Source: Hydrogenobacter sp. T-8 (GTDB taxonomy: Bacteria > Aquificota > Aquificia > Aquificales > Aquificaceae). Taken from it: a stretch of DNA of 64,000 bases. Of this stretch, positions 1 through 64,000 are shown one piece after another. The translations under genes and the position numbers were made by a program. The stretch covers positions 496,001 to 560,000 of the forward strand of contig NZ_CP048795.1 of NCBI RefSeq assembly GCF_011006175.1. The letters run 5' to 3'. The stretch's first letter is position 1. The number at the start of each line of letters is the position of its first letter. The notes beneath the pieces are model-generated. The model was not told where the DNA came from and did no database searches. It saw only the letters and a list, made by a program, of their open reading frames with translations.

Positions 1-1410
1 CTATATGGTGTCCAGTGGGTAATAACCGCCTACATGACCGCTTCCGCAAGTGCCATACTATTGGTGGAGTGGCTTGAGGGTCTTGTGGGTCTAAAGAGGG
101 TCTTTATGCTTGGGCTTTTTCTTTTTACCACCGCCTCCTTTTTCTGTGGTCAAGCTCAATCCCTTGAATGGATGATAGCGTCAAGGGCAGTTCAAGGCTT
201 TGGGGAAGCCCTCATTGTGGTGAGTGCGGAAGCCCTTCTTTTCTCTGCTTATGCCCCAGAAAAGCGTGGTCTTGCCATGGGTATATACGGGCTTGGTGTG
301 AGCTTTGCTCCCGCCCTTGGTCCCACACTGGGTGGCTGGATAACAGAGCACATAGACTGGAGATGGGTCTTTTATATAAACCTACCCATAGGCATCTTTA
401 ACTTCACCCTTACTTTCTTTTTCCTAAAAGACCACAAGCCTGCTCATAAGCTAAAGCTCAACTTCCTCTCTTACCTTCTTATCTCCCTTGCCACCGTGAG
501 CTTTCTCATAGTCCTCTCAAGGGGTCAAAAGGAGGGTTGGTTTGCCAGCGACTTTATACTTTACCTTTCTTTGATTTCCCTTTTCTCCTTTCTCCTTTTC
601 CTGCTTTCTGAAATGCTCTCTAAAAACAAGCTCATAGACCCGCCTATCTTCAAGATTAAGGAGTTTGTGGTAGCCTTTTGGGTTTATTGCTTTGTGCTTG
701 GCTTTTCCATGTATCAGGTCTTTTACCTTATACCTCTCTACTTTGAAAAGCTAAAGGGCTATACCACTTTTCAGACAGGTCTTGTCATACTGCCTATGGC
801 TCTCACCATAGGCTTTCTCTCTCCAGTTGCTGGCATACTTTCTGACAAGAAATCTCCAAGGCTTGCCCTATATATCGCAACCGCCATGTATCTTTCTGTT
901 GCCTTTTTGCTACTACCAAGGCTCAATTACTTCACCTCAAAGGAAACTGCCATTCTCTACCTTATAGCCATGGGCGCGGGTATGGGTTTTTTCTTTGCAC
1001 CAGTTACCCAGATGGCTCTAAAGAAGTTAGGGGACAAGACCACTCTTGGGGTAAGCCTTATGCACTATGTGAGGTTTGTGGGAGGCTCTTTTGGAACAGC
1101 CCTTGCCACCAATGACCTTCAAAGGTTTGCGACAGAAAACTTCCAAAGAAGCACAGAGATACAAAATACTTATTGGTTAAGCCTAAAAATACAGGAGGTT
1201 ACTGAATGGCTCTCTCAATTTGCTTACCAGTCAGAGGAAAGGGCAAAGGCTATGATATACCAACTTCAAAACCTTTATGCCCTTTCTGATGCCTTTGGCT
1301 CTACACTTTTCTTTGCAGCCCTTTGGGCTCTTTTTGGCAGTCTGCCAGTCTTTTACCTTCTTTGGAAGGATGCCAAGGTTCCCTTAAACACCTTTTATAG
1401 CATCCACTAA
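1..1410 (+). CDS. DHA2-family MFS drug/solute efflux transporter (5' end outside window)
   Basis: Inner-membrane proton-coupled exporter of the major facilitator superfamily, probably EmrB/QacA-like (14 transmembrane segments). The reading frame is open to the left edge; the first residues (VQWVITAYM) match the TM2 start typical of EmrB proteins, so perhaps 20-40 N-terminal residues are missing. Motif C-like residues (GVSFAPALGPTLGGWI) lie in the fifth helix region, and RAVQGFGEA precedes them. About 12 hydrophobic helices follow to the C-terminus. The substrate cannot be told from sequence. Its 3' end overlaps the convergent gcvPA by 27 bases. An EmrA-type periplasmic adaptor partner, if present, would lie upstream of the window. 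Confidence 0.85.
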   Translation, partial: LYGVQWVITAYMTASASAILLVEWLEGLVGLKRVFMLGLFLFTTASFFCGQAQSLEWMIASRAVQGFGEALIVVSAEALLFSAYAPEKRGLAMGIYGLGVSFAPALGPTLGGWITEHIDWRWVFYINLPIGIFNFTLTFFFLKDHKPAHKLKLNFLSYLLISLATVSFLIVLSRGQKEGWFASDFILYLSLISLFSFLLFLLSEMLSKNKLIDPPIFKIKEFVVAFWVYCFVLGFSMYQVFYLIPLYFEKLKGYTTFQTGLVILPMALTIGFLSPVAGILSDKKSPRLALYIATAMYLSVAFLLLPRLNYFTSKETAILYLIAMGAGMGFFFAPVTQMALKKLGDKTTLGVSLMHYVRFVGGSFGTALATNDLQRFATENFQRSTEIQNTYWLSLKIQEVTEWLSQFAYQSEERAKAMIYQLQNLYALSDAFGSTLFFAALWALFGSLPVFYLLWKDAKVPLNTFYSIH

Positions 1411-2700
1411 GCTATCCATCTCCTCTTTTGTCCTCTTTTCAGTAATAGCAAAGAGTATGGTCTTGTGATATCCAAAGCCTTCTAAGGGCACGCCTGCAAG
1501 GAAACCTGCTTTCAAAGCCTTCTGATAGAGCTCCTTTGCCCTTTCATGTCTTAGTGGAAATTCCCACAGGTGCTTTCCGCTGTAGACTTCCTCAAAGCCT
1601 ATTTCAAGAAGCCTTCTTTTGAGATATAAAGCCTTTGATAGGCTCTGCTTGGCTACCTCCCTCATACCCTCCTTTCCAAGCAAGACCATATAGAGCAGGT
1701 TTGCTAAGGCTATGAGGTTTTGGTTGGTGCATATGTTGGAGGTTGCCCTCTCTCTTCTTATGTGCTGTTCCCTTGTCTGTAGCACGAGGGTAAAGGCTCT
1801 TTTGCCCTCTATGTCTTCTGCCATGCCCACAAGCCTTCCGGGCATTCTCCTGAGATGCTCCGTCCTTACCGCAAAAAAGCCTGCATAGGGTCCTCCAAAG
1901 TTCATAGGCACGCCCATCTGCTGACCCTCTCCCACCACAATGTCCACACCAAACTCACCAGGAGGCTTAAGAATTGCCAAAGCTATAGGGTCTGCAACTA
2001 CTACGATGGGGACTTCATACTTCTTAGACAGACCCACTATTTCTCCAAGAGGTTCTACAAAACCCATGAAGTTGGGATACTGCACCGCCAAGGCATGTGT
2101 TTCTCCATCCTTAAGTAAACCCTCAAGCCTCTCAAGGTCCGTATAGCCTTCATGAGTAAGCGAACATATTTCAATCTCATCCATGTAGCCCCTTAGGTAT
2201 GTGTTTGCCACCCTTCTGTAGAGGGGGTTTACTCCTTCGCTCAACACCACCCTTTTGCCTTTGCCTCTTATAGCCCTTGCCATCAAGACCGCCTCCGCAA
2301 GGGCTGAAGCCCCATCATACATGCTTGCGTTGGCAACCTCCATGCCTGTAAGCTCACAGATAAGAGTTTGATATTCAAAGAGAGCCTGCAGTGTTCCCTG
2401 AGAGACCTCTGGCTGGTAGGGAGTATAGGCGGTAAGGAACTCACCTCTGCTGAGAATTTGCCATATTACCGACGGAATTATCCTATCGTAAGCCCCAAAG
2501 CCTGCAAAGGAAATAAGAGGTATGTTTTTCTCACTTAGGTCTTTGAAGTATCTCCTTAGCTCCTCCTCGCTCCTTGGCTTTGGAAGCTCTGGCTTTGAAA
2601 GGAGCGAGGAGTCTATGTGTGAAAAGAGGTCTTCAAGGCTTTCAAGACCAAGCTCTTTTAGAACTCTTTGTGTCTCTTCCTTTGAGTGGGGAATATACAT
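1384..2700 (-). CDS. gcvPA: Glycine dehydrogenase (decarboxylating) subunit 1, P-protein alpha half
   Basis: Half of the split P-protein of the glycine cleavage system, which decarboxylates glycine and passes the aminomethyl group to lipoyl-GcvH. At 438 aa it matches the length of split GcvPA proteins. The N-terminus (MYIPHSKEETQRVLKELG) and segments such as FLTAYTPYQPEVSQGTLQ and the glycine-rich NFGGPYAGFFAVR are family hallmarks. PLP is bound by the other half (GcvPB), which is not in this window. The ATG follows the gcvH stop codon directly (TAGATG), so the pair is translationally coupled. GcvT is also absent here, fitting the scattered gene order of Aquificota. Confidence 0.95.
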   Translation of the reverse strand: MYIPHSKEETQRVLKELGLESLEDLFSHIDSSLLSKPELPKPRSEEELRRYFKDLSEKNIPLISFAGFGAYDRIIPSVIWQILSRGEFLTAYTPYQPEVSQGTLQALFEYQTLICELTGMEVANASMYDGASALAEAVLMARAIRGKGKRVVLSEGVNPLYRRVANTYLRGYMDEIEICSLTHEGYTDLERLEGLLKDGETHALAVQYPNFMGFVEPLGEIVGLSKKYEVPIVVVADPIALAILKPPGEFGVDIVVGEGQQMGVPMNFGGPYAGFFAVRTEHLRRMPGRLVGMAEDIEGKRAFTLVLQTREQHIRRERATSNICTNQNLIALANLLYMVLLGKEGMREVAKQSLSKALYLKRRLLEIGFEEVYSGKHLWEFPLRHERAKELYQKALKAGFLAGVPLEGFGYHKTILFAITEKRTKEEMDSLVDAIKGV

Positions 2701-3228
2701 CTACCTTTCCTTTTCTTCGTAACCCAGTTCCTCCTCAGGCAAGGCTTCGATGGATTCTTCAAACCTCTCCTCTTCCTCCTCAGGTAGACTGAGCTTTATA
2801 GTCTCTCCCTTTTCATCCTTTACTATCTCCACAAGAAGCTGTGCGTAATCTTCTGCAGGCATAAGGTCTTCCACTTCCATAGGGTCAGATAACTCTATGA
2901 CAGCAAGCCAACCATCTTCGTAAGGTGATTCGTTCATAAGATGTGGCTCATCGCTTAAGGTTTCGTTTACCTCCACCACAGTTCCAGAAAGGGGTGAGTA
3001 TATGGGTGATACGCTCTTTACCGATTCCACGTTGGCTATGGTATCACCGCTTTCATAGGTCTCTCCCACCTGAGGAAGGTCCACATAGACCACATCTCCA
3101 AGCTCCTTTTGAGCATAGTCTGTTATACCTATCCATGCCTTGTTTCCCTTTACAAGAGCCCATTCGTGGTCTTTTGTGTAATACCTGTCTGTTTTTACCA
3201 CATACTTACCTACAAGTATCTCATCCAT
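2701..3228 (-). CDS. gcvH: Glycine cleavage system H protein with acidic C-terminal extension
   Basis: Lipoyl carrier protein that shuttles the aminomethyl intermediate between P, T and L proteins. The lipoyl domain spans roughly residues 12-130, with the lipoyl lysine at K71 in VESVKS. It opens with YYTKDHEWA as other GcvH proteins do. It is 175 aa, against about 125-130 usually: the last ~45 residues form a very acidic Glu-rich tail (EEEEERFEESIEALPEEE). SD AAGGAGGAAAG lies just before the ATG. Directly upstream of gcvPA. A lipoate-binding LbpA role (sulfur oxidation) is an alternative for GcvH paralogues in this phylum, but the gcvPA linkage favours glycine cleavage. Confidence 0.93.
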   Translation of the reverse strand: MDEILVGKYVVKTDRYYTKDHEWALVKGNKAWIGITDYAQKELGDVVYVDLPQVGETYESGDTIANVESVKSVSPIYSPLSGTVVEVNETLSDEPHLMNESPYEDGWLAVIELSDPMEVEDLMPAEDYAQLLVEIVKDEKGETIKLSLPEEEEERFEESIEALPEEELGYEEKER

Positions 3229-3239
3229 CGCTTTCCTCC

Positions 3240-3722
3240 TTAAAGAGTTTCATATTGTATACCATACTCCTGCCTAACCTTTTCCATTACCGCGGTTAGC
3301 TCTTTTTCCTCTCCCAACAAGCCTTCCAAAGTCCTTATAAGGTAATCAAGGTCTATTAGCCTCAAAAGGGCAATACCCTTCCATTTACCCTCCTCTGAAT
3401 ATAGGGCGTTTTGCCGTCTTTTACTGATGAATTCTTTAAGTTTATCCAGACTTATTACCTGAGAAGGGTCAAGAACAAGCACGTCGTTGCCCCTTAGTTT
3501 CCTAAGTCCTTTATAAAGCCCATAGAGAAAGGTCCCCCTATCGTTTCTTATAAAAACAAGGTCTGGAAACTTGTCTATAAAATCTTTCATTTCTGTGGTT
3601 ATTACCGCATAAAGGCTGTCTGGTCCTATGAGTTTCTTTAGGATATTTACCTTGTCTACAACCCTTTGCAGAAGGTCTCTTTCCTGAAGCAGTTTTGAAT
3701 AAAAGACTATAAGAACCTTCAT
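3240..3722 (-). CDS. Hypothetical protein, possible degenerate MobA-like nucleotidyltransferase fold
   Basis: 160 aa, soluble, no signal peptide. It starts with a hydrophobic strand (MKVLIVFYSKLL). The middle (RNDRGTFLYGLYKGLRKLRGNDVLVLDPSQ) resembles the substrate-binding and DxD region of MobA/GlmU-type NTP transferases, where a glycine-containing loop precedes a helix and an 'LVLDgD' strand. The N-terminal GGxSxRMG NTP-binding loop of that family is not visible, so an intact transferase is doubtful. It lies 11 bp upstream of gcvH on the same strand and may be co-transcribed with it. Function unknown. Confidence 0.7.
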   Translation of the reverse strand: MKVLIVFYSKLLQERDLLQRVVDKVNILKKLIGPDSLYAVITTEMKDFIDKFPDLVFIRNDRGTFLYGLYKGLRKLRGNDVLVLDPSQVISLDKLKEFISKRRQNALYSEEGKWKGIALLRLIDLDYLIRTLEGLLGEEKELTAVMEKVRQEYGIQYETL

Positions 3723-3727
3723 CCTGT

Positions 3728-3739
3728 TATAATATTATA
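3728..3739. promoter_or_regulatory. Palindromic bidirectional -10 box (TATAATATTATA)
   Basis: Lies in the 36-bp spacer between the divergent starts of the 160-aa hypothetical gene (minus) and ino1 (plus). TATAAT is read on the plus strand at 3728-3733 and on the minus strand at 3739-3734. The ino1 side keeps a leader with SD GGAGG (3749-3753), 5 nt before its ATG. On the minus side the box ends about 5 nt before the ATG, leaving almost no leader. Inference from sequence only. Confidence 0.55.
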
Positions 3740-3758
3740 AGCCTTTGCGGAGGTTAAT

Positions 3759-4859
3759 ATGCCAAAAATAAGAGTAGCAATAGCGGGCGTAGGAAACTGT
3801 GCCAGTAGCCTTGTCCAAGGTATCCATTACTATGCAAGACACAAAGAGGATGTAAGCGGTTTAATGTTTGAGGATGTGGGCGGTTATAAGCCCTGGGATA
3901 TTGAGGTGGTTGCCGCATGGGATATTGATGCCAGAAAGGTGGGGAAGGACATCTCTGAAGCCATATTTTCACAGCCCAATTGCACTACAGTCTTTGAGCC
4001 AAACGTGCCAAGGACAGGCGTTATAGTTAGAAAGGGCAAAGTTTTGGACGGATACGCAAGTCATATGGCAAACTACCCTCCAGAAAGGAGCTTTGTGCTT
4101 TCTGAAGAAAAGGAGGACGAGCTTGAGGATGTGGTAAGGATTTTGAAAGAAACAAATGCGGATGTGCTTATAAACTATGTTCCAGTTGGCTCTGAAGAGG
4201 CGGCAAGGTTCTACGCAAGGGCATGCCTTGAGGCGGGAGTGTCCTTTGTAAACGGTATGCCTACCTTTATAGTCTCTGACCCAGAATGGGCGGAGAAGTT
4301 TGAAAAGGCAGGCATTCCTGTTGTAGGGGATGACATAAAGTCTCAGGTGGGTGCAACCATAGTCCACAGGACTTTGGTTCAACTCTTCCTTGACAGAGGG
4401 GTAAAGATTGACAGGACATACCAGCTAAACTTTGGTGGAAATACAGACTTTCTTAATATGCTTGAGAGGGAAAGGCTAAAGACAAAAAAGGTCTCAAAAA
4501 CTCAGGCGGTATCCTCTCTTATCCCCTACGAGATGGACCCCTACAGCATCCACATAGGACCTTCTGACTGGGTCCCCTGGCTAAAGGACAGAAAAATAGC
4601 CTATATACGCATTGAAGGAAGGCTTTTTGGCGATGTGCCCATGTATGTGGAACTAAAGCTGGACGTAGAAGATTCTCCAAACAGTGCAGGTTCTATGATA
4701 GATGCCATAAGGTGCTGTAAACTTGCCAGAGACAGGGGCATAGGTGGACCCTTATACTCCATAAGTGCCTACACCATGAAGCATCCTCCGGTGCAGTATC
4801 CTGACTGGCAGGCAAGGAAAATGGTGGAAGAGTTTATAAGTGGAAAGAGGGAAAGGTAG
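3759..4859 (+). CDS. ino1: Inositol-3-phosphate (myo-inositol-1-phosphate) synthase
   Basis: NAD-dependent cyclisation of glucose-6-phosphate to inositol-3-phosphate, the entry to inositol lipids and di-myo-inositol-phosphate-type thermoprotectants. 366 aa, typical of the short prokaryotic class. The Rossmann motif [20 protein letters not shown] is at residues 6-25. [13 protein letters not shown] and [12 protein letters not shown] are the conserved catalytic-domain blocks. SD GGAGG sits 5 nt before the ATG. The 3' end overlaps waaA by 20 bases. The following gene is unrelated in pathway, so the operon link may be only positional. Confidence 0.93.
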
Positions 4860-5886
4860 GCTCTGGTTTCACACCGCAAGCGTAGGAGAGTTTAACACCG
4901 CAAAGCCACTCCTCAAGAGGCTTTATAAAGACCATCACATAACCCTTACCTACTTCTCTCCACGGGCGAAAAGGTATTTACAAAGCCAAGAGGGCAAGGG
5001 CTACTTTCATGAACTCTATAGGCTACCACTGGACCTTCCACCCTTTGTGAAAAGTTTTGAAAAAAGGATAAAACCCAGTGCTATTCTAATTATGGAAAGG
5101 GAACTCTGGCCCTTTCTCCTTCTATCAACCAAAGCTCCAAAGGTTTGGCTAAACGCCTATACAAAGGGAGGTCTGTTAGAAAGGCTATTGTCCAAAAGGT
5201 TTTCTCTAATATTAGCGAGGGAAGAGAAGGATGCAGAGAAGTTTAGGTCTTACGGAATATCTGAGGTGTTTGCCTGTGGCAATCTTAAATTTGTCTTTGA
5301 AGAACCACCACCTGTAGAGATAAAGTTGGAAACTTCAAAACTCCTCGTGGCAGGTAGCACCCACCCGGGGGAAGAGGAGGTCATAAAAAGGGTATACGAA
5401 AGGCTTTTAAAGGAACTCAAAGAGGTCAAGCTCCTAATAGCACCAAGACATATAAGCAGGGCTACAGAAGTCTTAAGGCTTTTTCAAAACTTGGGGGCAA
5501 GTTTAAGAAGTAAGGAAGAAGAAGGATGGAATGTGCTTGTGCTTGATACTCTTGGCGAGCTTTTTTCACTGTATAGATACGCAAAGGTTAGCTTTGTGGG
5601 TGGAACGCTTGTCCCTGTAGGAGGGCATAACCTCCTTGAACCTGCCTATTTTGGAAAGCCCGTGCTTTACGGACCGTATACGCACAAGGTAGGAGAGCTT
5701 AGAGCTTTTTTGGAAAAGATTGGGCTCGGCTTTTGTGTTAGAGACGAAAAGGAGTTATACAAGACCGTATTAAGACTGTTTACAGAAGAAGATACTGAAA
5801 AACACACCACACTAAAGGAACACGGGGAGAAAGTCCTCGAATGCTATCTGTTTCATCTAAACGCCTTTCTGGAAAAAGTTTTGTAA
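4840..5886 (+). CDS. waaA: 3-deoxy-D-manno-octulosonic acid (Kdo) transferase, short Aquifex type
   Basis: Transfers Kdo from CMP-Kdo to lipid A at the inner membrane during LPS core synthesis. 348 aa, GT-B fold. The N-terminal [15 protein letters not shown] block carries the catalytic Glu of the family (GEFN). In the C-terminal half, [20 protein letters not shown] is the CMP-Kdo binding region. It lacks the ~45-residue N-terminal membrane anchor of the ~420-aa proteobacterial enzymes, as does the A. aeolicus enzyme as I recall it. GTG start at 4840, preceded by GGAAG at 4826-4830, overlapping ino1 by 20 bases. Confidence 0.93.
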
Positions 5887-5902
5887 AATATTTCCGTTAG
5901 AC

Positions 5903-7396
5903 ATGAAAGATTTGAAAGTTAACCTTCTGCTCTTAATACTTATACTTTCCTTCTCTGTAGCGGTAGTATTGCTAAGACCCATAAACCTCGGTCTTGACCT
6001 CAAGGGTGGCATATCTATGGTTATCCAGCCCGATATGAACTACAGCCTTGAGCAAGAGTATGAAAGGATTTCAAAAGACATGGAACAAAAGTTCAGGGAG
6101 GAGGGGATAAGGGTCCTTGATGTAGTTGCGAGTAAGGAAGGCATAAAGATAGAACTTCTTGATGAGGGGCATTATACAAAACTTGTTTCCTTAATTGAGA
6201 AGGAGTTTCCAAGGTTTACGGTGGCAGGAAGACAAAAGGGTGAGGTGCTTATAAGGTTCAAAGACACAGAACTGGAACAACTCAAAAATGGTGTGCTAAA
6301 TCAGACCATAGAGGTGCTTCGCAAAAGAATTGACGAACTTGGTGTAGTCCAGCCTGTTATAACGCGCATAGGTGCGGACAGAATACTGGTGGAGCTTCCC
6401 GGTGTATTAGATATTCAAAGGGCAAAGTCTATAGTGGGAAAGACTGCACTTTTAGAGCTAAAGCTGGTGGTGGAGGCTGGACCGAGAGAGGCTCTCCAAG
6501 AAAAGCTCACAAAGGACTATGAGCTTTTACCAGACCAAACGGGCAATGAGTGGTTTCTTTTGGAAAAACTTCCTGTGGTAACTGGGGCAGACCTAAAGAC
6601 CGCCTACACCACCACCGACGAGTTTGGCATGCCAGCGGTGGGCTTTGAGCTAACGGGCAAAGGTGCAGAGGTTTTTGCGCGGGCTACAGAGCAAAACATC
6701 GGCAGAAGGCTTGCCATAGTGCTTGACAAAAGGGTAATATCCGCACCGGTCATAAGAAGTAGGATAAGCGACAGGGGTCAGATAAGCGGAAACTTCACAC
6801 CAGAAGAGGCAAAAGAGCTCGCAATAGTGCTAAGAGCTGGTGCTCTTCCCACAAAGGTTCAGTTCTTGCAAGAGGTCGTGGTTGGTCCGTCCTTGGGAAG
6901 GGATGCCATAGAACAGGGAATAAAGGCTGGTGTAGCGGGCTTTTTACTCCTTGTGGCGATTTTGATAGGCAGATACAAAACTGCGGGCATTACCGCCACC
7001 TTTTCCATAATCCTTAACGCTCTGATGCTCTGGGCTGGTCTCGTGCTTCTTGGTGGCACGCTTACCCTACCGGGCATCGCAGGCATAATACTCAACATGG
7101 GCATAGCGGTAGATTCAAACGTGCTCATATTTGAGAGGGTAAAGGAAGAGCTAAGGTTGGGCAACAGCGTCAGAAAATCCATTGAACTGGGCTACAGGAG
7201 AACTCTGAGTGCGGTATGGGACACGCATATAACCCTTCTTGTTGCAGCTCTAATACTCTTCCAGTTTGGAAGCGGTCCTGTAAAGGGCTTTGCCACCACC
7301 CTTACTATAGGGACGATAGCCTCTTTCATTTCCAATGTATACTTTGCCAAGGTTTTGCTTGAACTATTAAGCAAACTGAAATTTTTCAAGGTATAG
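5903..7396 (+). CDS. secD: Protein translocase subunit SecD
   Basis: Proton-driven accessory subunit of the Sec translocon. 497 aa: N-terminal TM (residues 7-25), GLDLKGG motif (31-37), large periplasmic P1 domain with LRKRIDELGVVQPVI, then five TM helices in the last ~160 residues including GMAVDSN-like GIAVDSNVLIFERVKEE. No secF follows: the next gene is convergent and unrelated. SecF must be elsewhere if present; separate secD and secF loci occur in Aquificota. Starts 16 bp after waaA. Confidence 0.95.
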   Translation: MKDLKVNLLLLILILSFSVAVVLLRPINLGLDLKGGISMVIQPDMNYSLEQEYERISKDMEQKFREEGIRVLDVVASKEGIKIELLDEGHYTKLVSLIEKEFPRFTVAGRQKGEVLIRFKDTELEQLKNGVLNQTIEVLRKRIDELGVVQPVITRIGADRILVELPGVLDIQRAKSIVGKTALLELKLVVEAGPREALQEKLTKDYELLPDQTGNEWFLLEKLPVVTGADLKTAYTTTDEFGMPAVGFELTGKGAEVFARATEQNIGRRLAIVLDKRVISAPVIRSRISDRGQISGNFTPEEAKELAIVLRAGALPTKVQFLQEVVVGPSLGRDAIEQGIKAGVAGFLLLVAILIGRYKTAGITATFSIILNALMLWAGLVLLGGTLTLPGIAGIILNMGIAVDSNVLIFERVKEELRLGNSVRKSIELGYRRTLSAVWDTHITLLVAALILFQFGSGPVKGFATTLTIGTIASFISNVYFAKVLLELLSKLKFFKV

Positions 7397-7414
7397 GCCT
7401 CTAAAGATAGAGGC
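7397..7414. terminator. Small inverted repeat at the secD 3' end
   Basis: GCCTCT-AAAGAT-AGAGGC forms a perfect 6-bp stem with a 6-nt loop immediately after the secD stop codon, between two convergent genes and overlapping the last codons of the minus-strand gene. There is no clear U-tract on either strand, so this is at best a weak terminator or mRNA 3' end stabiliser. Confidence 0.3.
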
Positions 7415-8771
7415 TAAAGCTCCCTTTTACATCTTCTGAAAGCTCAGATATGGATGGGTTGTTCAATTTTTCCCTGGTATCCCTTTTTGAACCCTGTCTG
7501 TGGTCTGAGCTATAGAGGTTGCTACCGTTGAACCTGAGCAGTTCAAGGTCTAAACCAAGGTTTTGAAGGGATTGAACAAGTCTTTGAACATCCAAGGCTG
7601 TGGGCTGTCTGTAAAAATCCTCCTTCAGGTTTATAAACAGCTTGAGCCTATCGCCGAAAAGCGTAAACTTTACACTACCCTCTTCAAGATGAAGGTTTAC
7701 ATGCTTTGGCTCGTGAAAGTATGTGGGCTGAGGTCTTTCAATCCTTTCTACCTGCTGTGCCTTATCAATCTGCGGTTTTACACTCCTGCTGTGCCCGTCT
7801 GTCAGTATTAGGTCAGGGGATTCTCTATCCGCCATGTGTTTTTTCTCGCCTTCTTTTTCTTCATCAGCATAAACTAACACCTTGACCTGTGGAGGATCCT
7901 TTTGAGGAAATTCATCAAGGAGAATCTGAGCCTTTGTGAAACTTATTTTGTCTTGTCTTTGAGGTTCTTCAAATCCGCCAGGTGTTAGAATGGGTTTGCT
8001 CTGTTCCTCTTTTGCCTTTTGCTCTCTGTAGTTTATCTCAGGAAAATTCTTAAAGGTTTCTCTTCCAAGCTGGAGGTCTTCCTTGACCTTAGGGCTATCA
8101 CTGAAATCAGAGGACTCATAAAACCCCTCAAAAGGCACAGAGGTTTCTGGAGCAGGATAGGGGAGGAGTCTTGCCATCTCTGATCTGTTTACCCTATCAA
8201 CAAACTCGGGTTGAACCTGTGGTATAAACTGTTTGAAAGCGTCAACGTTCTTCTCCTGAACTTTGTGGATGACTTTGGGTTCTATAGTAGGCTTTTCCAT
8301 ATAGACAAACATCTCAGACACTTCTTCAGATTGCTCAATTCTTCGTAGATGCTCTGCTTCGCTCTTTTTTGCTTGAATATCTACATTAGTTAAACTTTGT
8401 AATCCTTCTGATTCAATAATGAAAGGAACGGTCCATGATGTGTCTGATTTCCATATAAGCTGATTTCCCAAAATCCGCACTGTTTGTTTATCTGCAACAT
8501 TGGTTTTGCTTTGACCCTTCGGTATCTCCAATAGACTTTCATTAGGTTGTTTTTCTATAGTTTCCTCTGGATATATGACACCCATAGGAATAGGTATAAA
8601 AAACACTTCTTCTGTAATACCCAAGTCTTGTTTCACCTTTTCCTTGTTTGGTATCACCTCTTCAAGAGCCTCAAGGAGGGCATCCTCAAAAGAGGGGGTA
8701 GTGTATTGAAAAAAAGCCTTATAAGTTAGTTCTACACTCTGCGGGGCTACTTCCAGTATCTTCTCCTCCAT
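7401..8771 (-). CDS. Low-complexity protein with a FliK-like (flagellar hook-length) C-terminal domain
   Basis: 456 aa, soluble. Residues 1 to ~360 are Gln/Glu/Pro/Lys-rich with no recognisable fold. The C-terminal part from about residue 365 ([20 protein letters not shown] followed by a helix and [15 protein letters not shown]) has the strand-strand-helix-strand pattern of the Flg_hook domain of FliK, where x-L-x-x-L-x-x-x-G-L precedes the last strand. FliK proteins have exactly this layout of a disordered N-terminus and a compact C-terminal domain, so a hook/needle-length ruler is plausible but unproven. No flagellar genes are nearby. SD GGAGGGGA before the ATG and a minus-strand TATAAT at 8801-8796. 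Confidence 0.55.
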
Positions 8772-8849
8772 TTTCCCCTCCGCCGATGCGATTTAATTAT
8801 AAGCATTATTTTGAGTTTGACAAGTCTATTTATATATTTTATTTTAAGT

Positions 8850-9800
8850 ATGGAGGTAAAGGCTTTTTACTGGAAGGGTGATGCTCTTGAACTGTTGGAC
8901 CAGAGAGAGCTTCCTGAAAAGGAAGTATGGCTTAGGCTGAAAGATTACAGGGAGGTTGCTCAAGCTATAAGGGACATGGCTGTAAGGGGAGCACCCGCTA
9001 TTGGATGCGTAGCCGCTTACGGCTTTGTCCTTGGCGTTAGGTCCGGAGAAGACCCTGAAAAGGTCTATGAAACCCTCAAAAATACAAGACCAACCGCATA
9101 CAACCTTTTCTGGGCTCTTGATAGAATGAAAAAGGTTTTTGAAGAAGGAAAGGATATAGAGGCAGAAGCAAGAGCCATAGAAGAAGAAGATTACCAAGCC
9201 AATAAAAGAATGGGAGAAATAGGTCAGTCTCTCATTCCACACGGAGCGAGAGTGCTAACCCACTGCAACACGGGTGCTCTGGCAACCGCTGGCTGGGGCA
9301 CAGCCCTTGGTGTTATTAGGTCAGCCCACTACGCAGGAAAGAATATCTTTGTATGGGTTGACGAGACAAGACCATATCTTCAGGGCTCAAGGCTGACCGC
9401 ATGGGAGCTTCTTAGGGAGAATATACCCCATAGCATTATCACAGACTCAACTGCAGGCTTTCTTATGAAAAGGGGCATGGTGGACTGTGTCATAGTGGGT
9501 GCGGACAGGATAACTAAGGATTATTATGTGGCAAACAAGATAGGAACATACGCCCTCTCAGTGCTTGCAAAAGCTCATGGAATACCCTTTTATGTGGTAG
9601 CACCCAAGTCCACCTTTGACCGGGGTTATACTACTGAAGATAGCATAGTCATAGAGGAGAGGAGCGAGAGGGAGGTGAAGTTTATAAAGGGTATTCCCGT
9701 AGCTCCTGAGAATTCGCCTGCCCTTCACCTCGCCTTTGACATAACTCCACCAGAGAACATAACCGCCATAATAACTGAGGAAGGTATAATAAAACTATGA
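8850..9800 (+). CDS. mtnA: S-methyl-5-thioribose-1-phosphate isomerase
   Basis: Methionine salvage: isomerises 5-methylthioribose-1-P to methylthioribulose-1-P. 316 aa, eIF2B-like fold. Hallmarks are [36 protein letters not shown] (catalytic Cys) and [12 protein letters not shown] with the conserved Asp. The frame extends 13 codons upstream, but [18 protein letters not shown] is the normal start of the family and the extension is AT-rich promoter-like sequence, so ATG 8850 is chosen. The stop overlaps the next start (ATGA). Confidence 0.94.
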
Positions 9801-10489
9801 CAGTGACAGACATACTCAAAGAACTGGAGAGGGAAAGGTATTGTGAAGTGGTTACATCGTGGAAGGAAATACCCATAAGAGTGAAGCTCCCAGTTAGGTG
9901 GGTATCACATCAGGAAAGGTTTGTGAGCTTTGATTTTAAGGACTGTAAGTTTAGGCAGGTTTTTTCAGACACTGTTCCAGTTTACATAAAGGTCAGAGAG
10001 CTGTTTCTTATATGCAAGGTTTTTAGCAATATCAGAGATGAGCTGGTTCTTGAAGTTGATGCGCCAGTGCCAGCCCCACCGGTGGTGCTTAGAGAGTTCA
10101 TAAGAGTTGAGCCTACAGAAAATGAACCTGTTTACGCATCCTTCTGCGTTGAAGATAACTGTGTGGTAAGAGTAAAGGTCGCTGACATAAGCGAGTCTGG
10201 GGTTGGTGTCTTGCTCAGCAAAGAGGATACAAAAAGGTTGATAGATATTCTATCGCATATAGCGACGGACGTATCTAAAATACATACTCCTTTTGAGATT
10301 GAGATAGAGCTTCCTAAGGAAGGAAGGGTAAGGGCAAAGGGAGAGCTAAAAAACATAATAAGCAGAGAAGGAGATTTGTATGTGAGGCTCGGCTTTAAGA
10401 TTAACCTTAAAGAAGACCAGACCAAGAGGATAAGGCAATACATAATACGAAGGCAGAGGGAGATACTGGAACACTTAAAATCAATATGA
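9797..10489 (+). CDS. PilZ-domain protein (cyclic-di-GMP receptor)
   Basis: 230 aa, cytosolic. The N-terminal half (to ~95) is a beta-rich YcgR-N-like module. The C-terminal PilZ domain has the c-di-GMP binding arginines in REFIRVEP (RxxxR, residues ~99-103) and the D/NxSxxG motif as DISESGVGV. It ends in a basic amphipathic helix ([18 protein letters not shown]). The same architecture and a near-identical tail ([16 protein letters not shown]) occur in the protein at 49.5 kb, so the two are paralogues. First gene of a run reaching 15.9 kb; it overlaps mtnA and lolC/E by 4 bases each. Probably controls motility or adhesion. Confidence 0.8.
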
Positions 10490-11652
10490 TGCCGGTTTTC
10501 AGCCTCTCTTTAAGATATTTGCTTTCCAGCAGAGGGTCAACATTGCTTGTTTCTCTAATAGCCTTCTTTGGGGTTGTTTTGAGTGTAAGTGCCCTTCTCC
10601 TTACTATGGGTGTTTTTGCTGGCTTTCAGTATGCTCTAAGAGAAAAAATACTCTCCGCATCACCACACATAATAGTCAGTCTCCTAAGCCACGAAGAGGG
10701 TAAGGAGCACGCTACCATCATAAGCAAGGTGGCTGGGGTAAAAAGGGTCTATCCTCTCATACTTTACAACGGTCTCATATCCAAAGGAGGGAGGTTAACT
10801 AGCGTTAGCGTAAAAGCCCTTGAGCCAAAGGAGGCTTATCAAATATACGGGCTAAGCCTAAAAGATGGTATTCTCGTAGGCAGGGGTCTTGCGGACATAC
10901 TCGGGCTCAATGTAGGGGATGAGGTGATGTTGGTCTCTCCCATGGGAACACGCACCCCCTTTGGTATAATCCCGAGAGCCAGAACCTTCAAAGTGGGAGG
11001 CATATTCCAAAAGGGAGTGTTTGACCAAGACTACGCCACAGTAGTTATGGACAAAAGGGTTGCCATAGACTTCTTCGGGAATAGCTACCAGCTCCTTGGG
11101 TATGAGGTATACCTTAGAGATCCCTACAAAGCCCAGCAGGTAAAGGAAGAAATAGAAAGAAAACTCGGAGACATAGCCATTGTGCGTTCATGGATAGACC
11201 TTAACAAGCCTCTTTTTAATGCCCTACAGCTTGAGAAGGTAGGTATATTCTTTGTCCTTATGCTCATGATAGTCATAGCATCTTTTAATATAACAAGCCT
11301 CCTTTTTATGAAGGTTAAGGAAAAGGTAAAAGACATAGCGGTTTTAAGAACATTTGGTCTAAAGAGAAAACAGGTGGTCTTTGTATTTCTTCTTCAGGGT
11401 CTTATGCTGGGTGTCTCTGGAGCTTTTGTAGGCTTCTTAATCTCACTTATGGGAGGCTACCTTATAAACGAATACAGACTTATTAGAGTGCCAGCGGATG
11501 TGTATCTCATGGAACATGTACCCGTTCATTTTGAGCTTACTGACCTTATCTTCACCCTTTTGGGTGCGGTGCTTCTTTCTCTTTTGGCAAGCCTTCTCCC
11601 CGCCTACAGAGCTGGAAGGGAAAGTATAGTAAAGGTCTTGAGGAATGAATAG
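10486..11652 (+). CDS. lolC: Lipoprotein-releasing ABC transporter permease, LolC/LolE family
   Basis: Inner-membrane subunit that extracts lipoproteins for transfer to the outer membrane. 388 aa: one N-terminal TM (residues ~20-45, SLIAFFGVVLSVSALLLTMG), a ~200-residue periplasmic domain, then three C-terminal TMs with the FtsX-like segment VKEKVKDIAVLRTFGLKRKQ that couples to the ATPase. Only one permease gene is present here, so a homodimer (LolF-like) or a second subunit elsewhere is possible. Overlaps PilZ by 4 and lolD by 8 bases. Confidence 0.88.
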   Translation: MMPVFSLSLRYLLSSRGSTLLVSLIAFFGVVLSVSALLLTMGVFAGFQYALREKILSASPHIIVSLLSHEEGKEHATIISKVAGVKRVYPLILYNGLISKGGRLTSVSVKALEPKEAYQIYGLSLKDGILVGRGLADILGLNVGDEVMLVSPMGTRTPFGIIPRARTFKVGGIFQKGVFDQDYATVVMDKRVAIDFFGNSYQLLGYEVYLRDPYKAQQVKEEIERKLGDIAIVRSWIDLNKPLFNALQLEKVGIFFVLMLMIVIASFNITSLLFMKVKEKVKDIAVLRTFGLKRKQVVFVFLLQGLMLGVSGAFVGFLISLMGGYLINEYRLIRVPADVYLMEHVPVHFELTDLIFTLLGAVLLSLLASLLPAYRAGRESIVKVLRNE

Positions 11653-12301
11653 CATAATACAGATAAAAAACCTTTGGAAGGTTTATCCGAACAAAGTGGA
11701 AGCCCTTAGGAATGTGAGTCTTGAGGTATTTGAAGGGGAGGTAATTGGTCTTATGGGACCCTCTGGCTCAGGCAAAAGCACCCTCCTTCATATAACCGCT
11801 GGGCTTGAAAAACCCACAGATGGAGAGGTCTACATTATGGACCATAGCATACACCTTATGGATGAAGACCAGCTTGCCTCCTTCAGACAGAAGCACTTAG
11901 GTTTTGTCTTCCAGTTTTACTACCTTTTGGAGGACTTTAACGTGTTAGAGAACCTAACCCTTGTAGGGCAGTTGGCTGGCGTTGAAAGACCACAGGAGAA
12001 AGCATTGCAAATACTTGAATATCTAAGGCTCTCTCACAGGCTAAAGCACAGACCAAGCCAACTCTCAGGGGGTGAACAGCAAAGGGTTGCGATTGGAAGG
12101 GCTCTAATGCTTGACCCAAAGATTCTGCTTGCGGACGAGCCTACGGGCAACCTTGACCTTGCGGAGGGCAAAAGGATCTTTGACCTTTTCCTCAAACTGA
12201 GAGAAGAGAGGGGGCTTACGCTTCTTGTGGCAACCCACAACGAGGAACTAAAGCCTTATTTTGATAGAATCTATAGGCTAAAAGATGGAGAACTTGTATA
12301 A
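11645..12301 (+). CDS. lolD: Lipoprotein-releasing ABC transporter ATPase LolD
   Basis: ATPase of the LolCDE/MacB-type family. 218 aa. Walker A GPSGSGKST (~residues 39-47), Q-loop FVFQFYYLLEDFNVLENL (typical LolD 'FQFHHLLPDF' region), signature LSGGEQQRVAIGRAL, Walker B ILLADEPTGNLD and switch His in VATHNEEL are all intact. Encoded directly after its permease with an 8-base overlap. Its last bases contain the -10 box for secG. Confidence 0.93.
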   Translation: MNSIIQIKNLWKVYPNKVEALRNVSLEVFEGEVIGLMGPSGSGKSTLLHITAGLEKPTDGEVYIMDHSIHLMDEDQLASFRQKHLGFVFQFYYLLEDFNVLENLTLVGQLAGVERPQEKALQILEYLRLSHRLKHRPSQLSGGEQQRVAIGRALMLDPKILLADEPTGNLDLAEGKRIFDLFLKLREERGLTLLVATHNEELKPYFDRIYRLKDGELV

Positions 12302-12302
12302 T
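12297..12302 (+). promoter_or_regulatory. -10 box (TATAAT) for secG, overlapping the lolD stop
   Basis: TATAAT spans the lolD stop codon and ends 7 nt before the secG ATG at 12310. No SD sequence lies between, so an initiating transcript would be leaderless or nearly so. No convincing -35 is visible. Confidence 0.4.
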
Positions 12303-12309
12303 ATTAGTC

Positions 12310-12645
12310 ATGTATTACCTGCTTCTTACAGTCTTTATCGTAATTGCCCTTTTGCTCATCGTGGTGGTGCTTATGCAAAGAAGCAGAGGGGATGTGGGCA
12401 CTGCTTTTGGTGGAATGGGACAGGGCGTTTTTGGACCTGGTGGCGTGGATACGATCCTTACGAAGATAACTTACTGGCTTGGCTTTTCACTGATGGCGAT
12501 AGCCATCCTTCTTGCCCTCACCCATCCTTCAAAGAAGAGTTCACTTATAAGAGATGAGGGTGCGAGACCTCCTATCCAGACCCAGCAGGGCACCCCTCAG
12601 GGACAGACAGCTCCTCTTGGCACACCTTCTGAAGGTAAGCCATAA
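12310..12645 (+). CDS. secG: Protein translocase subunit SecG
   Basis: Small accessory subunit of SecYEG. 111 aa, two TM helices (residues ~3-22 and ~53-72) joined by the cytoplasmic loop VLMQRSRGDVGTAFGGMGQG, the most conserved SecG segment. After TM2 there is a ~37-residue tail rich in Gln, Pro, Gly and Thr (PPIQTQQGTPQGQTAPLG). The tail coding sequence (12554-12645) is also the start of prmC in another frame, which may explain its composition. Confidence 0.92.
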   Translation: MYYLLLTVFIVIALLLIVVVLMQRSRGDVGTAFGGMGQGVFGPGGVDTILTKITYWLGFSLMAIAILLALTHPSKKSSLIRDEGARPPIQTQQGTPQGQTAPLGTPSEGKP

Positions 12646-13369
12646 GGAGCTTTACTTTATGCAAGACCTTGAAGTTCCTCCACAGGTAGAAGAGGGGTTC
12701 TTTAAAAACCTCAGAAGGCTTGAGGAAGGATATCCCATTCAGTATATTTTGGGAGAGTGGGACTTCTATGGAAGGACTTTTTTTGTGAAAGAGGGTGTCC
12801 TTATCCCAAGACCGGAGACGGAAATCCTTGTGGAAGAAGTCCTCAAAAGACTTCCCAAAAGTAAGCCAATGCTTGGTCTTGAGTTGGGTGTGGGAACGGG
12901 GTGCATAAGTATAAGCCTGTTATGCGAGCGGTCTATGCTCCATATGATTGGGGGAGATATAAACTTGAATGCACTAAGGCTTTCAAAGAGAAATGCCCTT
13001 AGACATGGGGTTTCAGATAGACTTCTCCTTTTTGCAGGAGACCTTTTCAAACCACTAAAACCCTATCCCTTTGACCTGATAGTCTCAAACCCACCTTATA
13101 TCCCAAAAGGCTATTGGGAGAGACTTCCAAAGGGAGTAAGACTTGAGGGCTATACTTCCCTCATAGGTGGAGAAAAGGGTTGGGAATTCTATGAAAGAAT
13201 ATCAGAGGCTGTCAGAGACTATCTTAAACCTGAGGGGCTTATAGCTCTTGAGATAGGTCATGACCAGGGAGAGGCGGTCAGAAGACTCTTCGAAGAAAAG
13301 GGGTTTATGGTGGATATATTAAAAGATTACTCAGGACAGGAAAGGGTAATGTTAGGATGGAAATCTTAG
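12554..13369 (+). CDS. prmC: Peptide chain release factor N5-glutamine methyltransferase
   Basis: SAM-dependent methylation of the GGQ glutamine of RF1/RF2. 271 aa, close to the usual ~280. The N-terminal helical domain has DRQLLLAHLLKVSHKELYF, matching the family's 'D..LLLAHVLG.sr.ELy'. It is followed by GEWDFYGRTFFVKEGVLIPR (residues ~69-88, RPETE next), SAM loop LELGVGTGCISI and catalytic NPPY in VSNPPYIP. The conserved N-terminal helix is encoded within the secG tail, supporting ATG 12554 and a 92-base overlap. Ends with a 13-base overlap into the next gene. Confidence 0.93.
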   Translation: MRVRDLLSRPSRAPLRDRQLLLAHLLKVSHKELYFMQDLEVPPQVEEGFFKNLRRLEEGYPIQYILGEWDFYGRTFFVKEGVLIPRPETEILVEEVLKRLPKSKPMLGLELGVGTGCISISLLCERSMLHMIGGDINLNALRLSKRNALRHGVSDRLLLFAGDLFKPLKPYPFDLIVSNPPYIPKGYWERLPKGVRLEGYTSLIGGEKGWEFYERISEAVRDYLKPEGLIALEIGHDQGEAVRRLFEEKGFMVDILKDYSGQERVMLGWKS

Positions 13370-14586
13370 GTTTCCTTCTTGGTGTCTTTTTCTTTGTCCT
13401 GCTTGAAGCATTTTTTGCAGGGTCTGAAATAGCCCTTGTGAGTGTGGATAAGGGAAGGGTTATGAACCTATACAGAAGGACAAAGCAGGAATTTCTGAGG
13501 GATTTTTATGAAAACCCAGAAGAATACGTAACTCTCACCATGCTCGGCTACACGTTTAGCATAGTCTTTGCCTCCACTTTCTACACATTGGCGGTTATAA
13601 AACTATCTGACTATCTGACCTTTATAAGGGGCTTTGAAGTAATTTTTTCCGCAAGTCTTGTGGTCTTTACACTGCTCCTTGGGGAACTGCTTCCTAAAAG
13701 CCTGTTTCAAAAACATGCGGAGAGACTAATCCTGCCATCCCTTTGGGTTCTGAGTAAGTTAAAAACCTTCACGAAGCCCCTTCTAACCCTAGCGAGAGCG
13801 GTAAGCAGGCTTATCACCAAGACACTCAAGGAAAAATATCAGGAAAGACTACATAGGGAAGACCTTATAAGGCTCTTGGAAGGGACCGCAGTCAGGGAAG
13901 AGAGCCTGCGCATAGCCCTTCGTAGCATAACCATGAGGGACCTCTTTGCCACAGAAGAGATAAGACCCATAAAGGAGGTGGTCATGGTGGAGGAAAACGC
14001 TGGCACTGAGCAGGTTATGGAGCTGATGAAAGAAAGCCAATATAGGAGACTTCCCGTTTACAGAAGAAGGGTTGACCAAATAGTGGGTTATGTGGACCTT
14101 TTTGACCTAGTGCAAAGCAGGCATGCAAGGCTCATAAGGGAGCTTATAAGACCCGTCCATTACTTTTCAGAGTTTACAACCCTTGACAAAGTCTTTGAGT
14201 TCTTCAAAAGGAGTAAAGAGCAGATGGGTGTGGTGGTAGACGAGAGAGGGAACCTTCTGGGCATAATCACATGGGATGACCTTCAGAGCTACCTTATAGG
14301 GGGTCTCTCCGAAGGCAAAGTTGAAGAAGAGGAGGACATAGTGGAGATAGAGAAGGACATATGGATAGCGGACGGTAGTGTAGAAAAGGAAAGGGTGGAG
14401 AGACTTCTAAACGTAAAACTTCCAGAGGGTCCCTACACAACCCTCGGCGGTTTTCTATCCTTCAATCTAAGGGGGATTCCTGAGAAGGGGCAGGTGGTAG
14501 AATACGAGGGATACCGCTTTAAGGTGCTCCAACGGGACGAGCGAAGGATAATAAAGGTAAGGATAGAAGGACATGTATCAGAATAG
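13357..14586 (+). CDS. CNNM/DUF21 membrane protein with CBS pair and CorC/HlyC domain
   Basis: 409 aa, inner-membrane protein of the CNNM/CorC family (Mg2+/Co2+ efflux or Mg2+ homeostasis in characterised members). DUF21 domain with four hydrophobic segments in residues ~1-145, including EAFFAGSEIALVSVDKGRV, the family signature. CBS pair ~195-320 (QYRRLPVYRRRVDQIVGYVD and GVVVDERGNLLGIITWDDL). CorC_HlyC C-terminal domain with DGSVEKERVERLLNV. Overlaps prmC by 13 and radC by 14 bases. Confidence 0.88.
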   Translation: MEILGFLLGVFFFVLLEAFFAGSEIALVSVDKGRVMNLYRRTKQEFLRDFYENPEEYVTLTMLGYTFSIVFASTFYTLAVIKLSDYLTFIRGFEVIFSASLVVFTLLLGELLPKSLFQKHAERLILPSLWVLSKLKTFTKPLLTLARAVSRLITKTLKEKYQERLHREDLIRLLEGTAVREESLRIALRSITMRDLFATEEIRPIKEVVMVEENAGTEQVMELMKESQYRRLPVYRRRVDQIVGYVDLFDLVQSRHARLIRELIRPVHYFSEFTTLDKVFEFFKRSKEQMGVVVDERGNLLGIITWDDLQSYLIGGLSEGKVEEEEDIVEIEKDIWIADGSVEKERVERLLNVKLPEGPYTTLGGFLSFNLRGIPEKGQVVEYEGYRFKVLQRDERRIIKVRIEGHVSE

Positions 14587-15247
14587 ACCCCTAAGGGAGC
14601 TTCCAGAGGACCTAAAGCCGAGGGAGAAGATGCTTAGGATAGGGGCGGAGAGCCTCACAGAGGAAGAACTGCTTGCCATTATCCTTGGCTCTGGCACCAA
14701 AGATATGGATGTTTTGAGCCTCTCAAGGGAGATAGTAAGCCTGGGCTGGCAAAGGCTCGGCAAAATGTCTCCGGAGGAGGTTGCAAGGAGCTTTAAGGGT
14801 ATAGGGGAGGCAAAGGCTTGCCAGATAAAGGCAATAATAGAGCTTGCCAAGAGGATAAACGACCCCTATGAGGGCATTTTCATAAACAACCCAGAGGACG
14901 CATACAGGTTTTTGAAAAACATGGTGGACGAAAGGAGGGAGCATCTTATTGCCCTATACCTTGCACCCACCAACAAGCCCATAGCCCACGAGATAATAGC
15001 CATAGGGAGGATGAATGTCCTGCACGCAGAGCCAAAGGATGTGCTCTACCATGCCATACACACCGCATGCCACTCCATACTCATAGCCCATAACCACCCA
15101 AAGGGTGAGCTAAAACCCTCAAGAGAAGATGTGGAGTTCACCCAGAGGCTAAGAGAGGCTTGTCAGCTCATGGGCTTTGAACTTCTTGACCACCTTATAA
15201 TAAACAAAAAGGGCTACATCTCTCTTAGAAGGGAGGGTTATATGTGA
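14573..15247 (+). CDS. radC: RadC/YeeS family JAB1-MPN protein
   Basis: 224 aa. N-terminal UPF0758 helix-hairpin-helix region (REKMLRIGAESLTEEELLAIILGSGT), then the metalloprotease-like JAMM domain with IAHNHPKGELKPSREDVEFT (HxHP-x-G-x(3)-P-S-x2-D). Molecular function remains unsettled; natural transformation and DNA repair roles have been suggested for the family. Its neighbour comF is a competence gene, overlapping by 4 bases (GTGA), which makes a DNA-uptake context attractive but unproven. Confidence 0.92.
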   Translation: MYQNRPLRELPEDLKPREKMLRIGAESLTEEELLAIILGSGTKDMDVLSLSREIVSLGWQRLGKMSPEEVARSFKGIGEAKACQIKAIIELAKRINDPYEGIFINNPEDAYRFLKNMVDERREHLIALYLAPTNKPIAHEIIAIGRMNVLHAEPKDVLYHAIHTACHSILIAHNHPKGELKPSREDVEFTQRLREACQLMGFELLDHLIINKKGYISLRREGYM

Positions 15248-15885
15248 TAGGGTTTTTACAAAGGCTTGGACTATCTTCAGAAAGATGTCTCCACTGTGGC
15301 AAGCCCTTTATAGGCAAGTCTCAGGGGCTTGTGTGCCATGTGTGCCTTGGTTCCATAAGTTCCTACCATCCCATGGATTACTCAGAGAGGATTGAATACG
15401 TGTTTTCCTACAGGGTCTTTGGTTTGTATGAGGGCCCTCTCAGAGAGGTCATCCATAGTGTAAAGTTTAGAAACTCCAAATCCCTTGCCCTCTCTTTGGG
15501 GCATATCATAAGAGGTCATCTATGGGAATACATACAGGAGCTTGAGCCAGACCTTATAACCTTCCCTCCGTTGAACCTCAGAAGGCTATGGAGTAGGGGT
15601 TTTAACCATATGGAGTATATACTCAAGGGGGCGGGCGTGCCATACATGGAGGTATTCAAAAGAATAGACTTCAGTCCTCCGCTCGCCAGGCTTGAGGCAG
15701 AAGAAAGGGAAAAGGCGGTCTTGGGCTATAGGCTAAGGGAGGAGTTTGTGGACTTCCTTGAGGGTAAGAGGGTTCTTGTGGTGGATGACCTTCTTACCAC
15801 TGGCTCCACCATAAGAAGGCTTGCATACCTGCTCATGTCCGCAGGAGCGGACGAAGTGCACGCTTACTTTGTGGCAAAGGCTTAG
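15244..15885 (+). CDS. comF: ComF-family phosphoribosyltransferase-like protein
   Basis: 213 aa. N-terminal zinc ribbon with CLHCGKPF (residues 15-18) and CHVC (~32-35), then a type I PRTase domain with PPLNLRRLWSRGFNHMEYI and the PRPP loop VLVVDDLLTTGSTIRR. ComF/GntX proteins act in DNA uptake and recombination. Translation starts from GTG overlapping the radC stop. The stop codon shares bases with the stop of the opposing HEPN remnant (TTAG at 15882-15885). Confidence 0.92.
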   Translation: MIGFLQRLGLSSERCLHCGKPFIGKSQGLVCHVCLGSISSYHPMDYSERIEYVFSYRVFGLYEGPLREVIHSVKFRNSKSLALSLGHIIRGHLWEYIQELEPDLITFPPLNLRRLWSRGFNHMEYILKGAGVPYMEVFKRIDFSPPLARLEAEEREKAVLGYRLREEFVDFLEGKRVLVVDDLLTTGSTIRRLAYLLMSAGADEVHAYFVAKA

Positions 15886-16070
15886 AAGAAGTTTTGTATG
15901 TTTTTTATAAATTCTTCAAGAACTCCTGTATAGATATCTTTTATCCTCTCAAACACTTTCCTGCTCTCTTTCTTCGCTGTATATAATATGAGATATAAGG
16001 TTTCTGTCTTCAAGCATGTCTAAAAATAGTTCCTCTTCTCCGAAAAAGCCTACTCTAAAAGCTGTTTTAA
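15882..16070 (-). pseudogene. Frameshifted 3' remnant of an HI0074/HepT-type HEPN toxin gene
   Basis: Reading on the minus strand from about 16070 gives KTAFRVGFFGEEELFLDMLE and DRNLISH, the core of the HI0074-type HEPN family. The frame then shifts by one base within the run near 15985 and continues as LYTAKKESRKVFERIKDIY and so on to a TAA at 15884-15882. The break falls between His and Tyr of the RX4HXY catalytic motif. Only the C-terminal ~60 residues of a ~130-aa protein remain; the N-terminal half is replaced by tnpB sequence in the same frame. Clearly non-functional as a HEPN protein. Confidence 0.7.
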
Positions 16071-16371
16071 TAGTTAAGTTAATGACTATTTGTCTAAATC
16101 TATTTGCGAGGTTAGAAGTCCAGCTTTCAAGGACTGATACCACTTGCCATAGGCATGTTTGTTTGTATCTCTCAGATAGTTTGCTTTGGATGTGCTTTAT
16201 ATCTGCGTATCTGTCAAACTTGGCTTCTGCAAAAAAGACAGACTATTGGTATTTTGCTATTATATGTGCGGTTTTTCTGTATTCTTTGAGGAGTGTAAGG
16301 AGTTTATTTTGTTTTCCCTTGTTAGCATATTGAGGATATTCTCCTACAGCTATTGGTTTATTTGTAGGCAT
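16071..16371 (-). pseudogene. 5' remnant of a TnpB-like gene with internal stop
   Basis: From ATG 16371 the minus strand reads MPTNKPIAVGEYPQ, then LLKEYRKTAHIIAKYQ, a TAG stop, SVFFAEAKFDRYADIKHIQS, KLSERYKQTCLWQ and VLESWTSNLANRFRQIV. Position by position this matches the N-terminus of the intact TnpB at 31 kb (LYRKTAQLVANFQW, LFFKTGSFSRKANIKHLNCP, LSERFKSTIQYHVV, LESFIANVQKRFK); the stop replaces a Trp codon (TGG to TAG). It ends abruptly at about 16070, fused in frame to the HEPN remnant. All RuvC motifs are missing. Together with the HEPN piece it fills the otherwise gene-free 15886-16457 stretch. Confidence 0.7.
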
Positions 16372-16457
16372 TGAGCATTACGCTCCCTTTGAAAAGTCTC
16401 CATACCTCCCTATAGCTTATGCCTAACTTCTATATTTGTCAAGAGATTTCTATTGTT

Positions 16458-17684
16458 TCAGTGATTAGTTTCCAATACCCTCTGCGTGAACTTCTCAAAT
16501 GCCCTCTTTATACCCCTTACCGCCTGCCTTATCCTATGTTCGTTTTCCACAAGAGCGAACCTCACATAGCCCTCGCCGTATTCACCAAAGCCTATGCCAG
16601 GAGATACCGCTACCTTAGCTTCTCTCAAAAGGAATAGGGAAAAGTCCAAGGAATTCATGCCCACCCAAGAGGGTATCCTTGCCCAGAGAAACATGCTCCC
16701 CTTTGGCTTATCCACCTGCCATCCTATGCGGTTTAACCCTTCTACCAACACATCCCTTCTTTTCCTGTAGACCTCCCTGTTTTTCTCCACTATTTCATAG
16801 GGGCTGTCAAGGGCTATTATGGAGGCAACTTGAATGGGGGTAAAAACACCATAGTCAAGGTAGCTCTTAAGGTGTGCAAGGTTCTTTATGAGCACCTCGT
16901 TTCCCACAAGGAAGGCAACCCGCCAGCCTGCCATAGAAAAGCCCTTTGACATGGAATAGAGCTCAACCGCCACCTCTTTTGCACCTTCTACCTGAAGTAT
17001 GCTGGGAGGTTCGTATCCGTCAAAGCCAAGGTCTGCATAGGCAAAGTCATGAATAAGCCAAACTTCTTCTCTTTTTGCCAACCCTACCACCTCTCTGAAA
17101 AAGTCAAGGCTTACGCAGAGGGTAGTGGGGTTGTGGGGAAAGCTAAGCACTATAGCCCTTGGTTTTCTAAAAGAGCCTCTAAGTGTGTCGTGAATTCTTC
17201 TTAAAAAGCTCTCTTCAAAATCCTCTCCCTCGTCAGGTATTATGGGAACAGATATGGCATCACCGCCTGCTATTATGGGTGCGTAGTAGTGTATGGGGTA
17301 GGTGGGGTTAGAAACGAGCACCGTATCGCCAGGCTCAAGCATGGCAAGCATAAGATGTGAGTAGCCCTCCTTTGCCCCTATGGTGAGTATGGCTTCCTTC
17401 TCTGGGTCAAGCTCCACGCCATACCTCCTACGATAAAAGTCGCATATGGCTTTTCTGAGTCTTGGAATACCCTTTGAGGCGGAATAGCCATGCACGTTGT
17501 CTCTTCTTGCTACCTCACAGAGCTTTTCCACTATGTGTGGAGCGGGTGGAAGGTCTGGGTTTCCCATACCAAGGTCCACAATGTCCTCTCCCTCGCGCCT
17601 TAGCTTATACTTTAGCTCGTTGACCATGGCAAAGACATACTTGGGAAGTCTGCTTACCCTTGGAAACATCCAGCTTTCACTCAT
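16458..17684 (-). CDS. alaC: AlaC-like class I/II aminotransferase (glutamate-pyruvate)
   Basis: PLP-dependent transaminase making alanine from pyruvate. 408 aa from ATG 17684. High similarity to E. coli AlaC as I recall its sequence: [54 protein letters not shown], and the PLP lysine in [13 protein letters not shown]. An ATG six codons upstream is possible, but 17684 has SD AAGGAGA and overlaps the dksA-like gene by only 8 bases. Paralogues in this fold include LL-diaminopimelate aminotransferase, so the substrate is likely but not certain. Confidence 0.88.
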
Positions 17685-18042
17685 GTTCTCCTTCCTCTTC
17701 AAGCTCTTTGCAATTTATACACATGGTGGTTACTGGTCTTGCCTTTAGCCTTTCAAAGGGTATAAGAGCTCCACAGCTCTCGCATATGCCGTAAGTGCCT
17801 TGCTCCATCTTCATAAGTGCATAGTCTATCTTACGCAGGAGCTTTAGCTCTCTGGTCTTTATCCTCTGTAGGCTTATATACCTTCCAGTCTCTATATTTG
17901 CCCTGTCTATTTCGTCACCACCCTCAAAGGAAACGTTTGAGGGGTCTCTTATTTGCTCTTCCGCATACTTTATTATCCTCTCCCTCATCCTTAGGAGGTC
18001 TTCCCTTAGCTCCGCTATCTGTTCTGGAGTTAGGTGATGCAT
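17677..18042 (-). CDS. DksA/TraR-family zinc-finger protein
   Basis: 121 aa from ATG 18042 (an in-frame ATG 11 codons upstream would overlap the divergent gene and the shared promoter). N-terminal coiled coil ([20 protein letters not shown]) and C-terminal C4 zinc finger CESCG...CINC. The DksA family binds the RNA polymerase secondary channel and modulates rRNA and amino-acid promoters with ppGpp. The coiled-coil tip Asp pair of E. coli DksA is not obvious, so it may be a DksA2/TraR-like variant. Upstream of alaC, overlapping it by 8 bases; probably one operon. Confidence 0.85.
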
Positions 18043-18047
18043 AATCT

Positions 18048-18057
18048 TATAATTATA
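18048..18057. promoter_or_regulatory. Symmetric bidirectional -10 box (TATAATTATA)
   Basis: Centre of the 19-bp spacer between the divergent dksA-like gene (ATG 18042) and the 140-aa gene (ATG 18062). Each strand carries a perfect TATAAT ending 8-9 nt before its start codon, leaving no room for an SD leader, so both mRNAs should be leaderless. The identical 10-mer occurs at 45521-45530 in the same setting. Confidence 0.6.
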
Positions 18058-18061
18058 GACC

Positions 18062-18484
18062 ATGGAGGCTTTCAAAAAAGATTTAGCTACGCATTTTCAA
18101 CTTCTCAAAGTTGAAGGTGGCAGGTTTGCGGAAGAGGAAAACATAAGCGTAGGTAAGGATGGCAGAAGACTACTTTTCATAAAAGCCTTTTACGGCAGAA
18201 GACCCTACTGGAAAGAGTGGGTGGAGCTTTTCCATATAGAGCCAGAGTTCTTCGGCTCTCCTCTTGAGGATGAACTATACCGCATACTTGCAAAATACTT
18301 CAGAAGGGTCTTTGTGGAATACTACGAAGACACTCAAACCTTAAGGGAGTTAAAGGCAGGCAAAGAGCCACAAGAGACAAGGCTCGGCTCAAAACTAAGA
18401 GCCTTAGGCTACAGGTCCTTTAGAGATTGGTATTACCCGGAGGGTTGGATGGAAGGGGGCTATAAGTTGCAGGCGGAAAGGTGA
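18062..18484 (+). CDS. Conserved-looking hypothetical protein, 140 aa
   Basis: I do not recognise this family with confidence. 140 aa, soluble, no signal peptide or TM, rich in aromatics and charged residues (FYGRRPYWKEWVELFHIEPE, RVFVEYYEDTQT, YRSFRDWYYPEGW). The FVEYYxDxxT segment and overall alpha/beta pattern recall small acetyltransferase-like DUFs of archaea and Aquificota, but no acetyl-CoA motif is clear. It starts at ATG 18062, 8 nt after a -10 box (leaderless). rplM follows after 49 bp with its own promoter, so it is probably a single-gene transcript. Confidence 0.7.
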   Translation: MEAFKKDLATHFQLLKVEGGRFAEEENISVGKDGRRLLFIKAFYGRRPYWKEWVELFHIEPEFFGSPLEDELYRILAKYFRRVFVEYYEDTQTLRELKAGKEPQETRLGSKLRALGYRSFRDWYYPEGWMEGGYKLQAER

Positions 18485-18491
18485 TTTGTGA

Positions 18492-18497
18492 TATAAT
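18492..18497 (+). promoter_or_regulatory. -10 box (TATAAT) for the rplM-rpsI-argC run
   Basis: TATAAT in the 49-bp spacer upstream of rplM; a weak -35 (TTGCAG, 18467-18472) lies 19 bp upstream. SD AGGAGA is close to the rplM ATG at 18534. Inferred from sequence. Confidence 0.45.
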
Positions 18498-18533
18498 AAG
18501 TAATTCCTGAAAGCCCTTAAAGGAGAAGAGAGG

Positions 18534-18968
18534 ATGAAAACCTACCATGTTAGAAAAGAGGATGTGGTAAGGAGCTGGTGGGTTGTGGACGCTCAGGGCA
18601 AGGTCCTGGGCAGGCTTGCCTCCCAGATAGCAAGGGTTTTGATGGGCAAGCACAAGCCCTACTACCAGCCTGACGTGGACTGTGGAGATTTTGTGATAGT
18701 GCTTAACGCAGACAAGTTGGTAGTCACCGGCAAAAGGCTTGAGCAGAAAAAATACTACTTCCACAGCAACTACCCTGGCGGTCTCAAGGAGAGAAGCCTC
18801 GCTTGGATGTTGGAAAACAAGCCCGAAGAAGTGATAAGGCTTGCAGTCAAGAGGATGCTTCCTAAAAACAGGCTGGGACACAGGATGCTGAAAAGGCTCA
18901 AAATATACACTGGCTCTGAACATCCACATGTGGCACAACAGCCTAAGGTTTTGGAGGTTGAAGCATGA
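18534..18968 (+). CDS. rplM: 50S ribosomal protein L13
   Basis: 144 aa, normal length. Hallmarks: [19 protein letters not shown] at the N-terminus, [19 protein letters not shown], and [20 protein letters not shown] with the family's GxMLPKNxLG block. Early-assembly 23S rRNA binding protein. Paired with rpsI in the standard rplM-rpsI order with a 4-base ATGA overlap. Confidence 0.97.
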
Positions 18969-19405
18969 GCCTAAAGCTGAAGGACTTCAAAATAGGTTTT
19001 GACAACGCCTACTATGGCACTGGTAGAAGAAAGGAGAGCGTGGCAAGGGTTTGGCTCATAAGGGGCACAGACAAACAGATAGTAAAGGTCAAGGAAAGCG
19101 GAAAGGAATATCCTCTAAAGGACTATCTTCAGAGGGAAACCCTCTATCACAAGGTTTTACACCCCATAAGGCTCACTGGTCTTGAAGGAAGGTTTGGCAT
19201 ATACGCCACCGTGAGCGGTGGGGGTATAAGCGGTCAAGCGGACGCCATAATGTATGGAATTGCAAAGGCTCTCCTCAAATACAACCCAGACCTAAGACCT
19301 ACCCTCAAGAGGGCAGGACTTCTCAGAAGGGATGCCAGGGAAAAGGAGAGGAAGAAATACGGTCTTATGAAGGCAAGAAAAGCCTACAGATGGAGCAAGA
19401 GATAA
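18965..19405 (+). CDS. rpsI: 30S ribosomal protein S9
   Basis: 146 aa, slightly longer than the usual ~130 because of an N-terminal extension (~15 residues) before [16 protein letters not shown], the conserved S9 start. ARALLKYNP-like [20 protein letters not shown] and the basic C-terminus ending [11 protein letters not shown], which reaches the P-site tRNA, are intact. The last 16 bases overlap argC. Confidence 0.97.
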
Positions 19406-20412
19406 GGGTATGCGTTTATGGCGCGACAGGGTATACTGGAGTTGAGCTCTTAAGAATACTTTTGGAGCATCCATATGTTAAGATAGTTTCCTTAACCTCT
19501 CAATCTTACGCAGGGAAAAGGCTCTCTGAGGTCTTTCCTTCCTTTCTTCCTACTCCCTTGGGTTCTATAGCCCTAACCAATGAACCTGAAGAAGACTTTG
19601 ACATAGCCTTTCTTTGCCTTCCTCATGAAACTTCCCTTGAGCTTGTGCCAGAGCTTCTCAAAAGGGGCAAAAGGGTTATAGACCTCTCTGGTGCATACAG
19701 GATTTGGGATAAGGGCAAGTATCCTAAGTATTATGGCTTTGAGCATACTCATCCGGAGCTTTTGGATAAGGCTGTCTATGGACTGCCAGAGGTCTTCAGG
19801 GAGCATATTAAAAAAGCCCAGCTTGTGGCAAACCCCGGCTGTTATCCCACCGCCACCCTGCTTGCTCTGTATCCGCTCATAAGAGAAGGTATTGAAATAG
19901 ACTTTATTATCGTTGACGCCCTCTCTGGGGTTTCTGGTGCTGGTAGGAAAACAAATCAGAAGTTTCACTACCCAGAGATGGAAGGAGACGCCTTTGCCTA
20001 TTCTGTGGAAAAGCACAGACATACTCCTGAGATGGAGTATGTTATTCAGAAGGTGTATGGTAAGGATATTAAGCTGAGGTTTACACCACAGGTGATACCT
20101 GCAGTGCGTGGAATGATGGCAAAGGTATATACAAGATGTGAAGAGCTGGACTTTGTTAGCCTTTATAAGGAAACATACGAAGGAGAGCCTTTCGTATTTA
20201 TTTCTCAAGAGCCTCCACACATTAAACACGTGGTAGGCACTAACTATTGCCTTTTATACCTACACTACCACAGAGAAACCTCCATACTTGAAGTTATAAG
20301 CGTTATAGATAACTTGGGCAAAGGTGCATCTTCTCAAGCGGTGCAGAACTTTAACCTTATGATGGGATTTGAGGAAACTTTAGCACTAAAGGGGCTTGCG
20401 GACTTTCCCTAA
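19390..20412 (+). CDS. argC: N-acetyl-gamma-glutamyl-phosphate reductase
   Basis: Third step of arginine synthesis: NADPH reduction of N-acetylglutamyl-phosphate. 340 aa. NADP loop [14 protein letters not shown] (residues ~10-23), catalytic Cys in [15 protein letters not shown], and HRHTPEME are all present. Start at ATG 19390 inside rpsI (16-base overlap), so expression is tied to the ribosomal protein operon. Its TAA shares bases with the stop of the convergent GTPase gene (CTAA). Confidence 0.96.
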
Positions 20413-20960
20413 GCGGATAGCTCTTCTTTTATTATCTCAAGCAGGGCAAGAAGTACCCGCTTGACGCTCTCTTTGTCAACGGCAGAGACAGGCAATACTG
20501 GTATACCTTCATCCTCACTTATATCAAGGACAGAGGCCACATCTTCTGGTGGCCACGCATTCGGTAGGTCCTGTTTGTTAGCACCTACCACCATGGGAAC
20601 TGGAAAGCGCGATTGGAAGAAGTTTATTATCCTTCTCGCCTCATGGAAGGTGGAAGGGTCTGTGCTGTCTACAAGTATTATTATCCCAAGAGCACCCTCA
20701 CCCAGTATCTCCCACATGAAGTCAAACCTTGACTGACCCGGCGTGCCAAAAAGATACAGCTCGTGCTCATCGTCTATGCGAATCTTTCCAAAGTCCATAG
20801 CAACGGTGGTGTATTCTTTCACGTTCTTTTCACCAACCGCCTGTGTTTTTCGTTCTGTTTTGACGGTTTTTATTTCACTAACTGTATTTATAAACTGCGT
20901 CTTGCCCGCCGCAAAGGGTCCAGCAATTACTATCTTTATTTTCTTTATAGTCCTCATCAC
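20409..20960 (-). CDS. MglA/CvnD-like small Ras-type GTPase
   Basis: 183 aa. G1/P-loop GPFAAGKT (residues ~14-21), G3 FGTPGQSRFDF in place of Ras DTAGQ, G4 ANKQD and G5-like SAVDKES. This is the bacterial MglA/conservon-type GTPase set, acting as a cell-polarity or signalling switch whose partner is a roadblock protein; such a partner is encoded two genes upstream. Overlaps the DUF4388 gene by 4 bases. Membrane attachment is not predicted. The output (motility, polarity) is unknown here. Confidence 0.85.
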   Translation of the reverse strand: MMRTIKKIKIVIAGPFAAGKTQFINTVSEIKTVKTERKTQAVGEKNVKEYTTVAMDFGKIRIDDEHELYLFGTPGQSRFDFMWEILGEGALGIIILVDSTDPSTFHEARRIINFFQSRFPVPMVVGANKQDLPNAWPPEDVASVLDISEDEGIPVLPVSAVDKESVKRVLLALLEIIKEELSA

Positions 20961-21649
20961 AGCTCCCGTATCCTCTCTATTATCTTCATGAGAAGGTCTA
21001 GGGCTATGGAAGGCTTTTGCTTTCTCTCTTTCTTCTTCCTTTTTATAACTCCGAGGGCAAGAAATCCATAAAGAGCCCTGTCTACTGTAAGGTTTTCAAG
21101 TCCAGAGTCTTTCCTTATGTCGTATACCGTCCTTTCACCATTCACGAGAGAAAAAACCTTCCTTTCCTCTGGAGTGAGCTCTACCCTCTTCAGTCTTTCT
21201 TCAGAACCTTCTACGGGTTCAAATAGGATCAGCTCATCGGATATCTTTCTTTCAACTTCCTCTGGAGTGAGGGTCCGAGAAGCCATCATTATTATGTTCT
21301 CCACGGGATAGACTACTGAATAGTTGGAGTTGTATCTAACAAAACCGGGTGTGAAAGAGAATACACCCTCTTTCATGTCAAGCCTCTCAATCAGAAATCT
21401 CTGCACTGTTCTAAAAAGGTTTTCCTTTGATATACGGAGCTTTTCTATTAGAAGGTCAAAGTCCCTCTCTGCGTAAACTCTGAAAACCCTGTCAACTGGA
21501 CGCGCAAAGATTATTTCCCCATCCTTCACATAGTAGGCTACTGTTATGTCCTTCCATTCTACGAGAAGTATTCCGCTCTTTCGGTCTTTGGCTATTATCT
21601 GGAGGATGTCCACAAAGTTAAAAGTTTTAAGGTCTCCCGTTAAAGCCAT
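20957..21649 (-). CDS. DUF4388 (PATAN-like) domain protein
   Basis: 230 aa. The N-terminal DUF4388 domain is clear: MALTGDLKTFNFVDILQIIAKDRKSGILLVEW. The middle (residues ~100-170) is unassigned, and a C-terminal winged-helix-like part contains VNGERTVYDIRKDSGLENL and a basic stretch (IKRKKKERKQKP). DUF4388 proteins accompany GTPase/roadblock modules and response regulators in gliding and polarity systems. Sits between roadblock and GTPase genes in one operon; probably the adaptor or effector. Confidence 0.8.
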   Translation of the reverse strand: MALTGDLKTFNFVDILQIIAKDRKSGILLVEWKDITVAYYVKDGEIIFARPVDRVFRVYAERDFDLLIEKLRISKENLFRTVQRFLIERLDMKEGVFSFTPGFVRYNSNYSVVYPVENIIMMASRTLTPEEVERKISDELILFEPVEGSEERLKRVELTPEERKVFSLVNGERTVYDIRKDSGLENLTVDRALYGFLALGVIKRKKKERKQKPSIALDLLMKIIERIREL

Positions 21650-21655
21650 AACCCT

Positions 21656-22009
21656 TTATAACATCCCTTTGAGTTTATCCTGAGATTTCCTTATCTCCAT
21701 GAGCAGGAGACCCAGCTTGGCGTTGTTGTCCGCAAGAACCACCATAACCGCGTCCTTTCCCACTCCCGTCAGGATAACATATCCATCGTGTCCTTTAATG
21801 GTTATCTGTTCCAGATTACCCTTTGCCAGCTCTTCGGAGACCCTTTCACCCAAGGAGAGTATTGCGGCACTCATCGCCGCTATTCGGTCCTCCTCCATGC
21901 CCGGTTTGAGGACCGATGCTATGGGCAATCCATCTGCGGACACCAGGGATGCACCCTCTAAACCTGTGTTTCTTATCAGTTCCTGTAAAACCTGAGTATA
22001 TCTATCCAT
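21656..22009 (-). CDS. Roadblock/LC7 (MglB-like) protein
   Basis: 117 aa from ATG 22009, preceded by SD GGAGG; the frame extends 20 codons further upstream into the permease gene but lacks family similarity there. Roadblock hallmarks: VLQELIRNTGLEGASLVSAD with GLPIAS, AMSAAILSLGERVSEEL and ITIKGHDGYVILTGV. Such proteins act as GAP or scaffold for MglA-type GTPases. First gene of the three-gene module. Confidence 0.88.
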   Translation of the reverse strand: MDRYTQVLQELIRNTGLEGASLVSADGLPIASVLKPGMEEDRIAAMSAAILSLGERVSEELAKGNLEQITIKGHDGYVILTGVGKDAVMVVLADNNAKLGLLLMEIRKSQDKLKGML

Positions 22010-22034
22010 ATTTCCCTCCTCCTTAAGAATTATA

Positions 22035-22895
22035 CTAAAATTTCCATAGAAATATATCGTAAACAACACCCATAGTTATAGAAAAGATGACCCAAAAAAT
22101 CACATAGGCAACCACTAAACCCTTTGGCAGAAACTTAAGAGTTGCAATTATTGTAGGCATGCATGTGCCCGTGCCACCAAGCATGAAGGTAAGGGACGCT
22201 CCCGAGCTAAAGCCTATATCTCTTAGAGCCTTGGCTATGGGAACTTCTTCACCAGAACACACGTATATGGGTATAGATGTAAAGGAGACCAAAAGATAGG
22301 AGAGAAAACTTCCTGCTATGGGTCTTATGAGCTCCGGTGGTATGAGGGTCTTTATGAGAGAGGCTATGACTATACCAAGAAGAAGGTATTTACCTATTCC
22401 AAGGAGGTTGTCCTTGAAGTGTGTGCCAAAGGACCTCCATCCGCTTTGGCTTGCACCCCCAAAGGAAAGAGGTAGACTACTGGGCTTTTTGAAAAAGAGG
22501 TCCGCTGTATAGGCAAAAAGCAAGGCAAAGCCTAAGGTGCCAAACAGTCTAAGGGCAGTCATGGGAAGACCGAAATATCCATAGGTAAGTATTAATGTTA
22601 CTGGAGATACCACCGGAGCCACGATGAGAAAGGAGAGGACGGGTGCATAGCTCCTTGACATGCTACTTATGAGGTTTGCCACAGGAAGCATGGAGCAAGA
22701 GCAAAGAGGCAAAAGCCCACCCAGAAACCCCGTGTATATGGGTGCAATTCTCTTATTCTTTAGGAAGACCCTAAGCCAGCTGAGTTTTGTAAAGCCTTGC
22801 AGGAGAGAGGTAATAAGGACCGCAATTAAAAAGAAAGGAAGTATATCCAGAGTGTAGTCATACAGAGAAAGGAAAAACTTCTCCAAAAGCCTCAT
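22035..22895 (-). CDS. UPF0718/DUF318 permease (ArsP-like)
   Basis: 286 aa, about 8 TM helices in two halves. Family motifs include LPLCSCSMLPVA in the first half, YVCSGEEVPIA and GTGTCMPTII in the second, with conserved Cys residues typical of UPF0718. Members include ArsP (organoarsenical efflux) and thiol-linked metal transporters; the substrate here cannot be assigned. The first ATG (22895) is preceded by little; the 3' end lies close to the roadblock gene on the same strand. Confidence 0.82.
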   Translation of the reverse strand: MRLLEKFFLSLYDYTLDILPFFLIAVLITSLLQGFTKLSWLRVFLKNKRIAPIYTGFLGGLLPLCSCSMLPVANLISSMSRSYAPVLSFLIVAPVVSPVTLILTYGYFGLPMTALRLFGTLGFALLFAYTADLFFKKPSSLPLSFGGASQSGWRSFGTHFKDNLLGIGKYLLLGIVIASLIKTLIPPELIRPIAGSFLSYLLVSFTSIPIYVCSGEEVPIAKALRDIGFSSGASLTFMLGGTGTCMPTIIATLKFLPKGLVVAYVIFWVIFSITMGVVYDIFLWKF

Positions 22896-22907
22896 AATGA
22901 AAATATC

Positions 22908-23339
22908 TTAGCCAAAAAGGAAATACAGTATGACTGCGTTCATAATACCTGCGACCACATCGTCCGCCACTACACCATGACCCTTTGGCAGTCTTTCAAA
23001 GAGTTTTATAGGAAAAGGCTTTACTATGTCCAACATCCTAAAGGTTATAAAGGCAACCGCTATGGTCTTTAGGGTAGGTTCAATAAGGAGGAAGGAGAAA
23101 AAGTAGCCTAATACCTCGTCTATCACCACCTCCTCTGGGTCTTTATCTCTTGTTAGCTCTACCATGTAGTTGGCAGACCAGACCGCAACCGCATACAGCA
23201 AAAGCCCAAACAGTAAGGTAAGCCACCACTTGTAAACAAGCAGATAAACAAGAGGGACACCAAGAAGAGTTCCTACAGTGCCCGGTGCATACCTAAACCT
23301 TCCAATGTAAAAGCCCGTGGCGATTAACTCCTGCCACAT
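22908..23339 (-). CDS. pgpA: Phosphatidylglycerophosphatase A
   Basis: 143 aa membrane protein that removes phosphate from phosphatidylglycerophosphate to give phosphatidylglycerol. Family blocks: ATGFYIGRFRYAPGTVGTLLGVPL at the N-terminus, KDPEEVVIDEVLGYFFSF with the active-site acidic residues, and the C-terminal GVVADDVVAGIMNA. Three to four hydrophobic helices. The start overlaps the fumarase beta stop by one base (TAATG). Confidence 0.93.
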   Translation of the reverse strand: MWQELIATGFYIGRFRYAPGTVGTLLGVPLVYLLVYKWWLTLLFGLLLYAVAVWSANYMVELTRDKDPEEVVIDEVLGYFFSFLLIEPTLKTIAVAFITFRMLDIVKPFPIKLFERLPKGHGVVADDVVAGIMNAVILYFLFG

Positions 23340-23896
23340 TATAGGTCTATCCTCGCAAACCTTCTTCTTCCTTCTTCAAACACATCCCCTCCGTATATAT
23401 CGTTGGCAACTATTACAGGAAAGTCTTCCACGTATAGTCTTCTTATGGCTTCTGTGCCAAGATCTTCGTAAGCGACCACCTCTGAGGACTTTATACACTT
23501 AGAGAGCAAGACCGCCACACCACCCACCGCTGCAAAGTATACCGCCTTATACTTTTTCAAAAGCTCCCTTACCTGAGGAGACCTATACCCCTTGCCTATC
23601 ATACCCTTTAGACCCAGCTTTAGAAGGTCTTCCACATACTTATCCATCCTTATAGAGGTAGTAGGACCAGCAGAGCCTATAACTTGCCCAGGCTTTGGTG
23701 GTGTGGGACCCACATAGTATATGACCTGCCCCTTTACATCTATGGGTAAAGGCTCTCCTCTTTGAAGGGCTTCCACCATCCTTTTGTGCGCTGCGTCCCT
23801 TGCGGTATATATGTAGCCTGTAATGAGAACTTTGTCTCCTGCTCTTAGGTCTTGGATGACTTCGTCAGTTAGTGGTGTTTGAATTCTCTTTTCCAT
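23339..23896 (-). CDS. fumB: Class I fumarate hydratase, beta (C-terminal) subunit
   Basis: 185 aa subunit of a two-subunit, 4Fe-4S class I fumarase or tartrate dehydratase. Hallmarks: LTDEVIQDLRAGDKVLITGYIYTARDAAHKR, YYVGPTPPKPGQVIGSAGPTTSIRMD and FAAVGGVAVLLSKCI. The alpha subunit, which carries the FeS ligands, is not in the window. In Aquificota this enzyme works in the reductive TCA cycle, converting malate to fumarate. Gene name follows subunit convention and is tentative. Coupled to pgpA by position only. Confidence 0.88.
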   Translation of the reverse strand: MEKRIQTPLTDEVIQDLRAGDKVLITGYIYTARDAAHKRMVEALQRGEPLPIDVKGQVIYYVGPTPPKPGQVIGSAGPTTSIRMDKYVEDLLKLGLKGMIGKGYRSPQVRELLKKYKAVYFAAVGGVAVLLSKCIKSSEVVAYEDLGTEAIRRLYVEDFPVIVANDIYGGDVFEEGRRRFARIDL

Positions 23897-23914
23897 AAAG
23901 AAATTATAACAGCT

Positions 23915-24766
23915 TTAGGCTCTGTATCTGCTTAAAACAAGTGCGGAAGGCACACCCCAAAGGAAGGAAGACAAAAGCAAAAAGCTATGAAAGACAAAGC
24001 CCATTTTGAGCCACTCCCTTAGGCTCTCACCCAAGAGTTTAAGAGGAATTCCAAAGGCAAACTCGTAAGTGCCAAAACCCATAAAGCTATGAAGGGGAAG
24101 CACAGAGCTAAGCTCACCACCAAGAAAGGCAAGGAAGCCCTTGTATATGTCCATGCTATCTATAGGCAGTAAAACAATCAAGGCTAAGAACTTGAGGCTA
24201 TGAGACAGAGAGGAAAGTAGAAAAAGTAAAAAGGACAAGCTAAAGCTGAGCTCCCTTTTGATAAAATCCTTTAACTCACCTAACCTGCCTCTATAAGGCA
24301 GGAGCACATACCCTAACCTTAAACTCAAAGAGAAAATCAAAACAAGCACAGAAACCAAAAGTGCATAAAGATTAACCACAGAAAAGCTAAGAAAAAGCAG
24401 AAAAAAGAGGGTAAGAAGGTCATATAATCGCCCCATAAAGAAAGACCAAAGGGAAGCACTCAAGTTAACTCCAAGCCTTTTTGCATAATAAAACCAACTA
24501 AGTTCTCCAGTCCTTGCGGGTAGAAGGTTGTTAAAGAGTATGTTAGCGGAGTTTATGAGAAAAACCTGATATAGGCTTAGGTTTCTCAAAAGCAGTTTCC
24601 ATCTTATAGACCTTACCAACTGGCTAAGGCTGTATAGAAAAAAGGCAAAAAGCAGGTTTTTAAGCTCAATGCTCTTTAGGCTCGAAAGAAAATCACCAAA
24701 GGGGACAAAGTAAAAAAGGAAAGCAAGGAAAAGAAGGGTAAGGGTAAAGGGAAGGAGTTTTTTCAA
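23915..24766 (-). CDS. AglD/LPG-flippase-type UPF0104 membrane protein
   Basis: 283 aa with about 7-8 TM helices. Pattern of the UPF0104 family (lysylphosphatidylglycerol synthase TM region / AglD): LFAFFLYSLSQLVRSIRWKLLLR near the start, NNLLPARTGELSWFYYAKRLG in the middle, and LPLHSFMGFGTYEFAF near the end. Members help translocate lipid-linked sugars or lipids. Overlaps by 4 bases with the flavoprotein gene upstream on the same strand. Substrate unknown. Confidence 0.75.
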   Translation of the reverse strand: MKKLLPFTLTLLFLAFLFYFVPFGDFLSSLKSIELKNLLFAFFLYSLSQLVRSIRWKLLLRNLSLYQVFLINSANILFNNLLPARTGELSWFYYAKRLGVNLSASLWSFFMGRLYDLLTLFFLLFLSFSVVNLYALLVSVLVLIFSLSLRLGYVLLPYRGRLGELKDFIKRELSFSLSFLLFLLSSLSHSLKFLALIVLLPIDSMDIYKGFLAFLGGELSSVLPLHSFMGFGTYEFAFGIPLKLLGESLREWLKMGFVFHSFLLLSSFLWGVPSALVLSRYRA

Positions 24767-25365
24767 TCCTTTTCTGGCACGTCGTGTATAACTATCCTTT
24801 TGCCTGCAAACCTTGAGAGTATCTCTATGGCAACTTCAACGCCAGAGCCAGCACAAGAGGTAAAGTGAGAGGAAAGCCCAGCAAGAGTTCCAGTTACAAA
24901 GAGGTTTTTGTCTACTTCAAAGTCCTTGTGCTTTATCATAACCCTACCGGGCTTTGGGGATTTAGGGTTTTCCACCACCTCTACCTGCAGACCTTCTATG
25001 TTAAAAGAATGAAAGCCACCTGCCAAAACCACATAGTCTGCGGTAAAGCTCTTACCAGAGGTAGTCCGAAGTTCAAATCCCTCTTCCTTTTTCTGTATGC
25101 TCTTTACCTCTTCCTGCAAAAAGTCCACACCACCCCACTGATCTATCTGCTCCCTTATCTTTTGCAAAAGCTCTGTGCCAAGCATAGTATCCAAGCCCGG
25201 CACGTTTCTGAGAAAGGCTTTTCTCAGATCAGAGCCATCTATGTCAAAAACTATATACCTTCTGCCTTCTGCCCATTGCCAACCTCTACCCCTTGCGGAT
25301 ACTAAGGTCAAAGCACAAGAAAGACCACTTGCTCCACCACCTACAATAGCCACATCGTACCTCAC
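24763..25365 (-). CDS. Small FAD-binding flavoprotein (single Rossmann domain)
   Basis: 200 aa. Dinucleotide-binding motif VAIVGGGASGLSCAL at the N-terminus and a second FAD block near the end (KNLFVTGTLAGLSSHFTSCAGSG). It contains only one nucleotide-binding domain: the NAD(P)H domain and CxxC of thioredoxin-reductase-like enzymes are missing, as is the GxGxxG plus E at the end of strand 2. Therefore it is an oxidoreductase of unknown donor, perhaps FAD-only. Overlaps the AglD-like gene by 4 bases, hinting at a lipid-related job. Confidence 0.7.
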   Translation of the reverse strand: MRYDVAIVGGGASGLSCALTLVSARGRGWQWAEGRRYIVFDIDGSDLRKAFLRNVPGLDTMLGTELLQKIREQIDQWGGVDFLQEEVKSIQKKEEGFELRTTSGKSFTADYVVLAGGFHSFNIEGLQVEVVENPKSPKPGRVMIKHKDFEVDKNLFVTGTLAGLSSHFTSCAGSGVEVAIEILSRFAGKRIVIHDVPEKD

Positions 25366-25424
25366 AAAACATTATTATACAACAAAAACGTCCACGCCTC
25401 CTCTACATAACCTGGAGATTTCGC

Positions 25425-25568
25425 TTATTTGCTTACCAACACCTCTGTCTTTTCTTCCTTTTTCTCAAAGTCAGAAGGCTTTACATTTTTAAGGGCTTCC
25501 TTTATTTTCTTCCTCTCCTGTGCTATTGCCTTCATCTTCTCAAGCTCTTCTTTGCTAAAACAACACAT
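25425..25568 (-). CDS. Small charged protein, 47 aa
   Basis: Short ORF with a strong SD (GGAGGTG, 6 nt before ATG 25568). The product begins MCCFSKEELEKMKAIAQERK and ends KTEVLVSK; after an N-terminal Cys-Cys pair it is an amphipathic, Lys/Glu-rich helix. No family recognised. It lies alone between the E3 gene and the flavoprotein on the same strand. The rest of the 25366-25634 stretch shows nothing else I can support. Confidence 0.55.
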   Translation of the reverse strand: MCCFSKEELEKMKAIAQERKKIKEALKNVKPSDFEKKEEKTEVLVSK

Positions 25569-25634
25569 GATAGCACCTCCTTTGGCTTGATGCTTTTATT
25601 CTACGCATCTATGATAGAAGGGTTATGTTTTGAA

Positions 25635-26867
25635 TCATAAAAGCCTTAAAAAGAGGCTTTCCGCCAGTGTAGGATGTGGCAAGCAGAGCCTTGAGAGCAT
25701 GTCAAGGTTTAGCTCTGAAAAGAGGCTTGTTGTTAGAAGAGATATTATCTCGCCTGCGTCTCTTGATAGGAGTTCACCTCCAAGGAGAAAGCCCTTTTTG
25801 TCAAAATAGAGAAAAGCCATACCTTCTTCTGTGTGGTATATACTTCCTACCGCAAAGGCTCTAAGGCTTACGCTCCTTTCTGAAAACTCTACCTTTTTCT
25901 CCTCAAGCTCTTTTCTTGTGAGACCCACCTTTGCGTAAGACAGAGGTTGAGTGTATAGCACGTAGGGTATCTTATAGGGTGGTGTGAAAAAGCCCTTACC
26001 TTTTATAAGTTTTTGTGCCACCGAAAAAGACTGAAGCCTGCTTGCGTGTGCAAGCTCCACTATACCGTTTATGTCCCCCACCGCATAGTGGTCTCTTAGA
26101 GAGGTCTCGTAGCTCCTGTCTACCAATATGTGCCCCTTCTCGTCTCGTGCAAGGTCAAGTCTTATACACTGTGAGTTAGGCACTCTCTTTTTTAGCCAAT
26201 AAACAGCCTCTGGTGGTGTGTCAGGCATGGGTTTAAAAAGCACGCCCAAATCCTTTAGGCTCTTCAAAAGCCTTGTCTTTATGGATGGGTGCATAAACTC
26301 AAGGCTTTTTTCCTCAAAGTAAGCCTCAATGGACACGCCCATAAGGGCATATATGCATGCAAACTCAAGAAGTATTGGGTCATCGCCTGCAAGTTTTAGG
26401 CTGTCTGGAAGCTCTTCCAGTTCCAAAAGGTCATTACCGTTGGGTTCTTGAGGATAGGACTTTCCTGTGTTAAGGATTATGTATCTTCCACTTATCCTTC
26501 TGCCTTCAACCTCCACCACATGTGGCTCTACAAGCTCTCCGTATCCGTAGATAAAGTCCACACCCTTTAGTAGTTTTTCTATCTGGTCTCTTAGTGTTTT
26601 TGTTAGCTTTTGTTTTTTCTCCTTTAGGTTTTTCAAGTTTAGGCTAATGTCTTTCACAGATATCAAAGGTGAGTTTTTCAACTCAAAGAGCTTTCTTGCC
26701 TCAAAAAGGTAAAGCTTTGTGGGTATGCACCCTTCATGAAGACAGACGCCACCAAGATGAGCTTGTTCCCTTTCCACTATTGCGGTCTTTAAGCCCGCTT
26801 TCCATAGTAGCTCCGCACCCACATAGGCAAGCCCACCTCCCAAAATTATCACATCATAGTCATACAT
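25635..26867 (-). CDS. lpdA: Dihydrolipoamide dehydrogenase-like flavoprotein (E3) with altered NAD motif
   Basis: 410 aa, shorter than typical E3 (~460-470). FAD loop IILGGGLAYVGAELLWKAG, redox-active disulfide GGVCLHEGCIPTK (CX4C), and C-terminal catalytic LPHPTLAESL (His-Glu pair) are all present. The central NAD(H) domain is abnormal: where GGGxIGxE is expected, it reads AGDDPILLEFACIYALMGVSIEAY. Last gene of the E1alpha-E1beta-E2-E3 operon, 2 bp after E2. By context it reoxidises the lipoyl group of E2, but its electron acceptor may not be plain NAD+. Confidence 0.82.
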   Translation of the reverse strand: MYDYDVIILGGGLAYVGAELLWKAGLKTAIVEREQAHLGGVCLHEGCIPTKLYLFEARKLFELKNSPLISVKDISLNLKNLKEKKQKLTKTLRDQIEKLLKGVDFIYGYGELVEPHVVEVEGRRISGRYIILNTGKSYPQEPNGNDLLELEELPDSLKLAGDDPILLEFACIYALMGVSIEAYFEEKSLEFMHPSIKTRLLKSLKDLGVLFKPMPDTPPEAVYWLKKRVPNSQCIRLDLARDEKGHILVDRSYETSLRDHYAVGDINGIVELAHASRLQSFSVAQKLIKGKGFFTPPYKIPYVLYTQPLSYAKVGLTRKELEEKKVEFSERSVSLRAFAVGSIYHTEEGMAFLYFDKKGFLLGGELLSRDAGEIISLLTTSLFSELNLDMLSRLCLPHPTLAESLFLRLL

Positions 26868-26868
26868 A

Positions 26869-28110
26869 TCAAGCTCCCTTCTTTAACATCTTTATGTAAT
26901 TTTTGTCTAAAACCTTCTCCTTTAGGTGCTTTACAAACAAAGCTCCATGAAAGCCGTTTATAACCCTATGGTCAAAGGTAAAGGTCATATGGGTTTTGCC
27001 GTCGCCTTCTTGCATGCCTACCGCTATTATGCAAACCTGTCCGTAGGGTATTACCGCATCAAAAGCCCTAATTCCAAACATGCCAAGGTTAGATATGGTT
27101 AAAGTTGCACCTCTTATATCTTCAAGGCTTAGCCTGCCCTCTTCTGCCCTTTTCCTTAGCTCTCTTACCTCCTGTGCTATCTCCCTTAGGCTCTTCCTGT
27201 TTACCTCCTTTATCACAGGATTGTATAGCTCATCTCCCACTGCTATGGCAAGTCCCACGTTGGAGTTTGGGTAAATCAAATAGTGGTCTTCTCTATATAC
27301 CGCTCTTAGCCTTTCAAAAAACTGCATGGCATCGCCCACTATCTTTATAAGCCAGTGGGTAAGGGTTATCTCCTTGTCCCAGGGGATAAGGGAAAGGTCA
27401 AAGACTTCGTATATGTGATAGTGAGGGACAACAAAACTTTTGGAGAGGTTTGATATAAGGCTTTTTTGAACAGAGGACACTGGGACTCTTCTTGGAATAC
27501 CCTTCTGTTCCACATAGGCAAGAAGCAGGTCTTCGTCAATCTTTTTGTTAGGAAATTCTTTGAGGAGCTCCTCAAGAGAAAGCTCATATTCCCTTAAGAG
27601 CTCCAGTGCCTTTGGTGTAAAGTATCTCTCTTTTTCAAACTCCTCTATATCCTTTGCATGGGTCGGGGAGGGTAGCCTACCCTCTTGTTGTAGCTCCTTT
27701 AGGTCTATACCCTTTTCCTTTGCCAAAAGTCTTGCATAGGGAGAGGCAAAGCCAGGTGGCAGTTCAATCTTCTTCTCTGTCTCCTTGGGTGGTGGAGGGG
27801 GTTTCCTCTCTTCCACCTTTGGTTTTTCTTCCAATTTTGGCTTTTCTTCCTCCTTTGGCTTTTCTATCCTTTCTCCTAACTCCATTATGGCTATGGGCTT
27901 TCCCACCTCCACCTCTTGACCTTCTGAAAGGAGTATCCTTTTTATAGTGCCTCTTTTGAAGCTCTGTAGTTCCATAACCGCCTTCTCCGCCTCTATCTCC
28001 GCTATGACCTCACCCTTTTCCACATAGTCTCCTTCCTTTTTAAGCCAACGGACTATCTTTCCCCTTTCCATCGTGTCTGAAAACTGGGGCATCAAAACCT
28101 CATAGTCCAT
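26869..28110 (-). CDS. pdhC: Dihydrolipoyl acyltransferase (E2) of a 2-oxoacid dehydrogenase complex
   Basis: 413 aa from ATG 28110, overlapping the E1beta stop by 11 bases. One lipoyl domain (residues 1-80) with lipoyl Lys43 in EAEKAVMEL; a Pro/Lys/Glu-rich linker; peripheral-subunit-binding domain around GFASPYARLLAKEKGIDLKE; catalytic domain with SVQKSLISNLSKSFVVPHYH and TLTISNLGMFGIRAF. The C-terminal active site is DHRVING: HxxxNG where HxxxDG is usual. Transfers acyl groups to CoA. Substrate (pyruvate versus branched chain or acetoin) is not fixed by sequence. Confidence 0.9.
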   Translation of the reverse strand: MDYEVLMPQFSDTMERGKIVRWLKKEGDYVEKGEVIAEIEAEKAVMELQSFKRGTIKRILLSEGQEVEVGKPIAIMELGERIEKPKEEEKPKLEEKPKVEERKPPPPPKETEKKIELPPGFASPYARLLAKEKGIDLKELQQEGRLPSPTHAKDIEEFEKERYFTPKALELLREYELSLEELLKEFPNKKIDEDLLLAYVEQKGIPRRVPVSSVQKSLISNLSKSFVVPHYHIYEVFDLSLIPWDKEITLTHWLIKIVGDAMQFFERLRAVYREDHYLIYPNSNVGLAIAVGDELYNPVIKEVNRKSLREIAQEVRELRKRAEEGRLSLEDIRGATLTISNLGMFGIRAFDAVIPYGQVCIIAVGMQEGDGKTHMTFTFDHRVINGFHGALFVKHLKEKVLDKNYIKMLKKGA

Positions 28111-29077
28111 GGCTTTTGCTCCAGCTAAGTATACGCTCATATATCTTCTCGGGTGTGGGTATAGCCATTAGCTCAAGTTTTCTGTTGTAAGGTATGGGAA
28201 CTTCCTCTCCAGCTATCCTAAGAGGTGGTGCATCAAGGTAGTAAAATAGCTCCTCGCACACCCTCGCTGACAGCTCCGCACCAAGACCAAGAGTTTTTGG
28301 CGCTTCGTAAACTACCACAAGCCTGTGGGTTTTTCTAACAGACTCATATATGGTCTCAAAGTCTATGGGTCTGAGGGAGATAAGGTCTATAACTTCGCAG
28401 GAAATCCCGTCTCTTTCCTCCAACCACTCACAAGCCTTCAAGGTGTCATGAACCATTTTAAGATAGGAGACTACCGTTATGTCTTTTCCTTCCTTTAGAA
28501 TTCTTGCCTTAAAGGGGTCAAAGTTTTTCACATACTCAAAGGGAAAGTCCATACCATACAGGAGCACATGCTCCAGAAAGACCACAGGGTCATCCATCCT
28601 TATGGCATGCAAAAGTCCGTGATAAGCACTTATGGAGTCCGAAGCACAAAAGACATAAAGCCCTGGCACGCTGGCAAAGAAGTGCTCCAGGCTTTGAGAG
28701 TGCTGTGAGGCGAGCTGTTTTGCCACACCCTGTGGCATACGCACCACAAGAGGGAGAAAGAGCTTTCCACCGCTCATGTATCTTAGCTTTGCCATCTGGT
28801 TTACAAACTGGTCCATAGCCAGCATGGCAAAGTTTACGGTCATTATCTCCGCCACTGGTCTGAGTCCCATAAGAGCCATACCTATGGCAGTGCCCACTAT
28901 GGAGTTTTCCGCTATGGGTGTATCTATTACCCTCTTTGGTCCATACTTCACATAAAGACCATCGGTCACCTTGTAGTTGCCCCCGTAAAAGCCCACATCC
29001 TCCCCAAGGACTACTACCCTTGGGTCATGTTCCATAGCATAGTCGAGGGCTAAGTTTAAAGCATCACGGTATAACAT
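28100..29077 (-). CDS. pdhB: 2-oxoacid dehydrogenase E1 beta subunit (pyruvate/acetoin type)
   Basis: 325 aa from ATG 29077 (a GTG five codons upstream is possible). Family blocks include YRDALNLALDYAMEHDPRVV, VVLGEDVGFYGG, DTPIAENSIVGTAIGMALMG and MTVNFAMLAMDQFVNQMAKL. Forms the alpha2beta2 E1 that decarboxylates the 2-oxoacid and reductively acylates E2. Overlaps E1alpha by 14 and E2 by 11 bases, implying coupled, stoichiometric translation. Confidence 0.93.
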   Translation of the reverse strand: MLYRDALNLALDYAMEHDPRVVVLGEDVGFYGGNYKVTDGLYVKYGPKRVIDTPIAENSIVGTAIGMALMGLRPVAEIMTVNFAMLAMDQFVNQMAKLRYMSGGKLFLPLVVRMPQGVAKQLASQHSQSLEHFFASVPGLYVFCASDSISAYHGLLHAIRMDDPVVFLEHVLLYGMDFPFEYVKNFDPFKARILKEGKDITVVSYLKMVHDTLKACEWLEERDGISCEVIDLISLRPIDFETIYESVRKTHRLVVVYEAPKTLGLGAELSARVCEELFYYLDAPPLRIAGEEVPIPYNRKLELMAIPTPEKIYERILSWSKSHGL

Positions 29078-30035
29078 CAGAGCATACCCCACAGTATAGG
29101 TCTGTGTATAGCTCCTCTTCAGAGGGTTCTGGAGAGCTCAGGGCAAACTCCACAGCTCCTTCAACCACTGCCTCCACCTTTTGGTCTATGAGCCTTACCT
29201 GTTCCTCTGTGAGCCAACCTTCTTTATAGGCTTTTTTAAGCAAAAGGTCTATGGGGTCTCTTTTGCGAAACATCTCCAACTCTCTCGGAGACCTGTAGTC
29301 TCCCTTGTCCGCCATGGAGTGCCCTTCAAAACGATAGGTATGTGCCTCAATAAAGTAAGGCTTTCCGTATTCTTCTATGTACTGCTTGGCTCTAACTACT
29401 GCTTCGTAGACCGCAAAGACATCCATACCGTCCACAACCTCCGCTGGCATGTAGTCCCTTGCCTTGAGATAAATGTCCTTCAGTGCAGAAGACCTGCTCA
29501 CATGCGTGCCTATGGCGTAGTAGTTGTTTTCGCACAGAAATAGCACTGGCACTTCCCAAAGGTTCGCCATGTTTATGGCTTCAAAGAAGGTGCCGTTGTT
29601 GGTTGCACCATCACCAAAGATGCAAAGAACTCCAGCTTTTTCACCCATGAGCTTTCTGGCATAGGCTGCGCCTACCGCATGAGGAAGGTGTGCTGCCACT
29701 ATGGCGTTGCCACCGTAAAAGTCCATTTTTGGCTCATAAAGATGCATAGAACCTCCCTTTCCCTTTGAAACGCCCGTAGCCTTTCCAAAAAGCTCCGCCA
29801 TAATGAGCTTTGGGTCTATGCCTCTTGCCAAAGCCAGCACATGCTCCCTATAGGGACAGAAGAGGTCTCCCTTTCCAAAGCCTACCACAGCACCCACATG
29901 CACCGCCTCTTCACCTATGGCAAGGTGTAAAAAGCCAGATATATTTCCCTTTAAGTATTCTTCCTTGCACCTTATCTCAAATTCCCTCCCTAACTTCATA
30001 AGGTAGTAAAACTTTTCTGCCAGCGTCTGGCTCAT
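29064..30035 (-). CDS. pdhA: 2-oxoacid dehydrogenase E1 alpha subunit (pyruvate/acetoin type)
   Basis: 323 aa TPP enzyme subunit. TPP/Mg motif CIFGDGATNNGTFFEAINMA with the ENNYYAIG continuation; FLHLAIGEEAVHVGAV near the start; THTYRFEGHS-like HTYRFEGHSMADKGDYR is the phosphorylation-loop region. First gene of the operon; start codon lies 7 nt after a minus-strand TATAAT, suggesting a leaderless mRNA. The presence of a PDH-type complex in an otherwise Aquificota-like genome, where pyruvate:ferredoxin oxidoreductase usually dominates, is worth noting. Confidence 0.93.
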   Translation of the reverse strand: MSQTLAEKFYYLMKLGREFEIRCKEEYLKGNISGFLHLAIGEEAVHVGAVVGFGKGDLFCPYREHVLALARGIDPKLIMAELFGKATGVSKGKGGSMHLYEPKMDFYGGNAIVAAHLPHAVGAAYARKLMGEKAGVLCIFGDGATNNGTFFEAINMANLWEVPVLFLCENNYYAIGTHVSRSSALKDIYLKARDYMPAEVVDGMDVFAVYEAVVRAKQYIEEYGKPYFIEAHTYRFEGHSMADKGDYRSPRELEMFRKRDPIDLLLKKAYKEGWLTEEQVRLIDQKVEAVVEGAVEFALSSPEPSEEELYTDLYCGVCSDVIP

Positions 30036-30038
30036 GGC

Positions 30039-30048
30039 TAAAATTATA
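30039..30048. promoter_or_regulatory. Divergent -10 box (TAAAATTATA) between pdhA and the MNT remnant
   Basis: Only 17 bp separate the pdhA ATG (30035, minus) from the MNT remnant ATG (30053, plus). The minus strand carries TATAAT (30048-30043) ending 7 nt before pdhA; the plus strand carries TAAAAT (30039-30044) ending 8 nt before the remnant. Same layout as 18048 and 45521. Confidence 0.5.
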
Positions 30049-30052
30049 AGGG

Positions 30053-30190
30053 ATGAGTTCTGAAGATTTACTTCTTAAAGAGCTAAAGGAAGAGCTTCTT
30101 AGGGTTCTTTCAAAGCACCTTGAGTATCCCTTAGTATGGACAAATATCCCTTTTGTGGACATTTATCCACGCCTCGGGTTTAGGGACTGA
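30053..30190 (+). pseudogene. Probable 5' fragment of an MNT (HI0073/MntA-type) nucleotidyltransferase antitoxin gene
   Basis: ATG 30053 encodes MSSEDLLLKELKEELLRVLS KHLEYPLVW-type sequence: an N-terminal helix followed by a strand, as in HI0073-family proteins just before the 'VWAFGSR' motif. At Trp (30137-30139) similarity ends where GSX10DXD should begin, and the frame runs 16 unrelated residues to a TGA inside the TnpB element. The matching C-terminal piece reappears at 31688. Assignment is an inference from position and pattern; the fragment itself has no diagnostic motif. Confidence 0.45.
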
Positions 30191-31612
30191 TTGAAAGTAT
30201 GGATTTCTTTCAATCAATCCCAGTACCTTACTCCAGAGGCACTTAAACCGCTCACTAAACAAGTTTTTTATGAAAACCTCCACTTGCTTAGTGAGGGCTT
30301 GCTCCATACGGTGTAAATGCAAGCTCCACTTAGCACGGCTAAGTAGATTTCTGCTTGCATTCACATCCGCATGGAGCTTTCTATTGCATAGCTTACACTC
30401 AAACTCACTCCTTGTCTTCCTGTTGTCTTTGTCTACATACCCACAATTACTGCATGCTTGTGAACTATAGGCAGGAGCAACATACACCACCTCTATGCCA
30501 TATTCCTCTCTCACTTCCTCTAACTTCTTCTTTATCTCCCCAAGCCCAAACCTTATAAGCACCCTCTTTATAGCCTTTGGAAAATTGTTAATTACCCTCT
30601 TCAAAAATCCTCTTAAGTCCTCAAGCACAAGCCTTCGTGGTCTGTATAACTCTATAACCCTGTTTATTACCCTCCTTACCTCATTCTTCACATACTCACT
30701 TAGCCTGTGTTGAAGTCTTAAATACCTTCTGCTCTCTGTTGGCTTTTTTCCTCTCCTTTGCATCTCCCTTTGAATTCTGTCTATCTTATCCGCATATTCC
30801 CTGACCTTGCTGTAAAACTTCCTGCCAAAGAGGTCTCCTCTGTCTGAAACAAGAAAACACTCCATGCCAAAGTCAAGAGCTACCTCTCCACTGAAAGCTA
30901 TCTCCTTTCTCTCTATCTCCTTCACAAGCCTTAGTTTGCCATCCTCCGCTATCTGAACCATGCTTGTTAGCTTTCCACCTCTTTCCTCAAAATACTCATG
31001 AAGTTTCACAGGCAGATATATAGGCTTTCTCTTTTCATGAGTTGACAGTCTTATCCAGAGGTCAAAGGCTTTTGCTTTCTTTGGTCTTTCCAGCAAGGCA
31101 CACTTGCTGTCTAAAAGCATAGAGATACCTTTAAAACTTGGCTTTTTCCAGCTTTTGAGAATATGCTTGAATATCTTCTTAGCAAGCAGTCTTTCTTCCT
31201 TGACTATCTCATACTCATGCTTGTTTTTGTCTTTATCTATCCACAGGGCTTTCTCACTTTTTGGAATAAGCCATTCCTCTCTGGAGTTGAGATAAAGGAG
31301 AACTCTTTTTGTCTTTTCAGGAAGAGTAGAGCTAAGGACTATCTCTTTGAACCTTTTTTGGACATTGGCAATAAAACTTTCCAGTGTAGGGACTACCACA
31401 TGGTATTGTATAGTGGACTTGAACCTTTCTGAAAGTGGGCAGTTTAAGTGTTTTATGTTGGCTTTTCTGGAGAAAGAGCCAGTTTTGAAGAAAAGAAACC
31501 ACTGGAAGTTTGCCACAAGCTGTGCGGTTTTTCTGTATAGCTTTAGGACATGAGCTATAAGGGTTCTTTTTCTTTTTGTGGTAGGGCATGAGACTTCAAT
31601 AGCCCTATACAT
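30131..31612 (-). CDS. tnpB: TnpB RNA-guided nuclease (IS605 OrfB/IS1341-type), apparently intact
   Basis: 493 aa from ATG 31612 (frame open 21 codons further upstream without similarity). RuvC-like active site is complete: RuvC-I Asp247 in EVALDFGMECFLVSD, RuvC-II Glu331 in LVLEDLRG, RuvC-III Asp416 in ADVNASRN. The zinc finger is CSNCG...CKLC (Cys387, 390, 406, 409). TnpB proteins use an omega RNA from their own 3' end to cut target DNA and keep the element in place. It is longer than the common ~400 aa because of an extended N-terminal half. No tnpA is nearby. The coding frame runs over the 3' hairpin and ends, by TAA, in flanking sequence. Confidence 0.88.
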   Translation of the reverse strand: MYRAIEVSCPTTKRKRTLIAHVLKLYRKTAQLVANFQWFLFFKTGSFSRKANIKHLNCPLSERFKSTIQYHVVVPTLESFIANVQKRFKEIVLSSTLPEKTKRVLLYLNSREEWLIPKSEKALWIDKDKNKHEYEIVKEERLLAKKIFKHILKSWKKPSFKGISMLLDSKCALLERPKKAKAFDLWIRLSTHEKRKPIYLPVKLHEYFEERGGKLTSMVQIAEDGKLRLVKEIERKEIAFSGEVALDFGMECFLVSDRGDLFGRKFYSKVREYADKIDRIQREMQRRGKKPTESRRYLRLQHRLSEYVKNEVRRVINRVIELYRPRRLVLEDLRGFLKRVINNFPKAIKRVLIRFGLGEIKKKLEEVREEYGIEVVYVAPAYSSQACSNCGYVDKDNRKTRSEFECKLCNRKLHADVNASRNLLSRAKWSLHLHRMEQALTKQVEVFIKNLFSERFKCLWSKVLGLIERNPYFQSVPKPEAWINVHKRDICPY

Positions 31613-31687
31613 AGGGATATTATAGCTTTTGTCTGTGAGTTCGTATGTGAAACAATTCAAGAAACAAATTACCATTATTAGGTATAA
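30140..31687 (-). mobile_element. IS1341/IS605-group element carrying only tnpB, inserted in an MNT gene
   Basis: Limits are estimated, not seen: the left limit is where the MNT-like N-terminal fragment loses similarity (after 30139), the right limit where the MNT-like C-terminal fragment resumes (31688). In element orientation (minus strand) the left end is near 31687 and the right end near 30140, with the hairpin at 30183-30221 close to the right end. No terminal inverted repeats or target duplication are visible, as expected for this group. About 35 codons of the host gene are missing, so insertion was followed or accompanied by a deletion. Confidence 0.6.
30183..30221 (-). ncRNA. Right-end hairpin, candidate omega-RNA scaffold of the TnpB element
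   Basis: An imperfect palindrome with a 15-bp stem (30183-30197 against 30207-30221, one mismatch) and a 9-nt loop lies within the last codons of tnpB. IS605-group right ends carry such a subterminal hairpin, and omega RNAs overlap the 3' end of tnpB, with the guide read from the adjacent host DNA. If so, the guide would be the host sequence just below 30140 read on the minus strand. RNA boundaries are unknown. Confidence 0.5.
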
Positions 31688-31813
31688 ATGTCAATATTTT
31701 CAGAGACTATTCGCCAAGACCTTGTGGACTTTAACAAAACCTCAGAAGAGTTCAAAAGAGAAGCCCTAAAACACATAGAGGTCATTTATGAGCCAGAGAA
31801 GGATATTCATTGA
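31688..31813 (+). pseudogene. 3' fragment of an MNT nucleotidyltransferase antitoxin gene
   Basis: 41 codons reading MSIFSETIRQDLVDFNKTSE EFKREALKHIEVIYE-type sequence. The DLVDFNKTSEEF...IEVIYE block is characteristic of the C-terminus of HI0073/MntA proteins ('vDLvdl...seeFr...vvIye'). The N-terminal half with the catalytic GSX10DXD is absent: upstream in frame there is a stop codon and the TnpB element. It overlaps the HEPN start at 31788 by 26 bases, the usual MNT-HEPN coupling. Confidence 0.62.
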
Positions 31814-32161
31814 AAAGCTCGCAAAGGCTATAGAAAGGTTGGAAGAGGTGCTAAAGCTGGAAAAAACGCAGTGGTTAGAGATTCCGCCATACAGAGGTTT
31901 GAATTTACCTTTGACCTTGCGTGGAAAAGCCTTAAGTTATACCTTGAAGAGGTGGAAAGGCTTGAATGCAGGTCTCCAAAGGGATGCCTAAGGCTTGCCT
32001 TTTCTGTTGGTCTAATAGATAACGACTCCTATTGGCTTCAGATATGCGACTATAGAAACCTTACCTCCCAAACCTACGATGAAGAGTTAGCGGATAAAAT
32101 ATACGAAGAACTACCAAAGGTGTTAGAATACTTTAAAAGGCTTTACGGACTGATATCATGA
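31788..32161 (+). pseudogene. HI0074/HepT-type HEPN gene with -1 frameshift and mutated active site
   Basis: The first 29 codons (MSQRRIFIEKLAKAIERLEE VLKLEK) match the N-terminus of HI0074-type HEPN proteins. At the A6 run (31861-31866) the frame must shift by -1 to continue as VVRDSAIQRFEFTFDLAWKS, CLRLAFSVGLIDNDSYWLQI, YRNLTSQTYDEELADKIYEE, ending at 32161. Without the shift translation stops at 31991. The catalytic RX4HXY motif reads RNLTSQTY: His replaced by Gln. So the toxin looks dead twice over. Its stop overlaps the start of the next gene by 4 bases. Confidence 0.72.
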
Positions 32162-33114
32162 TAGAGCAGTTATCAAAGAGCCTAAATGCAGAGGTTTTGC
32201 AAACCCATACAAGCTGGGTTTTGCTTTTAGAGAAGGTGGTTTACAAGATAAAAAAGCCAGTAAACTTTGGCTTTCTGGACTATTCAACTTTAGAGAAAAG
32301 GCTTGAAAACTGCAAAAAGGAGCTGGAGCTAAACAGAAGGTTATGCGGGTGGGTATACATGGATGTGGTTCCCATAAGTTATGTAGATGGTGAATATCGT
32401 ATAGAAGACCCCTCAAACCCAGTGGAGTATGCGGTGAAGATGAGAAGGATACCAGAGGAAAGGCTTCTAAAAAACATGCTTTCAAAGGTTTCTCAAGAGG
32501 ACATGAAAGAACTTGCAAGACACATAGCAAACTTCCATGCAAAGGCAGAGAGGCGGGATGAGTTTGGAAGGCTTGAGGTAATGAAGTTCAACACCGACGA
32601 AAACTTTTTGCAAACCGAAAAATACATAGGCATAACCATAGACAAGGAAGACTACGAGTTTATCAGAGAGAAAACAGAAGGCTTTTATAGAAAATACTCA
32701 GACCTCTTTGAAAAACGCATAAAAGAGGGACGCATCAGGGACGGACATGGAGATATAAGGCTTGAACATGTGGCTTTTTTAGAGGAAGGTATCTGTGTTT
32801 TTGACTGTATTGAGTTTAATGACAGGTTTAGGTGCGGTGATGTGATAAACGATATGTGCTTTCTCTCTATGGAGCTTGAGCTTGTAGGAAGAAGAGACCT
32901 ATCTCAAGTCTATGAAGAAGAATACAAGAAAATAACGCAGGATGAAGAGTTTGACCTCTTTTTGCCCTTTTTCAAATGCTACAGGGCTTATGTGAGAGGA
33001 AAGGTAAACAGCTTTTTGCTTGACGACCCTCATTATGAGAAAAAGGAAGAAGCTAAGGAGTTAGCCAGTAGGCTTTTTAAGCTTAGCAGGTCTTACGCAG
33101 AAACTATACCCTAA
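32158..33114 (+). CDS. COG2187-type aminoglycoside-phosphotransferase-like protein
   Basis: 318 aa, soluble, protein-kinase-like fold. The Brenner-like catalytic block is GRIRDGHGDIRLEHVAF (HGDxxxxH as in APH enzymes), followed by CVFDCIEFNDRFRCGDVIND, with the conserved Asp of the DFG-equivalent (FDCIEFN). An N-terminal lobe segment KVVYKIKKPVNFGFLDYSTL is typical of COG2187, whose members often carry an extra C-terminal P-loop domain that is missing here. Physiological substrate unknown. Translationally linked (4-base overlap) to the broken HEPN gene. Confidence 0.75.
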   Translation: MIEQLSKSLNAEVLQTHTSWVLLLEKVVYKIKKPVNFGFLDYSTLEKRLENCKKELELNRRLCGWVYMDVVPISYVDGEYRIEDPSNPVEYAVKMRRIPEERLLKNMLSKVSQEDMKELARHIANFHAKAERRDEFGRLEVMKFNTDENFLQTEKYIGITIDKEDYEFIREKTEGFYRKYSDLFEKRIKEGRIRDGHGDIRLEHVAFLEEGICVFDCIEFNDRFRCGDVINDMCFLSMELELVGRRDLSQVYEEEYKKITQDEEFDLFLPFFKCYRAYVRGKVNSFLLDDPHYEKKEEAKELASRLFKLSRSYAETIP

Positions 33115-33662
33115 TCAAGCCATCTTAGGGTTATCTCAAAGCCTTCTCTATCCTTTGGCTTTTTCTTTATTTTTGGCTTTTTTGAACCTTTCCCAGGAGT
33201 ATCCCAGTCGTAGTAGGCAACGATTATCTCGTTCCTCGGGTCGATAACCCTTGCCCTTTCAAAGTAAACTACTGCGTCATCATCCCTACCCATATATAAA
33301 AGGGTTAAGCCTATAGTGGCGTTTACTCTTGCCTGCCAACCCCTATCTGGTGAATATCTTAAGGCAAGAAAAAACCTGTCGTATGCCCTGCTGTAGTATC
33401 CACACATGCCCTCCGCAACACCAAGCCAGTATAAGGCTTCAAAGTTGTTGGGGTTTTTCTCAAGAGCCTTTTCAAACTCCTTTATAGCCTTCCCACAGTT
33501 GCCCTTTCGCAGGTGCTTTTTCCCGTTTTCAAGAGCCTTGTCTGAAGCGACAATTAAACCTGGAGGTCTTGAAGGGGGTGGTGTATCTCCCACCAAAACT
33601 GTGGTCTTTTCCGCACAGGCAAAGGCAAAAAGGAAGGTTAGAGTAATTATTTTAAACTTCAT
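33111..33662 (-). CDS. TPR-containing probable lipoprotein
   Basis: 183 aa from ATG 33662. Short hydrophobic signal (MKFKIITLTFLFAFACAEK) with a possible lipobox AFAC; mature N-terminus at Cys15. Contains about three tetratricopeptide repeats in residues ~40-140 (KHLRKGNCGKAIKEFEKALE, NNFEALYWLGVAEGMCGYYS, INATIGLTLLYMGRDDDAVV-like). The C-terminus is basic (KGSKKPKIKKKPKDREG). Probably a periplasmic or outer-membrane-linked scaffold. The stop shares bases with the convergent kinase-like gene (CTAA). Confidence 0.72.
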   Translation of the reverse strand: MKFKIITLTFLFAFACAEKTTVLVGDTPPPSRPPGLIVASDKALENGKKHLRKGNCGKAIKEFEKALEKNPNNFEALYWLGVAEGMCGYYSRAYDRFFLALRYSPDRGWQARVNATIGLTLLYMGRDDDAVVYFERARVIDPRNEIIVAYYDWDTPGKGSKKPKIKKKPKDREGFEITLRWLD

Positions 33663-34215
33663 GTAGTTTATTATAGCTTCTATCACCTAAATCTTCAACC
33701 TTTTTCCAGCCCTTAGAACCTTTAATGTAAAAATCTTCAACCCTTCTGAAGTTTAATTTCCTGAGCTTTTTATACTCCTGAAAGTTTTCAAGAAAGCTCT
33801 CAAGATGCTCCTTTGAATCAAAGTAGAGCAAGTCTTTGCCCTCTCTTGCCACAGCATAATCATCTTCGGACTTTACAAAACCACCACACACCGGACACCT
33901 TACTCCTTTTGGAGGAGGCGGTGGTGGTTTTATCCTAAACTCCCTCTTTTCCATAAAGGCGTAGAAGGCTATGGCAATAACCAAAGAAAAAACAAAAACA
34001 TCAACCGCAAAAGAAGCAAATGGAGAGAGGAAATTTCCCAAATAGCCAAATATGGAGATAAGTATACCACCCACAGTTACGCCTGCGGTAAGGAATACAT
34101 GCTTAATAGCCACACCCTTAAAGACAAAAAGAAGCACCACACCAAAGCTGAACATCTCCAAGAGCCTTGCAACTACTATAAGTATGTGCCCAAGCGTGAC
34201 CGCATCAAAGCTCAT
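33652..34215 (-). CDS. Membrane protein with NosL-like C-terminal domain
   Basis: 187 aa. Residues 1-85: three hydrophobic helices (HILIVVARLLEMFSFGVVLL, HVFLTAGVTVGGILISIFGY, FAVDVFVFSLVIAIAFYAF), then a poly-Pro linker (KPPPPPPKG). Residues ~105-165: GVRCPVCGGFVKSEDDYAVA and KDLLYFDSKEHLESFLENFQ, resembling NosL, a copper-binding accessory lipoprotein with a CxxC-type motif and 'yFDs..dl..yl'. Placed just downstream of the cytochrome oxidase operon, it may aid copper delivery. The membrane domain resembles DUF1622-like proteins weakly. Function unproven. Confidence 0.62.
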   Translation of the reverse strand: MSFDAVTLGHILIVVARLLEMFSFGVVLLFVFKGVAIKHVFLTAGVTVGGILISIFGYLGNFLSPFASFAVDVFVFSLVIAIAFYAFMEKREFRIKPPPPPPKGVRCPVCGGFVKSEDDYAVAREGKDLLYFDSKEHLESFLENFQEYKKLRKLNFRRVEDFYIKGSKGWKKVEDLGDRSYNKLHEV

Positions 34216-34394
34216 TTTGTTGGGTCTTTCTCGTGCCTTATATAGGGCACGTTTTTTATGTTCTTAAGCCTGTTAATAAAATATTCTCTGTTTTTCTCAG
34301 AAAGGATCATCCCCAAAAGCCCAGTTAGGAAACCTCCGAGGACTATAAGCCCAACTATGATACCCGTCAGCTTCTTTTTTTGCTCTTGGGTCAT
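34212..34394 (-). CDS. Small single-pass membrane protein, 60 aa
   Basis: 60 aa from ATG 34394, with SD GGAGGT 7 nt upstream. One TM helix (GIIVGLIVLGGFLTGLLGMIL) and a basic cytoplasmic tail. No family recognised; small membrane proteins of this sort often accompany haem-copper oxidases. Its stop overlaps the NosL-like gene start by 4 bases (ATGA). It is separated from coxA by a terminator, so it may have its own promoter. Confidence 0.65.
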   Translation of the reverse strand: MTQEQKKKLTGIIVGLIVLGGFLTGLLGMILSEKNREYFINRLKNIKNVPYIRHEKDPTK

Positions 34395-34420
34395 ATAATA
34401 TACCTCCATATTTAAAAAAT

Positions 34421-34445
34421 AAAAAGAGCTCCCCAGATGGGGAGC
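34421..34445 (-). terminator. Intrinsic terminator of the coxC-sco-coxB-coxA operon
   Basis: On the minus strand a perfect 7-bp GC-rich hairpin (GCTCCCC / GGGGAGC, 4-nt loop, 34428-34445) lies 24 nt after the coxA stop and is followed by CTTTTTATTTTTT, a good U-tract. Orientation and position fit termination of the oxidase operon. Confidence 0.8.
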
Positions 34446-34469
34446 AAAAGTATAAGGTGCACCACCACT

Positions 34470-36119
34470 TTAAATATGCGTATGGTATCCCTTGTAGTAA
34501 GCATAGGGGTGCCAGTCGTCAGGAACTTCCACTGGATACTTTTTAAAGTTATTAGGTCCTACCGGTGTGGTTGTCATGCTCCACTCAAGGGATGGAGACT
34601 TCCATGGGTTTTCCTCTGCCTTTGGACCACCAAGGCTCTTTATCCAGTTAATAAGAGATAGGAGTATAGCCACTGTCATTATGAGAGCACCGACAGTCTG
34701 TATTTGCATGAGCTGAACCCATTCTGGAATAGGTGGATAGTCAGGATATCTCCTTGGCATTCCATGAACCATTCCCATATACATTTGGAAGAAGAACATT
34801 ATATTGGCACCTATGAGCATGAGCCAGAAGCTGAGCTTTCCAAGACCCTCTGAATACATCCTTCCAGTAACCTTTGGATACCAGTAGTATATTCCGCTGA
34901 AAGCTCCAAAGGTAAGAGCCATGCCAAGCACATAGTGGAAGTGCCCTACTATAAACAGAGAATCAGATATACCGAGGTCTATGGAGACCATGGCGTTTGG
35001 AATACCTGTGAGACCACCTATTAGGAACATGAGAATACCACCAAAAGTAAAGAGCATGGGTGTGTTATACCTTATGGAAGCTTTATGCAACGTAGCAACC
35101 CAGTTGAATATCTTTATACCCGTAGGAACACCCACAAAAAGAGTTGTGTAAGAGAAGAGAACCCTTAGCCAGTCTGGCACGCCGGAAACAAACATGTGGT
35201 GAACCCATGTCTCAAAGCCTACGAAGGCTATGGCGTATATGGCGAGAGCCATGGATATGTATCCAAAAATTGGCTTTCTTGACATTGTGGAAATAACTTC
35301 AGAAAACACCCCAAAGGCAGGAAGTATCATCACATAAACAACTGGGTGGGAGTAGAACCATAGAAGATGCTGGTAAAGTAGTGGGTCTCCACCAAGCATA
35401 GGATTGTAGAAGTTTGTGCCAAGATACTTATCGGTAAAGAGAAGTATGACACTACCCATGAGAGATGGCACACCAAAGAGCTGTATAAGACTTGCTGCCA
35501 TTATGGCATGCACAAAGAGGTTGAGCTTTGTCCAACCTATACCCTTTGCTCTCATGCTCACTATGGTGGTTATCATGTTAACAGAGCCACCTGTAGAAGA
35601 TATGCCATAAAGAAGAACTATAAGGACATAAAGAGAAGTTGGTCCTGCGTTGTCGTTCATGGAGTAGGGTGCATAACCAGTCCAGAGCATCTTAATCCAG
35701 TTGCCCGGTATAAGGGTAAGCAAAACCAAAAGGCTTGCACCAAAGAAGGACCAGTAGCTGAAGGCATTAAGCCTTGGGAAGGCAACGTCTCTTGCACCTA
35801 TCATAAGAGGGACTAAAAAGTTAGCAAAACCGCCCATCCAGACATTCACAGCCCACCAAAGAAGCATTACAGCTCCATGACCTGTGAGGATATAGTTATA
35901 CAGGTCTGTGCCTTCTTGTCCAAACAAACCGGGTAGCTGAATGCCCGGAGCGCTTTGCTCAAACCTTATGATAAGACCAAAAAGCCCCGCTACTATGAAG
36001 AAGATAAGGGAAGTAATAAAGTAAAGCATACCTATCTTTTTGTGGTCGGTGGTAAAGACCCACTCTTTGAGAGTGGCACCGTACCACGTTCCCGCTGGTG
36101 GCACATGTGCTACTGCCAT
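34470..36119 (-). CDS. coxA: Cytochrome c oxidase subunit I (A2-type haem-copper oxidase)
   Basis: 549 aa, ~12 TM helices. Catalytic subunit reducing O2. Low-spin haem and CuB ligands: LTGHGAVMLLWW (His in TM2), WFYSHPVVYVMILPAFG (His plus cross-linked Tyr in TM6), FVGFETWVHHMFVSG (two His, CuB), and VGHFHYVLG (haem a/a3 His). The TM6 motif is YSHPVVY: it has the Tyr-Ser pair and no Glu, as in A2-type oxidases, rather than GHPEVY of A1. Last gene of the operon, ended by a terminator. Start follows SD AGGAGGT. Confidence 0.95.
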   Translation of the reverse strand: MAVAHVPPAGTWYGATLKEWVFTTDHKKIGMLYFITSLIFFIVAGLFGLIIRFEQSAPGIQLPGLFGQEGTDLYNYILTGHGAVMLLWWAVNVWMGGFANFLVPLMIGARDVAFPRLNAFSYWSFFGASLLVLLTLIPGNWIKMLWTGYAPYSMNDNAGPTSLYVLIVLLYGISSTGGSVNMITTIVSMRAKGIGWTKLNLFVHAIMAASLIQLFGVPSLMGSVILLFTDKYLGTNFYNPMLGGDPLLYQHLLWFYSHPVVYVMILPAFGVFSEVISTMSRKPIFGYISMALAIYAIAFVGFETWVHHMFVSGVPDWLRVLFSYTTLFVGVPTGIKIFNWVATLHKASIRYNTPMLFTFGGILMFLIGGLTGIPNAMVSIDLGISDSLFIVGHFHYVLGMALTFGAFSGIYYWYPKVTGRMYSEGLGKLSFWLMLIGANIMFFFQMYMGMVHGMPRRYPDYPPIPEWVQLMQIQTVGALIMTVAILLSLINWIKSLGGPKAEENPWKSPSLEWSMTTTPVGPNNFKKYPVEVPDDWHPYAYYKGYHTHI

Positions 36120-36138
36120 GACATACCTCCTTTAGTTT

Positions 36139-36918
36139 TTATTGTTGAACCGGCTGAGCCGGCTCATTTGCAGGAGCTGTTTGCTGGGCTTCTTGCCCTC
36201 CCAGCCACTTGTTGAATTCATCCTCAGATACAACCTTTAGGACGCTTGCCATCCTTGAGTGCCATGTTCCGCAGTATTCTCTGCAGAAAACCCAGTATTC
36301 ACCGGGCTTGTTGAACTGGAACCAAAGCTTTGTAATCCTTCCAGGAACACAGTCCTCTGTGACCCTTGCCTCGTGGACAAAAAAGGAGTGTATTACATCC
36401 CTTGAGGTGCAATATACCTTAATAGGCTTGCCTGCAGGTATGTATGCTTTTGCGGAATCGTCAATCTTTTCTGGCATCAGGTATATGTTCTTCTCGGGGT
36501 CGGCTACTTGATTGAAAAAGGTGTAGACCTTCTTACCGTTTGGATACTCAAACTCCCAACCCCACATGAAGGCGGTAACCTTTATCTCTAATGCACCCTC
36601 GGGAGCATTTCTCTGCTTTACAAAGTTAGCAAAAGAGTAGGTTCCTAGAAAGAGGACTATTATGGTAGGTATGACGGTCCAGACTATCTCTATTGCGGTG
36701 TTTCCCTCAATGTGAGCACCTTCTTCGTTTTCTTTTGGTCTGTAGCGGTATTTGACCATGAAGTAGATAGAAGGCACAGCGACTATGATGTATATGGCTA
36801 CCGCCACCCAGAACCATACAGTTACAGAGTTTTCCCAGTAGGCTCTTGGGTAGGCAAGTATGTCCTCTTTTGCCATGGCTGTTCCTACCAACAAAAGCAG
36901 GCTCAAGAGGTTTTTCAT
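36139..36918 (-). CDS. coxB: Cytochrome c oxidase subunit II (CuA)
   Basis: 259 aa. Signal peptide (MKNLLSLLLLVGTAMA), two TM helices (~28-50 and ~75-95, with IEIVWTVIPTIIVLFLG), then a periplasmic cupredoxin domain. The CuA site is complete: His in DVIHSFFV and CREYCGTWHSRM (CX3CX3HX2M). A Gln/Pro-rich tail (QQTAPANEPAQPVQQ) ends the protein; there is no fused cytochrome c domain, so a separate cytochrome c donates electrons. Overlaps sco by 4 bases. Confidence 0.95.
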   Translation of the reverse strand: MKNLLSLLLLVGTAMAKEDILAYPRAYWENSVTVWFWVAVAIYIIVAVPSIYFMVKYRYRPKENEEGAHIEGNTAIEIVWTVIPTIIVLFLGTYSFANFVKQRNAPEGALEIKVTAFMWGWEFEYPNGKKVYTFFNQVADPEKNIYLMPEKIDDSAKAYIPAGKPIKVYCTSRDVIHSFFVHEARVTEDCVPGRITKLWFQFNKPGEYWVFCREYCGTWHSRMASVLKVVSEDEFNKWLGGQEAQQTAPANEPAQPVQQ

Positions 36919-37685
36919 GTTTTAACCTCCTTTTTCTTTCTTACTATGGCATGGAGCAAGGTGAGGCTTGCAAGCATAGCCCCACCAAAGGCAAAGATTA
37001 TGGCTGGGTTAAGTCCATACTTTCCCGTGTTTGGGTCATACCTGTAGCACACCATATAGGCAACATCCACTATGGTGTTTTTCGTTATCCTAAAGGTTTC
37101 AGCCTCTGCAAGGGCAATACGAAAGTCCCTTTCTTTTGGAGATATGCCATAAAGATACCTAACTATCTTCCCATCTGGAGCTATGAATATCACCACATTA
37201 GGATGAACAAAGACCCTATCCTGACGAGAATAGAAAAACCTATAACCCAAGGATTGGGTGAGTTTTTGAATTTGGTCCTCCTTCATTATACCAAAGGTCC
37301 ATTTTGGATTTTCTACACCAAGCTGAGCCTTGAACCTCTTTATATCTTCAAGAGTGTCTTCCTTATCAAAGGAAAGCACCAGAAGGTTCGCATCTTTTCC
37401 AAGTCCCTTGGTAGCTTCAAGGGCGGACTTGACTATGAGAGGGCAGGCGGAATCGCAGGTAAAGTAGGCAAGTATCAGAGCTGTGGGCTTACCCTTTATG
37501 AGGTCATAGAGCTTTTGTCTTTTTCCATCTTCCCTTGTAAACTCCACATCCGCAACCTTGTTTCCGAGATACTTCTCTTCTTCTATCTGCATTATAGTTG
37601 CATCAAACATACTTGGAGTATTCTTAGGTTGGGGTGTGCCAAAGGTAAAGACCCAAAACAGGAAAAGAAGGACTATAACCCTCAT
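36915..37685 (-). CDS. SCO1/SenC copper chaperone with C-terminal membrane anchor
   Basis: 256 aa. N-terminal signal/TM (MRVIVLLFLFWVFTFG), thioredoxin-like domain with the copper site CDSAC (CX3C, in AYFTCDSACPLI) and distal His in VHPNVVIF. Unusually for SCO proteins there is an extra C-terminal TM helix (AIIFAFGGAMLASLTLLHAI) and a basic end. Inserts copper into CuA of subunit II, encoded directly after it with a 4-base overlap. The operon order coxC-sco-coxB-coxA supports this role. Confidence 0.9.
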   Translation of the reverse strand: MRVIVLLFLFWVFTFGTPQPKNTPSMFDATIMQIEEEKYLGNKVADVEFTREDGKRQKLYDLIKGKPTALILAYFTCDSACPLIVKSALEATKGLGKDANLLVLSFDKEDTLEDIKRFKAQLGVENPKWTFGIMKEDQIQKLTQSLGYRFFYSRQDRVFVHPNVVIFIAPDGKIVRYLYGISPKERDFRIALAEAETFRITKNTIVDVAYMVCYRYDPNTGKYGLNPAIIFAFGGAMLASLTLLHAIVRKKKEVKT

Positions 37686-37688
37686 GGC

Positions 37689-38465
37689 TTAGAACTTACC
37701 ATAAGAACCTACAATGTAAGCAGTGCCTGCCACGAGTAACCAAGCAAGGTCTACAAAGTGCCAGTAATAGCTCGCCGCTCTTGCAGGCGTCTTCTTGTTA
37801 AGAGCCTTTCCACTATTTATTAGAAGTATCAGCTGCATAAAAAGACCCACAAGCACGTGAGAAGCGTGAACTCCTGTGAGCATGTAAAAGCCTGTTCCAT
37901 ACATGTTTGCACTTATGGTAAAGCCCTTGTGCCAAAGATGTAGCCATTCCCAAGCGTGTATTACCAAGAAGGCAGCACCCAGAACCATAGTTGCCAAAAG
38001 CCACATTCTGTAGCCTCCAAGGTCTCCATGCTCTATACTATGCTCTGCCTTCCATATGGTGTAGCTGGAGGTCCAGAGGATAAGAGTGAGAAGTGCTACA
38101 AGTGCTAGGTTCATACCCCCCTCTGGTATCCATTCCCTAACCCATACATCCGCATGGGTTGCCCTCGCCATCCAAAAGCCTGCAAAGATTGTTCCGAATA
38201 TAACCACTTCCGCAAAGACAAACCACACAATACCTTGAAAGCCAAGCCCTTCGTCATGACCCTTCGAGAAGTATTCATTAGCCCAGCCTGCGATACCGAT
38301 CGCCAACAGGGCTAAACCTATACCACCTGACAAAACCGCCAGAAGGGCAAGCTTCCAGGTGAAATAGGCTATGGCAGCAAGGGACAGAAAAAAGGTTGAT
38401 AAACCTACGGGCAGTGCCCATACGCTGGTTTCGTGGTGCGCCGCATGGGTTCCCTCGTGCGCCAT
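37689..38465 (-). CDS. coxC: Cytochrome c oxidase subunit III
   Basis: 258 aa from ATG 38465, preceded by SD GGAGGTG (the frame opens 23 codons earlier, inside the promoter, without family similarity). Seven TM helices; conserved blocks include FVFAEVVIFGTIFAGFWMAR, LILWTSSYTIWKAE, GTGFYMLTGVHASHVLVGLF and SYYWHFVDLAWLLV. His-rich N-terminus (AHEGTHAAHHETS). First gene of the oxidase operon. Confidence 0.94.
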   Translation of the reverse strand: MAHEGTHAAHHETSVWALPVGLSTFFLSLAAIAYFTWKLALLAVLSGGIGLALLAIGIAGWANEYFSKGHDEGLGFQGIVWFVFAEVVIFGTIFAGFWMARATHADVWVREWIPEGGMNLALVALLTLILWTSSYTIWKAEHSIEHGDLGGYRMWLLATMVLGAAFLVIHAWEWLHLWHKGFTISANMYGTGFYMLTGVHASHVLVGLFMQLILLINSGKALNKKTPARAASYYWHFVDLAWLLVAGTAYIVGSYGKF

Positions 38466-38493
38466 TTTTTCACCTCCTTTGTGAGTTTTACTA

Positions 38494-38507
38494 ATGATAT
38501 AAATCAT
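38494..38507. promoter_or_regulatory. FNR/CRP-family-like palindrome overlapping the cox -10
   Basis: ATGATATAAATCAT contains the perfect dyad TGAT-N4-ATCA, the core of FNR sites (TTGATNNNNATCAA). It covers the -10 region of the cox promoter, a position from which an FNR/CRP-type factor would repress. No such regulator gene is in the window. Prediction only. Confidence 0.4.
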
Positions 38508-38524
38508 TTTTACTCTTTTGTCAA
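38496..38524 (-). promoter_or_regulatory. Sigma-70-type promoter of the cox operon
   Basis: On the minus strand, -35 TTGACA (38524-38519, perfect consensus), 17-bp spacer, -10 TATATC (38501-38496). The transcript would begin about 20 nt before the coxC SD. It is one of the few full-consensus -35 boxes in this window and points to a strong, regulated promoter. Confidence 0.65.
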
Positions 38525-38648
38525 GTGTTATCAATTAATAATATTTCAAGATAGTAAGATTTTAAGATGTAAAAATCTGTTATTAGAAACTTGCATTCAC
38601 AAAGAATATGCTCTAAAATTTTCAAAAAAAATCCAAAGGAGGTGTATC

Positions 38649-39353
38649 ATGGGAAGAATGATATCTTTTAAGAAAAACGGAGTGGAGGTCTCAGGCTATC
38701 TTTCCGAGCCAGAGTTTGGAAAGGGTCCTATGGTTTTTGTGTTTCACGAGTGGTGGGGGCTTGTGGACCACATTAAAGATGTGTGCGACAGGTATGCAAA
38801 GGAAGGCTTTTATGCCTTTGGTATTGACCTGTATAAGGGTAAAACTGCCAGCGACCCAGAAAATGCAGGCAAGCTCATGCAAGACCTTTTCCAAAACAGG
38901 CTCTCTGAGGCGGAGAATATGGTAAGGGCTTCCATTGAATACTTTAGGGAACAAGACATGGGTTATGTGGCGAGGGTGGGTGAGTTTATGCTTGGCGGAA
39001 CTGGCTTTTGCTGTGGAGGTACGTGCACATGGTATTTTGGGGCAAAGTTTGCAGAAGACTTTAAGGCCCTTGTGCCATACTACGGTCTTTATTCCATAGT
39101 TCCCATAGACTTTTCAAAGATAAAAGCTCCAGTCCTTGCCATACACGCTGGCAAAGATGCCTTTATACCTCTCTCAGAGGTGGTAAAGGCTATAGAAGAG
39201 TGTAATAAACACGGAATAGATGCGCAGTTTTTAATCTATTCTGGTGTAGACCATGCCTTCTTCAACAACACAAGACCTGAAGTTTACCACGAAGAATACG
39301 CTAATGATGTGTGGGAGAAGACTATAGCCTTTTTCAATAAGCACCTTAAATGA
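38649..39353 (+). CDS. Dienelactone hydrolase-family alpha/beta hydrolase
   Basis: 234 aa from ATG 38649 with SD GGAGGTG (frame opens far upstream through the cox promoter, which is not coding). Catalytic triad of the DLH family: nucleophile Cys in GTGFCCGGTCTW, Asp in HAGKDAFIP, His in SGVDHAFFN; oxyanion region FHEWWGLVDHIKDVCDRYA. The natural substrate is likely some lactone or ester rather than a chloroaromatic product. Its TGA overlaps the cstA ATG (ATGA), so the two are coupled. Confidence 0.88.
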   Translation: MGRMISFKKNGVEVSGYLSEPEFGKGPMVFVFHEWWGLVDHIKDVCDRYAKEGFYAFGIDLYKGKTASDPENAGKLMQDLFQNRLSEAENMVRASIEYFREQDMGYVARVGEFMLGGTGFCCGGTCTWYFGAKFAEDFKALVPYYGLYSIVPIDFSKIKAPVLAIHAGKDAFIPLSEVVKAIEECNKHGIDAQFLIYSGVDHAFFNNTRPEVYHEEYANDVWEKTIAFFNKHLK

Positions 39354-41362
39354 CATGGAAGGATAGGCTAATTTTACTTGGGTTTTCTGTATTGGGTGCT
39401 TTTGCTTTTGGGGTGCTTGCCCTCTCAAGGGGTGAGCCTGTGGGTGCAGTGTGGCTTCTGATAGCAACGTTCTGCGCTTACATTATAGGCTACAGATATT
39501 ACTCTTACTTCATAGCTTACAAGGCCTTTCAAATAGATGACAACAACCCCACGCCCGCCCATAGGTTCTACAACGGTCTTGATTATGTGCCTACCAACAA
39601 GTGGGTGCTCTTTGGTCATCATTTTGCCTCCATATCGGGTGCAGGTCCTCTTGTGGGTCCTGTGCTGGCAGCACAGATGGGATACATGCCAGGGACTCTT
39701 TGGATACTTCTTGGTGCGGTTCTGGCTGGCACAGTTCAAGATATGGTGGTGCTAACCATTTCCATGCGTAAGGGTGGGAAGAGCTTGGGTCAAATTGCAA
39801 AGGAAGAGCTGGGAAAGGTGGGTGGGCTTATAACCCTCTTGGTCATATACAGCATCCTTATCATACTTCTTGCGGTTCTTGGTCTTGTGGTTATAAAGGC
39901 ATTGGCAGAAAGCCCATGGGCAACCTTTTCCGTTTTCATGACCATACCCATTGCCATGCTTATGGGCATTTATATGTGGCATATAAGACCTGGTGCGGTG
40001 CTACAGTCCTTTATCTTTGGCGTGGTGGCACTCTTGATAAGTCTCTATGTAGGCAGGCTTGTAGCACAACACGAAACCCTTGCCAAGCTCTTTACACTCT
40101 CTGAAGCCCAGCTTGCTATAGCCTTGATGGTCTATGGCTTTTTTGCCTCCGTTTTACCTGTTTGGCTCTTGCTTGCACCAAGAGATTACCTTAGCACCTT
40201 TTTAAAGCTGGGAACTATTATCCTTATTGCCATTGCAGTGGCGATAGCAAACCCACAGATAAAGATGCCTGCCTTTACGCAGTATGCCTTTACCGGCTAC
40301 GGTCCCGTTTGGAAAGGAGACCTCTTTCCCTTTCTCTTTATAACCATTGCATGCGGTGCGGTATCTGGCTTTCATGCACTTATATCTTCTGGAACATCAC
40401 CTAAGATGCTTGACAAAGAAAGCCATGTAAGACTTGTAGGCTATGGGGGCATGCTGGGCGAGTCCTTTGTGGCTATCATGGCACTCATCGCTGCTGTTTC
40501 TATGGAGCCAGGTCTCTACTTTGCCATAAACAGCCCAGCCTCAGAGATAGGCAAAACGGTTCAAGAAGCAGCGCAGAAGATATCCAGCTGGGGCTTTTAT
40601 ATAACACCCGAATACCTTGAAGAGATAGCGAGAAAAATTGAAGAGCCCACCATTCTTTCAAGAACTGGTGGAGCACCAGCCCTTGCTATAGGCATGGCTC
40701 TTATATTCACAAAGATAACAGGCGAAGCCCTGCTTGCCTTCTGGTATCACTTTGCCATACTCTTTGAAGCGGTTTTCATCCTCACTACCATAGACACAGG
40801 AACAAGAGTGGGCAGGTATATTCTTCAAGACCTGCTTTCTGGAATATCTTCTACCTTTAGGGACTACAGAAACCTCTGGGTAAATGTGCTTACCAGTGGT
40901 ATAACGGTAGCAGGCTGGGGATACTTTCTCTATGTGGGAGTTATTGACCCTTATGGAGGCATAAAAACCCTCTGGCCCCTCTTTGGCATATCCAACCAGC
41001 TTTTGGCAACCACCGCCCTAGTTGTCGCAACCATTTATATGGTAAACAGCGGAAAACTAAAATACGCATGGATAACTGGTCTTCCTGCAATTTTCCTTAC
41101 GGTAAACACTATAAGTGCTGGTCTTATAAGAGTTTTTCACCCAGATAAGGCAATAGGCTTTCTGGCTCAGGCAGAGTTTTTAAAGAAAGCTATAAGTTTG
41201 GGTAAACTACCTGCGACTATTCCAAGTATAGATATAGCTTATAGAGTTATCTTTAACAACTATGTAAACGCCTTTATGGCAATTTTGTATGTCTCCCTCG
41301 TGCTATGTGTCATAGCCATAGCCTTGTATAGGGTCTTTGTTGTTGTAAAGAAGCCAAGTTAA
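39350..41362 (+). CDS. cstA: CstA/BtsT-family carbon starvation (pyruvate/peptide) transporter
   Basis: 670 aa, ~16-18 TM helices. Family hallmarks: AHRFYNGLDYVPTNKWVLFG, HHFASISGAGPLVGPVLAAQ, MGYMPGTLWILLGAVLAGTV, SGTSPKMLDKESHVRLVGYG and LTTIDTGTRVGRYILQD. Characterised members import pyruvate or peptides during carbon limitation. Follows the dienelactone hydrolase gene in the same transcript. The TAA shares bases with the stop of the opposite coiled-coil gene (TTAA). Confidence 0.92.
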   Translation: MTWKDRLILLGFSVLGAFAFGVLALSRGEPVGAVWLLIATFCAYIIGYRYYSYFIAYKAFQIDDNNPTPAHRFYNGLDYVPTNKWVLFGHHFASISGAGPLVGPVLAAQMGYMPGTLWILLGAVLAGTVQDMVVLTISMRKGGKSLGQIAKEELGKVGGLITLLVIYSILIILLAVLGLVVIKALAESPWATFSVFMTIPIAMLMGIYMWHIRPGAVLQSFIFGVVALLISLYVGRLVAQHETLAKLFTLSEAQLAIALMVYGFFASVLPVWLLLAPRDYLSTFLKLGTIILIAIAVAIANPQIKMPAFTQYAFTGYGPVWKGDLFPFLFITIACGAVSGFHALISSGTSPKMLDKESHVRLVGYGGMLGESFVAIMALIAAVSMEPGLYFAINSPASEIGKTVQEAAQKISSWGFYITPEYLEEIARKIEEPTILSRTGGAPALAIGMALIFTKITGEALLAFWYHFAILFEAVFILTTIDTGTRVGRYILQDLLSGISSTFRDYRNLWVNVLTSGITVAGWGYFLYVGVIDPYGGIKTLWPLFGISNQLLATTALVVATIYMVNSGKLKYAWITGLPAIFLTVNTISAGLIRVFHPDKAIGFLAQAEFLKKAISLGKLPATIPSIDIAYRVIFNNYVNAFMAILYVSLVLCVIAIALYRVFVVVKKPS

Positions 41363-41610
41363 TCTCCACTTTTTTGAGGAACTTCAAGAAACTTGTATAA
41401 AAGTTGTCTTATTTCTCTTATCTCTTCTTCTATCTTGTCAAAGCGTCTGCTAACGTCCGCTTTTAGTTCATCTATTCTTTTACTGGTCTCGTCTATTCTC
41501 TTGTTGGTATCATCTATTCTTTTATTAATAAGCCCGGCAACTAAGCCAAGCACTACTGCGTGTGCAGTTATTACGCTTAGGATTATAGTCAAAGCAGTTT
41601 GCCATTCCAT
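41359..41610 (-). CDS. Small TM plus coiled-coil protein (copy 1 of a tandem duplication)
   Basis: 83 aa. N-terminal TM helix (MEWQTALTIILSVITAHAVV LGLVAGL), then a charged coiled coil with a 7-residue period (KRIDDTN-KRIDETS-KRIDELK) and a C-terminal block EEIREIRQLLYKFLEVPQK. No family recognised with certainty; resembles small membrane-anchored coiled-coil proteins (haemolysin XhlA/DUF-like). It has one heptad more than copy 2. Own promoter upstream. Confidence 0.7.
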   Translation of the reverse strand: MEWQTALTIILSVITAHAVVLGLVAGLINKRIDDTNKRIDETSKRIDELKADVSRRFDKIEEEIREIRQLLYKFLEVPQKSGD

Positions 41611-41617
41611 AAAGGTT

Positions 41618-41647
41618 AATATATACCCTTAGCTCCTCTTAAGTCAA
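41618..41647 (-). promoter_or_regulatory. Promoter of coiled-coil copy 1
   Basis: Minus strand: -35 TTGACT (41647-41642), 18-bp spacer, -10 TATATT (41623-41618), 7 nt before ATG 41610. Same layout as the promoter of copy 2. Confidence 0.5.
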
Positions 41648-41650
41648 ATT

Positions 41651-41881
41651 CTAATCTTTGCTTTTTTGAGGAACTTCAAGGAACTTGTATAAAAGCTGTC
41701 TTATTTCCCTTATCTCCTCCTCTATCCTATCAAGACGCTTGTTGATATCCACCTTTAAGTCATCCATCCTCTTGTTAGTATCCTCTATTCTTTTGTTAAG
41801 AAGCCCAGCTACCAGTCCGAGAACCACTGCGTGTGCGGTTATTACGCTCACGATTATAGTCAATGCGGTCTGCCATTCCAT
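41651..41881 (-). CDS. Small TM plus coiled-coil protein (copy 2 of a tandem duplication)
   Basis: 76 aa, about 80% identical to copy 1 by eye: MEWQTALTIIVSVITAHAVV LGLVAGLLN, then KRIEDTNKRMDDLKVDINKR and the shared tail EEIREIRQLLYKFLEVPQK. It lacks one 7-residue repeat relative to copy 1. Likely a short cytoplasm-facing coiled coil anchored in the membrane. Function unknown; the duplication includes the promoter. Confidence 0.7.
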   Translation of the reverse strand: MEWQTALTIIVSVITAHAVVLGLVAGLLNKRIEDTNKRMDDLKVDINKRLDRIEEEIREIRQLLYKFLEVPQKSKD

Positions 41882-41889
41882 AAGGGTTT

Positions 41890-41919
41890 AATATAAACTT
41901 CTGTGTGTCCTTAGGTCAA
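41890..41919 (-). promoter_or_regulatory. Promoter of coiled-coil copy 2
   Basis: Minus strand: -35 TTGACC (41919-41914), 18-bp spacer, -10 TATATT (41895-41890), 8 nt before ATG 41881. Confidence 0.5.
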
Positions 41920-41973
41920 GAATCCAGAAGCGATGATTTGCTATTTCGAAAAGTTGAATATAACACTTTTGGC

Positions 41974-42002
41974 TTGCAAGAGCCATATTTTATGGTTATA
42001 CT
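41974..42002 (+). promoter_or_regulatory. Promoter of tRNA-Ser and probably carA
   Basis: -35 TTGCAA (41974-41979), 17-bp spacer, -10 TATACT (41997-42002), ending 12 nt before the mature tRNA 5' end. Confidence 0.55.
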
Positions 42003-42014
42003 ATTCTCCTCGCA

Positions 42015-42104
42015 GGAGAGGTGGCCGAGAGGCCGAAGGCGGCTCCCTGCTAAGGAGTTGTAGGGTTAACAGCCCTACCGCGGGTTCGAATCCCGCCCTC
42101 TCCG
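42015..42104 (+). tRNA. tRNA-Ser (anticodon GCU)
   Basis: Class II tRNA of 90 nt. Acceptor GGAGAGG pairs with CCTCTCC, discriminator G; D-arm GGCCGAGAGGCC; anticodon loop CTGCTAA giving GCU (reads AGC/AGU); long variable arm; T-arm with GGTTCGAATCC. The 3' CCA is not encoded. The carA ATG is only 16 bp downstream, so carA is likely expressed from the same transcript after tRNA processing. Confidence 0.95.
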
Positions 42105-42120
42105 TGTTAATATAGAACTT

Positions 42121-43251
42121 ATGAAAAGAGCCATACTCGCCCTTGAAGATGGAAGCTACTTTGTAGGATACTCCTTTGGTGCAGAGGGAGAAGCCGCAGG
42201 AGAGGTAGTTTTTAACACCTCCATGACAGGATATCAGGAGATCCTTACAGACCCCTCCTATAAGGGGCAAATTGTAGTTATGACCTACACGCAGATGGGA
42301 AACTACGGCGTAAACTATGAAGATGTAGAATCCTCGGGAATTCAGGCAAACGGTTTAGTCATAAGGGAGCTATCACCCCTATATAGCAACTGGAGGGCGG
42401 TAAAGGGTTTACATGAATACCTTGCGGAGAGCGGGGTGGTGGGAATATGGGGCATTGACACAAGGGCCCTCGTCAAAAGGATAAGGGAAAGGGGAGCTCT
42501 CAGAGGGGTTATATCCACTTTGGAAAGCGAACCTGCAAGACTGGTGGAAAAGGCAAGGAGCTTACCCGACATATCGGAGCTAAACCTTGTTGAAGAGGTG
42601 GCAACAAGGGAGGTTTACTACTGGAAAGAGGGAGATTGGGACCTAAAGAGGGGCTACATATACAGAGAAAGCGTCAAACCTCTTATTATGGTGGTGGACT
42701 ACGGCGTAAAGAGGAACATACTTCGCAGGCTTACCCAGGAAGGTGCAAGGGTTGTGGTGGTTCCACCCTACCATGTGGAGAAAATAATGGAAGAGATAAA
42801 GCCGGATGCCCTTTTTCTGTCCAACGGACCTGGAGACCCTCAGAGAGTGGTAGAAGGTATAAGGCTCGTGAGAAAATACATGGAAAAACTTCCTATACTG
42901 GGCATATGTCTTGGGCATCAAATAATAGGTCTTGCCTTAGGAGGAAAAACCTACAAGCTCAAGTTTGGACATCACGGTGGAAACCATCCGGTAAAGGACC
43001 TAAGAGACGGGCATATAGAGATAACCGCACAAAACCACAACTTTGCGGTAGACCCAGATACTCTAAGGGAGGTGGAAATAACTCATATAAACCTTCTTGA
43101 CGAAACCCTTGAGGGCTTTAGGCACAAACACCTACCCATCTTCTGTGTCCAGTATCATCCCGAGGCATCGCCAGGACCTCACGACTCTAAGGGCATATTC
43201 AAGGAGTTTATAGGTCTTGCCATGAGTCATGCAGAACCTCAGAAGCAGTAG
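42121..43251 (+). CDS. carA: Carbamoyl-phosphate synthase small (glutaminase) subunit
   Basis: 376 aa. N-terminal CPSase_sm domain (LALEDGSYFVGYSFGAEGEA AGEVVFNTSMTGYQE-type) and C-terminal class I GATase with the catalytic Cys in ILGICLGHQIIGLA and His-Glu in CVQYHPEASPGP. Supplies ammonia from glutamine for carbamoyl phosphate (arginine and pyrimidine synthesis). carB is not in the window. Lies directly behind tRNA-Ser; overlaps the PBP gene by 23 bases. Confidence 0.95.
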   Translation: MKRAILALEDGSYFVGYSFGAEGEAAGEVVFNTSMTGYQEILTDPSYKGQIVVMTYTQMGNYGVNYEDVESSGIQANGLVIRELSPLYSNWRAVKGLHEYLAESGVVGIWGIDTRALVKRIRERGALRGVISTLESEPARLVEKARSLPDISELNLVEEVATREVYYWKEGDWDLKRGYIYRESVKPLIMVVDYGVKRNILRRLTQEGARVVVVPPYHVEKIMEEIKPDALFLSNGPGDPQRVVEGIRLVRKYMEKLPILGICLGHQIIGLALGGKTYKLKFGHHGGNHPVKDLRDGHIEITAQNHNFAVDPDTLREVEITHINLLDETLEGFRHKHLPIFCVQYHPEASPGPHDSKGIFKEFIGLAMSHAEPQKQ

Positions 43252-44890
43252 CGCGAAAATATTTCTCATATCTTTTCTTATATTCTTAGGGTTTTCCATA
43301 GTAACTGTAAGGATCGCCTACATACAACTGATAGGAAAAGAAGGCTATGTGGACAAGGTGGTGGAAAAGTTTCCAAAGGCATCGGTGGTTAAACTTTCTA
43401 CACCCAGAGGTTCAATAAAGGACAGAAGGGGAAATGAGCTTGCCATTAGCATACCTACCCTTTCTGTATACTCTTTCCCCCACCTTGTGCAAAACAAGGA
43501 GGAGCTTGTTCAACGTATCTCCGCATTGCCTGAAGTGAAGGAGAAAGAACTCATAGAGAGGCTCAATTCAGACAAGAAGTTTGTATGGCTCGTGAGGCAT
43601 ATAGACAAGGTTTATATGCCCTATCTGAGGGGAGTCATTAGGGATACAAACAATGACAGAGCGGTGGGACTGCAGGAAGAGTATAAAAGGCTCTATCCCC
43701 ACGGCAATCTTGCCAGCAACCTTCTCGGTTTTGTGGGAAAGGATGGAGAGGGGCTTGAGGGTCTTGAATACCTCCTCAACAAGGACCTGAGTGGTAAGGA
43801 GATTAAGGGAGTCTTTTACTTGGGCAGGTTGGCAGTAAACCCGCTGTCTGAGGATATAAGCTCAAAGGATGTTCAGCTCACCATAGACCTTGGAGTGCAA
43901 ACCATACTTGAGGATATAAGGGACAAGATAGTAAAACAGTGGAACCCAGACAGGGTGGGCATAATGCTCATGGACGCAGAGACTGGTGATATATTAGGTA
44001 TGGCAAACTACCCAACCTTTGACCCCAACCAGTATCAAAAGTTTCCAGCCTCCCATAGGAGGAACTTTGTGGTAACAGACCTCTTTGAGCCTGGTTCTGT
44101 GATGAAGCCCTTTTTTATTGGACAAGCACTTCAGAAGGGTTATGTAAGACCGGGTATGTGGATAGACACAGAAGGCGGAAGAACAGAAGTTTTTGGCAGG
44201 TTTGTAAAGGATGTGAAACCTTCAGGAAGGCTTACCCTTGAACAGGTGCTGATAAAGTCTTCTAACGTGGGAACCATAAAGGTTGCCCGTTTCCTATCAA
44301 AGAAGGATGTGGAGGAGCTTATGCAAAAAATACACATGACAGACAGGTTCAATCTCCTTCCAGGGGAGGTAAAACCTAAACTTCCCAACTTTAATTATCC
44401 AGCCAACATTCTCTATGCCAGCATAGGACAGGGCATAGCTTCGAATCTTTTGAATCTGTGTGTGAGCTTTAATGCCTTAGCTACAAACAGAATAGTAAAG
44501 CCCAGAATACTGCTCGATGACAAGCCTGAGGTTTTGAGGGAAAATATATTCTCACCACAGGTTTCTCAATGGCTACAGAAAAACCTTACAAAGGTAGTTG
44601 AAGAAGGAACAGCTCAAAGGGCTAAATCGGATTACTTTACTATCGCGGGCAAAACTGGCACCTCTCAGAAGTTTGACTTCAGAACTGGAAGATACTCAAG
44701 GGAAGAGCTGGTCACTTACTTTGTGGGATACTTCCCCGCCAGCAACCCAAAGTTCATAGCGGGTATAATGGTGGACAGACCAAGAGGTCCTGACCCCTAC
44801 GGAGGAACGGTGGCCGCACCCTATTTCAAAGAGCTTGTGGAAAGAGTAGCCTTTTATTACCGCTTAGAACCCGACAAGCTTAGCAAGTAA
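43229..44890 (+). CDS. ftsI: FtsI-like class B penicillin-binding protein (septal transpeptidase)
   Basis: 553 aa. N-terminal TM (KIFLISFLIFLGFSIVTVRI), dimerisation domain with TPRGSIKDRRGNELAIS, and transpeptidase domain with SxxK (FEPGSVMKPF), SxN (KSSNVGT) and KTG (AGKTGTSQK). No PASTA repeats. Cross-links septal peptidoglycan in the periplasm. The start lies inside carA (23-base overlap). Not in a dcw cluster here, as is usual in Aquificota. The 3' end overlaps the convergent bioD by 27 bases. Confidence 0.92.
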   Translation: MQNLRSSSAKIFLISFLIFLGFSIVTVRIAYIQLIGKEGYVDKVVEKFPKASVVKLSTPRGSIKDRRGNELAISIPTLSVYSFPHLVQNKEELVQRISALPEVKEKELIERLNSDKKFVWLVRHIDKVYMPYLRGVIRDTNNDRAVGLQEEYKRLYPHGNLASNLLGFVGKDGEGLEGLEYLLNKDLSGKEIKGVFYLGRLAVNPLSEDISSKDVQLTIDLGVQTILEDIRDKIVKQWNPDRVGIMLMDAETGDILGMANYPTFDPNQYQKFPASHRRNFVVTDLFEPGSVMKPFFIGQALQKGYVRPGMWIDTEGGRTEVFGRFVKDVKPSGRLTLEQVLIKSSNVGTIKVARFLSKKDVEELMQKIHMTDRFNLLPGEVKPKLPNFNYPANILYASIGQGIASNLLNLCVSFNALATNRIVKPRILLDDKPEVLRENIFSPQVSQWLQKNLTKVVEEGTAQRAKSDYFTIAGKTGTSQKFDFRTGRYSREELVTYFVGYFPASNPKFIAGIMVDRPRGPDPYGGTVAAPYFKELVERVAFYYRLEPDKLSK

Positions 44891-45517
44891 GGACCTGTAT
44901 TCCGCAGGCAGTAAAATTCCTTGTATTTTTGGAACCTTTATCACTCTCAAACCTGTTAACTCTTCCACTATCTGGGGGTTTGTCCTTTCGGAGATATCAT
45001 CTCCTTCAAAGCCATTCATCACTATAGCTATAGGCTCTACACCCATAGACTTCATGTAATACCAACTTAGAAAGCTATGGTTTATGGTTCCAAGCCCTGC
45101 TCTTGCCACCAGCAGGGTTTTAAGCCCCCAATCCTGAGCGAGCCTTGCGTAGTTGTAGTCCTTTTTTATGGGCACCGCTACACCGCCCGCTCCCTCTACC
45201 AACAAAAACTCGTATTTTTTCAAAAGCCCCTCAAAATGCTCTTTCAGAGCCTCAAGGGAGAAATCCCCACCCTCCTCCATTATGCCCGCATAGGGGGAAA
45301 GAGGTAGTCTAAACCTCACAGGCACAACTTCCTCAAGGGACTGCCCTGTGATAGAAGCCAAAAGGCTACCGTCCGCAGGCACATCCCTAACATCCGTCTC
45401 AATGGGCTTTAGATAACCCACCCTTATGCCCCTTTCCCTGAGGGTGTAGACTAGATTATAGCTTATAAAGGTCTTGCCAACGCCCGTATCTGTAGCAGTT
45501 ATGAGAAGGCTTCTCAC
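44864..45517 (-). CDS. bioD: Dethiobiotin synthetase
   Basis: ATP-dependent ureido-ring closure in biotin synthesis. 217 aa from GTG 45517. P-loop ITATDTGVGKTFIS at the N-terminus, KPIETDV substrate-lysine region, and LLVEGAGGVAVPI. The frame extends 10 codons upstream (ATG 45547), but that would cross the shared promoter and the divergent gene start; GTG 45517 lies 7 nt after a perfect minus-strand TATAAT, fitting leaderless initiation. Overlaps ftsI convergently by 27 bases. Confidence 0.93.
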   Translation of the reverse strand: MRSLLITATDTGVGKTFISYNLVYTLRERGIRVGYLKPIETDVRDVPADGSLLASITGQSLEEVVPVRFRLPLSPYAGIMEEGGDFSLEALKEHFEGLLKKYEFLLVEGAGGVAVPIKKDYNYARLAQDWGLKTLLVARAGLGTINHSFLSWYYMKSMGVEPIAIVMNGFEGDDISERTNPQIVEELTGLRVIKVPKIQGILLPAEYRSLLAKLVGF

Positions 45518-45520
45518 ACA

Positions 45521-45530
45521 TATAATTATA
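45521..45530. promoter_or_regulatory. Symmetric bidirectional -10 box (TATAATTATA)
   Basis: In the 16-bp spacer between divergent bioD (GTG 45517) and the SDR gene (ATG 45534). Each strand has a perfect TATAAT ending 7 nt from its start codon. Identical 10-mer to 18048-18057. No space for SD on either side. Confidence 0.6.
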
Positions 45531-45533
45531 GCC

Positions 45534-46265
45534 ATGAGAAAAGCCATAGTAACAGGAATAAGAAGAATAGGTTATGAAATAGTAAAAGGTCTTCTCCAAA
45601 ATGGCTGGAGCGTAGGTCTTGTCTACAAAAGCTCTGAACATGTTTACAAGGAGCTAATGGAAAAATTTGGTGAAAGGGTTTATGGTGTCAAAGCAGACCT
45701 GTGCTTTTGGCACGAAGCGGAAAGGGCAGTAAGAGAACTTACACAAATGCTGGGCGGAGTAGATGCCCTCATACATCTTGCAAGCCCCTACGAACCCACA
45801 CCCCTTGCAAAGCTCAAAGAAGAAGACATAGACTATCACTTCAAGCCCATAGCTCAGGCTTTTGTGGTTATGAGCAGAGAAGCCTATCCCTTGATGCTGA
45901 GAAATTCTGGAGATATCAAGGGCAGAATAGTTGCCTTCGGCGACTGGGCTACAAACACCACACCCTACAGAAACTATTCCGCTTACTTTTTGGCAAAGGG
46001 TGCCTTGCACACGGCGGTAAAGGTGCTTGCCAAGGAATTTGCTCCTCATGTGCTTGTGAACGCCATAGCTCTCGGTCCTACCATAAAGCCTCCGGACTTC
46101 CCCGAAGAAAGGTGGCAGGAGTATGTGAACAAAACACCTCTCAAAAGGACTGTATCCATAAAGGATGTGGTTAAACTTACAGAATACCTGCTTGAAGTGG
46201 AAAGCATGACAGGAGAGATTATAATGCTTGACAGCGGGAGGCATGTGGCAGGTGAATGCTCATAA
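45534..46265 (+). CDS. Short-chain dehydrogenase, FolM/pteridine-reductase-like
   Basis: 243 aa SDR, NADPH-type. N-terminal motif AIVTGIRRIGYEIVKGLL: TGxxRRIG is the variant of FolM/PTR1 pteridine reductases rather than the usual TGxxxGIG. Catalytic Tyr-Lys in NYSAYFLAKGALHTAV, and NAIALGPTIKPP follows. May reduce dihydromonapterin or dihydrofolate, but fatty-acid-type reductases are not excluded. The start at ATG 45534 lies 7 nt after a TATAAT. Overlaps the QueC-like gene by 14 bases. Confidence 0.8.
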   Translation: MRKAIVTGIRRIGYEIVKGLLQNGWSVGLVYKSSEHVYKELMEKFGERVYGVKADLCFWHEAERAVRELTQMLGGVDALIHLASPYEPTPLAKLKEEDIDYHFKPIAQAFVVMSREAYPLMLRNSGDIKGRIVAFGDWATNTTPYRNYSAYFLAKGALHTAVKVLAKEFAPHVLVNAIALGPTIKPPDFPEERWQEYVNKTPLKRTVSIKDVVKLTEYLLEVESMTGEIIMLDSGRHVAGECS

Positions 46266-46851
46266 GATAGTCCTTCTTTTCAGCGGAGGCGTTGAAAGCA
46301 CCTGTCTGCTTTATATGTATCTTAGAAAAGGCTGGCTTGTATATCCTGTATACATAAAGGCGGGCTATCCATGGGAGCCCCTTGAGCTTGAGAATGCAAA
46401 AAGCCTGTGGCTCTACACAAAGAGAAAACACAAAAATCTCATGCCTCTTAGGGTCTTGCCTGCCATAAACCCAGAAAGGGTAAGCAGAAGGAAACATGAC
46501 AAGCACCTTTTCATACCTCTCAGGAACATGAGCCTTATAGCCCTTGCTGGCAACTATGCGGTGCTAAAAGACATAAGCCATGTAGCCATAGGTAGTCTGG
46601 GCATATACCCCTTTCCTGACAACAACGCGGAGTATATGAATAACCTGCAGTCCCTTATGAACATAAGGCTTTTGACGCCCTTCATGGGAATGGAAAAGCA
46701 CGAAGTGTTAAAGAGATTTTCAGAAAGTGTCCCACTTGAAAGGACCCTCTCCTGCATAAGACCCAGAAGGATTAGGGGTAAGGTCCTCCACTGTGGGAAA
46801 TGTGAAAAATGCAAAGAAAGGCAAGAGGCACTTAAACACCTATTACTTTGA
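46252..46851 (+). CDS. QueC-like PP-loop ATPase (7-cyano-7-deazaguanine synthase-like)
   Basis: 199 aa from GTG 46252, which has SD GGGAGG 10 nt upstream (TTG 46228 and ATG 46243 are alternatives). PP-loop [15 protein letters not shown], the QueC block [18 protein letters not shown], and a C-terminal zinc site with CIRP...[14 protein letters not shown] (4 Cys). QueC makes preQ0 from carboxydeazaguanine in queuosine synthesis. It is shorter than typical QueC (~220) and the middle is divergent, so a QueC paralogue remains possible. Overlaps convergent YjbQ by 20 bases. Confidence 0.78.
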
Positions 46852-47245
46852 CCACAACCCTTTTGTTTCTTTGTCCGTCAAACTCTGCATAGAATATCTC
46901 CTGCCAAGGTCCAAGGTCAAGTTTCCCGTTGGTGACGGGCAGAACTACCTGAAGGTGGGTCAGAAGGTTTTTAAGGTGGGCGTCAGCGTTGTCTTCACCC
47001 GTTCTGTGATGTTTATAGTCCTCTCTGTAGGGTGCGAGGTTTTCTAACCACTTCCATATATCCTCGTGAAGCCCTTCTTCATCATCCTGAATTATTACCG
47101 ACGCGGTAAGGTGCATGGAAGAGACAAGGCAAAGACCCTCTTTTATGCCAGACTCTTCTACTGCCTTTTTCACTTGCTCTGTTATCCTTATAAGCTCCCT
47201 TCTTTTATTTGTGTTAAATGTCAGATATACAGTGTGGCTTTTCAT
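46832..47245 (-). CDS. YjbQ/UPF0047 family protein
   Basis: 137 aa, standard length. Conserved blocks: [20 protein letters not shown], then [20 protein letters not shown] (metal-binding His/Glu/Asp), and [24 protein letters not shown]. coli YjbQ shows thiamine-phosphate synthase side activity; the true role is unknown. Downstream of a DUF465-like gene on the same strand with a 4-base overlap. Confidence 0.92.
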
Positions 47246-47466
47246 GAGTTTTCCTTAAGGTAATCGCTTATTATCTTCTCCATCATATCCCTGTGATAGA
47301 GCCTTTCCCTCTTTAGCCTCTCTATTTCCATCTCCAGCTCATGGGTCATGGGGTGGTGCTTTTCCAGTTTATCCACTTGTGCATCAAGTTCATGATGCCT
47401 CTCGTAGTGATACCTGAACTCCTTGTTTTCATTAAGAAGTTTTTGAATTGCCTCCTCTCTGCTCAT
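47242..47466 (-). CDS. DUF465 (YdcH-like) small helical protein
   Basis: 74 aa, all-helical hairpin. [20 protein letters not shown] and [19 protein letters not shown] match the DUF465 pattern (h.eLd..I..le....d..i..LKk.KL.lKD.i). No known biochemical role. Overlaps both neighbours by 4 bases, in the same operon as the membrane protein and YjbQ. Confidence 0.78.
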
Positions 47467-47879
47467 TTTATGTCCTCCTCTTTAGGTCTTACTAATATTA
47501 AACCACAAAGGCTGACCAGAAAGCCAGCGGACAAGACCTGAAAAGAGGCAAAGGCTATAAAGGTTAATAGAGCGAAGGCAAAGGGAACAAGACACAGGAC
47601 ATAAAGCCAAAAATATCTCCTCGTGGCGGTATAGCTCCAGTAGGGGTCCTTCGTAGTATCTATAGGAAACACCTTCTTTCTTATAAGGATTGCAGGAAGG
47701 ACAGAAACTATTCCAGTAGCCACCACGAAGAAGGTAAAGAAGTTTAATAAGTTTTTGTGAAGAGGAAGCCTAAAGTAAAAGTAGAGAGGAATGCAAGCGA
47801 GGTATAGGATAACCAAGGAAGCTACAAAGGCATAGTGCAGATGTCTTGACCTTGTTCTGTAAATATATACCTTTTCCAT
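47463..47879 (-). CDS. Small membrane protein, 138 aa
   Basis: 138 aa from ATG 47879; four hydrophobic helices in two pairs (YAFVASLVILYLACIPLYFY, LLNFFTFFVVATGIVSVLPA, YFWLYVLCLVPFAFALLTFI, FQVLSAGFLVSLCGLILV). No family recognised. Basic N-terminus (YRTRSRHLH). First gene of the minus-strand trio ending with yjbQ; divergent from arsR with a 37-bp spacer. Confidence 0.6.
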   Translation of the reverse strand: MEKVYIYRTRSRHLHYAFVASLVILYLACIPLYFYFRLPLHKNLLNFFTFFVVATGIVSVLPAILIRKKVFPIDTTKDPYWSYTATRRYFWLYVLCLVPFAFALLTFIAFASFQVLSAGFLVSLCGLILVRPKEEDIK

Positions 47880-47916
47880 ATTCCTATGATAGAATATAAG
47901 CATATGAGGTGAGAAT

Positions 47917-48207
47917 ATGCAAGTGGAGATGTTGAGCGAAGAAAAGTTAGAAGAGTGGGCGGAGTTTTTAAAGGCTTTGGCTCATCCCATCAGGCTAAGA
48001 ATATTGGCGGTGCTTATTGAAGGCAAGCAGTGTGTGAAAAACCTGAGCGACCTTTTGCATACCTCACAGCCCAATGTGTCCCAGCACTTAAGCATCCTCA
48101 GGAGCAGGGGCATTGTGGGATGTAAAAGGGATGGGTCCATAGTGTGCTATTACATCAAGGACGAAAGGGTGGTAAAAATCTACGAAATACTGAGTAAGGA
48201 GGTGTAA
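47917..48207 (+). CDS. ArsR/SmtB-family transcriptional regulator
   Basis: 96 aa winged-helix repressor. [20 protein letters not shown], then [20 protein letters not shown] (recognition helix) and [20 protein letters not shown] (wing). Cys residues in the alpha3-like KQCVKNL and in the wing (GCK, VCY) could sense metal or thiol state. Encoded one base before trxA-trxB, so it probably regulates a thioredoxin operon in response to redox or metal stress. SD GAGGTGAG before the ATG. Confidence 0.9.
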
Positions 48208-48208
48208 G

Positions 48209-48529
48209 ATGGCGGTGATAGTGCTCACAGAGAGCAACTGGCAGGCAGAGGTTATAAACTCTGACAAGCCTGTGGTGGTGGACTTCTGGGCTCCTTGGTG
48301 TGGACCCTGCAGAATAATAGCTCCCATTGTGGAAGAGCTGGCTATGGAAATGGGCGACAGGGTCAAGTTTGGAAAGCTCAACACTGATGAAAACCCAAAC
48401 ATAGCCATGAGGTATGGTATAAGGGCAATACCCACCATAATGCTCTTTAAGAATGGTGAGGTGGTGGACACACGCATCGGAGTTCAGCCAAAAGAAGCCC
48501 TCAGGCAGATGATTAACAGCCATCTGTGA
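48209..48529 (+). CDS. trxA: Thioredoxin
   Basis: 106 aa, standard. Active site [20 protein letters not shown] (WCGPC) and cis-Pro region [16 protein letters not shown]. Reduced by the TrxB encoded next. SD GGAGG lies within the end of arsR. Confidence 0.97.
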
Positions 48530-49470
48530 TGGTGGAGCTGTCCGAAGACATACTTTACGACTGCATCATAGTTGGTGGTGGTCCTGCGGGTTTGACCGCA
48601 GGGCTTTACTGTGCAAGGGCAAAACTCAACACCCTTCTCTTTGAAAAAGGAACGCTTGGTGGACAGATAGCCATCACAGACCTAGTGGAAAACTATCCAG
48701 GCTTTCCAGAGGGGATAAGCGGTAAAGAGCTTACAAAAAGGTTTAAGGAGCAAGCGGAAAGGTTCGGTCTGCAGATACTCAGAAAAGAGGTCACAAGGAT
48801 AGAAAAGGTTGGCAAAGAGATATTCCTCCATCTGAGGACTGGAGAGCTTGTCAGAAGTAAAACCGTCATACTTACAGTAGGTTCCAACCCAAGAAGACTT
48901 GGCGTTCCGGGGGAGGAGGAGTTTTTAAACCGAGGGGTATCCTACTGTGCCACCTGCGACGGTGCTCTTTTTGAAGGTGTGCCCATAGCAGTAGTGGGGG
49001 GCGGGGACTCAGCCACACAGGAGAGCCTTTTTCTAACAAGGTTTGCCAGCCGGGTTTACCTTGTCCACAGGAGAGACCAGCTTAGAGCACAAAAGCATCT
49101 CCAGGAGAAGGTCTTTTCCAATCCCAAGATAACCTTTGTTCCCAACAAGGTGGTGGAGGAGATAAGGGGCGGTGATTTCGTTGAAAAGCTCCTCCTCCGA
49201 GATACCAAGGATAACAGCCTCTCTGAGTTGCCCGTGGAAGGTGTTTTTATATTCATAGGTCTTGAGCCCAACACGGAATTTCTTAAAGGAACCATAGAGC
49301 TTGACGATAAGGGATACATAATAACTGACGAAAGGATGAGGACTTCAATGGAAGGAGTGTTTGCAGCAGGTGACTGCAGAAGCGGGGCTACCGGTCAGGT
49401 TGCGGTGGCAGTAGGGGAAGGGTGCATAGCGGCCATAGAGGCGGAAAGATACATAGAGGATAAATTTTAA
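48529..49470 (+). CDS. trxB: Thioredoxin reductase (NADPH)
   Basis: 313 aa from ATG 48529 (GTG 48526 is equally possible). FAD loop IIVGGGPAGLTAGLYCARA, NADPH loop AVVGGGDSATQESLFLTRF, redox-active YCATCDGALF (CX2C), and C-terminal AAGDCRSGATGQVAVAVGEG. Low-molecular-weight bacterial TrxB. Together with arsR and trxA it forms a redox operon. The NADPH basic motif (HRRDQLRAQ) is present. Confidence 0.95.
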   Translation: MVELSEDILYDCIIVGGGPAGLTAGLYCARAKLNTLLFEKGTLGGQIAITDLVENYPGFPEGISGKELTKRFKEQAERFGLQILRKEVTRIEKVGKEIFLHLRTGELVRSKTVILTVGSNPRRLGVPGEEEFLNRGVSYCATCDGALFEGVPIAVVGGGDSATQESLFLTRFASRVYLVHRRDQLRAQKHLQEKVFSNPKITFVPNKVVEEIRGGDFVEKLLLRDTKDNSLSELPVEGVFIFIGLEPNTEFLKGTIELDDKGYIITDERMRTSMEGVFAAGDCRSGATGQVAVAVGEGCIAAIEAERYIEDKF

Positions 49471-49486
49471 ATATAAAGGTGCTAAC

Positions 49487-50569
49487 ATGGAATATCAGGG
49501 AGGGTTTGAAACCTTTAGGGAAGCGACTAGGTATATGTTTAAGTCTCCAAGCCTTTCTGATGTGCTTTTTGTGGTTTTGCTTTTTTCTCTCGCAGTAGGG
49601 TTTCTCATAGTCCTTCCTTATCTCTGGTCAAGATATAGGGCTAAGGTGGACCTCAGAAGGGAATTTTTTACTGTGGGAAAATCTCTGGGGCTTGAAAAGG
49701 AGGAAATTAACCTTCTTTGGAAATGCGCAAACATTACCAAAGAACCCATTAAGATAATGCAGGCAAAAGTGGTATTTGAAAGATGTATATCAAAACTTGT
49801 GAAGGAAGATGCATCAAAAATAGAAATGGTAACAGAGATAAGAAAAAAGCTCAGGTTTGATAGCCTCCCTTGGTTTCTACCTCTCAGTAGCACAAAGGAT
49901 ATAGACCTTTATCAGACAGGTTTTATAACCTACGAAAACCAGGCTTACAGCTCCGCAGTTTGGGAAAAGAACGAGCTTGAATTGCATATAGCAGTGCTCG
50001 ATACACCTCTTAAGCCTATACAGCCCGGGGAAAAAGTTAAGTTTTCCTTTCTAAGGGAAGGCGATGGTAGGTATTATTTTCAAGGCGATGTGCTAAGGAC
50101 CTACAGAGATGGGACAAAGTTAGTTATAGTATTACCCCATACAGACAAACTGTCAAAAATTCAGCTAAGAGAGAGCCTTCGATGGAAGGTGAAAATACCT
50201 GCAAAGATACATATATACAAAGATAGCAGTGCACTTTCGTTTGAAGAACCAGAAGAATTCATAGAAGGCACTATAGAGGATTTGAGTGTTCAGGGCATAA
50301 GGGTATGTCTTTCAAGTTTTACAGATGTAAGGGTTGAGGAAAGAGTTTTCATACAATTTGAGATAAAGTCCTACCCTATAAAGGTTTTCGGGATTGTAAA
50401 GAACGTAAGAAGCTCACCAAGCAGGACATGCCTAGGCATAAAGTTTGCAAATCTTAGCAAGGCGGACGAAGACTACATAAGAAAGTTTATAATAGAAGAG
50501 CAAAGGGAAATACTAAGAGCCTACAAGATGGGTGAGCTTAGAGAAGGCTCCTCTTCTTCAGGGCTTTGA
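49487..50569 (+). CDS. Membrane-anchored PilZ-domain protein (c-di-GMP receptor)
   Basis: 360 aa. One TM helix near the N-terminus ([20 protein letters not shown], ~25-45). Residues ~50-135 are helical and unassigned; ~140-235 a YcgR-N-like beta module; ~235-350 PilZ with [18 protein letters not shown] (RxxxR in a weak form) and [11 protein letters not shown] (DxSxxG). Tail [20 protein letters not shown] mirrors the 9.8-kb PilZ protein. Couples c-di-GMP to an envelope process, perhaps flagella or pili. Overlaps the convergent rpsU by 32 bases. Confidence 0.8.
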
Positions 50570-50738
50570 TTATCCTCTTTCTTGCCTGCCTCTCTTTCCT
50601 CTTTTTCTTCTCGCTGGGCTTTTCATAAAACTGTCTTCTTTTAACTTCTGTAAGTATGCCTTCCTTCTCCACTATCCTTTTAAACCTCTTAAATGCCTTC
50701 TCAAAGGGCTCGTTTTCCATCACTTGAACTATAGCCAA
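50538..50738 (-). CDS. rpsU: 30S ribosomal protein S21
   Basis: 66 aa, basic. [37 protein letters not shown] is the S21 signature. Upstream SD GGAGG. Its 3' end lies in the coding region of the PilZ protein on the other strand. Downstream of lon by 14 bp. Confidence 0.94.
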
Positions 50739-50752
50739 ACCTATTCACCTCC

Positions 50753-53119
50753 TTAAGTTTTGCCAAATATTATACCAAAAACCTCGCTAAGGTTCTCCAC
50801 AAAGTGCAGGGTCATCTTGTCTCTTACATACTCTGGCAGGTCTTCCATCACCTCATCCCTGTTTTTTGAGGGAAGTATAACCTCGTATATACCCGCTCTC
50901 TTGGCTGCCAGTATCTTCTCCTTTAGACCTCCCACGGGCAACACCCTTCCCCTGAGTGTAACCTCTCCTGTCATGGCTATGTCCGTCCTTACCTCCTTCC
51001 CCGTGAAAAGAGAAAGAAGGGCTACCGCAAGGGTCACGCCAGCAGAGGGACCATCCTTTGGCACAGCTCCCTCTGGCACATGCACATGAACATCGTAGTT
51101 TGAAAAGGTTTCTGGGTCTATGCCATAGTCCTCCGCTCTTGACTTTATGTAGGATAGTGCCGCTTGGGCGGATTCTTTCATTATGTCCCCCAGAGAGCCT
51201 GTAAGTATGAGGCTTCCCTTACCTTTGAACTTGGTGGCTTCTATTATCATTATCTCACCTCCTACCTCCGTCCACGCAAGCCCCACCGCTATGCCTACCA
51301 TGGGCTTTTCTTCTGATACGGTAAACCTCTTTGAAACACCCAGAAATCCCTTTATGTCCCCAGCCCTTACCTCAAAAGGCAATGGCTCGCCCTTGAGCTT
51401 TTTGAGAGCCAACTTCCTAAGTATGGAGCTGAGCTGTCTTTGTAGGTTTCTAACGCCGGACTCCCTTGTGTAGCCCCTTATGACCTCTAAAAGGGCATCG
51501 TCGTGGAAGAGGACCTCTTCCATTTTAAAGCCGTGCTCTGGTAAGAGTTTTGGAAGAAGGTGGTTTTTGGCGATAAAGACCTTCTCCTCCTCTGAGTATC
51601 CTGAGAGGTGTATTACCTCCATCCTGTCCAAAAGAGGTCTGGGTATGGTGTCCACACGGTTTGCGGTGCATATGAAAAAGACCTCAGATAGGTCGAAGGG
51701 CAAACCTATGTAAAGGTCTACAAAATTCTTGTTCTGCTCTGGGTCAAGCACCTCAAGGAGGGCTGCCGCCGGGTCGCCCTGAAAGGACAAGGAGAGCTTG
51801 TCCACCTCATCAAGCACAATAAGAGGGTTTTTTGTCCCACCCTGCTTCACCGCTTGTATTATCCTGCCGGGCATGGCACCCACATAGGTCCTCCTGTGTC
51901 CCCTTATTTCCGCCTCATCTCTTATGCCACCCAAGGATATGCGGACAAATTTTCTGCCCAAGGACTCGGCTATGGACCGTCCAAGGGAGGTCTTTCCCAC
52001 GCCGGGCGGTCCTACAAAGCAAAGTATCTGCACCGCATGGCTTTTGCCCTTTGTGAGCTTTTTCACCGCCAGGTATTCAATTATCCTGTCCTTTACCTTT
52101 TCTAGGTTGTAGTGGTCTCTGTCCAATATTTCCCTTGCCTTGTCAAGGTCATAGCGGTCTTTAGTGCTTTTATCCCAAGGCAGGTCAAGGACCCACTCAA
52201 GCCAAGTCCTTAGAACCCCCGCTTCTGCGGATTCGGGATGTAGCTTTTCAAGCCTCCTTATCTGCTTGTCTACTTCCTCCCTGGCTTCCTTTGGGAGCTT
52301 TAGCTTGCTTAGTTTTTTCTTGTACTCCTCTATCTCCGCCCTACGTTCATCTCCTTCGCCCAGCTCCTCCAGTATTGCCTTGAGCTGTTGTCTTAGGAAG
52401 TATTCCCTCTGCTCCTTTTCTATCCTCTCCCTTGCGACCCCTCTTATCTTGCTTTGAACCTCCAAAAGCCCCACCTCGCTCTGGAGATATTGATGAACAA
52501 GCTTGAGCCTTTCTACAGGGTCAAGGGTTTCAAGAACCCTCTGGGCTTCTACCGCCTTTATGTCCAATATGGATGCGGTCAGGTCTGCGAGCTTGCCTGG
52601 GTCTTCAATGTCCTTTATAAGCATTATGAGGTCTGGTATGACCTGCTTGCCGAGGGAGATGGCAGTGTCAAGCTGTTCCTTTAGGGACCTTATGTAAGCT
52701 TTTACTTCACTGGAGAGGTTTTCGGGGTCAAGCTCCTGCTCTTCCAAGGGCTGAATCCTTGCCACATAGTAATCCCCAGCCTGTTTGTATTCTAAAAGCC
52801 TTGCCCTCTTTATACCCTGTACCAGTATCTTTAGCCTATTTTCCTCTATGGGTGCAGACCTTACCACGTGGGCTATGGTGCCAATCTCGTAAAGGTCTTC
52901 CATGCCCGGAGATTCCACCGCCTTGTCCTTCTGCAGTAGGAGGAATATAAGCCTGTCCTTCTTTAAGGCTTCTTCTACCGCTCTTATGGAAAAGCTTCTT
53001 CCCACAAAGAGGGGGACCACCATGGTGGGAAAGACCACCAGGTCCCTGAGGGGCATCACTGGAACCTCAAAGGCTTCTGAAGGCACCTCCGGAACCCTTA
53101 CAAACTCTTCTGGAAACAT
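50753..53119 (-). CDS. lon: ATP-dependent Lon protease
   Basis: 788 aa, LonA class. N-terminal domain ([20 protein letters not shown]), AAA+ with Walker [12 protein letters not shown] and Walker [11 protein letters not shown], sensor and arginine region, then the protease domain with the catalytic Ser in [12 protein letters not shown] and Lys in [14 protein letters not shown]. Degrades damaged and regulatory proteins; homohexamer in the cytosol. SD GGAGGT before ATG. Ftsy lies 9 bp upstream on the same strand. Confidence 0.96.
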
Positions 53120-53128
53120 ACCTACCTC

Positions 53129-54502
53129 CTAAGAGATTAACTCTTCTATAAAATCCTCCGCCACAAAGGGTTGAAGGTCCTCTATCCCCTCACCCACCCC
53201 TATGAGCTTCACGGGAATGCCCAGCTCCTTGCATATAGGCACCACCGCACCACCCTTTGCGGAGCCGTCCAGCTTTGTAAGCACAAGCCCCGTTACCTCA
53301 ACCGCCTCCTTGAAAACCTTGGCTTGCTGTATGGAGTTCTGACCTATTGTAGCGTCCAGCACAAGGAGGGTTTCTGTAGGCTCTTGTGGCAAAAACCTTT
53401 TTATAACATCCCTTATCTTCCTAAGCTCTCTTATAAGAGGTTCTTTTGTGTGAAGCCTACCAGCAGTGTCTATAAGCACAACCTGATAACCCTCTGAGAT
53501 AGCCTTCTGCAAGGCCTCGTAAACCACAGAGGCGGGGTCTGCACCTTCGTGCTTTTTAAATATGTCCGCACCACTCCTCTGAGCCCAGACCTCAAGCTGT
53601 TCTATAGCCGCAGACCTGAAGGTGTCTCCTGCTACAAGGAGAACCCTTTTACCTTCTTTTACAAACCTATGGGCGAGCTTTCCTATGGTGGTTGTCTTTC
53701 CTGAGCCGTTTACACCAAGAAAGAGATAGAGGCTTATGCCCTCATGAGGTTCTTTTAAGGGTGCTTCGCACCTGCTTATCTGAGAAAGTATTGCCTGTTT
53801 TAAAAGCCCAGAGAGCTGGTCTGAGGTTTTAAGGTTTTTTCTTATGGCTTCTTTCCTTAGCTCTTCCACTATTTGAAGGGAGCTTTTAGCTCCCACATCT
53901 GCCCTTATGAGCTTCTCCTCCAACTCCTCAAAGAGCTCCTCGTCTATTTTTCTACCTGCAAAGAGTATACCAAACTCTACCGCTTCCTTTGTCTTTTTCA
54001 GACCTCTTTTGAGCTTTTCCAGAAAGCTCTCCTTTTGTATAAGACCGAGCTCCTCCTGTATCTTTCTTATGACCTCCTCTACCTCCTGCCTTTTGAGGGC
54101 TGGTGCAAGTTTTATAGAACGGTTTAAAAGCTCAAGAGCCTTTTCTGGCTTTTTTGCCTCGTAGAGCAAAAGACCTGCCTTTTTTAGGCTCTCCCAGTCC
54201 CCGAGCTTTGCATACTCAACTGCGGACTTTTCTAACTCTCCCACTCTCTCATATATAAGAGCCTTCTCCTTAGCGGTTGCAAGCTCAGGGTCGTAATGCT
54301 CTATAAGCTGATAGGCGTAGTAGTATTTGCCCTCCTCCATGTATAGCCTAAAGAGAAGACCCCTCAGCTCTGGGTTTTCCTTAAACCTTTCCAATATCTC
54401 AATAGCCCTTTCCTTCTTACCCTTTTCTATGAGAGCCAGTATGGCGTTCTTGTTTCCCTTCTCTGCGAGCTTCTCTTCTTCTGACTTCCTCCAAAAGAGC
54501 AT
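53129..54502 (-). CDS. ftsY: Signal recognition particle receptor FtsY with helical-repeat N-terminus
   Basis: 457 aa. C-terminal NG domain: N helices (~165-235), G1 GVNGSGKTTTIGKLA, G2/DTFRSAAIEQL, G3 LIDTAGR, G4 TKLDG, closing GVGEGIEDLQPF. The first ~150 residues are not the acidic A domain usual in FtsY but TPR/SEL-like helix pairs (EKGKKERAIEILERF, MEEGKYYYAYQLIEHY, YERVGELEKSAVEYAKLGDW, EAKKPEKALELLNRSIKLA). This may serve membrane or partner binding. Starts shortly after a TAAAAT box inside the trpA 3' end. Confidence 0.93.
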   Translation of the reverse strand: MLFWRKSEEEKLAEKGNKNAILALIEKGKKERAIEILERFKENPELRGLLFRLYMEEGKYYYAYQLIEHYDPELATAKEKALIYERVGELEKSAVEYAKLGDWESLKKAGLLLYEAKKPEKALELLNRSIKLAPALKRQEVEEVIRKIQEELGLIQKESFLEKLKRGLKKTKEAVEFGILFAGRKIDEELFEELEEKLIRADVGAKSSLQIVEELRKEAIRKNLKTSDQLSGLLKQAILSQISRCEAPLKEPHEGISLYLFLGVNGSGKTTTIGKLAHRFVKEGKRVLLVAGDTFRSAAIEQLEVWAQRSGADIFKKHEGADPASVVYEALQKAISEGYQVVLIDTAGRLHTKEPLIRELRKIRDVIKRFLPQEPTETLLVLDATIGQNSIQQAKVFKEAVEVTGLVLTKLDGSAKGGAVVPICKELGIPVKLIGVGEGIEDLQPFVAEDFIEELIS

Positions 54503-54506
54503 AGAA

Positions 54507-55289
54507 TTAATATTTTACATCCTCAAGGGCATTCTTTATGCCTTTCACATGCTTTGAAAGCTCCTTAAGGCTTCTTTCGCCTGCAAGCCTGACAAAATGG
54601 CTACCCACCACCACACCATCCGCAAGGCTTGCCACCTCCTTTGCCTGCTGGGGCTTTGAAATACCAAAGCCTACCACCACCGGCTTTTTACAAACAGACC
54701 TGTAGAGCTTTAGGCTCTCCCTAAGCCTTTGTATAGGAAGCTCTTCCCTTGCACCTGTGGTGCCAGTCAAAGATACAAAGTAAACCATATGGTCTGAGCT
54801 TTCACATATGAGCCTGAGCCTTCCCTCTGTGCTTGTGGGCGATGCAAGGAAGACCACAGAAAGACCAAGTTTCTCACAAACACCTTTTAGCTCAATTCCC
54901 TCTTCTGGTGGCAGGTCAGGGACTATAAAGCCATCTATTCCACTGTCCTTTGCCCTTCTGCAGAAGTTTTCCAAGCCTATGCGAAATATTGGGTTGTAGT
55001 AAGTCATGAGCAGAAAAGGTTTTTCTGAAAATTCTTCTCTTAGCCTCAAAGAGAGCTCAAAGACATGCTTAGACCTTATGCCATTTCTTAATGCTACCTC
55101 ATGAGCAGTCTGTATTGTAGGTCCATCCGCCACAGGGTCTGAGAAGGGAAAGCCTATCTCCAATATATCCGTTCCCTCTCTGAGAAGAACTCTGAAAGCC
55201 TCCAGAGAGGTCTCATAGTCGGGATAGCCCACCATCATATAAGAGACCAGAGCCTTTTTGTTTTTCTTCCAAAAACCTTCAAGCCTCAT
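54507..55289 (-). CDS. trpA: Tryptophan synthase alpha chain
   Basis: 260 aa from ATG 55289. Cleaves indole-3-glycerol phosphate to indole. Conserved: LVSYMMVGYPDYETSLEAF, ILEIGFPFSDPVADGPTIQ (catalytic Glu), IDGFIVPDLPPEEG (catalytic Asp), VSLTGTTGAREELP and VGFGISKPQQAKEV. Overlaps the OsmC-like gene by 11 bases. No other trp genes here. Confidence 0.96.
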   Translation of the reverse strand: MRLEGFWKKNKKALVSYMMVGYPDYETSLEAFRVLLREGTDILEIGFPFSDPVADGPTIQTAHEVALRNGIRSKHVFELSLRLREEFSEKPFLLMTYYNPIFRIGLENFCRRAKDSGIDGFIVPDLPPEEGIELKGVCEKLGLSVVFLASPTSTEGRLRLICESSDHMVYFVSLTGTTGAREELPIQRLRESLKLYRSVCKKPVVVGFGISKPQQAKEVASLADGVVVGSHFVRLAGERSLKELSKHVKGIKNALEDVKY

Positions 55290-55683
55290 GGAACACTTCA
55301 AAGCTAACCTCTATCTGACAGGCTTTGCTAAGCATAGCGTAAACACTGCAGTATTTCTCAACCGATAGCCTTACCGCCTCTTCCACTGCCTTCTCCTTTA
55401 TATTCTTCCCATAGACTTTATACTTGAGCATTATCCTCTCGTAAACCCTCGGATGCTCCTCCCTTCTTGTTCCAGAGACTTCAATTTGTATGTCTTTGAC
55501 TTCCTGCCTTTTCTTTTTGAGTATGTTGGAGATGTCCACACCACTACAGCCTGCGAGGGCAACAAGCACAAGCTCCATAGGTCTGTAGCCCTGCTCACCC
55601 ACCAAAAGCTCTCCAAAGCTCGTTTGAGCCCTGTATGTATGCTCAAGCTCAGAAAGCCTAAGGCTGACCCTTTTCTCTTCCAT
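55279..55683 (-). CDS. OsmC/Ohr-family peroxiredoxin-like protein
   Basis: 134 aa. OsmC fold: GYRPMELVLVALAGCSGVDI with the first conserved Cys, and SVEKYCSVYAMLSKACQIEV with the second, the redox pair of the family. Reduces organic hydroperoxides in characterised members. The YhfA-type subgroup fits better than Ohr. Between accB and trpA on the minus strand. Confidence 0.88.
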   Translation of the reverse strand: MEEKRVSLRLSELEHTYRAQTSFGELLVGEQGYRPMELVLVALAGCSGVDISNILKKKRQEVKDIQIEVSGTRREEHPRVYERIMLKYKVYGKNIKEKAVEEAVRLSVEKYCSVYAMLSKACQIEVSFEVFHEA

Positions 55684-55684
55684 C

Positions 55685-56125
55685 TTACACGCTCGTATCT
55701 ATGATAAAGAGGGGCTGACCGTATTCCACCGTTTCTCCGTTTTCCACAAGTATCTTTACCACCTTACCCCTCACATCGCTCTCTATCTCGTTCATCACCT
55801 TTAGGGCTTCTACTATGCAAAGCACCTGACCGGGAGACACTATATCACCCACCTCCACAAAGGGCGGTGCACCCGGCGACGGAGACCTGTAAAAGGTGCC
55901 CACAAGGGGGCTCTTTATTACATGCAGGTTATCCTGAGGCGCCTCTTCGGAAGGAGGCAAAAGCTCTTGGTATCGGACCTCTTTGTAAGGCACCTCTACC
56001 CTTTGTAGCACCTCCTTCTGATGGGTTTCTATGAAGAGTTTAAAGCCCTCCGCCTCTATGGTGAGCTGTTTTATATCGCTTCCCTTGACAAGGTTTATTA
56101 TTTCCCTTATGAAGTCCCTATCCAT
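55685..56125 (-). CDS. accB: Biotin carboxyl carrier protein of acetyl-CoA carboxylase
   Basis: 146 aa. C-terminal biotinyl domain (~75-146) with the biotin lysine in EALKVMNEIES (canonical EAMKMMNEI); preceding Pro-rich hinge and SPLVGTFYRSPSPGAPPFVE. Carries carboxybiotin between AccC and AccAD; this phylum may use it also for 2-oxoacid carboxylation. accC is not adjacent. Its start overlaps the efp stop by one base. Confidence 0.93.
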   Translation of the reverse strand: MDRDFIREIINLVKGSDIKQLTIEAEGFKLFIETHQKEVLQRVEVPYKEVRYQELLPPSEEAPQDNLHVIKSPLVGTFYRSPSPGAPPFVEVGDIVSPGQVLCIVEALKVMNEIESDVRGKVVKILVENGETVEYGQPLFIIDTSV

Positions 56126-56700
56126 CAGGCTCTCTTTACCACCTCTATGTAAGCTCCCGTGCGTGTGTCCACCTTTACTATGTCTCCCTCCTTTACAAAG
56201 AAGGGCACCTGCACCACTGCACCGGTTTCCAGTTTGGCAGGCTTTGAACCACCTGCCGCTGTGTCTCCCTTAAAGGCTGGCTCGGTTTCCACCACTGCAA
56301 GCTCCACCTGTTTGGGAAGTTCAATGCCTATGGGCTGTCCCTTGTAGAAAAAGACCACCACCGTCATACCCTCTTTGAGGAACTTGGTCTCCTCCCTTAT
56401 ATTGTCCGCAGAAACAGGGACCATCTCGTATGTAGTTTGGCTCACAAAATAGTAGTAGTCTCCGTCAGAGTAGGAATACTCCGCAAAGACCTGCTCAAAG
56501 TCCGCAAGCTCAATGGCATCAGAGGACTTGTAGGTAATCTCAATTACGTTGCCCGTCTGCATGTTTTTTGCCTTGACCCTCACAAAAGCCTGACCCTTAC
56601 CGGGTTTCACATGCTCGTAGTCCAAGACCCTGTGGGGCATGCCATTATGCTCAATAAACATATCCCTCTGCACGCTGTTTATGTCAATCTTCACTCCCAT
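56125..56700 (-). CDS. efp: Translation elongation factor P
   Basis: 191 aa from ATG 56700. Three KOW/OB-like domains. Modification loop EHVKPGKGQAFVRVKAKNM with Lys at the conserved tip (PGKG). C-terminal domain with VVQVPFFVKEGDIVKVDTRT GAYIE-type ending. Relieves ribosome stalling at polyproline. The type with Lys would need EpmAB, or works unmodified. -10 TAAAAT 8 nt upstream implies a leaderless mRNA. Followed by accB, an order (efp-accB) common in bacteria. Confidence 0.96.
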   Translation of the reverse strand: MGVKIDINSVQRDMFIEHNGMPHRVLDYEHVKPGKGQAFVRVKAKNMQTGNVIEITYKSSDAIELADFEQVFAEYSYSDGDYYYFVSQTTYEMVPVSADNIREETKFLKEGMTVVVFFYKGQPIGIELPKQVELAVVETEPAFKGDTAAGGSKPAKLETGAVVQVPFFVKEGDIVKVDTRTGAYIEVVKRA

Positions 56701-56708
56701 GGTATATG

Positions 56709-56714
56709 ATTTTA
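56709..56714 (-). promoter_or_regulatory. -10 box (TAAAAT, minus strand) for efp
   Basis: TAAAAT on the minus strand ends 8 nt before the efp ATG, with no SD between. Spacer to divergent tldD is 45 bp; tldD keeps its own SD (GGAGG). Confidence 0.4.
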
Positions 56715-56745
56715 GCATATATTTTTAAACCTCTGGAGGTTCAAG

Positions 56746-58128
56746 ATGGTCAAAGAAATGCTAAAGGGAAAATCAGGCTATCTACTCTCTAATCTACTCT
56801 CTCAGGGTGGAGAATATGGAGAAATTTTTTACGAGAGGGCGCGCGCATGTAGGGTTCAACTTGAGGACAACAAAATAGATAAGGTTCAATGGGGTATTGA
56901 TGAAGGTGTGGGTATAAGGCTTATAAAGGGTGGCAAAACCTATTACGGATACACTACAGAACCCACCTTTGAAAATCTAATGGAGATAGTAAGGACCCTC
57001 GCAAGGGGCTTGGGGCATGGACCTATCAAGGTGGGGCAAAGGCATATAAGGGGCTGGACGGAGCTAAGCATAGACCCCGACGAGATGGACATAAACTACA
57101 GGGCTCAGTTTCTCTACAGGGCAAATGAAAAGGCAAGGAGCTATGGAGATAAGGTGAGGCAGGTGACAGTTGTCCTCATGGACCGCTCAAGGGAGATAAT
57201 GGTCATAAACAGCCTTGGGGAGACCGCCGAGGACACTCAGAAAAGGGTTGTCTTTTTTGTAGACGTGGTCGCTCAGGAAAACGGGCTTTTGCAGAGAGGC
57301 TACGAGTCTGCGGGCATAAGGGGTGGTTTTGAGCTTTTTGAGAGGGTTCCACCAGAGGAAATAGCAAAAAAAGCTACAGAGAGGGCCCTTCTTATGCTTA
57401 GGGCAAGGCCTGCACCTGCTGGTCCCTTTACAGTGGTGCTTGCCTCTCAGGCGGGTGGCACTATGATACATGAGGCGGTGGGGCATGGCTTTGAGGCGGA
57501 CTTGGTGCAGAAGGGGCTTTCTGTATACAAGGACAAGCTGGGACAGAAGGTAGCCAGCGAGCTTATTACTGTCATAGACGATGCCACCCTTGAAAACCAT
57601 AACGGCTCCTTTACGGTGGACGATGAGGGTGTGCCAGCTCAAAGGACTGTGCTTATTCAGGAGGGCTACTTAGTGGGCTACATGTATGACAGGCTAACCG
57701 CCATGAAGGAAGGCAAGCAGTCCACTGGAAACGGCAGAAGGCAAAGCTACGCCCACATTCCCATGGTAAGAATGACCAACACCTATATAGCACCAGGCAA
57801 AGACAACCCAGAGGATATAATAGCGGACACAAAGAAAGGTGTGTTAGTGGTAAAGATGGGGGGAGGTGAGGTAAATACAGTCACAGGAGACTTTGTCTTT
57901 GAAGTGATGGAAGGCTACATGATAGAAAATGGAAAAATAACCTATCCTATAAGGTCCGCAACTTTGATAGGCAACGGTCCTAAGGCTCTTATGGATGTGG
58001 ACGCGGTAGGCTCGGACTTAGGATGGAGTATAGGAACCTGTGGAAAGGATGGGCAAGGTGTGCCTGTAACAGATGCTCAGCCAACCTTAAGGATAAGGTC
58101 AATGGTTTTGGGTGGGACGGAGGTTTAG
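56746..58128 (+). CDS. tldD: Metalloprotease TldD
   Basis: 460 aa. Zinc motif HEAVGHGFEADLV (HExxxH) in the first half of the C-terminal domain, with GNGRRQSYAHIPMVRMTNTY IAPG downstream and a Gly-rich metal-binding C-terminal part. Works with TldE/PmbA as a heterodimer that degrades unfolded peptides and matures microcin or pyrroloquinoline-type peptides; tldE is not in the window. SD GGAGG before the ATG. The R-M genes follow without gap, in the same direction. Confidence 0.93.
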   Translation: MVKEMLKGKSGYLLSNLLSQGGEYGEIFYERARACRVQLEDNKIDKVQWGIDEGVGIRLIKGGKTYYGYTTEPTFENLMEIVRTLARGLGHGPIKVGQRHIRGWTELSIDPDEMDINYRAQFLYRANEKARSYGDKVRQVTVVLMDRSREIMVINSLGETAEDTQKRVVFFVDVVAQENGLLQRGYESAGIRGGFELFERVPPEEIAKKATERALLMLRARPAPAGPFTVVLASQAGGTMIHEAVGHGFEADLVQKGLSVYKDKLGQKVASELITVIDDATLENHNGSFTVDDEGVPAQRTVLIQEGYLVGYMYDRLTAMKEGKQSTGNGRRQSYAHIPMVRMTNTYIAPGKDNPEDIIADTKKGVLVVKMGGGEVNTVTGDFVFEVMEGYMIENGKITYPIRSATLIGNGPKALMDVDAVGSDLGWSIGTCGKDGQGVPVTDAQPTLRIRSMVLGGTEV

Positions 58129-59358
58129 ATGATTGCTATATCCTCAAAAATTAGAATGCCTTCATGGGATTTTGCAGGTATAAAGGCAAGTAATGGAAGG
58201 TATGGAATTCACGAATATCCAGCTATGCTCCATTATTTACTCGTAAGAGAGTTATTAAAGGAGTTTGGAGAGGGTAAAAAGGTTCTCTTTGACCCTTTTT
58301 GTGGTAGTGGGGTTTCTCTTTGTGAGGGTATAAGAGCAGGCAAAAAAGCCATAGGTATAGATATAAACCCTCTTGCTCTGTTAATAGCAAAGGTTAGGTC
58401 TTGTCAACTCTATGCACAGATTCCAATAAGAGAGATAATTCAAGAAGCTAAGTTGAGCCAACCAGATATACCAAAAGTAAAAAACCTTGAATATTGGTTT
58501 AAACCACAAGTTATTGAAAACTTAGGTAAGCTAAGGGCTGTAATAAAAAAATACAAAGGGACAGAGTTTTATGAGCTTTTACTTGTAGCATTCTCTCAAA
58601 CTGTTAGAAGTACCTCTAATAATCGAAAAGGGGAATTTAAGCGGTATAGAATTGATGAAAAAAAACTAAAATACTACAATCCGAATGTATTTGAAGTTTT
58701 TGGAATGACGTTGTTTGACTACATGCAGAGGCTCAAAGAAGACAATATACCAAACGGTATTCTGGAAGTGTATAGAAAAGATGTAAGGGAAAGTTTTTAT
58801 CTCAAAGATACCGTGGATATAGTGATAACATCACCTCCCTATGGTGATAGCAAAACGACCGTAGCATACGAGCAGTTTTCAAGTTTTAGTTTAGAGTGGC
58901 TCAGTGGATTAAACCCCTTTGGAGACACATGCCAAAGAGAACTTAAAAGTCTATCTTTGGGAAGTTCTAAAAATATGGATTTAAATACTTCCTTTGACTT
59001 TTCTCCAAGCCTTTATAAAACAATTCTAAGACTTAGTCAGATTTCTGAAAAGAGAGCAAAAGAAGTCCTTAACTTTTTCATAGACCTATACTATGCCTGT
59101 AAAAATATAACGCATATCCTAAGTCGGAAAGCAGTTGTTTGCTTTGTTGTTGGAAATAGGACTGTATCAGGAATTAATATACCCATGGATGATATAGTTA
59201 GAGAGATTTACGAAAGTTTAGGTTTGGTTCATAGAGGGACATTTATTAGAAAAATTCACAATAAAAGAATGCCGCTTTTGAACTCTCCTACAAATCAAGC
59301 AGGATTGAAAAGCAACACAATGCACTACGAATACATAGTAGTTATGGAAAAGGAATGA
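58129..59358 (+). CDS. DNA methyltransferase of a type II R-M system (N4-cytosine type likely)
   Basis: 409 aa. SAM motif FDPFCGSGVSLCEGIRAGKK (motif I) at residues ~55-75, and catalytic ITSPPYGDSK (motif IV, SPPY) near 230, the form typical of N4-cytosine methylases. Between them ~150 residues form a putative target-recognition domain. Starts right after the tldD stop, with base composition visibly richer in A/T than its neighbours, pointing to horizontal gain. Overlaps the endonuclease by 4 bases. By its partner the site is probably CCWGG or CCSGG, but this is a guess. Confidence 0.87.
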   Translation: MIAISSKIRMPSWDFAGIKASNGRYGIHEYPAMLHYLLVRELLKEFGEGKKVLFDPFCGSGVSLCEGIRAGKKAIGIDINPLALLIAKVRSCQLYAQIPIREIIQEAKLSQPDIPKVKNLEYWFKPQVIENLGKLRAVIKKYKGTEFYELLLVAFSQTVRSTSNNRKGEFKRYRIDEKKLKYYNPNVFEVFGMTLFDYMQRLKEDNIPNGILEVYRKDVRESFYLKDTVDIVITSPPYGDSKTTVAYEQFSSFSLEWLSGLNPFGDTCQRELKSLSLGSSKNMDLNTSFDFSPSLYKTILRLSQISEKRAKEVLNFFIDLYYACKNITHILSRKAVVCFVVGNRTVSGINIPMDDIVREIYESLGLVHRGTFIRKIHNKRMPLLNSPTNQAGLKSNTMHYEYIVVMEKE

Positions 59359-60059
59359 AAAAAGCGGATTTGCTAAGAAAACTAAGGGAGATTAAGGAAA
59401 AAGGCTTTGTAATGACCATGCGTATTGGCTCCACAGGTGTGGGATATACATTAGAGAAACTTCTGGGAGTGTCAGAGAATAATTTAGCTATACCAGATAT
59501 TGGTGGAAGGATAGAAATAAAAGCTACAAGAGAAGGTTCAAGCAATTATGTAACCTTGTTTACCTTTAACAAGGGTGTTTGGGTAAGACCCTTAAAGGAA
59601 ATAATAAAAACATACGGTTATTTAGACGCAAATGGAAGGTTAGCATTAAAAAGAACATTGTTTTACAATACGGACTCTGGTGGCTTAACAATTAAACTAA
59701 GAAGAGATGATATACAGGTATTTATAGACATTGTGGATTTAAACAATAATCTCTTAGGGTCCTATAATCTTTTTAACATACAAGCAAAGTTTTTGACAAA
59801 ACTCTCAACTGTTTTATTTTGCGTTGCGGAAACTAAAATAATTGACAACTTAGAGCACTTCCATTATAAAAAATTTTATATTCTATCTAACCCAACTCCA
59901 GAAAGATTTATAAAGGCTTTTGAAGAAAGATATGTGGGGATTGATTTGAGAATGCACTTGAAAGAGAATGGTTCTGTAAGGAATAGAGGAACTGCTTTCA
60001 GGGTTAAGGAAAACCACTTTCTAAATCTTTATGAAAGGGTAGAGGAGTTGCCAATATAG
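59355..60059 (+). CDS. MvaI/BcnI-family restriction endonuclease
   Basis: 234 aa. The N-terminal segment LLRKLREIKEKGFVMTMRIG STGVGYTLEKLLG matches the MvaI/BcnI family pattern ('l..IkemGyi.t.R.GpTGIGkTLEdlLGi.eNn'). Catalytic core PDIGGRIEIKATRE (Asp...Glu-x-Lys) follows, then SNYVTLFTFNKG. These are monomeric enzymes that nick one strand at a time in CC(W/S)GG-like sites. Same operon as the methyltransferase. The 3' end overlaps the convergent miaA by 31 bases. Confidence 0.85.
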   Translation: MKKADLLRKLREIKEKGFVMTMRIGSTGVGYTLEKLLGVSENNLAIPDIGGRIEIKATREGSSNYVTLFTFNKGVWVRPLKEIIKTYGYLDANGRLALKRTLFYNTDSGGLTIKLRRDDIQVFIDIVDLNNNLLGSYNLFNIQAKFLTKLSTVLFCVAETKIIDNLEHFHYKKFYILSNPTPERFIKAFEERYVGIDLRMHLKENGSVRNRGTAFRVKENHFLNLYERVEELPI

Positions 60060-60943
60060 CCTAATATCTCCTCTACCGCCCCTTCTATACCAACCTTTTC
60101 CATGTCCACTTCATGCCATCCCTGTTTTCTAAACCACCTTATCTGCCTTTTAGCGTATTCCTTTGTGTTTTTTACCATTTCAGTAAGGCACTCTTGCAGA
60201 GGTTTTTCTCCTTTTATACAGGGAATAAACTCCTTGTAGCCTATAGCTTGAGGTGATGTGAGAAAGTTTTCAAAGCCCATTTTCATAAGTTTTTCAATCT
60301 CATCCATTAGTCCCATCTCAAGCATTCTCTTTGTTCTTTCTTCAAGTCTTTCAGAGAGCCTTTCCCAACTCCAGCGAAGATAAAACCCAACAAAGTCAAA
60401 CCTTGGCTTGCTCCAACGATGAAAGGAGGAGAAGGGTTTTCCCGTATTTATGAAAACTTCAAGAGCCCTAACTATTCTTCTTGTATCTTTTGGAGATATT
60501 TTCTGTGCGTATTGTGGGTCAACAGACCTAAGCCTGCTGTAGAGATATTCACTTCCCTTTCTGTCTGCTATCTCGTAGAGTCTTTCCCTTAGTTTCCAAT
60601 CTGGTGGTGGCGTTTCCTCTATTCCATAAAGCAGTGCTTGAATGTATAGATATGTCCCACCACATACTATGGGGACTTTTCCCTTACTTAATATCTCCCC
60701 TACAGCCTTGAAAGCAAACTCTTCAAAAAGTTTAGCATCAAAGGGTTCTCCCGGCTCTACTATATCCACCAGATAGTGTTTGACCTTTCCCATACATTCC
60801 AAAGGCTTTGCAGTGCCAATATCCATATGTCTGTAGACGCACATGGAATCCGCACTTATTATTTCTCCTCCAATTCTTTCTGCTAAAAGACAGCACACCT
60901 CTGACTTACCACTACCCGTGGGTCCCCCAATTACTATCAACAT
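60029..60943 (-). CDS. miaA: tRNA dimethylallyltransferase
   Basis: 304 aa from ATG 60943 (TTG two codons upstream is possible). P-loop VIGGPTGSGKSEVCC, then EIISADSMCVYRHMDIGTAK P, VCGGTYLYIQALLYG and the C-terminal zinc-like region YAKRQIRWFRKQGW. Adds dimethylallyl to A37 of tRNAs reading UNN. Overlaps thiE by 32 bases on the same strand. Confidence 0.95.
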   Translation of the reverse strand: MLIVIGGPTGSGKSEVCCLLAERIGGEIISADSMCVYRHMDIGTAKPLECMGKVKHYLVDIVEPGEPFDAKLFEEFAFKAVGEILSKGKVPIVCGGTYLYIQALLYGIEETPPPDWKLRERLYEIADRKGSEYLYSRLRSVDPQYAQKISPKDTRRIVRALEVFINTGKPFSSFHRWSKPRFDFVGFYLRWSWERLSERLEERTKRMLEMGLMDEIEKLMKMGFENFLTSPQAIGYKEFIPCIKGEKPLQECLTEMVKNTKEYAKRQIRWFRKQGWHEVDMEKVGIEGAVEEILGYIGNSSTLS

Positions 60944-61505
60944 GGTCAAAGAAAAGTCCTATGCCGGCAATACCATAGGCACCGTTTTTATAACATAGCT
61001 TTATCCTATCCCATGTAATCCCACCTAAAGCGTATACTGGAATGGATAGCCTTTGAGAAACCTCCATCAGCAGACCAAGACCTATAGGTTCTACTTCTGG
61101 ATGGGACTTGGTTTTAAAGATAGGGCTAAGGGTTATAAAGTCCGCACCCTCTTCTTGAGCCCAGAGAGCCTGCTCAAGGCTGTGAGCGGAGTATCCCACG
61201 AGGAGATTCGGTGCTATCCTCTTAACCACGCTGGGTGGCAGACCCTTTTCTGGTAAGTGCACTCCGTCCGCATTCACCGCCAGTGCAATGTCTACCCTAT
61301 CGTTTATAAAAAGCATGGCATCATAGTCCTGCGTAAGCCCTCTTACCTTCTTTGCAAGCTGATAGTATTCAAGTCCAGAAAGCTCCTTCTCCCTGAGCTG
61401 AACCATTCTTATACCCTTCTTGAGAGCCTTCTCCAACCTTTGGAGCATGTCTGGGTATCTCTTGCTGTCCGTTATTGCGTAAAGTCTTGGCAAATTTAAA
61501 GCCAT
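60912..61505 (-). CDS. thiE: Thiamine-phosphate synthase (ThiE/TenI family)
   Basis: 197 aa from ATG 61505. TIM barrel: LYAITDSKRYPDMLQRLEKA, MVQLREKELSGLEYYQLAKK, FINDRVDIALAVNADGVHLP, GYSAHSLEQALWAQEEGADF ITLSPIF, IPVYALGGIT. Close in length to TenI (~200) and ThiE (~210); TenI paralogues lack some pyrophosphate residues, so function as ThiE is likely but not certain. The ATG lies 4 nt from the -10 of the divergent tRNA-Leu, whose promoter is embedded in the thiE 5' coding region. Confidence 0.88.
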   Translation of the reverse strand: MALNLPRLYAITDSKRYPDMLQRLEKALKKGIRMVQLREKELSGLEYYQLAKKVRGLTQDYDAMLFINDRVDIALAVNADGVHLPEKGLPPSVVKRIAPNLLVGYSAHSLEQALWAQEEGADFITLSPIFKTKSHPEVEPIGLGLLMEVSQRLSIPVYALGGITWDRIKLCYKNGAYGIAGIGLFFDHVDSNWGTHG

Positions 61506-61515
61506 GGTGTATAAT
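61487..61515 (+). promoter_or_regulatory. Promoter of tRNA-Leu and likely of the downstream cassette
   Basis: -35 TTGGCA (61487-61492), 17-bp spacer, -10 TATAAT (61510-61515), 11 nt before the tRNA. The -35 and part of the spacer are inside the thiE coding region on the other strand. Confidence 0.7.
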
Positions 61516-61526
61516 ATAACATCTGA

Positions 61527-61610
61527 GCCGGAGTGGCGGAACTGGCAGACGCGCTGTCTTGAGGGGGCAGTGCCCGTGAGGGCGTGCGGGTTCAACTCCC
61601 GCCTCCGGCA
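61527..61610 (+). tRNA. tRNA-Leu (anticodon GAG)
   Basis: 84-nt class II tRNA. Acceptor GCCGGAG pairs with CTCCGGC, discriminator A; anticodon stem CTGTC/GGCAG with loop TTGAGGG giving GAG (reads CUC/CUU); variable arm TGCCCGTGAGGGCG; T-arm GGGTTCAACTCCC. CCA is not encoded. A tRNA gene next to an apparently acquired cassette is a typical integration neighbourhood, though I found no repeat of its 3' end downstream. Confidence 0.95.
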
Positions 61611-61632
61611 TGAAAAAAGGAAGGCTTTGAAA

Positions 61633-62166
61633 ATGTATGTGTGGGAATACGAAGAAATTCAAATAATGGGTGTTGAAACCAAGTTTGTAGTAGTTGATGT
61701 TTTGGACTTCCCAGTGGAATTGGTTTCTCGTGATGGTAAATACTATGCCCTTTACATAAGAGATACAGAGGATGGAGAGCTATGGTTTTTAATAGAAAAC
61801 CTTCCCAACAAACTACTGGCAGATTATTTGAAGGGTAATAAACCTATAGGAGACCTCTTTAAATCTGGTAAGGTAAGCATTGTTAAAAGACCTTATGAAA
61901 ACCTTGGACTTTTTATAAAAACCGATTATTCCTTACAAGATTTTGAATTACCAGATAATTCCCTTAAGATGGAAATTGAAGATCTGGAAGTCTTTGAAGG
62001 TTTTCGTTCAATGTTTGATAAACCTTTCAGAAACCTTTTGAAAGTAAACTCTTTAAACTACAGACTGAAGAAGTCAATTAAAAAATCCCTGGAAAATAAG
62101 GTATATGCTCCCTACAGTATAGGATACGAAAAAGGTATAGACATAGACCTCCTGCAGGCTGCATGA
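61633..62166 (+). CDS. Unknown protein, first gene of a three-gene cassette
   Basis: 177 aa from ATG 61633, the first start after the tRNA. Soluble. N-terminal half beta-rich (EYEEIQIMGVETKFVVVDVL, DGKYYALYIRDTEDGELWFL), similar in feel to DUF6575-like proteins ('...lf...d..g..Yl.l..de.d...wl..p.'), but I cannot assign it. Then DLFKSGKVSIVKRPYENLGL and a charged C-terminus with KKSIKKSLENK. AT-rich with AGA/AAA preference, unlike its neighbours. Overlaps the SecB-like gene by 4 bases (ATGA). Function unknown; by context substrate or effector of the chaperone. Confidence 0.68.
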   Translation: MYVWEYEEIQIMGVETKFVVVDVLDFPVELVSRDGKYYALYIRDTEDGELWFLIENLPNKLLADYLKGNKPIGDLFKSGKVSIVKRPYENLGLFIKTDYSLQDFELPDNSLKMEIEDLEVFEGFRSMFDKPFRNLLKVNSLNYRLKKSIKKSLENKVYAPYSIGYEKGIDIDLLQAA

Positions 62167-62591
62167 GAAAAGTTATAGATAAAAAACTGAAGGATAATCT
62201 GAGGCTTTTTTTAGAAAATGTAGATGTAGAATCTTTAAGTCTTGTGAAATTAGCCTTGAATGTAAAAGAATCGGATACAGCCGAAGGTGTTGAAGTAAAA
62301 GCTGACCTTTCAATAAGACCAAAGATTGAGGAAGATGGTAAACTTAGCTTCTTATACAACCACAAAGAAAAAATCTTAGTAGAAGGCAAGGAAATAAACA
62401 TAGAGATATCATATAAACTTCAGCTCGAGTATAAGGGAAACGTAAAGGAATTAAAAAGAAGCCTTCTTATGGCTTATGCAAAAAATAGTGGCTTGCTCTT
62501 GGTATATCCCTATATAAGGCATTTATCTGATATTATAAAAAGAGAAGCTGGATTTATATTCTCACCACTGCCTCATATCCTGATTAAATGA
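62163..62591 (+). CDS. SecB-like chaperone domain protein
   Basis: 142 aa. The C-terminal block LLLVYPYIRHLSDIIKREAG FIFSPLPHILI aligns with the SecB signature ('ilFPYaRe.Is.lv.rggFP.l.L.PvnF'), with PY-R, Ser-Asp and G-F conserved. The upstream strands (VEVKADLSIRPKIEEDGKLS, INIEISYKLQLEYKG) fit the SecB beta sheet. Unlike housekeeping SecB it lacks the acidic/zinc-binding SecA-interacting tail. SecB-like proteins encoded with small partners can be toxin-antitoxin-chaperone or phage-defence components. 4-base overlaps on both sides. Confidence 0.65.
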   Translation: MRKVIDKKLKDNLRLFLENVDVESLSLVKLALNVKESDTAEGVEVKADLSIRPKIEEDGKLSFLYNHKEKILVEGKEINIEISYKLQLEYKGNVKELKRSLLMAYAKNSGLLLVYPYIRHLSDIIKREAGFIFSPLPHILIK

Positions 62592-63070
62592 AATGCAATG
62601 ATTACGAATACTGGAAACTTATGAAGGAAGTAGAGCAAGAAATAAGAAATCTAATTCAATCTATCAAAGAGGATTGCCCTAAGAATCTACTTGCGGACTT
62701 GAGGAAAGAACCTTCTGGAATTTTCTATAGGTTTGAGATAGAAAGATTTGATAGATATCCATACTTCATAAGCAACAAAGAGAGATTTAAGAAAGCAAAA
62801 GATAATAAATATAGATGTATGATGTGTGGACTTTCTGTCTATCTTAGTTATGAAAACTCAAAAGAAGCATTAGGAAGAGTATTATCCGCAAGGTCAAGAA
62901 AGTTTCCTAACTTGAAGAAGCAAGGCTATAAAATACTTATCTGTGAAAATCTCAAAGACTATGGGGAGCTATACAATACTCCTACGATAGGCAGTAAACA
63001 CTACACTTTTTTCCCTTGTGGCAACTATAACCCTAATAATGTGTGGAAAATATACGAGGAATCCGTATGA
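62588..63070 (+). CDS. Unknown Cys-containing protein, third gene of the cassette
   Basis: 160 aa, soluble. No family recognised. A possible zinc site: Cys77-x2-Cys80 (RCMMCGLSVYLS), with Cys119, His138 and Cys144 (GSKHYTFFPCGNYN). N-terminal third helical (YWKLMKEVEQEIRNLIQSIK), middle rich in Arg/Lys with Tyr (ERFDRYPYFISNKERFKKAK). This layout could be a nucleic-acid-binding effector. Its TGA overlaps the murJ ATG (ATGA). Confidence 0.65.
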   Translation: MKCNDYEYWKLMKEVEQEIRNLIQSIKEDCPKNLLADLRKEPSGIFYRFEIERFDRYPYFISNKERFKKAKDNKYRCMMCGLSVYLSYENSKEALGRVLSARSRKFPNLKKQGYKILICENLKDYGELYNTPTIGSKHYTFFPCGNYNPNNVWKIYEESV

Positions 63071-64000
63071 GTTTAATAAAGCACTCTATTTCCTTCTCCA
63101 TCGCCACCCTTTTGAGTAGGGTTATAGGCTATGTAAGGGACGCCTTAATAGCCTACTATTTTGGCGTTTCCCATATCACAGATGCCTTCTTTGTAGCCTT
63201 TAGGCTTCCCAACACCTTTAGGAGGCTCTTTGGAGAGGGTGGCTTCAACGCCGCCTTTGTTCCCATATTTGCCAAAAGGGTAAAGGAAGGAACAGAAAAG
63301 GAGTTTCTAAACTCAACCTTTACCTACTATACACTTTTTAATCTTTTAGTAACCCTTGCAGGCATCCTATTTGCGGAGTGGATAATAAGGCTTATAGCTC
63401 CAGGAATAGTAGGTAAAAGCTACTTTGAATTGGCAGTCTTCATGGCAAGGTTTCTCTTCAGCTACCTTTTTTTTGTAGGGCTTAGTGCCTTCTTCATGGC
63501 GGTATTGAACACAAGGGGAGTTTTCTTTGTCCCCGCCTTTGCACAAGCGGTTTTCAACATAGTGATGGCTCTTTGTATTGCACTCACCTCTCACAGTTTG
63601 GGTTATATGGCTCTTGTTTTAGGAGTTTTAGCTGGGGGCTTTGCCCAGTTAGTTTTTCATCTTCCTGCAGTAGTTTCTCAAAAGCTCGTGCCTCAACCAA
63701 CGCTTAAAAGAGACAGAGACTTAAACCTCCTTTTGAAAAGACTCACTCCAGCCCTGATGGGCTTTGGCGTGGCTCAGCTCTCTTTTTTTATAGATACATT
63801 CCTTGCTTCTTTTTTGGCATTGGGTGCTATATCATACCTCTATTACGCCAACAGGATATTCCAGCTTCCCTTAGGTGCCTTGTCTGTAGGTATGGCAAAC
63901 TCTCTACTTTCCGTCTTGGCAAGCGGGCAAGACCCAAAGAAAAACATCACCCTCGCCTTTAGGTTTATTACACTGCTTGCCCTTCCTGCCACTGGAGGTC
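63067..64000 (+). CDS. murJ: Lipid II flippase MurJ (3' end outside window)
   Basis: First ~311 residues of the MVF/MurJ family, starting at ATG 63067. MSLIKHSISFSIATLLSRVI GYVRDALIAYYFG with TDAFFVAFRLPNTFRRLFGE GGFNAAFVPIF is the family signature; about 8 TM helices follow up to the edge. Flips lipid II across the inner membrane for cell-wall synthesis. The frame is open at the right edge. It is coupled (ATGA) to the preceding unknown gene, so the cassette and murJ share a transcript. Confidence 0.93.
   Translation, partial: MSLIKHSISFSIATLLSRVIGYVRDALIAYYFGVSHITDAFFVAFRLPNTFRRLFGEGGFNAAFVPIFAKRVKEGTEKEFLNSTFTYYTLFNLLVTLAGILFAEWIIRLIAPGIVGKSYFELAVFMARFLFSYLFFVGLSAFFMAVLNTRGVFFVPAFAQAVFNIVMALCIALTSHSLGYMALVLGVLAGGFAQLVFHLPAVVSQKLVPQPTLKRDRDLNLLLKRLTPALMGFGVAQLSFFIDTFLASFLALGAISYLYYANRIFQLPLGALSVGMANSLLSVLASGQDPKKNITLAFRFITLLALPATGG

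Follow-up and report, generated by a model that had tools for sequence, protein, structure and literature searches.

The window analysed here, a stretch of 64,000 nucleotides (G000:C1:496001-560000) from a closed 1.81-Mb genome that was searched piecewise, carries a tnpB-HEPN chimera in a gap between a comF-like gene ending at 15885 and an opposite-strand aminotransferase gene ending at 16458. The gap measures 572 bp, in good agreement with the gene-free stretch of 570 bp reported in the initial annotation. The chimera occupies 15882-16475 on the minus strand, where the left end of a tnpB element with the first ~100 codons of tnpB (16073-16475) abuts the final ~62 codons of a HEPN toxin gene (15882-16072). 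The features of this locus, hereafter the scar, are as follows.

15244-15885, plus strand: comF-like phosphoribosyltransferase gene flanking the scar on the right, syntenic in relatives
15882-16072, minus strand: 3'-terminal ~62 codons of a PF08780 HEPN toxin gene, identified by Pfam and by alignment, with 90% DNA identity over 191 nt (E 1e-70) to the intact HEPN gene of the relative G013
16073-16371, minus strand: 5' part (~100 codons) of tnpB, with TAG at 16245-16243 for the parent's TGG and 90% DNA identity to the intact tnpB starting at G013:C1:1465418
16372-16475, minus strand: element left end (TTGGAAACTAATCACTGAAAC...) with a -35-like TTGACA at 16442, common to the G013 copy, where the flanking DNA is unrelated
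16458-17702, minus strand: aminotransferase gene, left-hand neighbour of the scar, its C-terminus altered (RVLETNH) by the insertion

The two halves of the chimera and their damage

The minus-strand translation of the scar reads MPTNKPIAVGEYPQYANKGKQNKLLTLLKEYRKTAHIIAKYQ, a stop, SVFFAEAK...NRFRQIV and then, directly in frame, INLTIKTAFRVGFFGEEELFLDMLEDRNLISHIIYSEEREQESV followed by a stop. Homology of the tnpB part to the TnpB at 31 kb in the same window, proposed in the initial annotation, was borne out (44% amino acid identity over 80 aa, 67 bits, E 5e-19, against 24.6 bits for the best of 200 shuffles), although the two belong to different subfamilies. The closer parent is the intact 478-aa TnpB of G013 (91% amino acid identity), which has the PF07282 domain (E 3e-16), whereas the fragment lacks that part. 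The reported change of TGG to TAG is also present: the parent has NQWSIFF and the fragment YQ-stop-SVFF, the TAG being codon 43. Identity to the G013 copy runs upstream of tnpB up to 16475. Since both copies carry (GTA)TTRGAAACTAATCACTGAAAC... from this point on and the DNA preceding it is unrelated, 16475 is the left end of the element. Thus the extent given earlier, 15882-16371, was right on the HEPN side and too short on the element side, since it left out the transposon left end (16372-16475). Another 5' fragment of this subfamily, also decayed, lies at G000:957585-957827.

The in-frame fusion to the 3' half of a HEPN gene was likewise confirmed, albeit the 64-aa HEPN ORF scores below the curated cut-off of PF08780 (E 1.9e-5) because it is short. 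The G013 HEPN (RNLISHIYSEEESRKVF) reads RNLISH-I-Y-SEEESRKVF, whereas the window (RNLISHIIYSEE) reads RNLISH-I-I-Y-SEE and then changes to the +1 frame. RNLISH itself is therefore retained, and what lies between His and Tyr is an in-frame insertion of 3 nt (region 15987-15982), not the frameshift that had been placed there; the single-base +1 frameshift follows only after the Tyr codon (15981-15979), at about 15969-15957. With its 5' half missing, its His-Tyr spacing changed and its frame shifted, the scar HEPN no longer has the RX4HXY arrangement of a complete HEPN, which its G013 ortholog retains. The adjacent MNT gene is absent at the scar and intact at the G013 ortholog (PF18765 E 2e-18). 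No working protein is expected from the scar.

The ancestral interval and the origin of the scar

The comF and aminotransferase genes are convergent and syntenic throughout the genus. In G013, the interval between them contains an intact pair of MNT (103 aa) and HEPN (129 aa, PF08780 E 1e-27) genes with short overlaps, and it is this pair to which the scar shows 90% identity. In G010 the pair is decayed and no element is present: MNT lacks a normal start, and HEPN is frameshifted and reads RNLASR in place of the RNLISH of G013, an Arg replacing the catalytic His (L060:3568-3762). The interval is 68 bp in G003 and 2-11 bp in eight other members of the genus. The simplest reading of these sequences is that the pair entered one clade and decayed by separate routes, remaining intact in G013, rotting without an element in G010, being largely lost in G003 and being hit by an element in G000. 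Like the MNT-HEPN (MntA-HepT) modules (PMC7641770), the ancestral locus consists of two overlapping genes, a nucleotidyltransferase followed by a HEPN with RX4HXY. Unlike them, the HEPN here is of the PF08780 (HI0074) branch, and at the scar nothing of MNT is left and only a damaged 3' half of HEPN.

Comparison with G013 places both junctions. After GAGGGTA, G013 continues with TGAAATAC, which includes the ATG start codon of MNT, whereas G000 continues with the element left end; the insertion thereby supplies the last codons of the aminotransferase and replaces its stop (RV-stop in G013, RVLETNH-stop in the window). The right junction, at 16073/16072, passes from ...CATTAACTTAAC of tnpB to TATTAAAACAGC... 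of HEPN, the two sides having no more than 1-2 bp in common. Measured against G013, about 480 bp of MNT-HEPN has been lost and, measured against the parent element, about 1.1 kb of the element, so the deletion amounts to ~1.6 kb. The parents, the ancestral locus, both insertion points and the damage can thus be read directly, and the history of the scar can be followed down to single bases, since the genus still preserves the interval in intact, decayed and empty form.

We consider the scar, with a probability of about 0.92, to be a transposition relic in which a tnpB element inserted into an ancestral MNT-HEPN pair, a deletion then fused tnpB to HEPN, and point decay followed. The ancestor of the clade would have had an MNT-HEPN toxin-antitoxin pair between the convergent aminotransferase and comF genes, and an IS607-like tnpB element would have inserted just behind GGGTA, at the start codon of MNT. 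Subsequently, a near-blunt deletion of ~1.6 kb would have joined tnpB codon ~100 to HEPN codon ~67, so that the remainder of tnpB, the element's right end, the whole of MNT and the first half of HEPN were lost. The change of TGG to TAG and the gains of 3 nt and 1 nt would have come afterwards. The order of insertion and deletion, like the mechanism of the deletion, is what we infer, and a single one-ended event would look similar.

Two other origins can be weighed against this history. It is very improbable that the chimera functions as a fused gene or a regulatory RNA: the tnpB/HEPN junction is in frame and the promoter-like TTGACA of the element is retained, but the stop at codon 43 and the +1 frameshift in HEPN led us to reject a functional fusion protein, and with the right end the guide-RNA-bearing part has been deleted, so that the sequence contradicts this reading. 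Just as little credit can be given to an assembly or sequencing artefact, for which no supporting point was found: the genome is closed in a single contig, each half differs by ~10% from its parent, and the modification of the aminotransferase end is consistent. Toxin-antitoxin loci decay through insertion sequences by insertion, adjacent deletion and point decay. The scar is the same in kind, and the only notable point is that one element family has hit MNT genes repeatedly. The scar is therefore a real, well-explained pseudogene chimera of an ordinary kind, and the pattern surrounding it is moderately interesting.

The 31-kb locus and the element family

The window contains a second MNT-HEPN pair broken by a tnpB element, with the following features.

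30053-30121, plus strand: 5' remnant (MSSEDLLLKELKEELLRVLSKHL) of another MNT antitoxin gene, which the 31-kb element interrupts, with intact orthologs in G013 (L245) and G010 (L246)
30122-31720, minus strand: 31-kb tnpB element, IS607-like and of another subfamily than the fragment, with the TnpB ORF at 30131-31675 (PF07282 E 4e-18)
31721-31808, plus strand: 3' remnant (LVDFNKTSEEFKREALKHIEVIYEPEKDIH) of this MNT gene, which has lost ~159 bp of its core next to the element's left end, between two GACCT repeats
31788-32161, plus strand: HEPN gene of this pair, frameshifted, with RNLTSQ for the RNLTSH of G013, G010 and G003

The element, one of several full copies in G000, splits MNT after SKHL, immediately ahead of a DLS stretch. 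The uninterrupted order pdhA-MNT-HEPN-kinase in G013 and G010 represents the empty site of this insertion, and the G003 ortholog of the MNT gene is masked by a run of N. As judged from sequence, the 31-kb and scar insertions are independent, because the element subfamilies, the MNT-HEPN paralogs and the relative orientation all differ. The earlier proposal that TnpB elements and MNT-HEPN modules came together twice, independently, in one window thus holds, with orthologous intact loci available for both. Within the 5' end of this MNT gene, 31 bp (window 30083-30113) recur with ~90% identity upstream of two other MNT-HEPN pairs, at G000:246449-246479 and G013:573117-573147.

Both subfamilies resemble the IS607 family (serine TnpA plus TnpB; PMC6188088, PMC10711439) in having a TnpB with a Cas12f1-like TNB domain and, in relatives, an IS607-type serine TnpA beside tnpB. 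At G012:C7, a tnpB of the 31-kb subfamily adjoins a resolvase-type TnpA with a helix-turn-helix (PF00239 E 3e-17), and at G006:292848 a tnpB of the fragment's subfamily is immediately preceded by an IS607-type TnpA; a search for such a TnpA in the window's own genome gave no match. IS607 elements are expected to cross over at a 2-bp identity, typically a GG core (PMC6188088, PMC10711439). When a 31-kb-subfamily copy, G013:1664, was compared with its uninterrupted ortholog at G000:453 kb, the flanks aligned separately and overlapped by exactly TC, which demonstrates at this one site, by sequence alignment, a 2-bp crossover without target duplication. The core of the fragment subfamily is probably TA or AT, and full and mini copies have RGTC or GTC at the left end. 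Because the core is TC instead of the typical GG, we call the elements IS607-like.

A mini-element of ~298 bp, without tnpB, has the same ends as the 31-kb element and a promoter-like TTGACA-TATATT near its left end. Its six copies, in three genomes, are 91-97% identical (L247:1443-1740, which is G000:343942-344238 on the minus strand; L242:1305-1601; L234:1343-1640; L233:1132-1428; L232:1102-1399; G003:C42:21931-22222). The RNA is computed to be strongly structured (233 nt, -105.8 kcal/mol, z -9.2); it has no Rfam match, and an Rfam search of the element RNAs gave nothing credible. Its 3' part shows weak similarity to the 3' end of full elements, so the mini-element may be a guide-RNA-only derivative. 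The plasmid collection was also searched, and no match was obtained. Elsewhere in G000, copies of the 31-kb element lie at the extreme end of the hicA toxin gene of a hicBA pair (L048, G000:1585289-1586890) and directly after a gene with a cas6-like end, as judged by eye (L052, G000:31515-32960).

Association of the elements with MNT-HEPN modules

About six of some 34 sites inventoried in the genus are in MNT-HEPN modules, against a uniform expectation of 0.15; the number of independent events is slightly lower, because among the other sites at least two (G000:31 and G013:1316) seem to be orthologs of each other. Apart from the two window cases, these are as follows.

G000:1562: MNT cut after SESKEDLSK and lacking its 3' end, with no HEPN left
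G012:C7: MNT split at EEDIDK/DLSYL and HEPN split by TGA
G013:1664: element at the 5' end of HEPN, separating it from MNT
G003:C99: MNT cut at the SDV motif, the contig ending inside the element

The excess has a P of 0.004 if 10% of the genome tolerates insertion and of 0.08 if 5% does, and it is somewhat inflated, because the genome share of MNT-HEPN (0.45%) and the site contexts are hand estimates and because models were used in the search for MNT/HEPN remnants only. For TnpB in general, three of 45 on 12 long contigs lie within 300 bp of HEPN/MNT (0.39 expected; P 0.0125 by permutation), and two of these three belong to the IS607-like family described here; PIN domains, taken as a control, gave 1 against 0.17 expected. 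As only three of 45 TnpB are so placed, we rejected a generic TnpB-HEPN association. The suggestion that TnpB elements persist near MNT-HEPN loci therefore stands for this genus and element family and is weak for TnpB generally. A wider survey of 80 named loci with local MNT/HEPN models yielded nothing beyond a contig of QZM4_1.bins.16, which is the G012 contig already counted, and we found no paper on IS607 elements in MNT-HEPN genes.

This excess, far above uniform chance, is nevertheless compatible with the survival of insertions only in dispensable DNA. It seems unlikely that the elements actively prefer MNT-HEPN genes, by RNA guidance or by target choice of the transposase. Beyond the count itself, such a preference would agree with the antisense orientation to MNT-HEPN of all four full 31-kb-subfamily tnpB copies at MNT/HEPN sites, with the position of the three readable targets at antisense Asp-Leu codons (GAC-CT or GAC-TT), and with an AAGGTC density 2.2-fold higher in MNT-HEPN genes than in the window. 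However, RGTC density is near background (14.0 per kb in MNT-HEPN vs 12.8), the excess is not significant under 5% tolerance, and the guide-side flanks have nothing in common between sites. The initial annotation had raised the idea that TnpB elements target such loci; because these flanks differ at all MNT/HEPN sites, and the sites follow a short (R)GTC core that occurs everywhere, targeting by RNA guidance is not supported. RNA-guided homing between MNT paralogs was rejected as well, the right-end flanks sharing no sequence. An insertion bias of the genus's IS607-like TnpB elements towards MNT through antisense RGTC targets at Asp-Leu codons is similarly doubtful; if true, the elements would repeatedly act as switches inactivating toxin-antitoxin modules, with disarmed toxins left behind.

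Chance combined with purifying selection is the probable cause of the clustering: only insertions into dispensable DNA would survive, and broken toxin-antitoxin genes would make up a large part of that DNA. This competes with active preference and not with the transposition origin of the scar, with which it is compatible. Nearly all the other sites are intergenic or at gene ends, the G010 toxin at the comF locus died without an element, and the excess for TnpB in general is weak. On the other hand, MNT-HEPN modules account for six of roughly eight gene-breaking insertions, other dispensable genes being rarely hit (contexts by eye). Selection as the reason is again inferred: insertions of the IS607-like family are probably retained at MNT-HEPN modules because these become dispensable once the toxin is harmless.

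The state of the toxins bears on this point. HEPN could be assessed at four hit loci, and all are damaged: both window cases in the active site, G012:C7 by a stop and G013:1664 by a cut at its 5' end. At a fifth, G000:1562, none is left, and G003:C99 was outside the assessment. Among 21 element-free MNT-HEPN loci, for which mainly complete pairs had been selected, RX4HXY is kept in 20 and replaced by KNEVVHIY in one, and two HEPN genes are split. MntA neutralises HepT by adenylylation (PMC7641770). Toxin damage at the hit loci fits the notion that loss of the antitoxin gene is possible only after the toxin has become harmless, although the order is not proved thereby. Because the G010 toxin died at the same locus without an element, toxin death may have come first and merely permitted insertion. 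The view that dead toxins are what such events leave behind is thus consistent with the assessable loci, none of which has an undamaged HEPN, but the G010 toxin shows that an element is not needed. The scar and the other MNT-HEPN hits form a set in which it can be tested whether toxins must die before an element destroys the antitoxin, and whether one transposon family repeatedly lands in toxin-antitoxin genes. Separately, a TnpB of a different kind lies beside a HEPN remnant with two stops in G018 (L105, G018:634784-635508).
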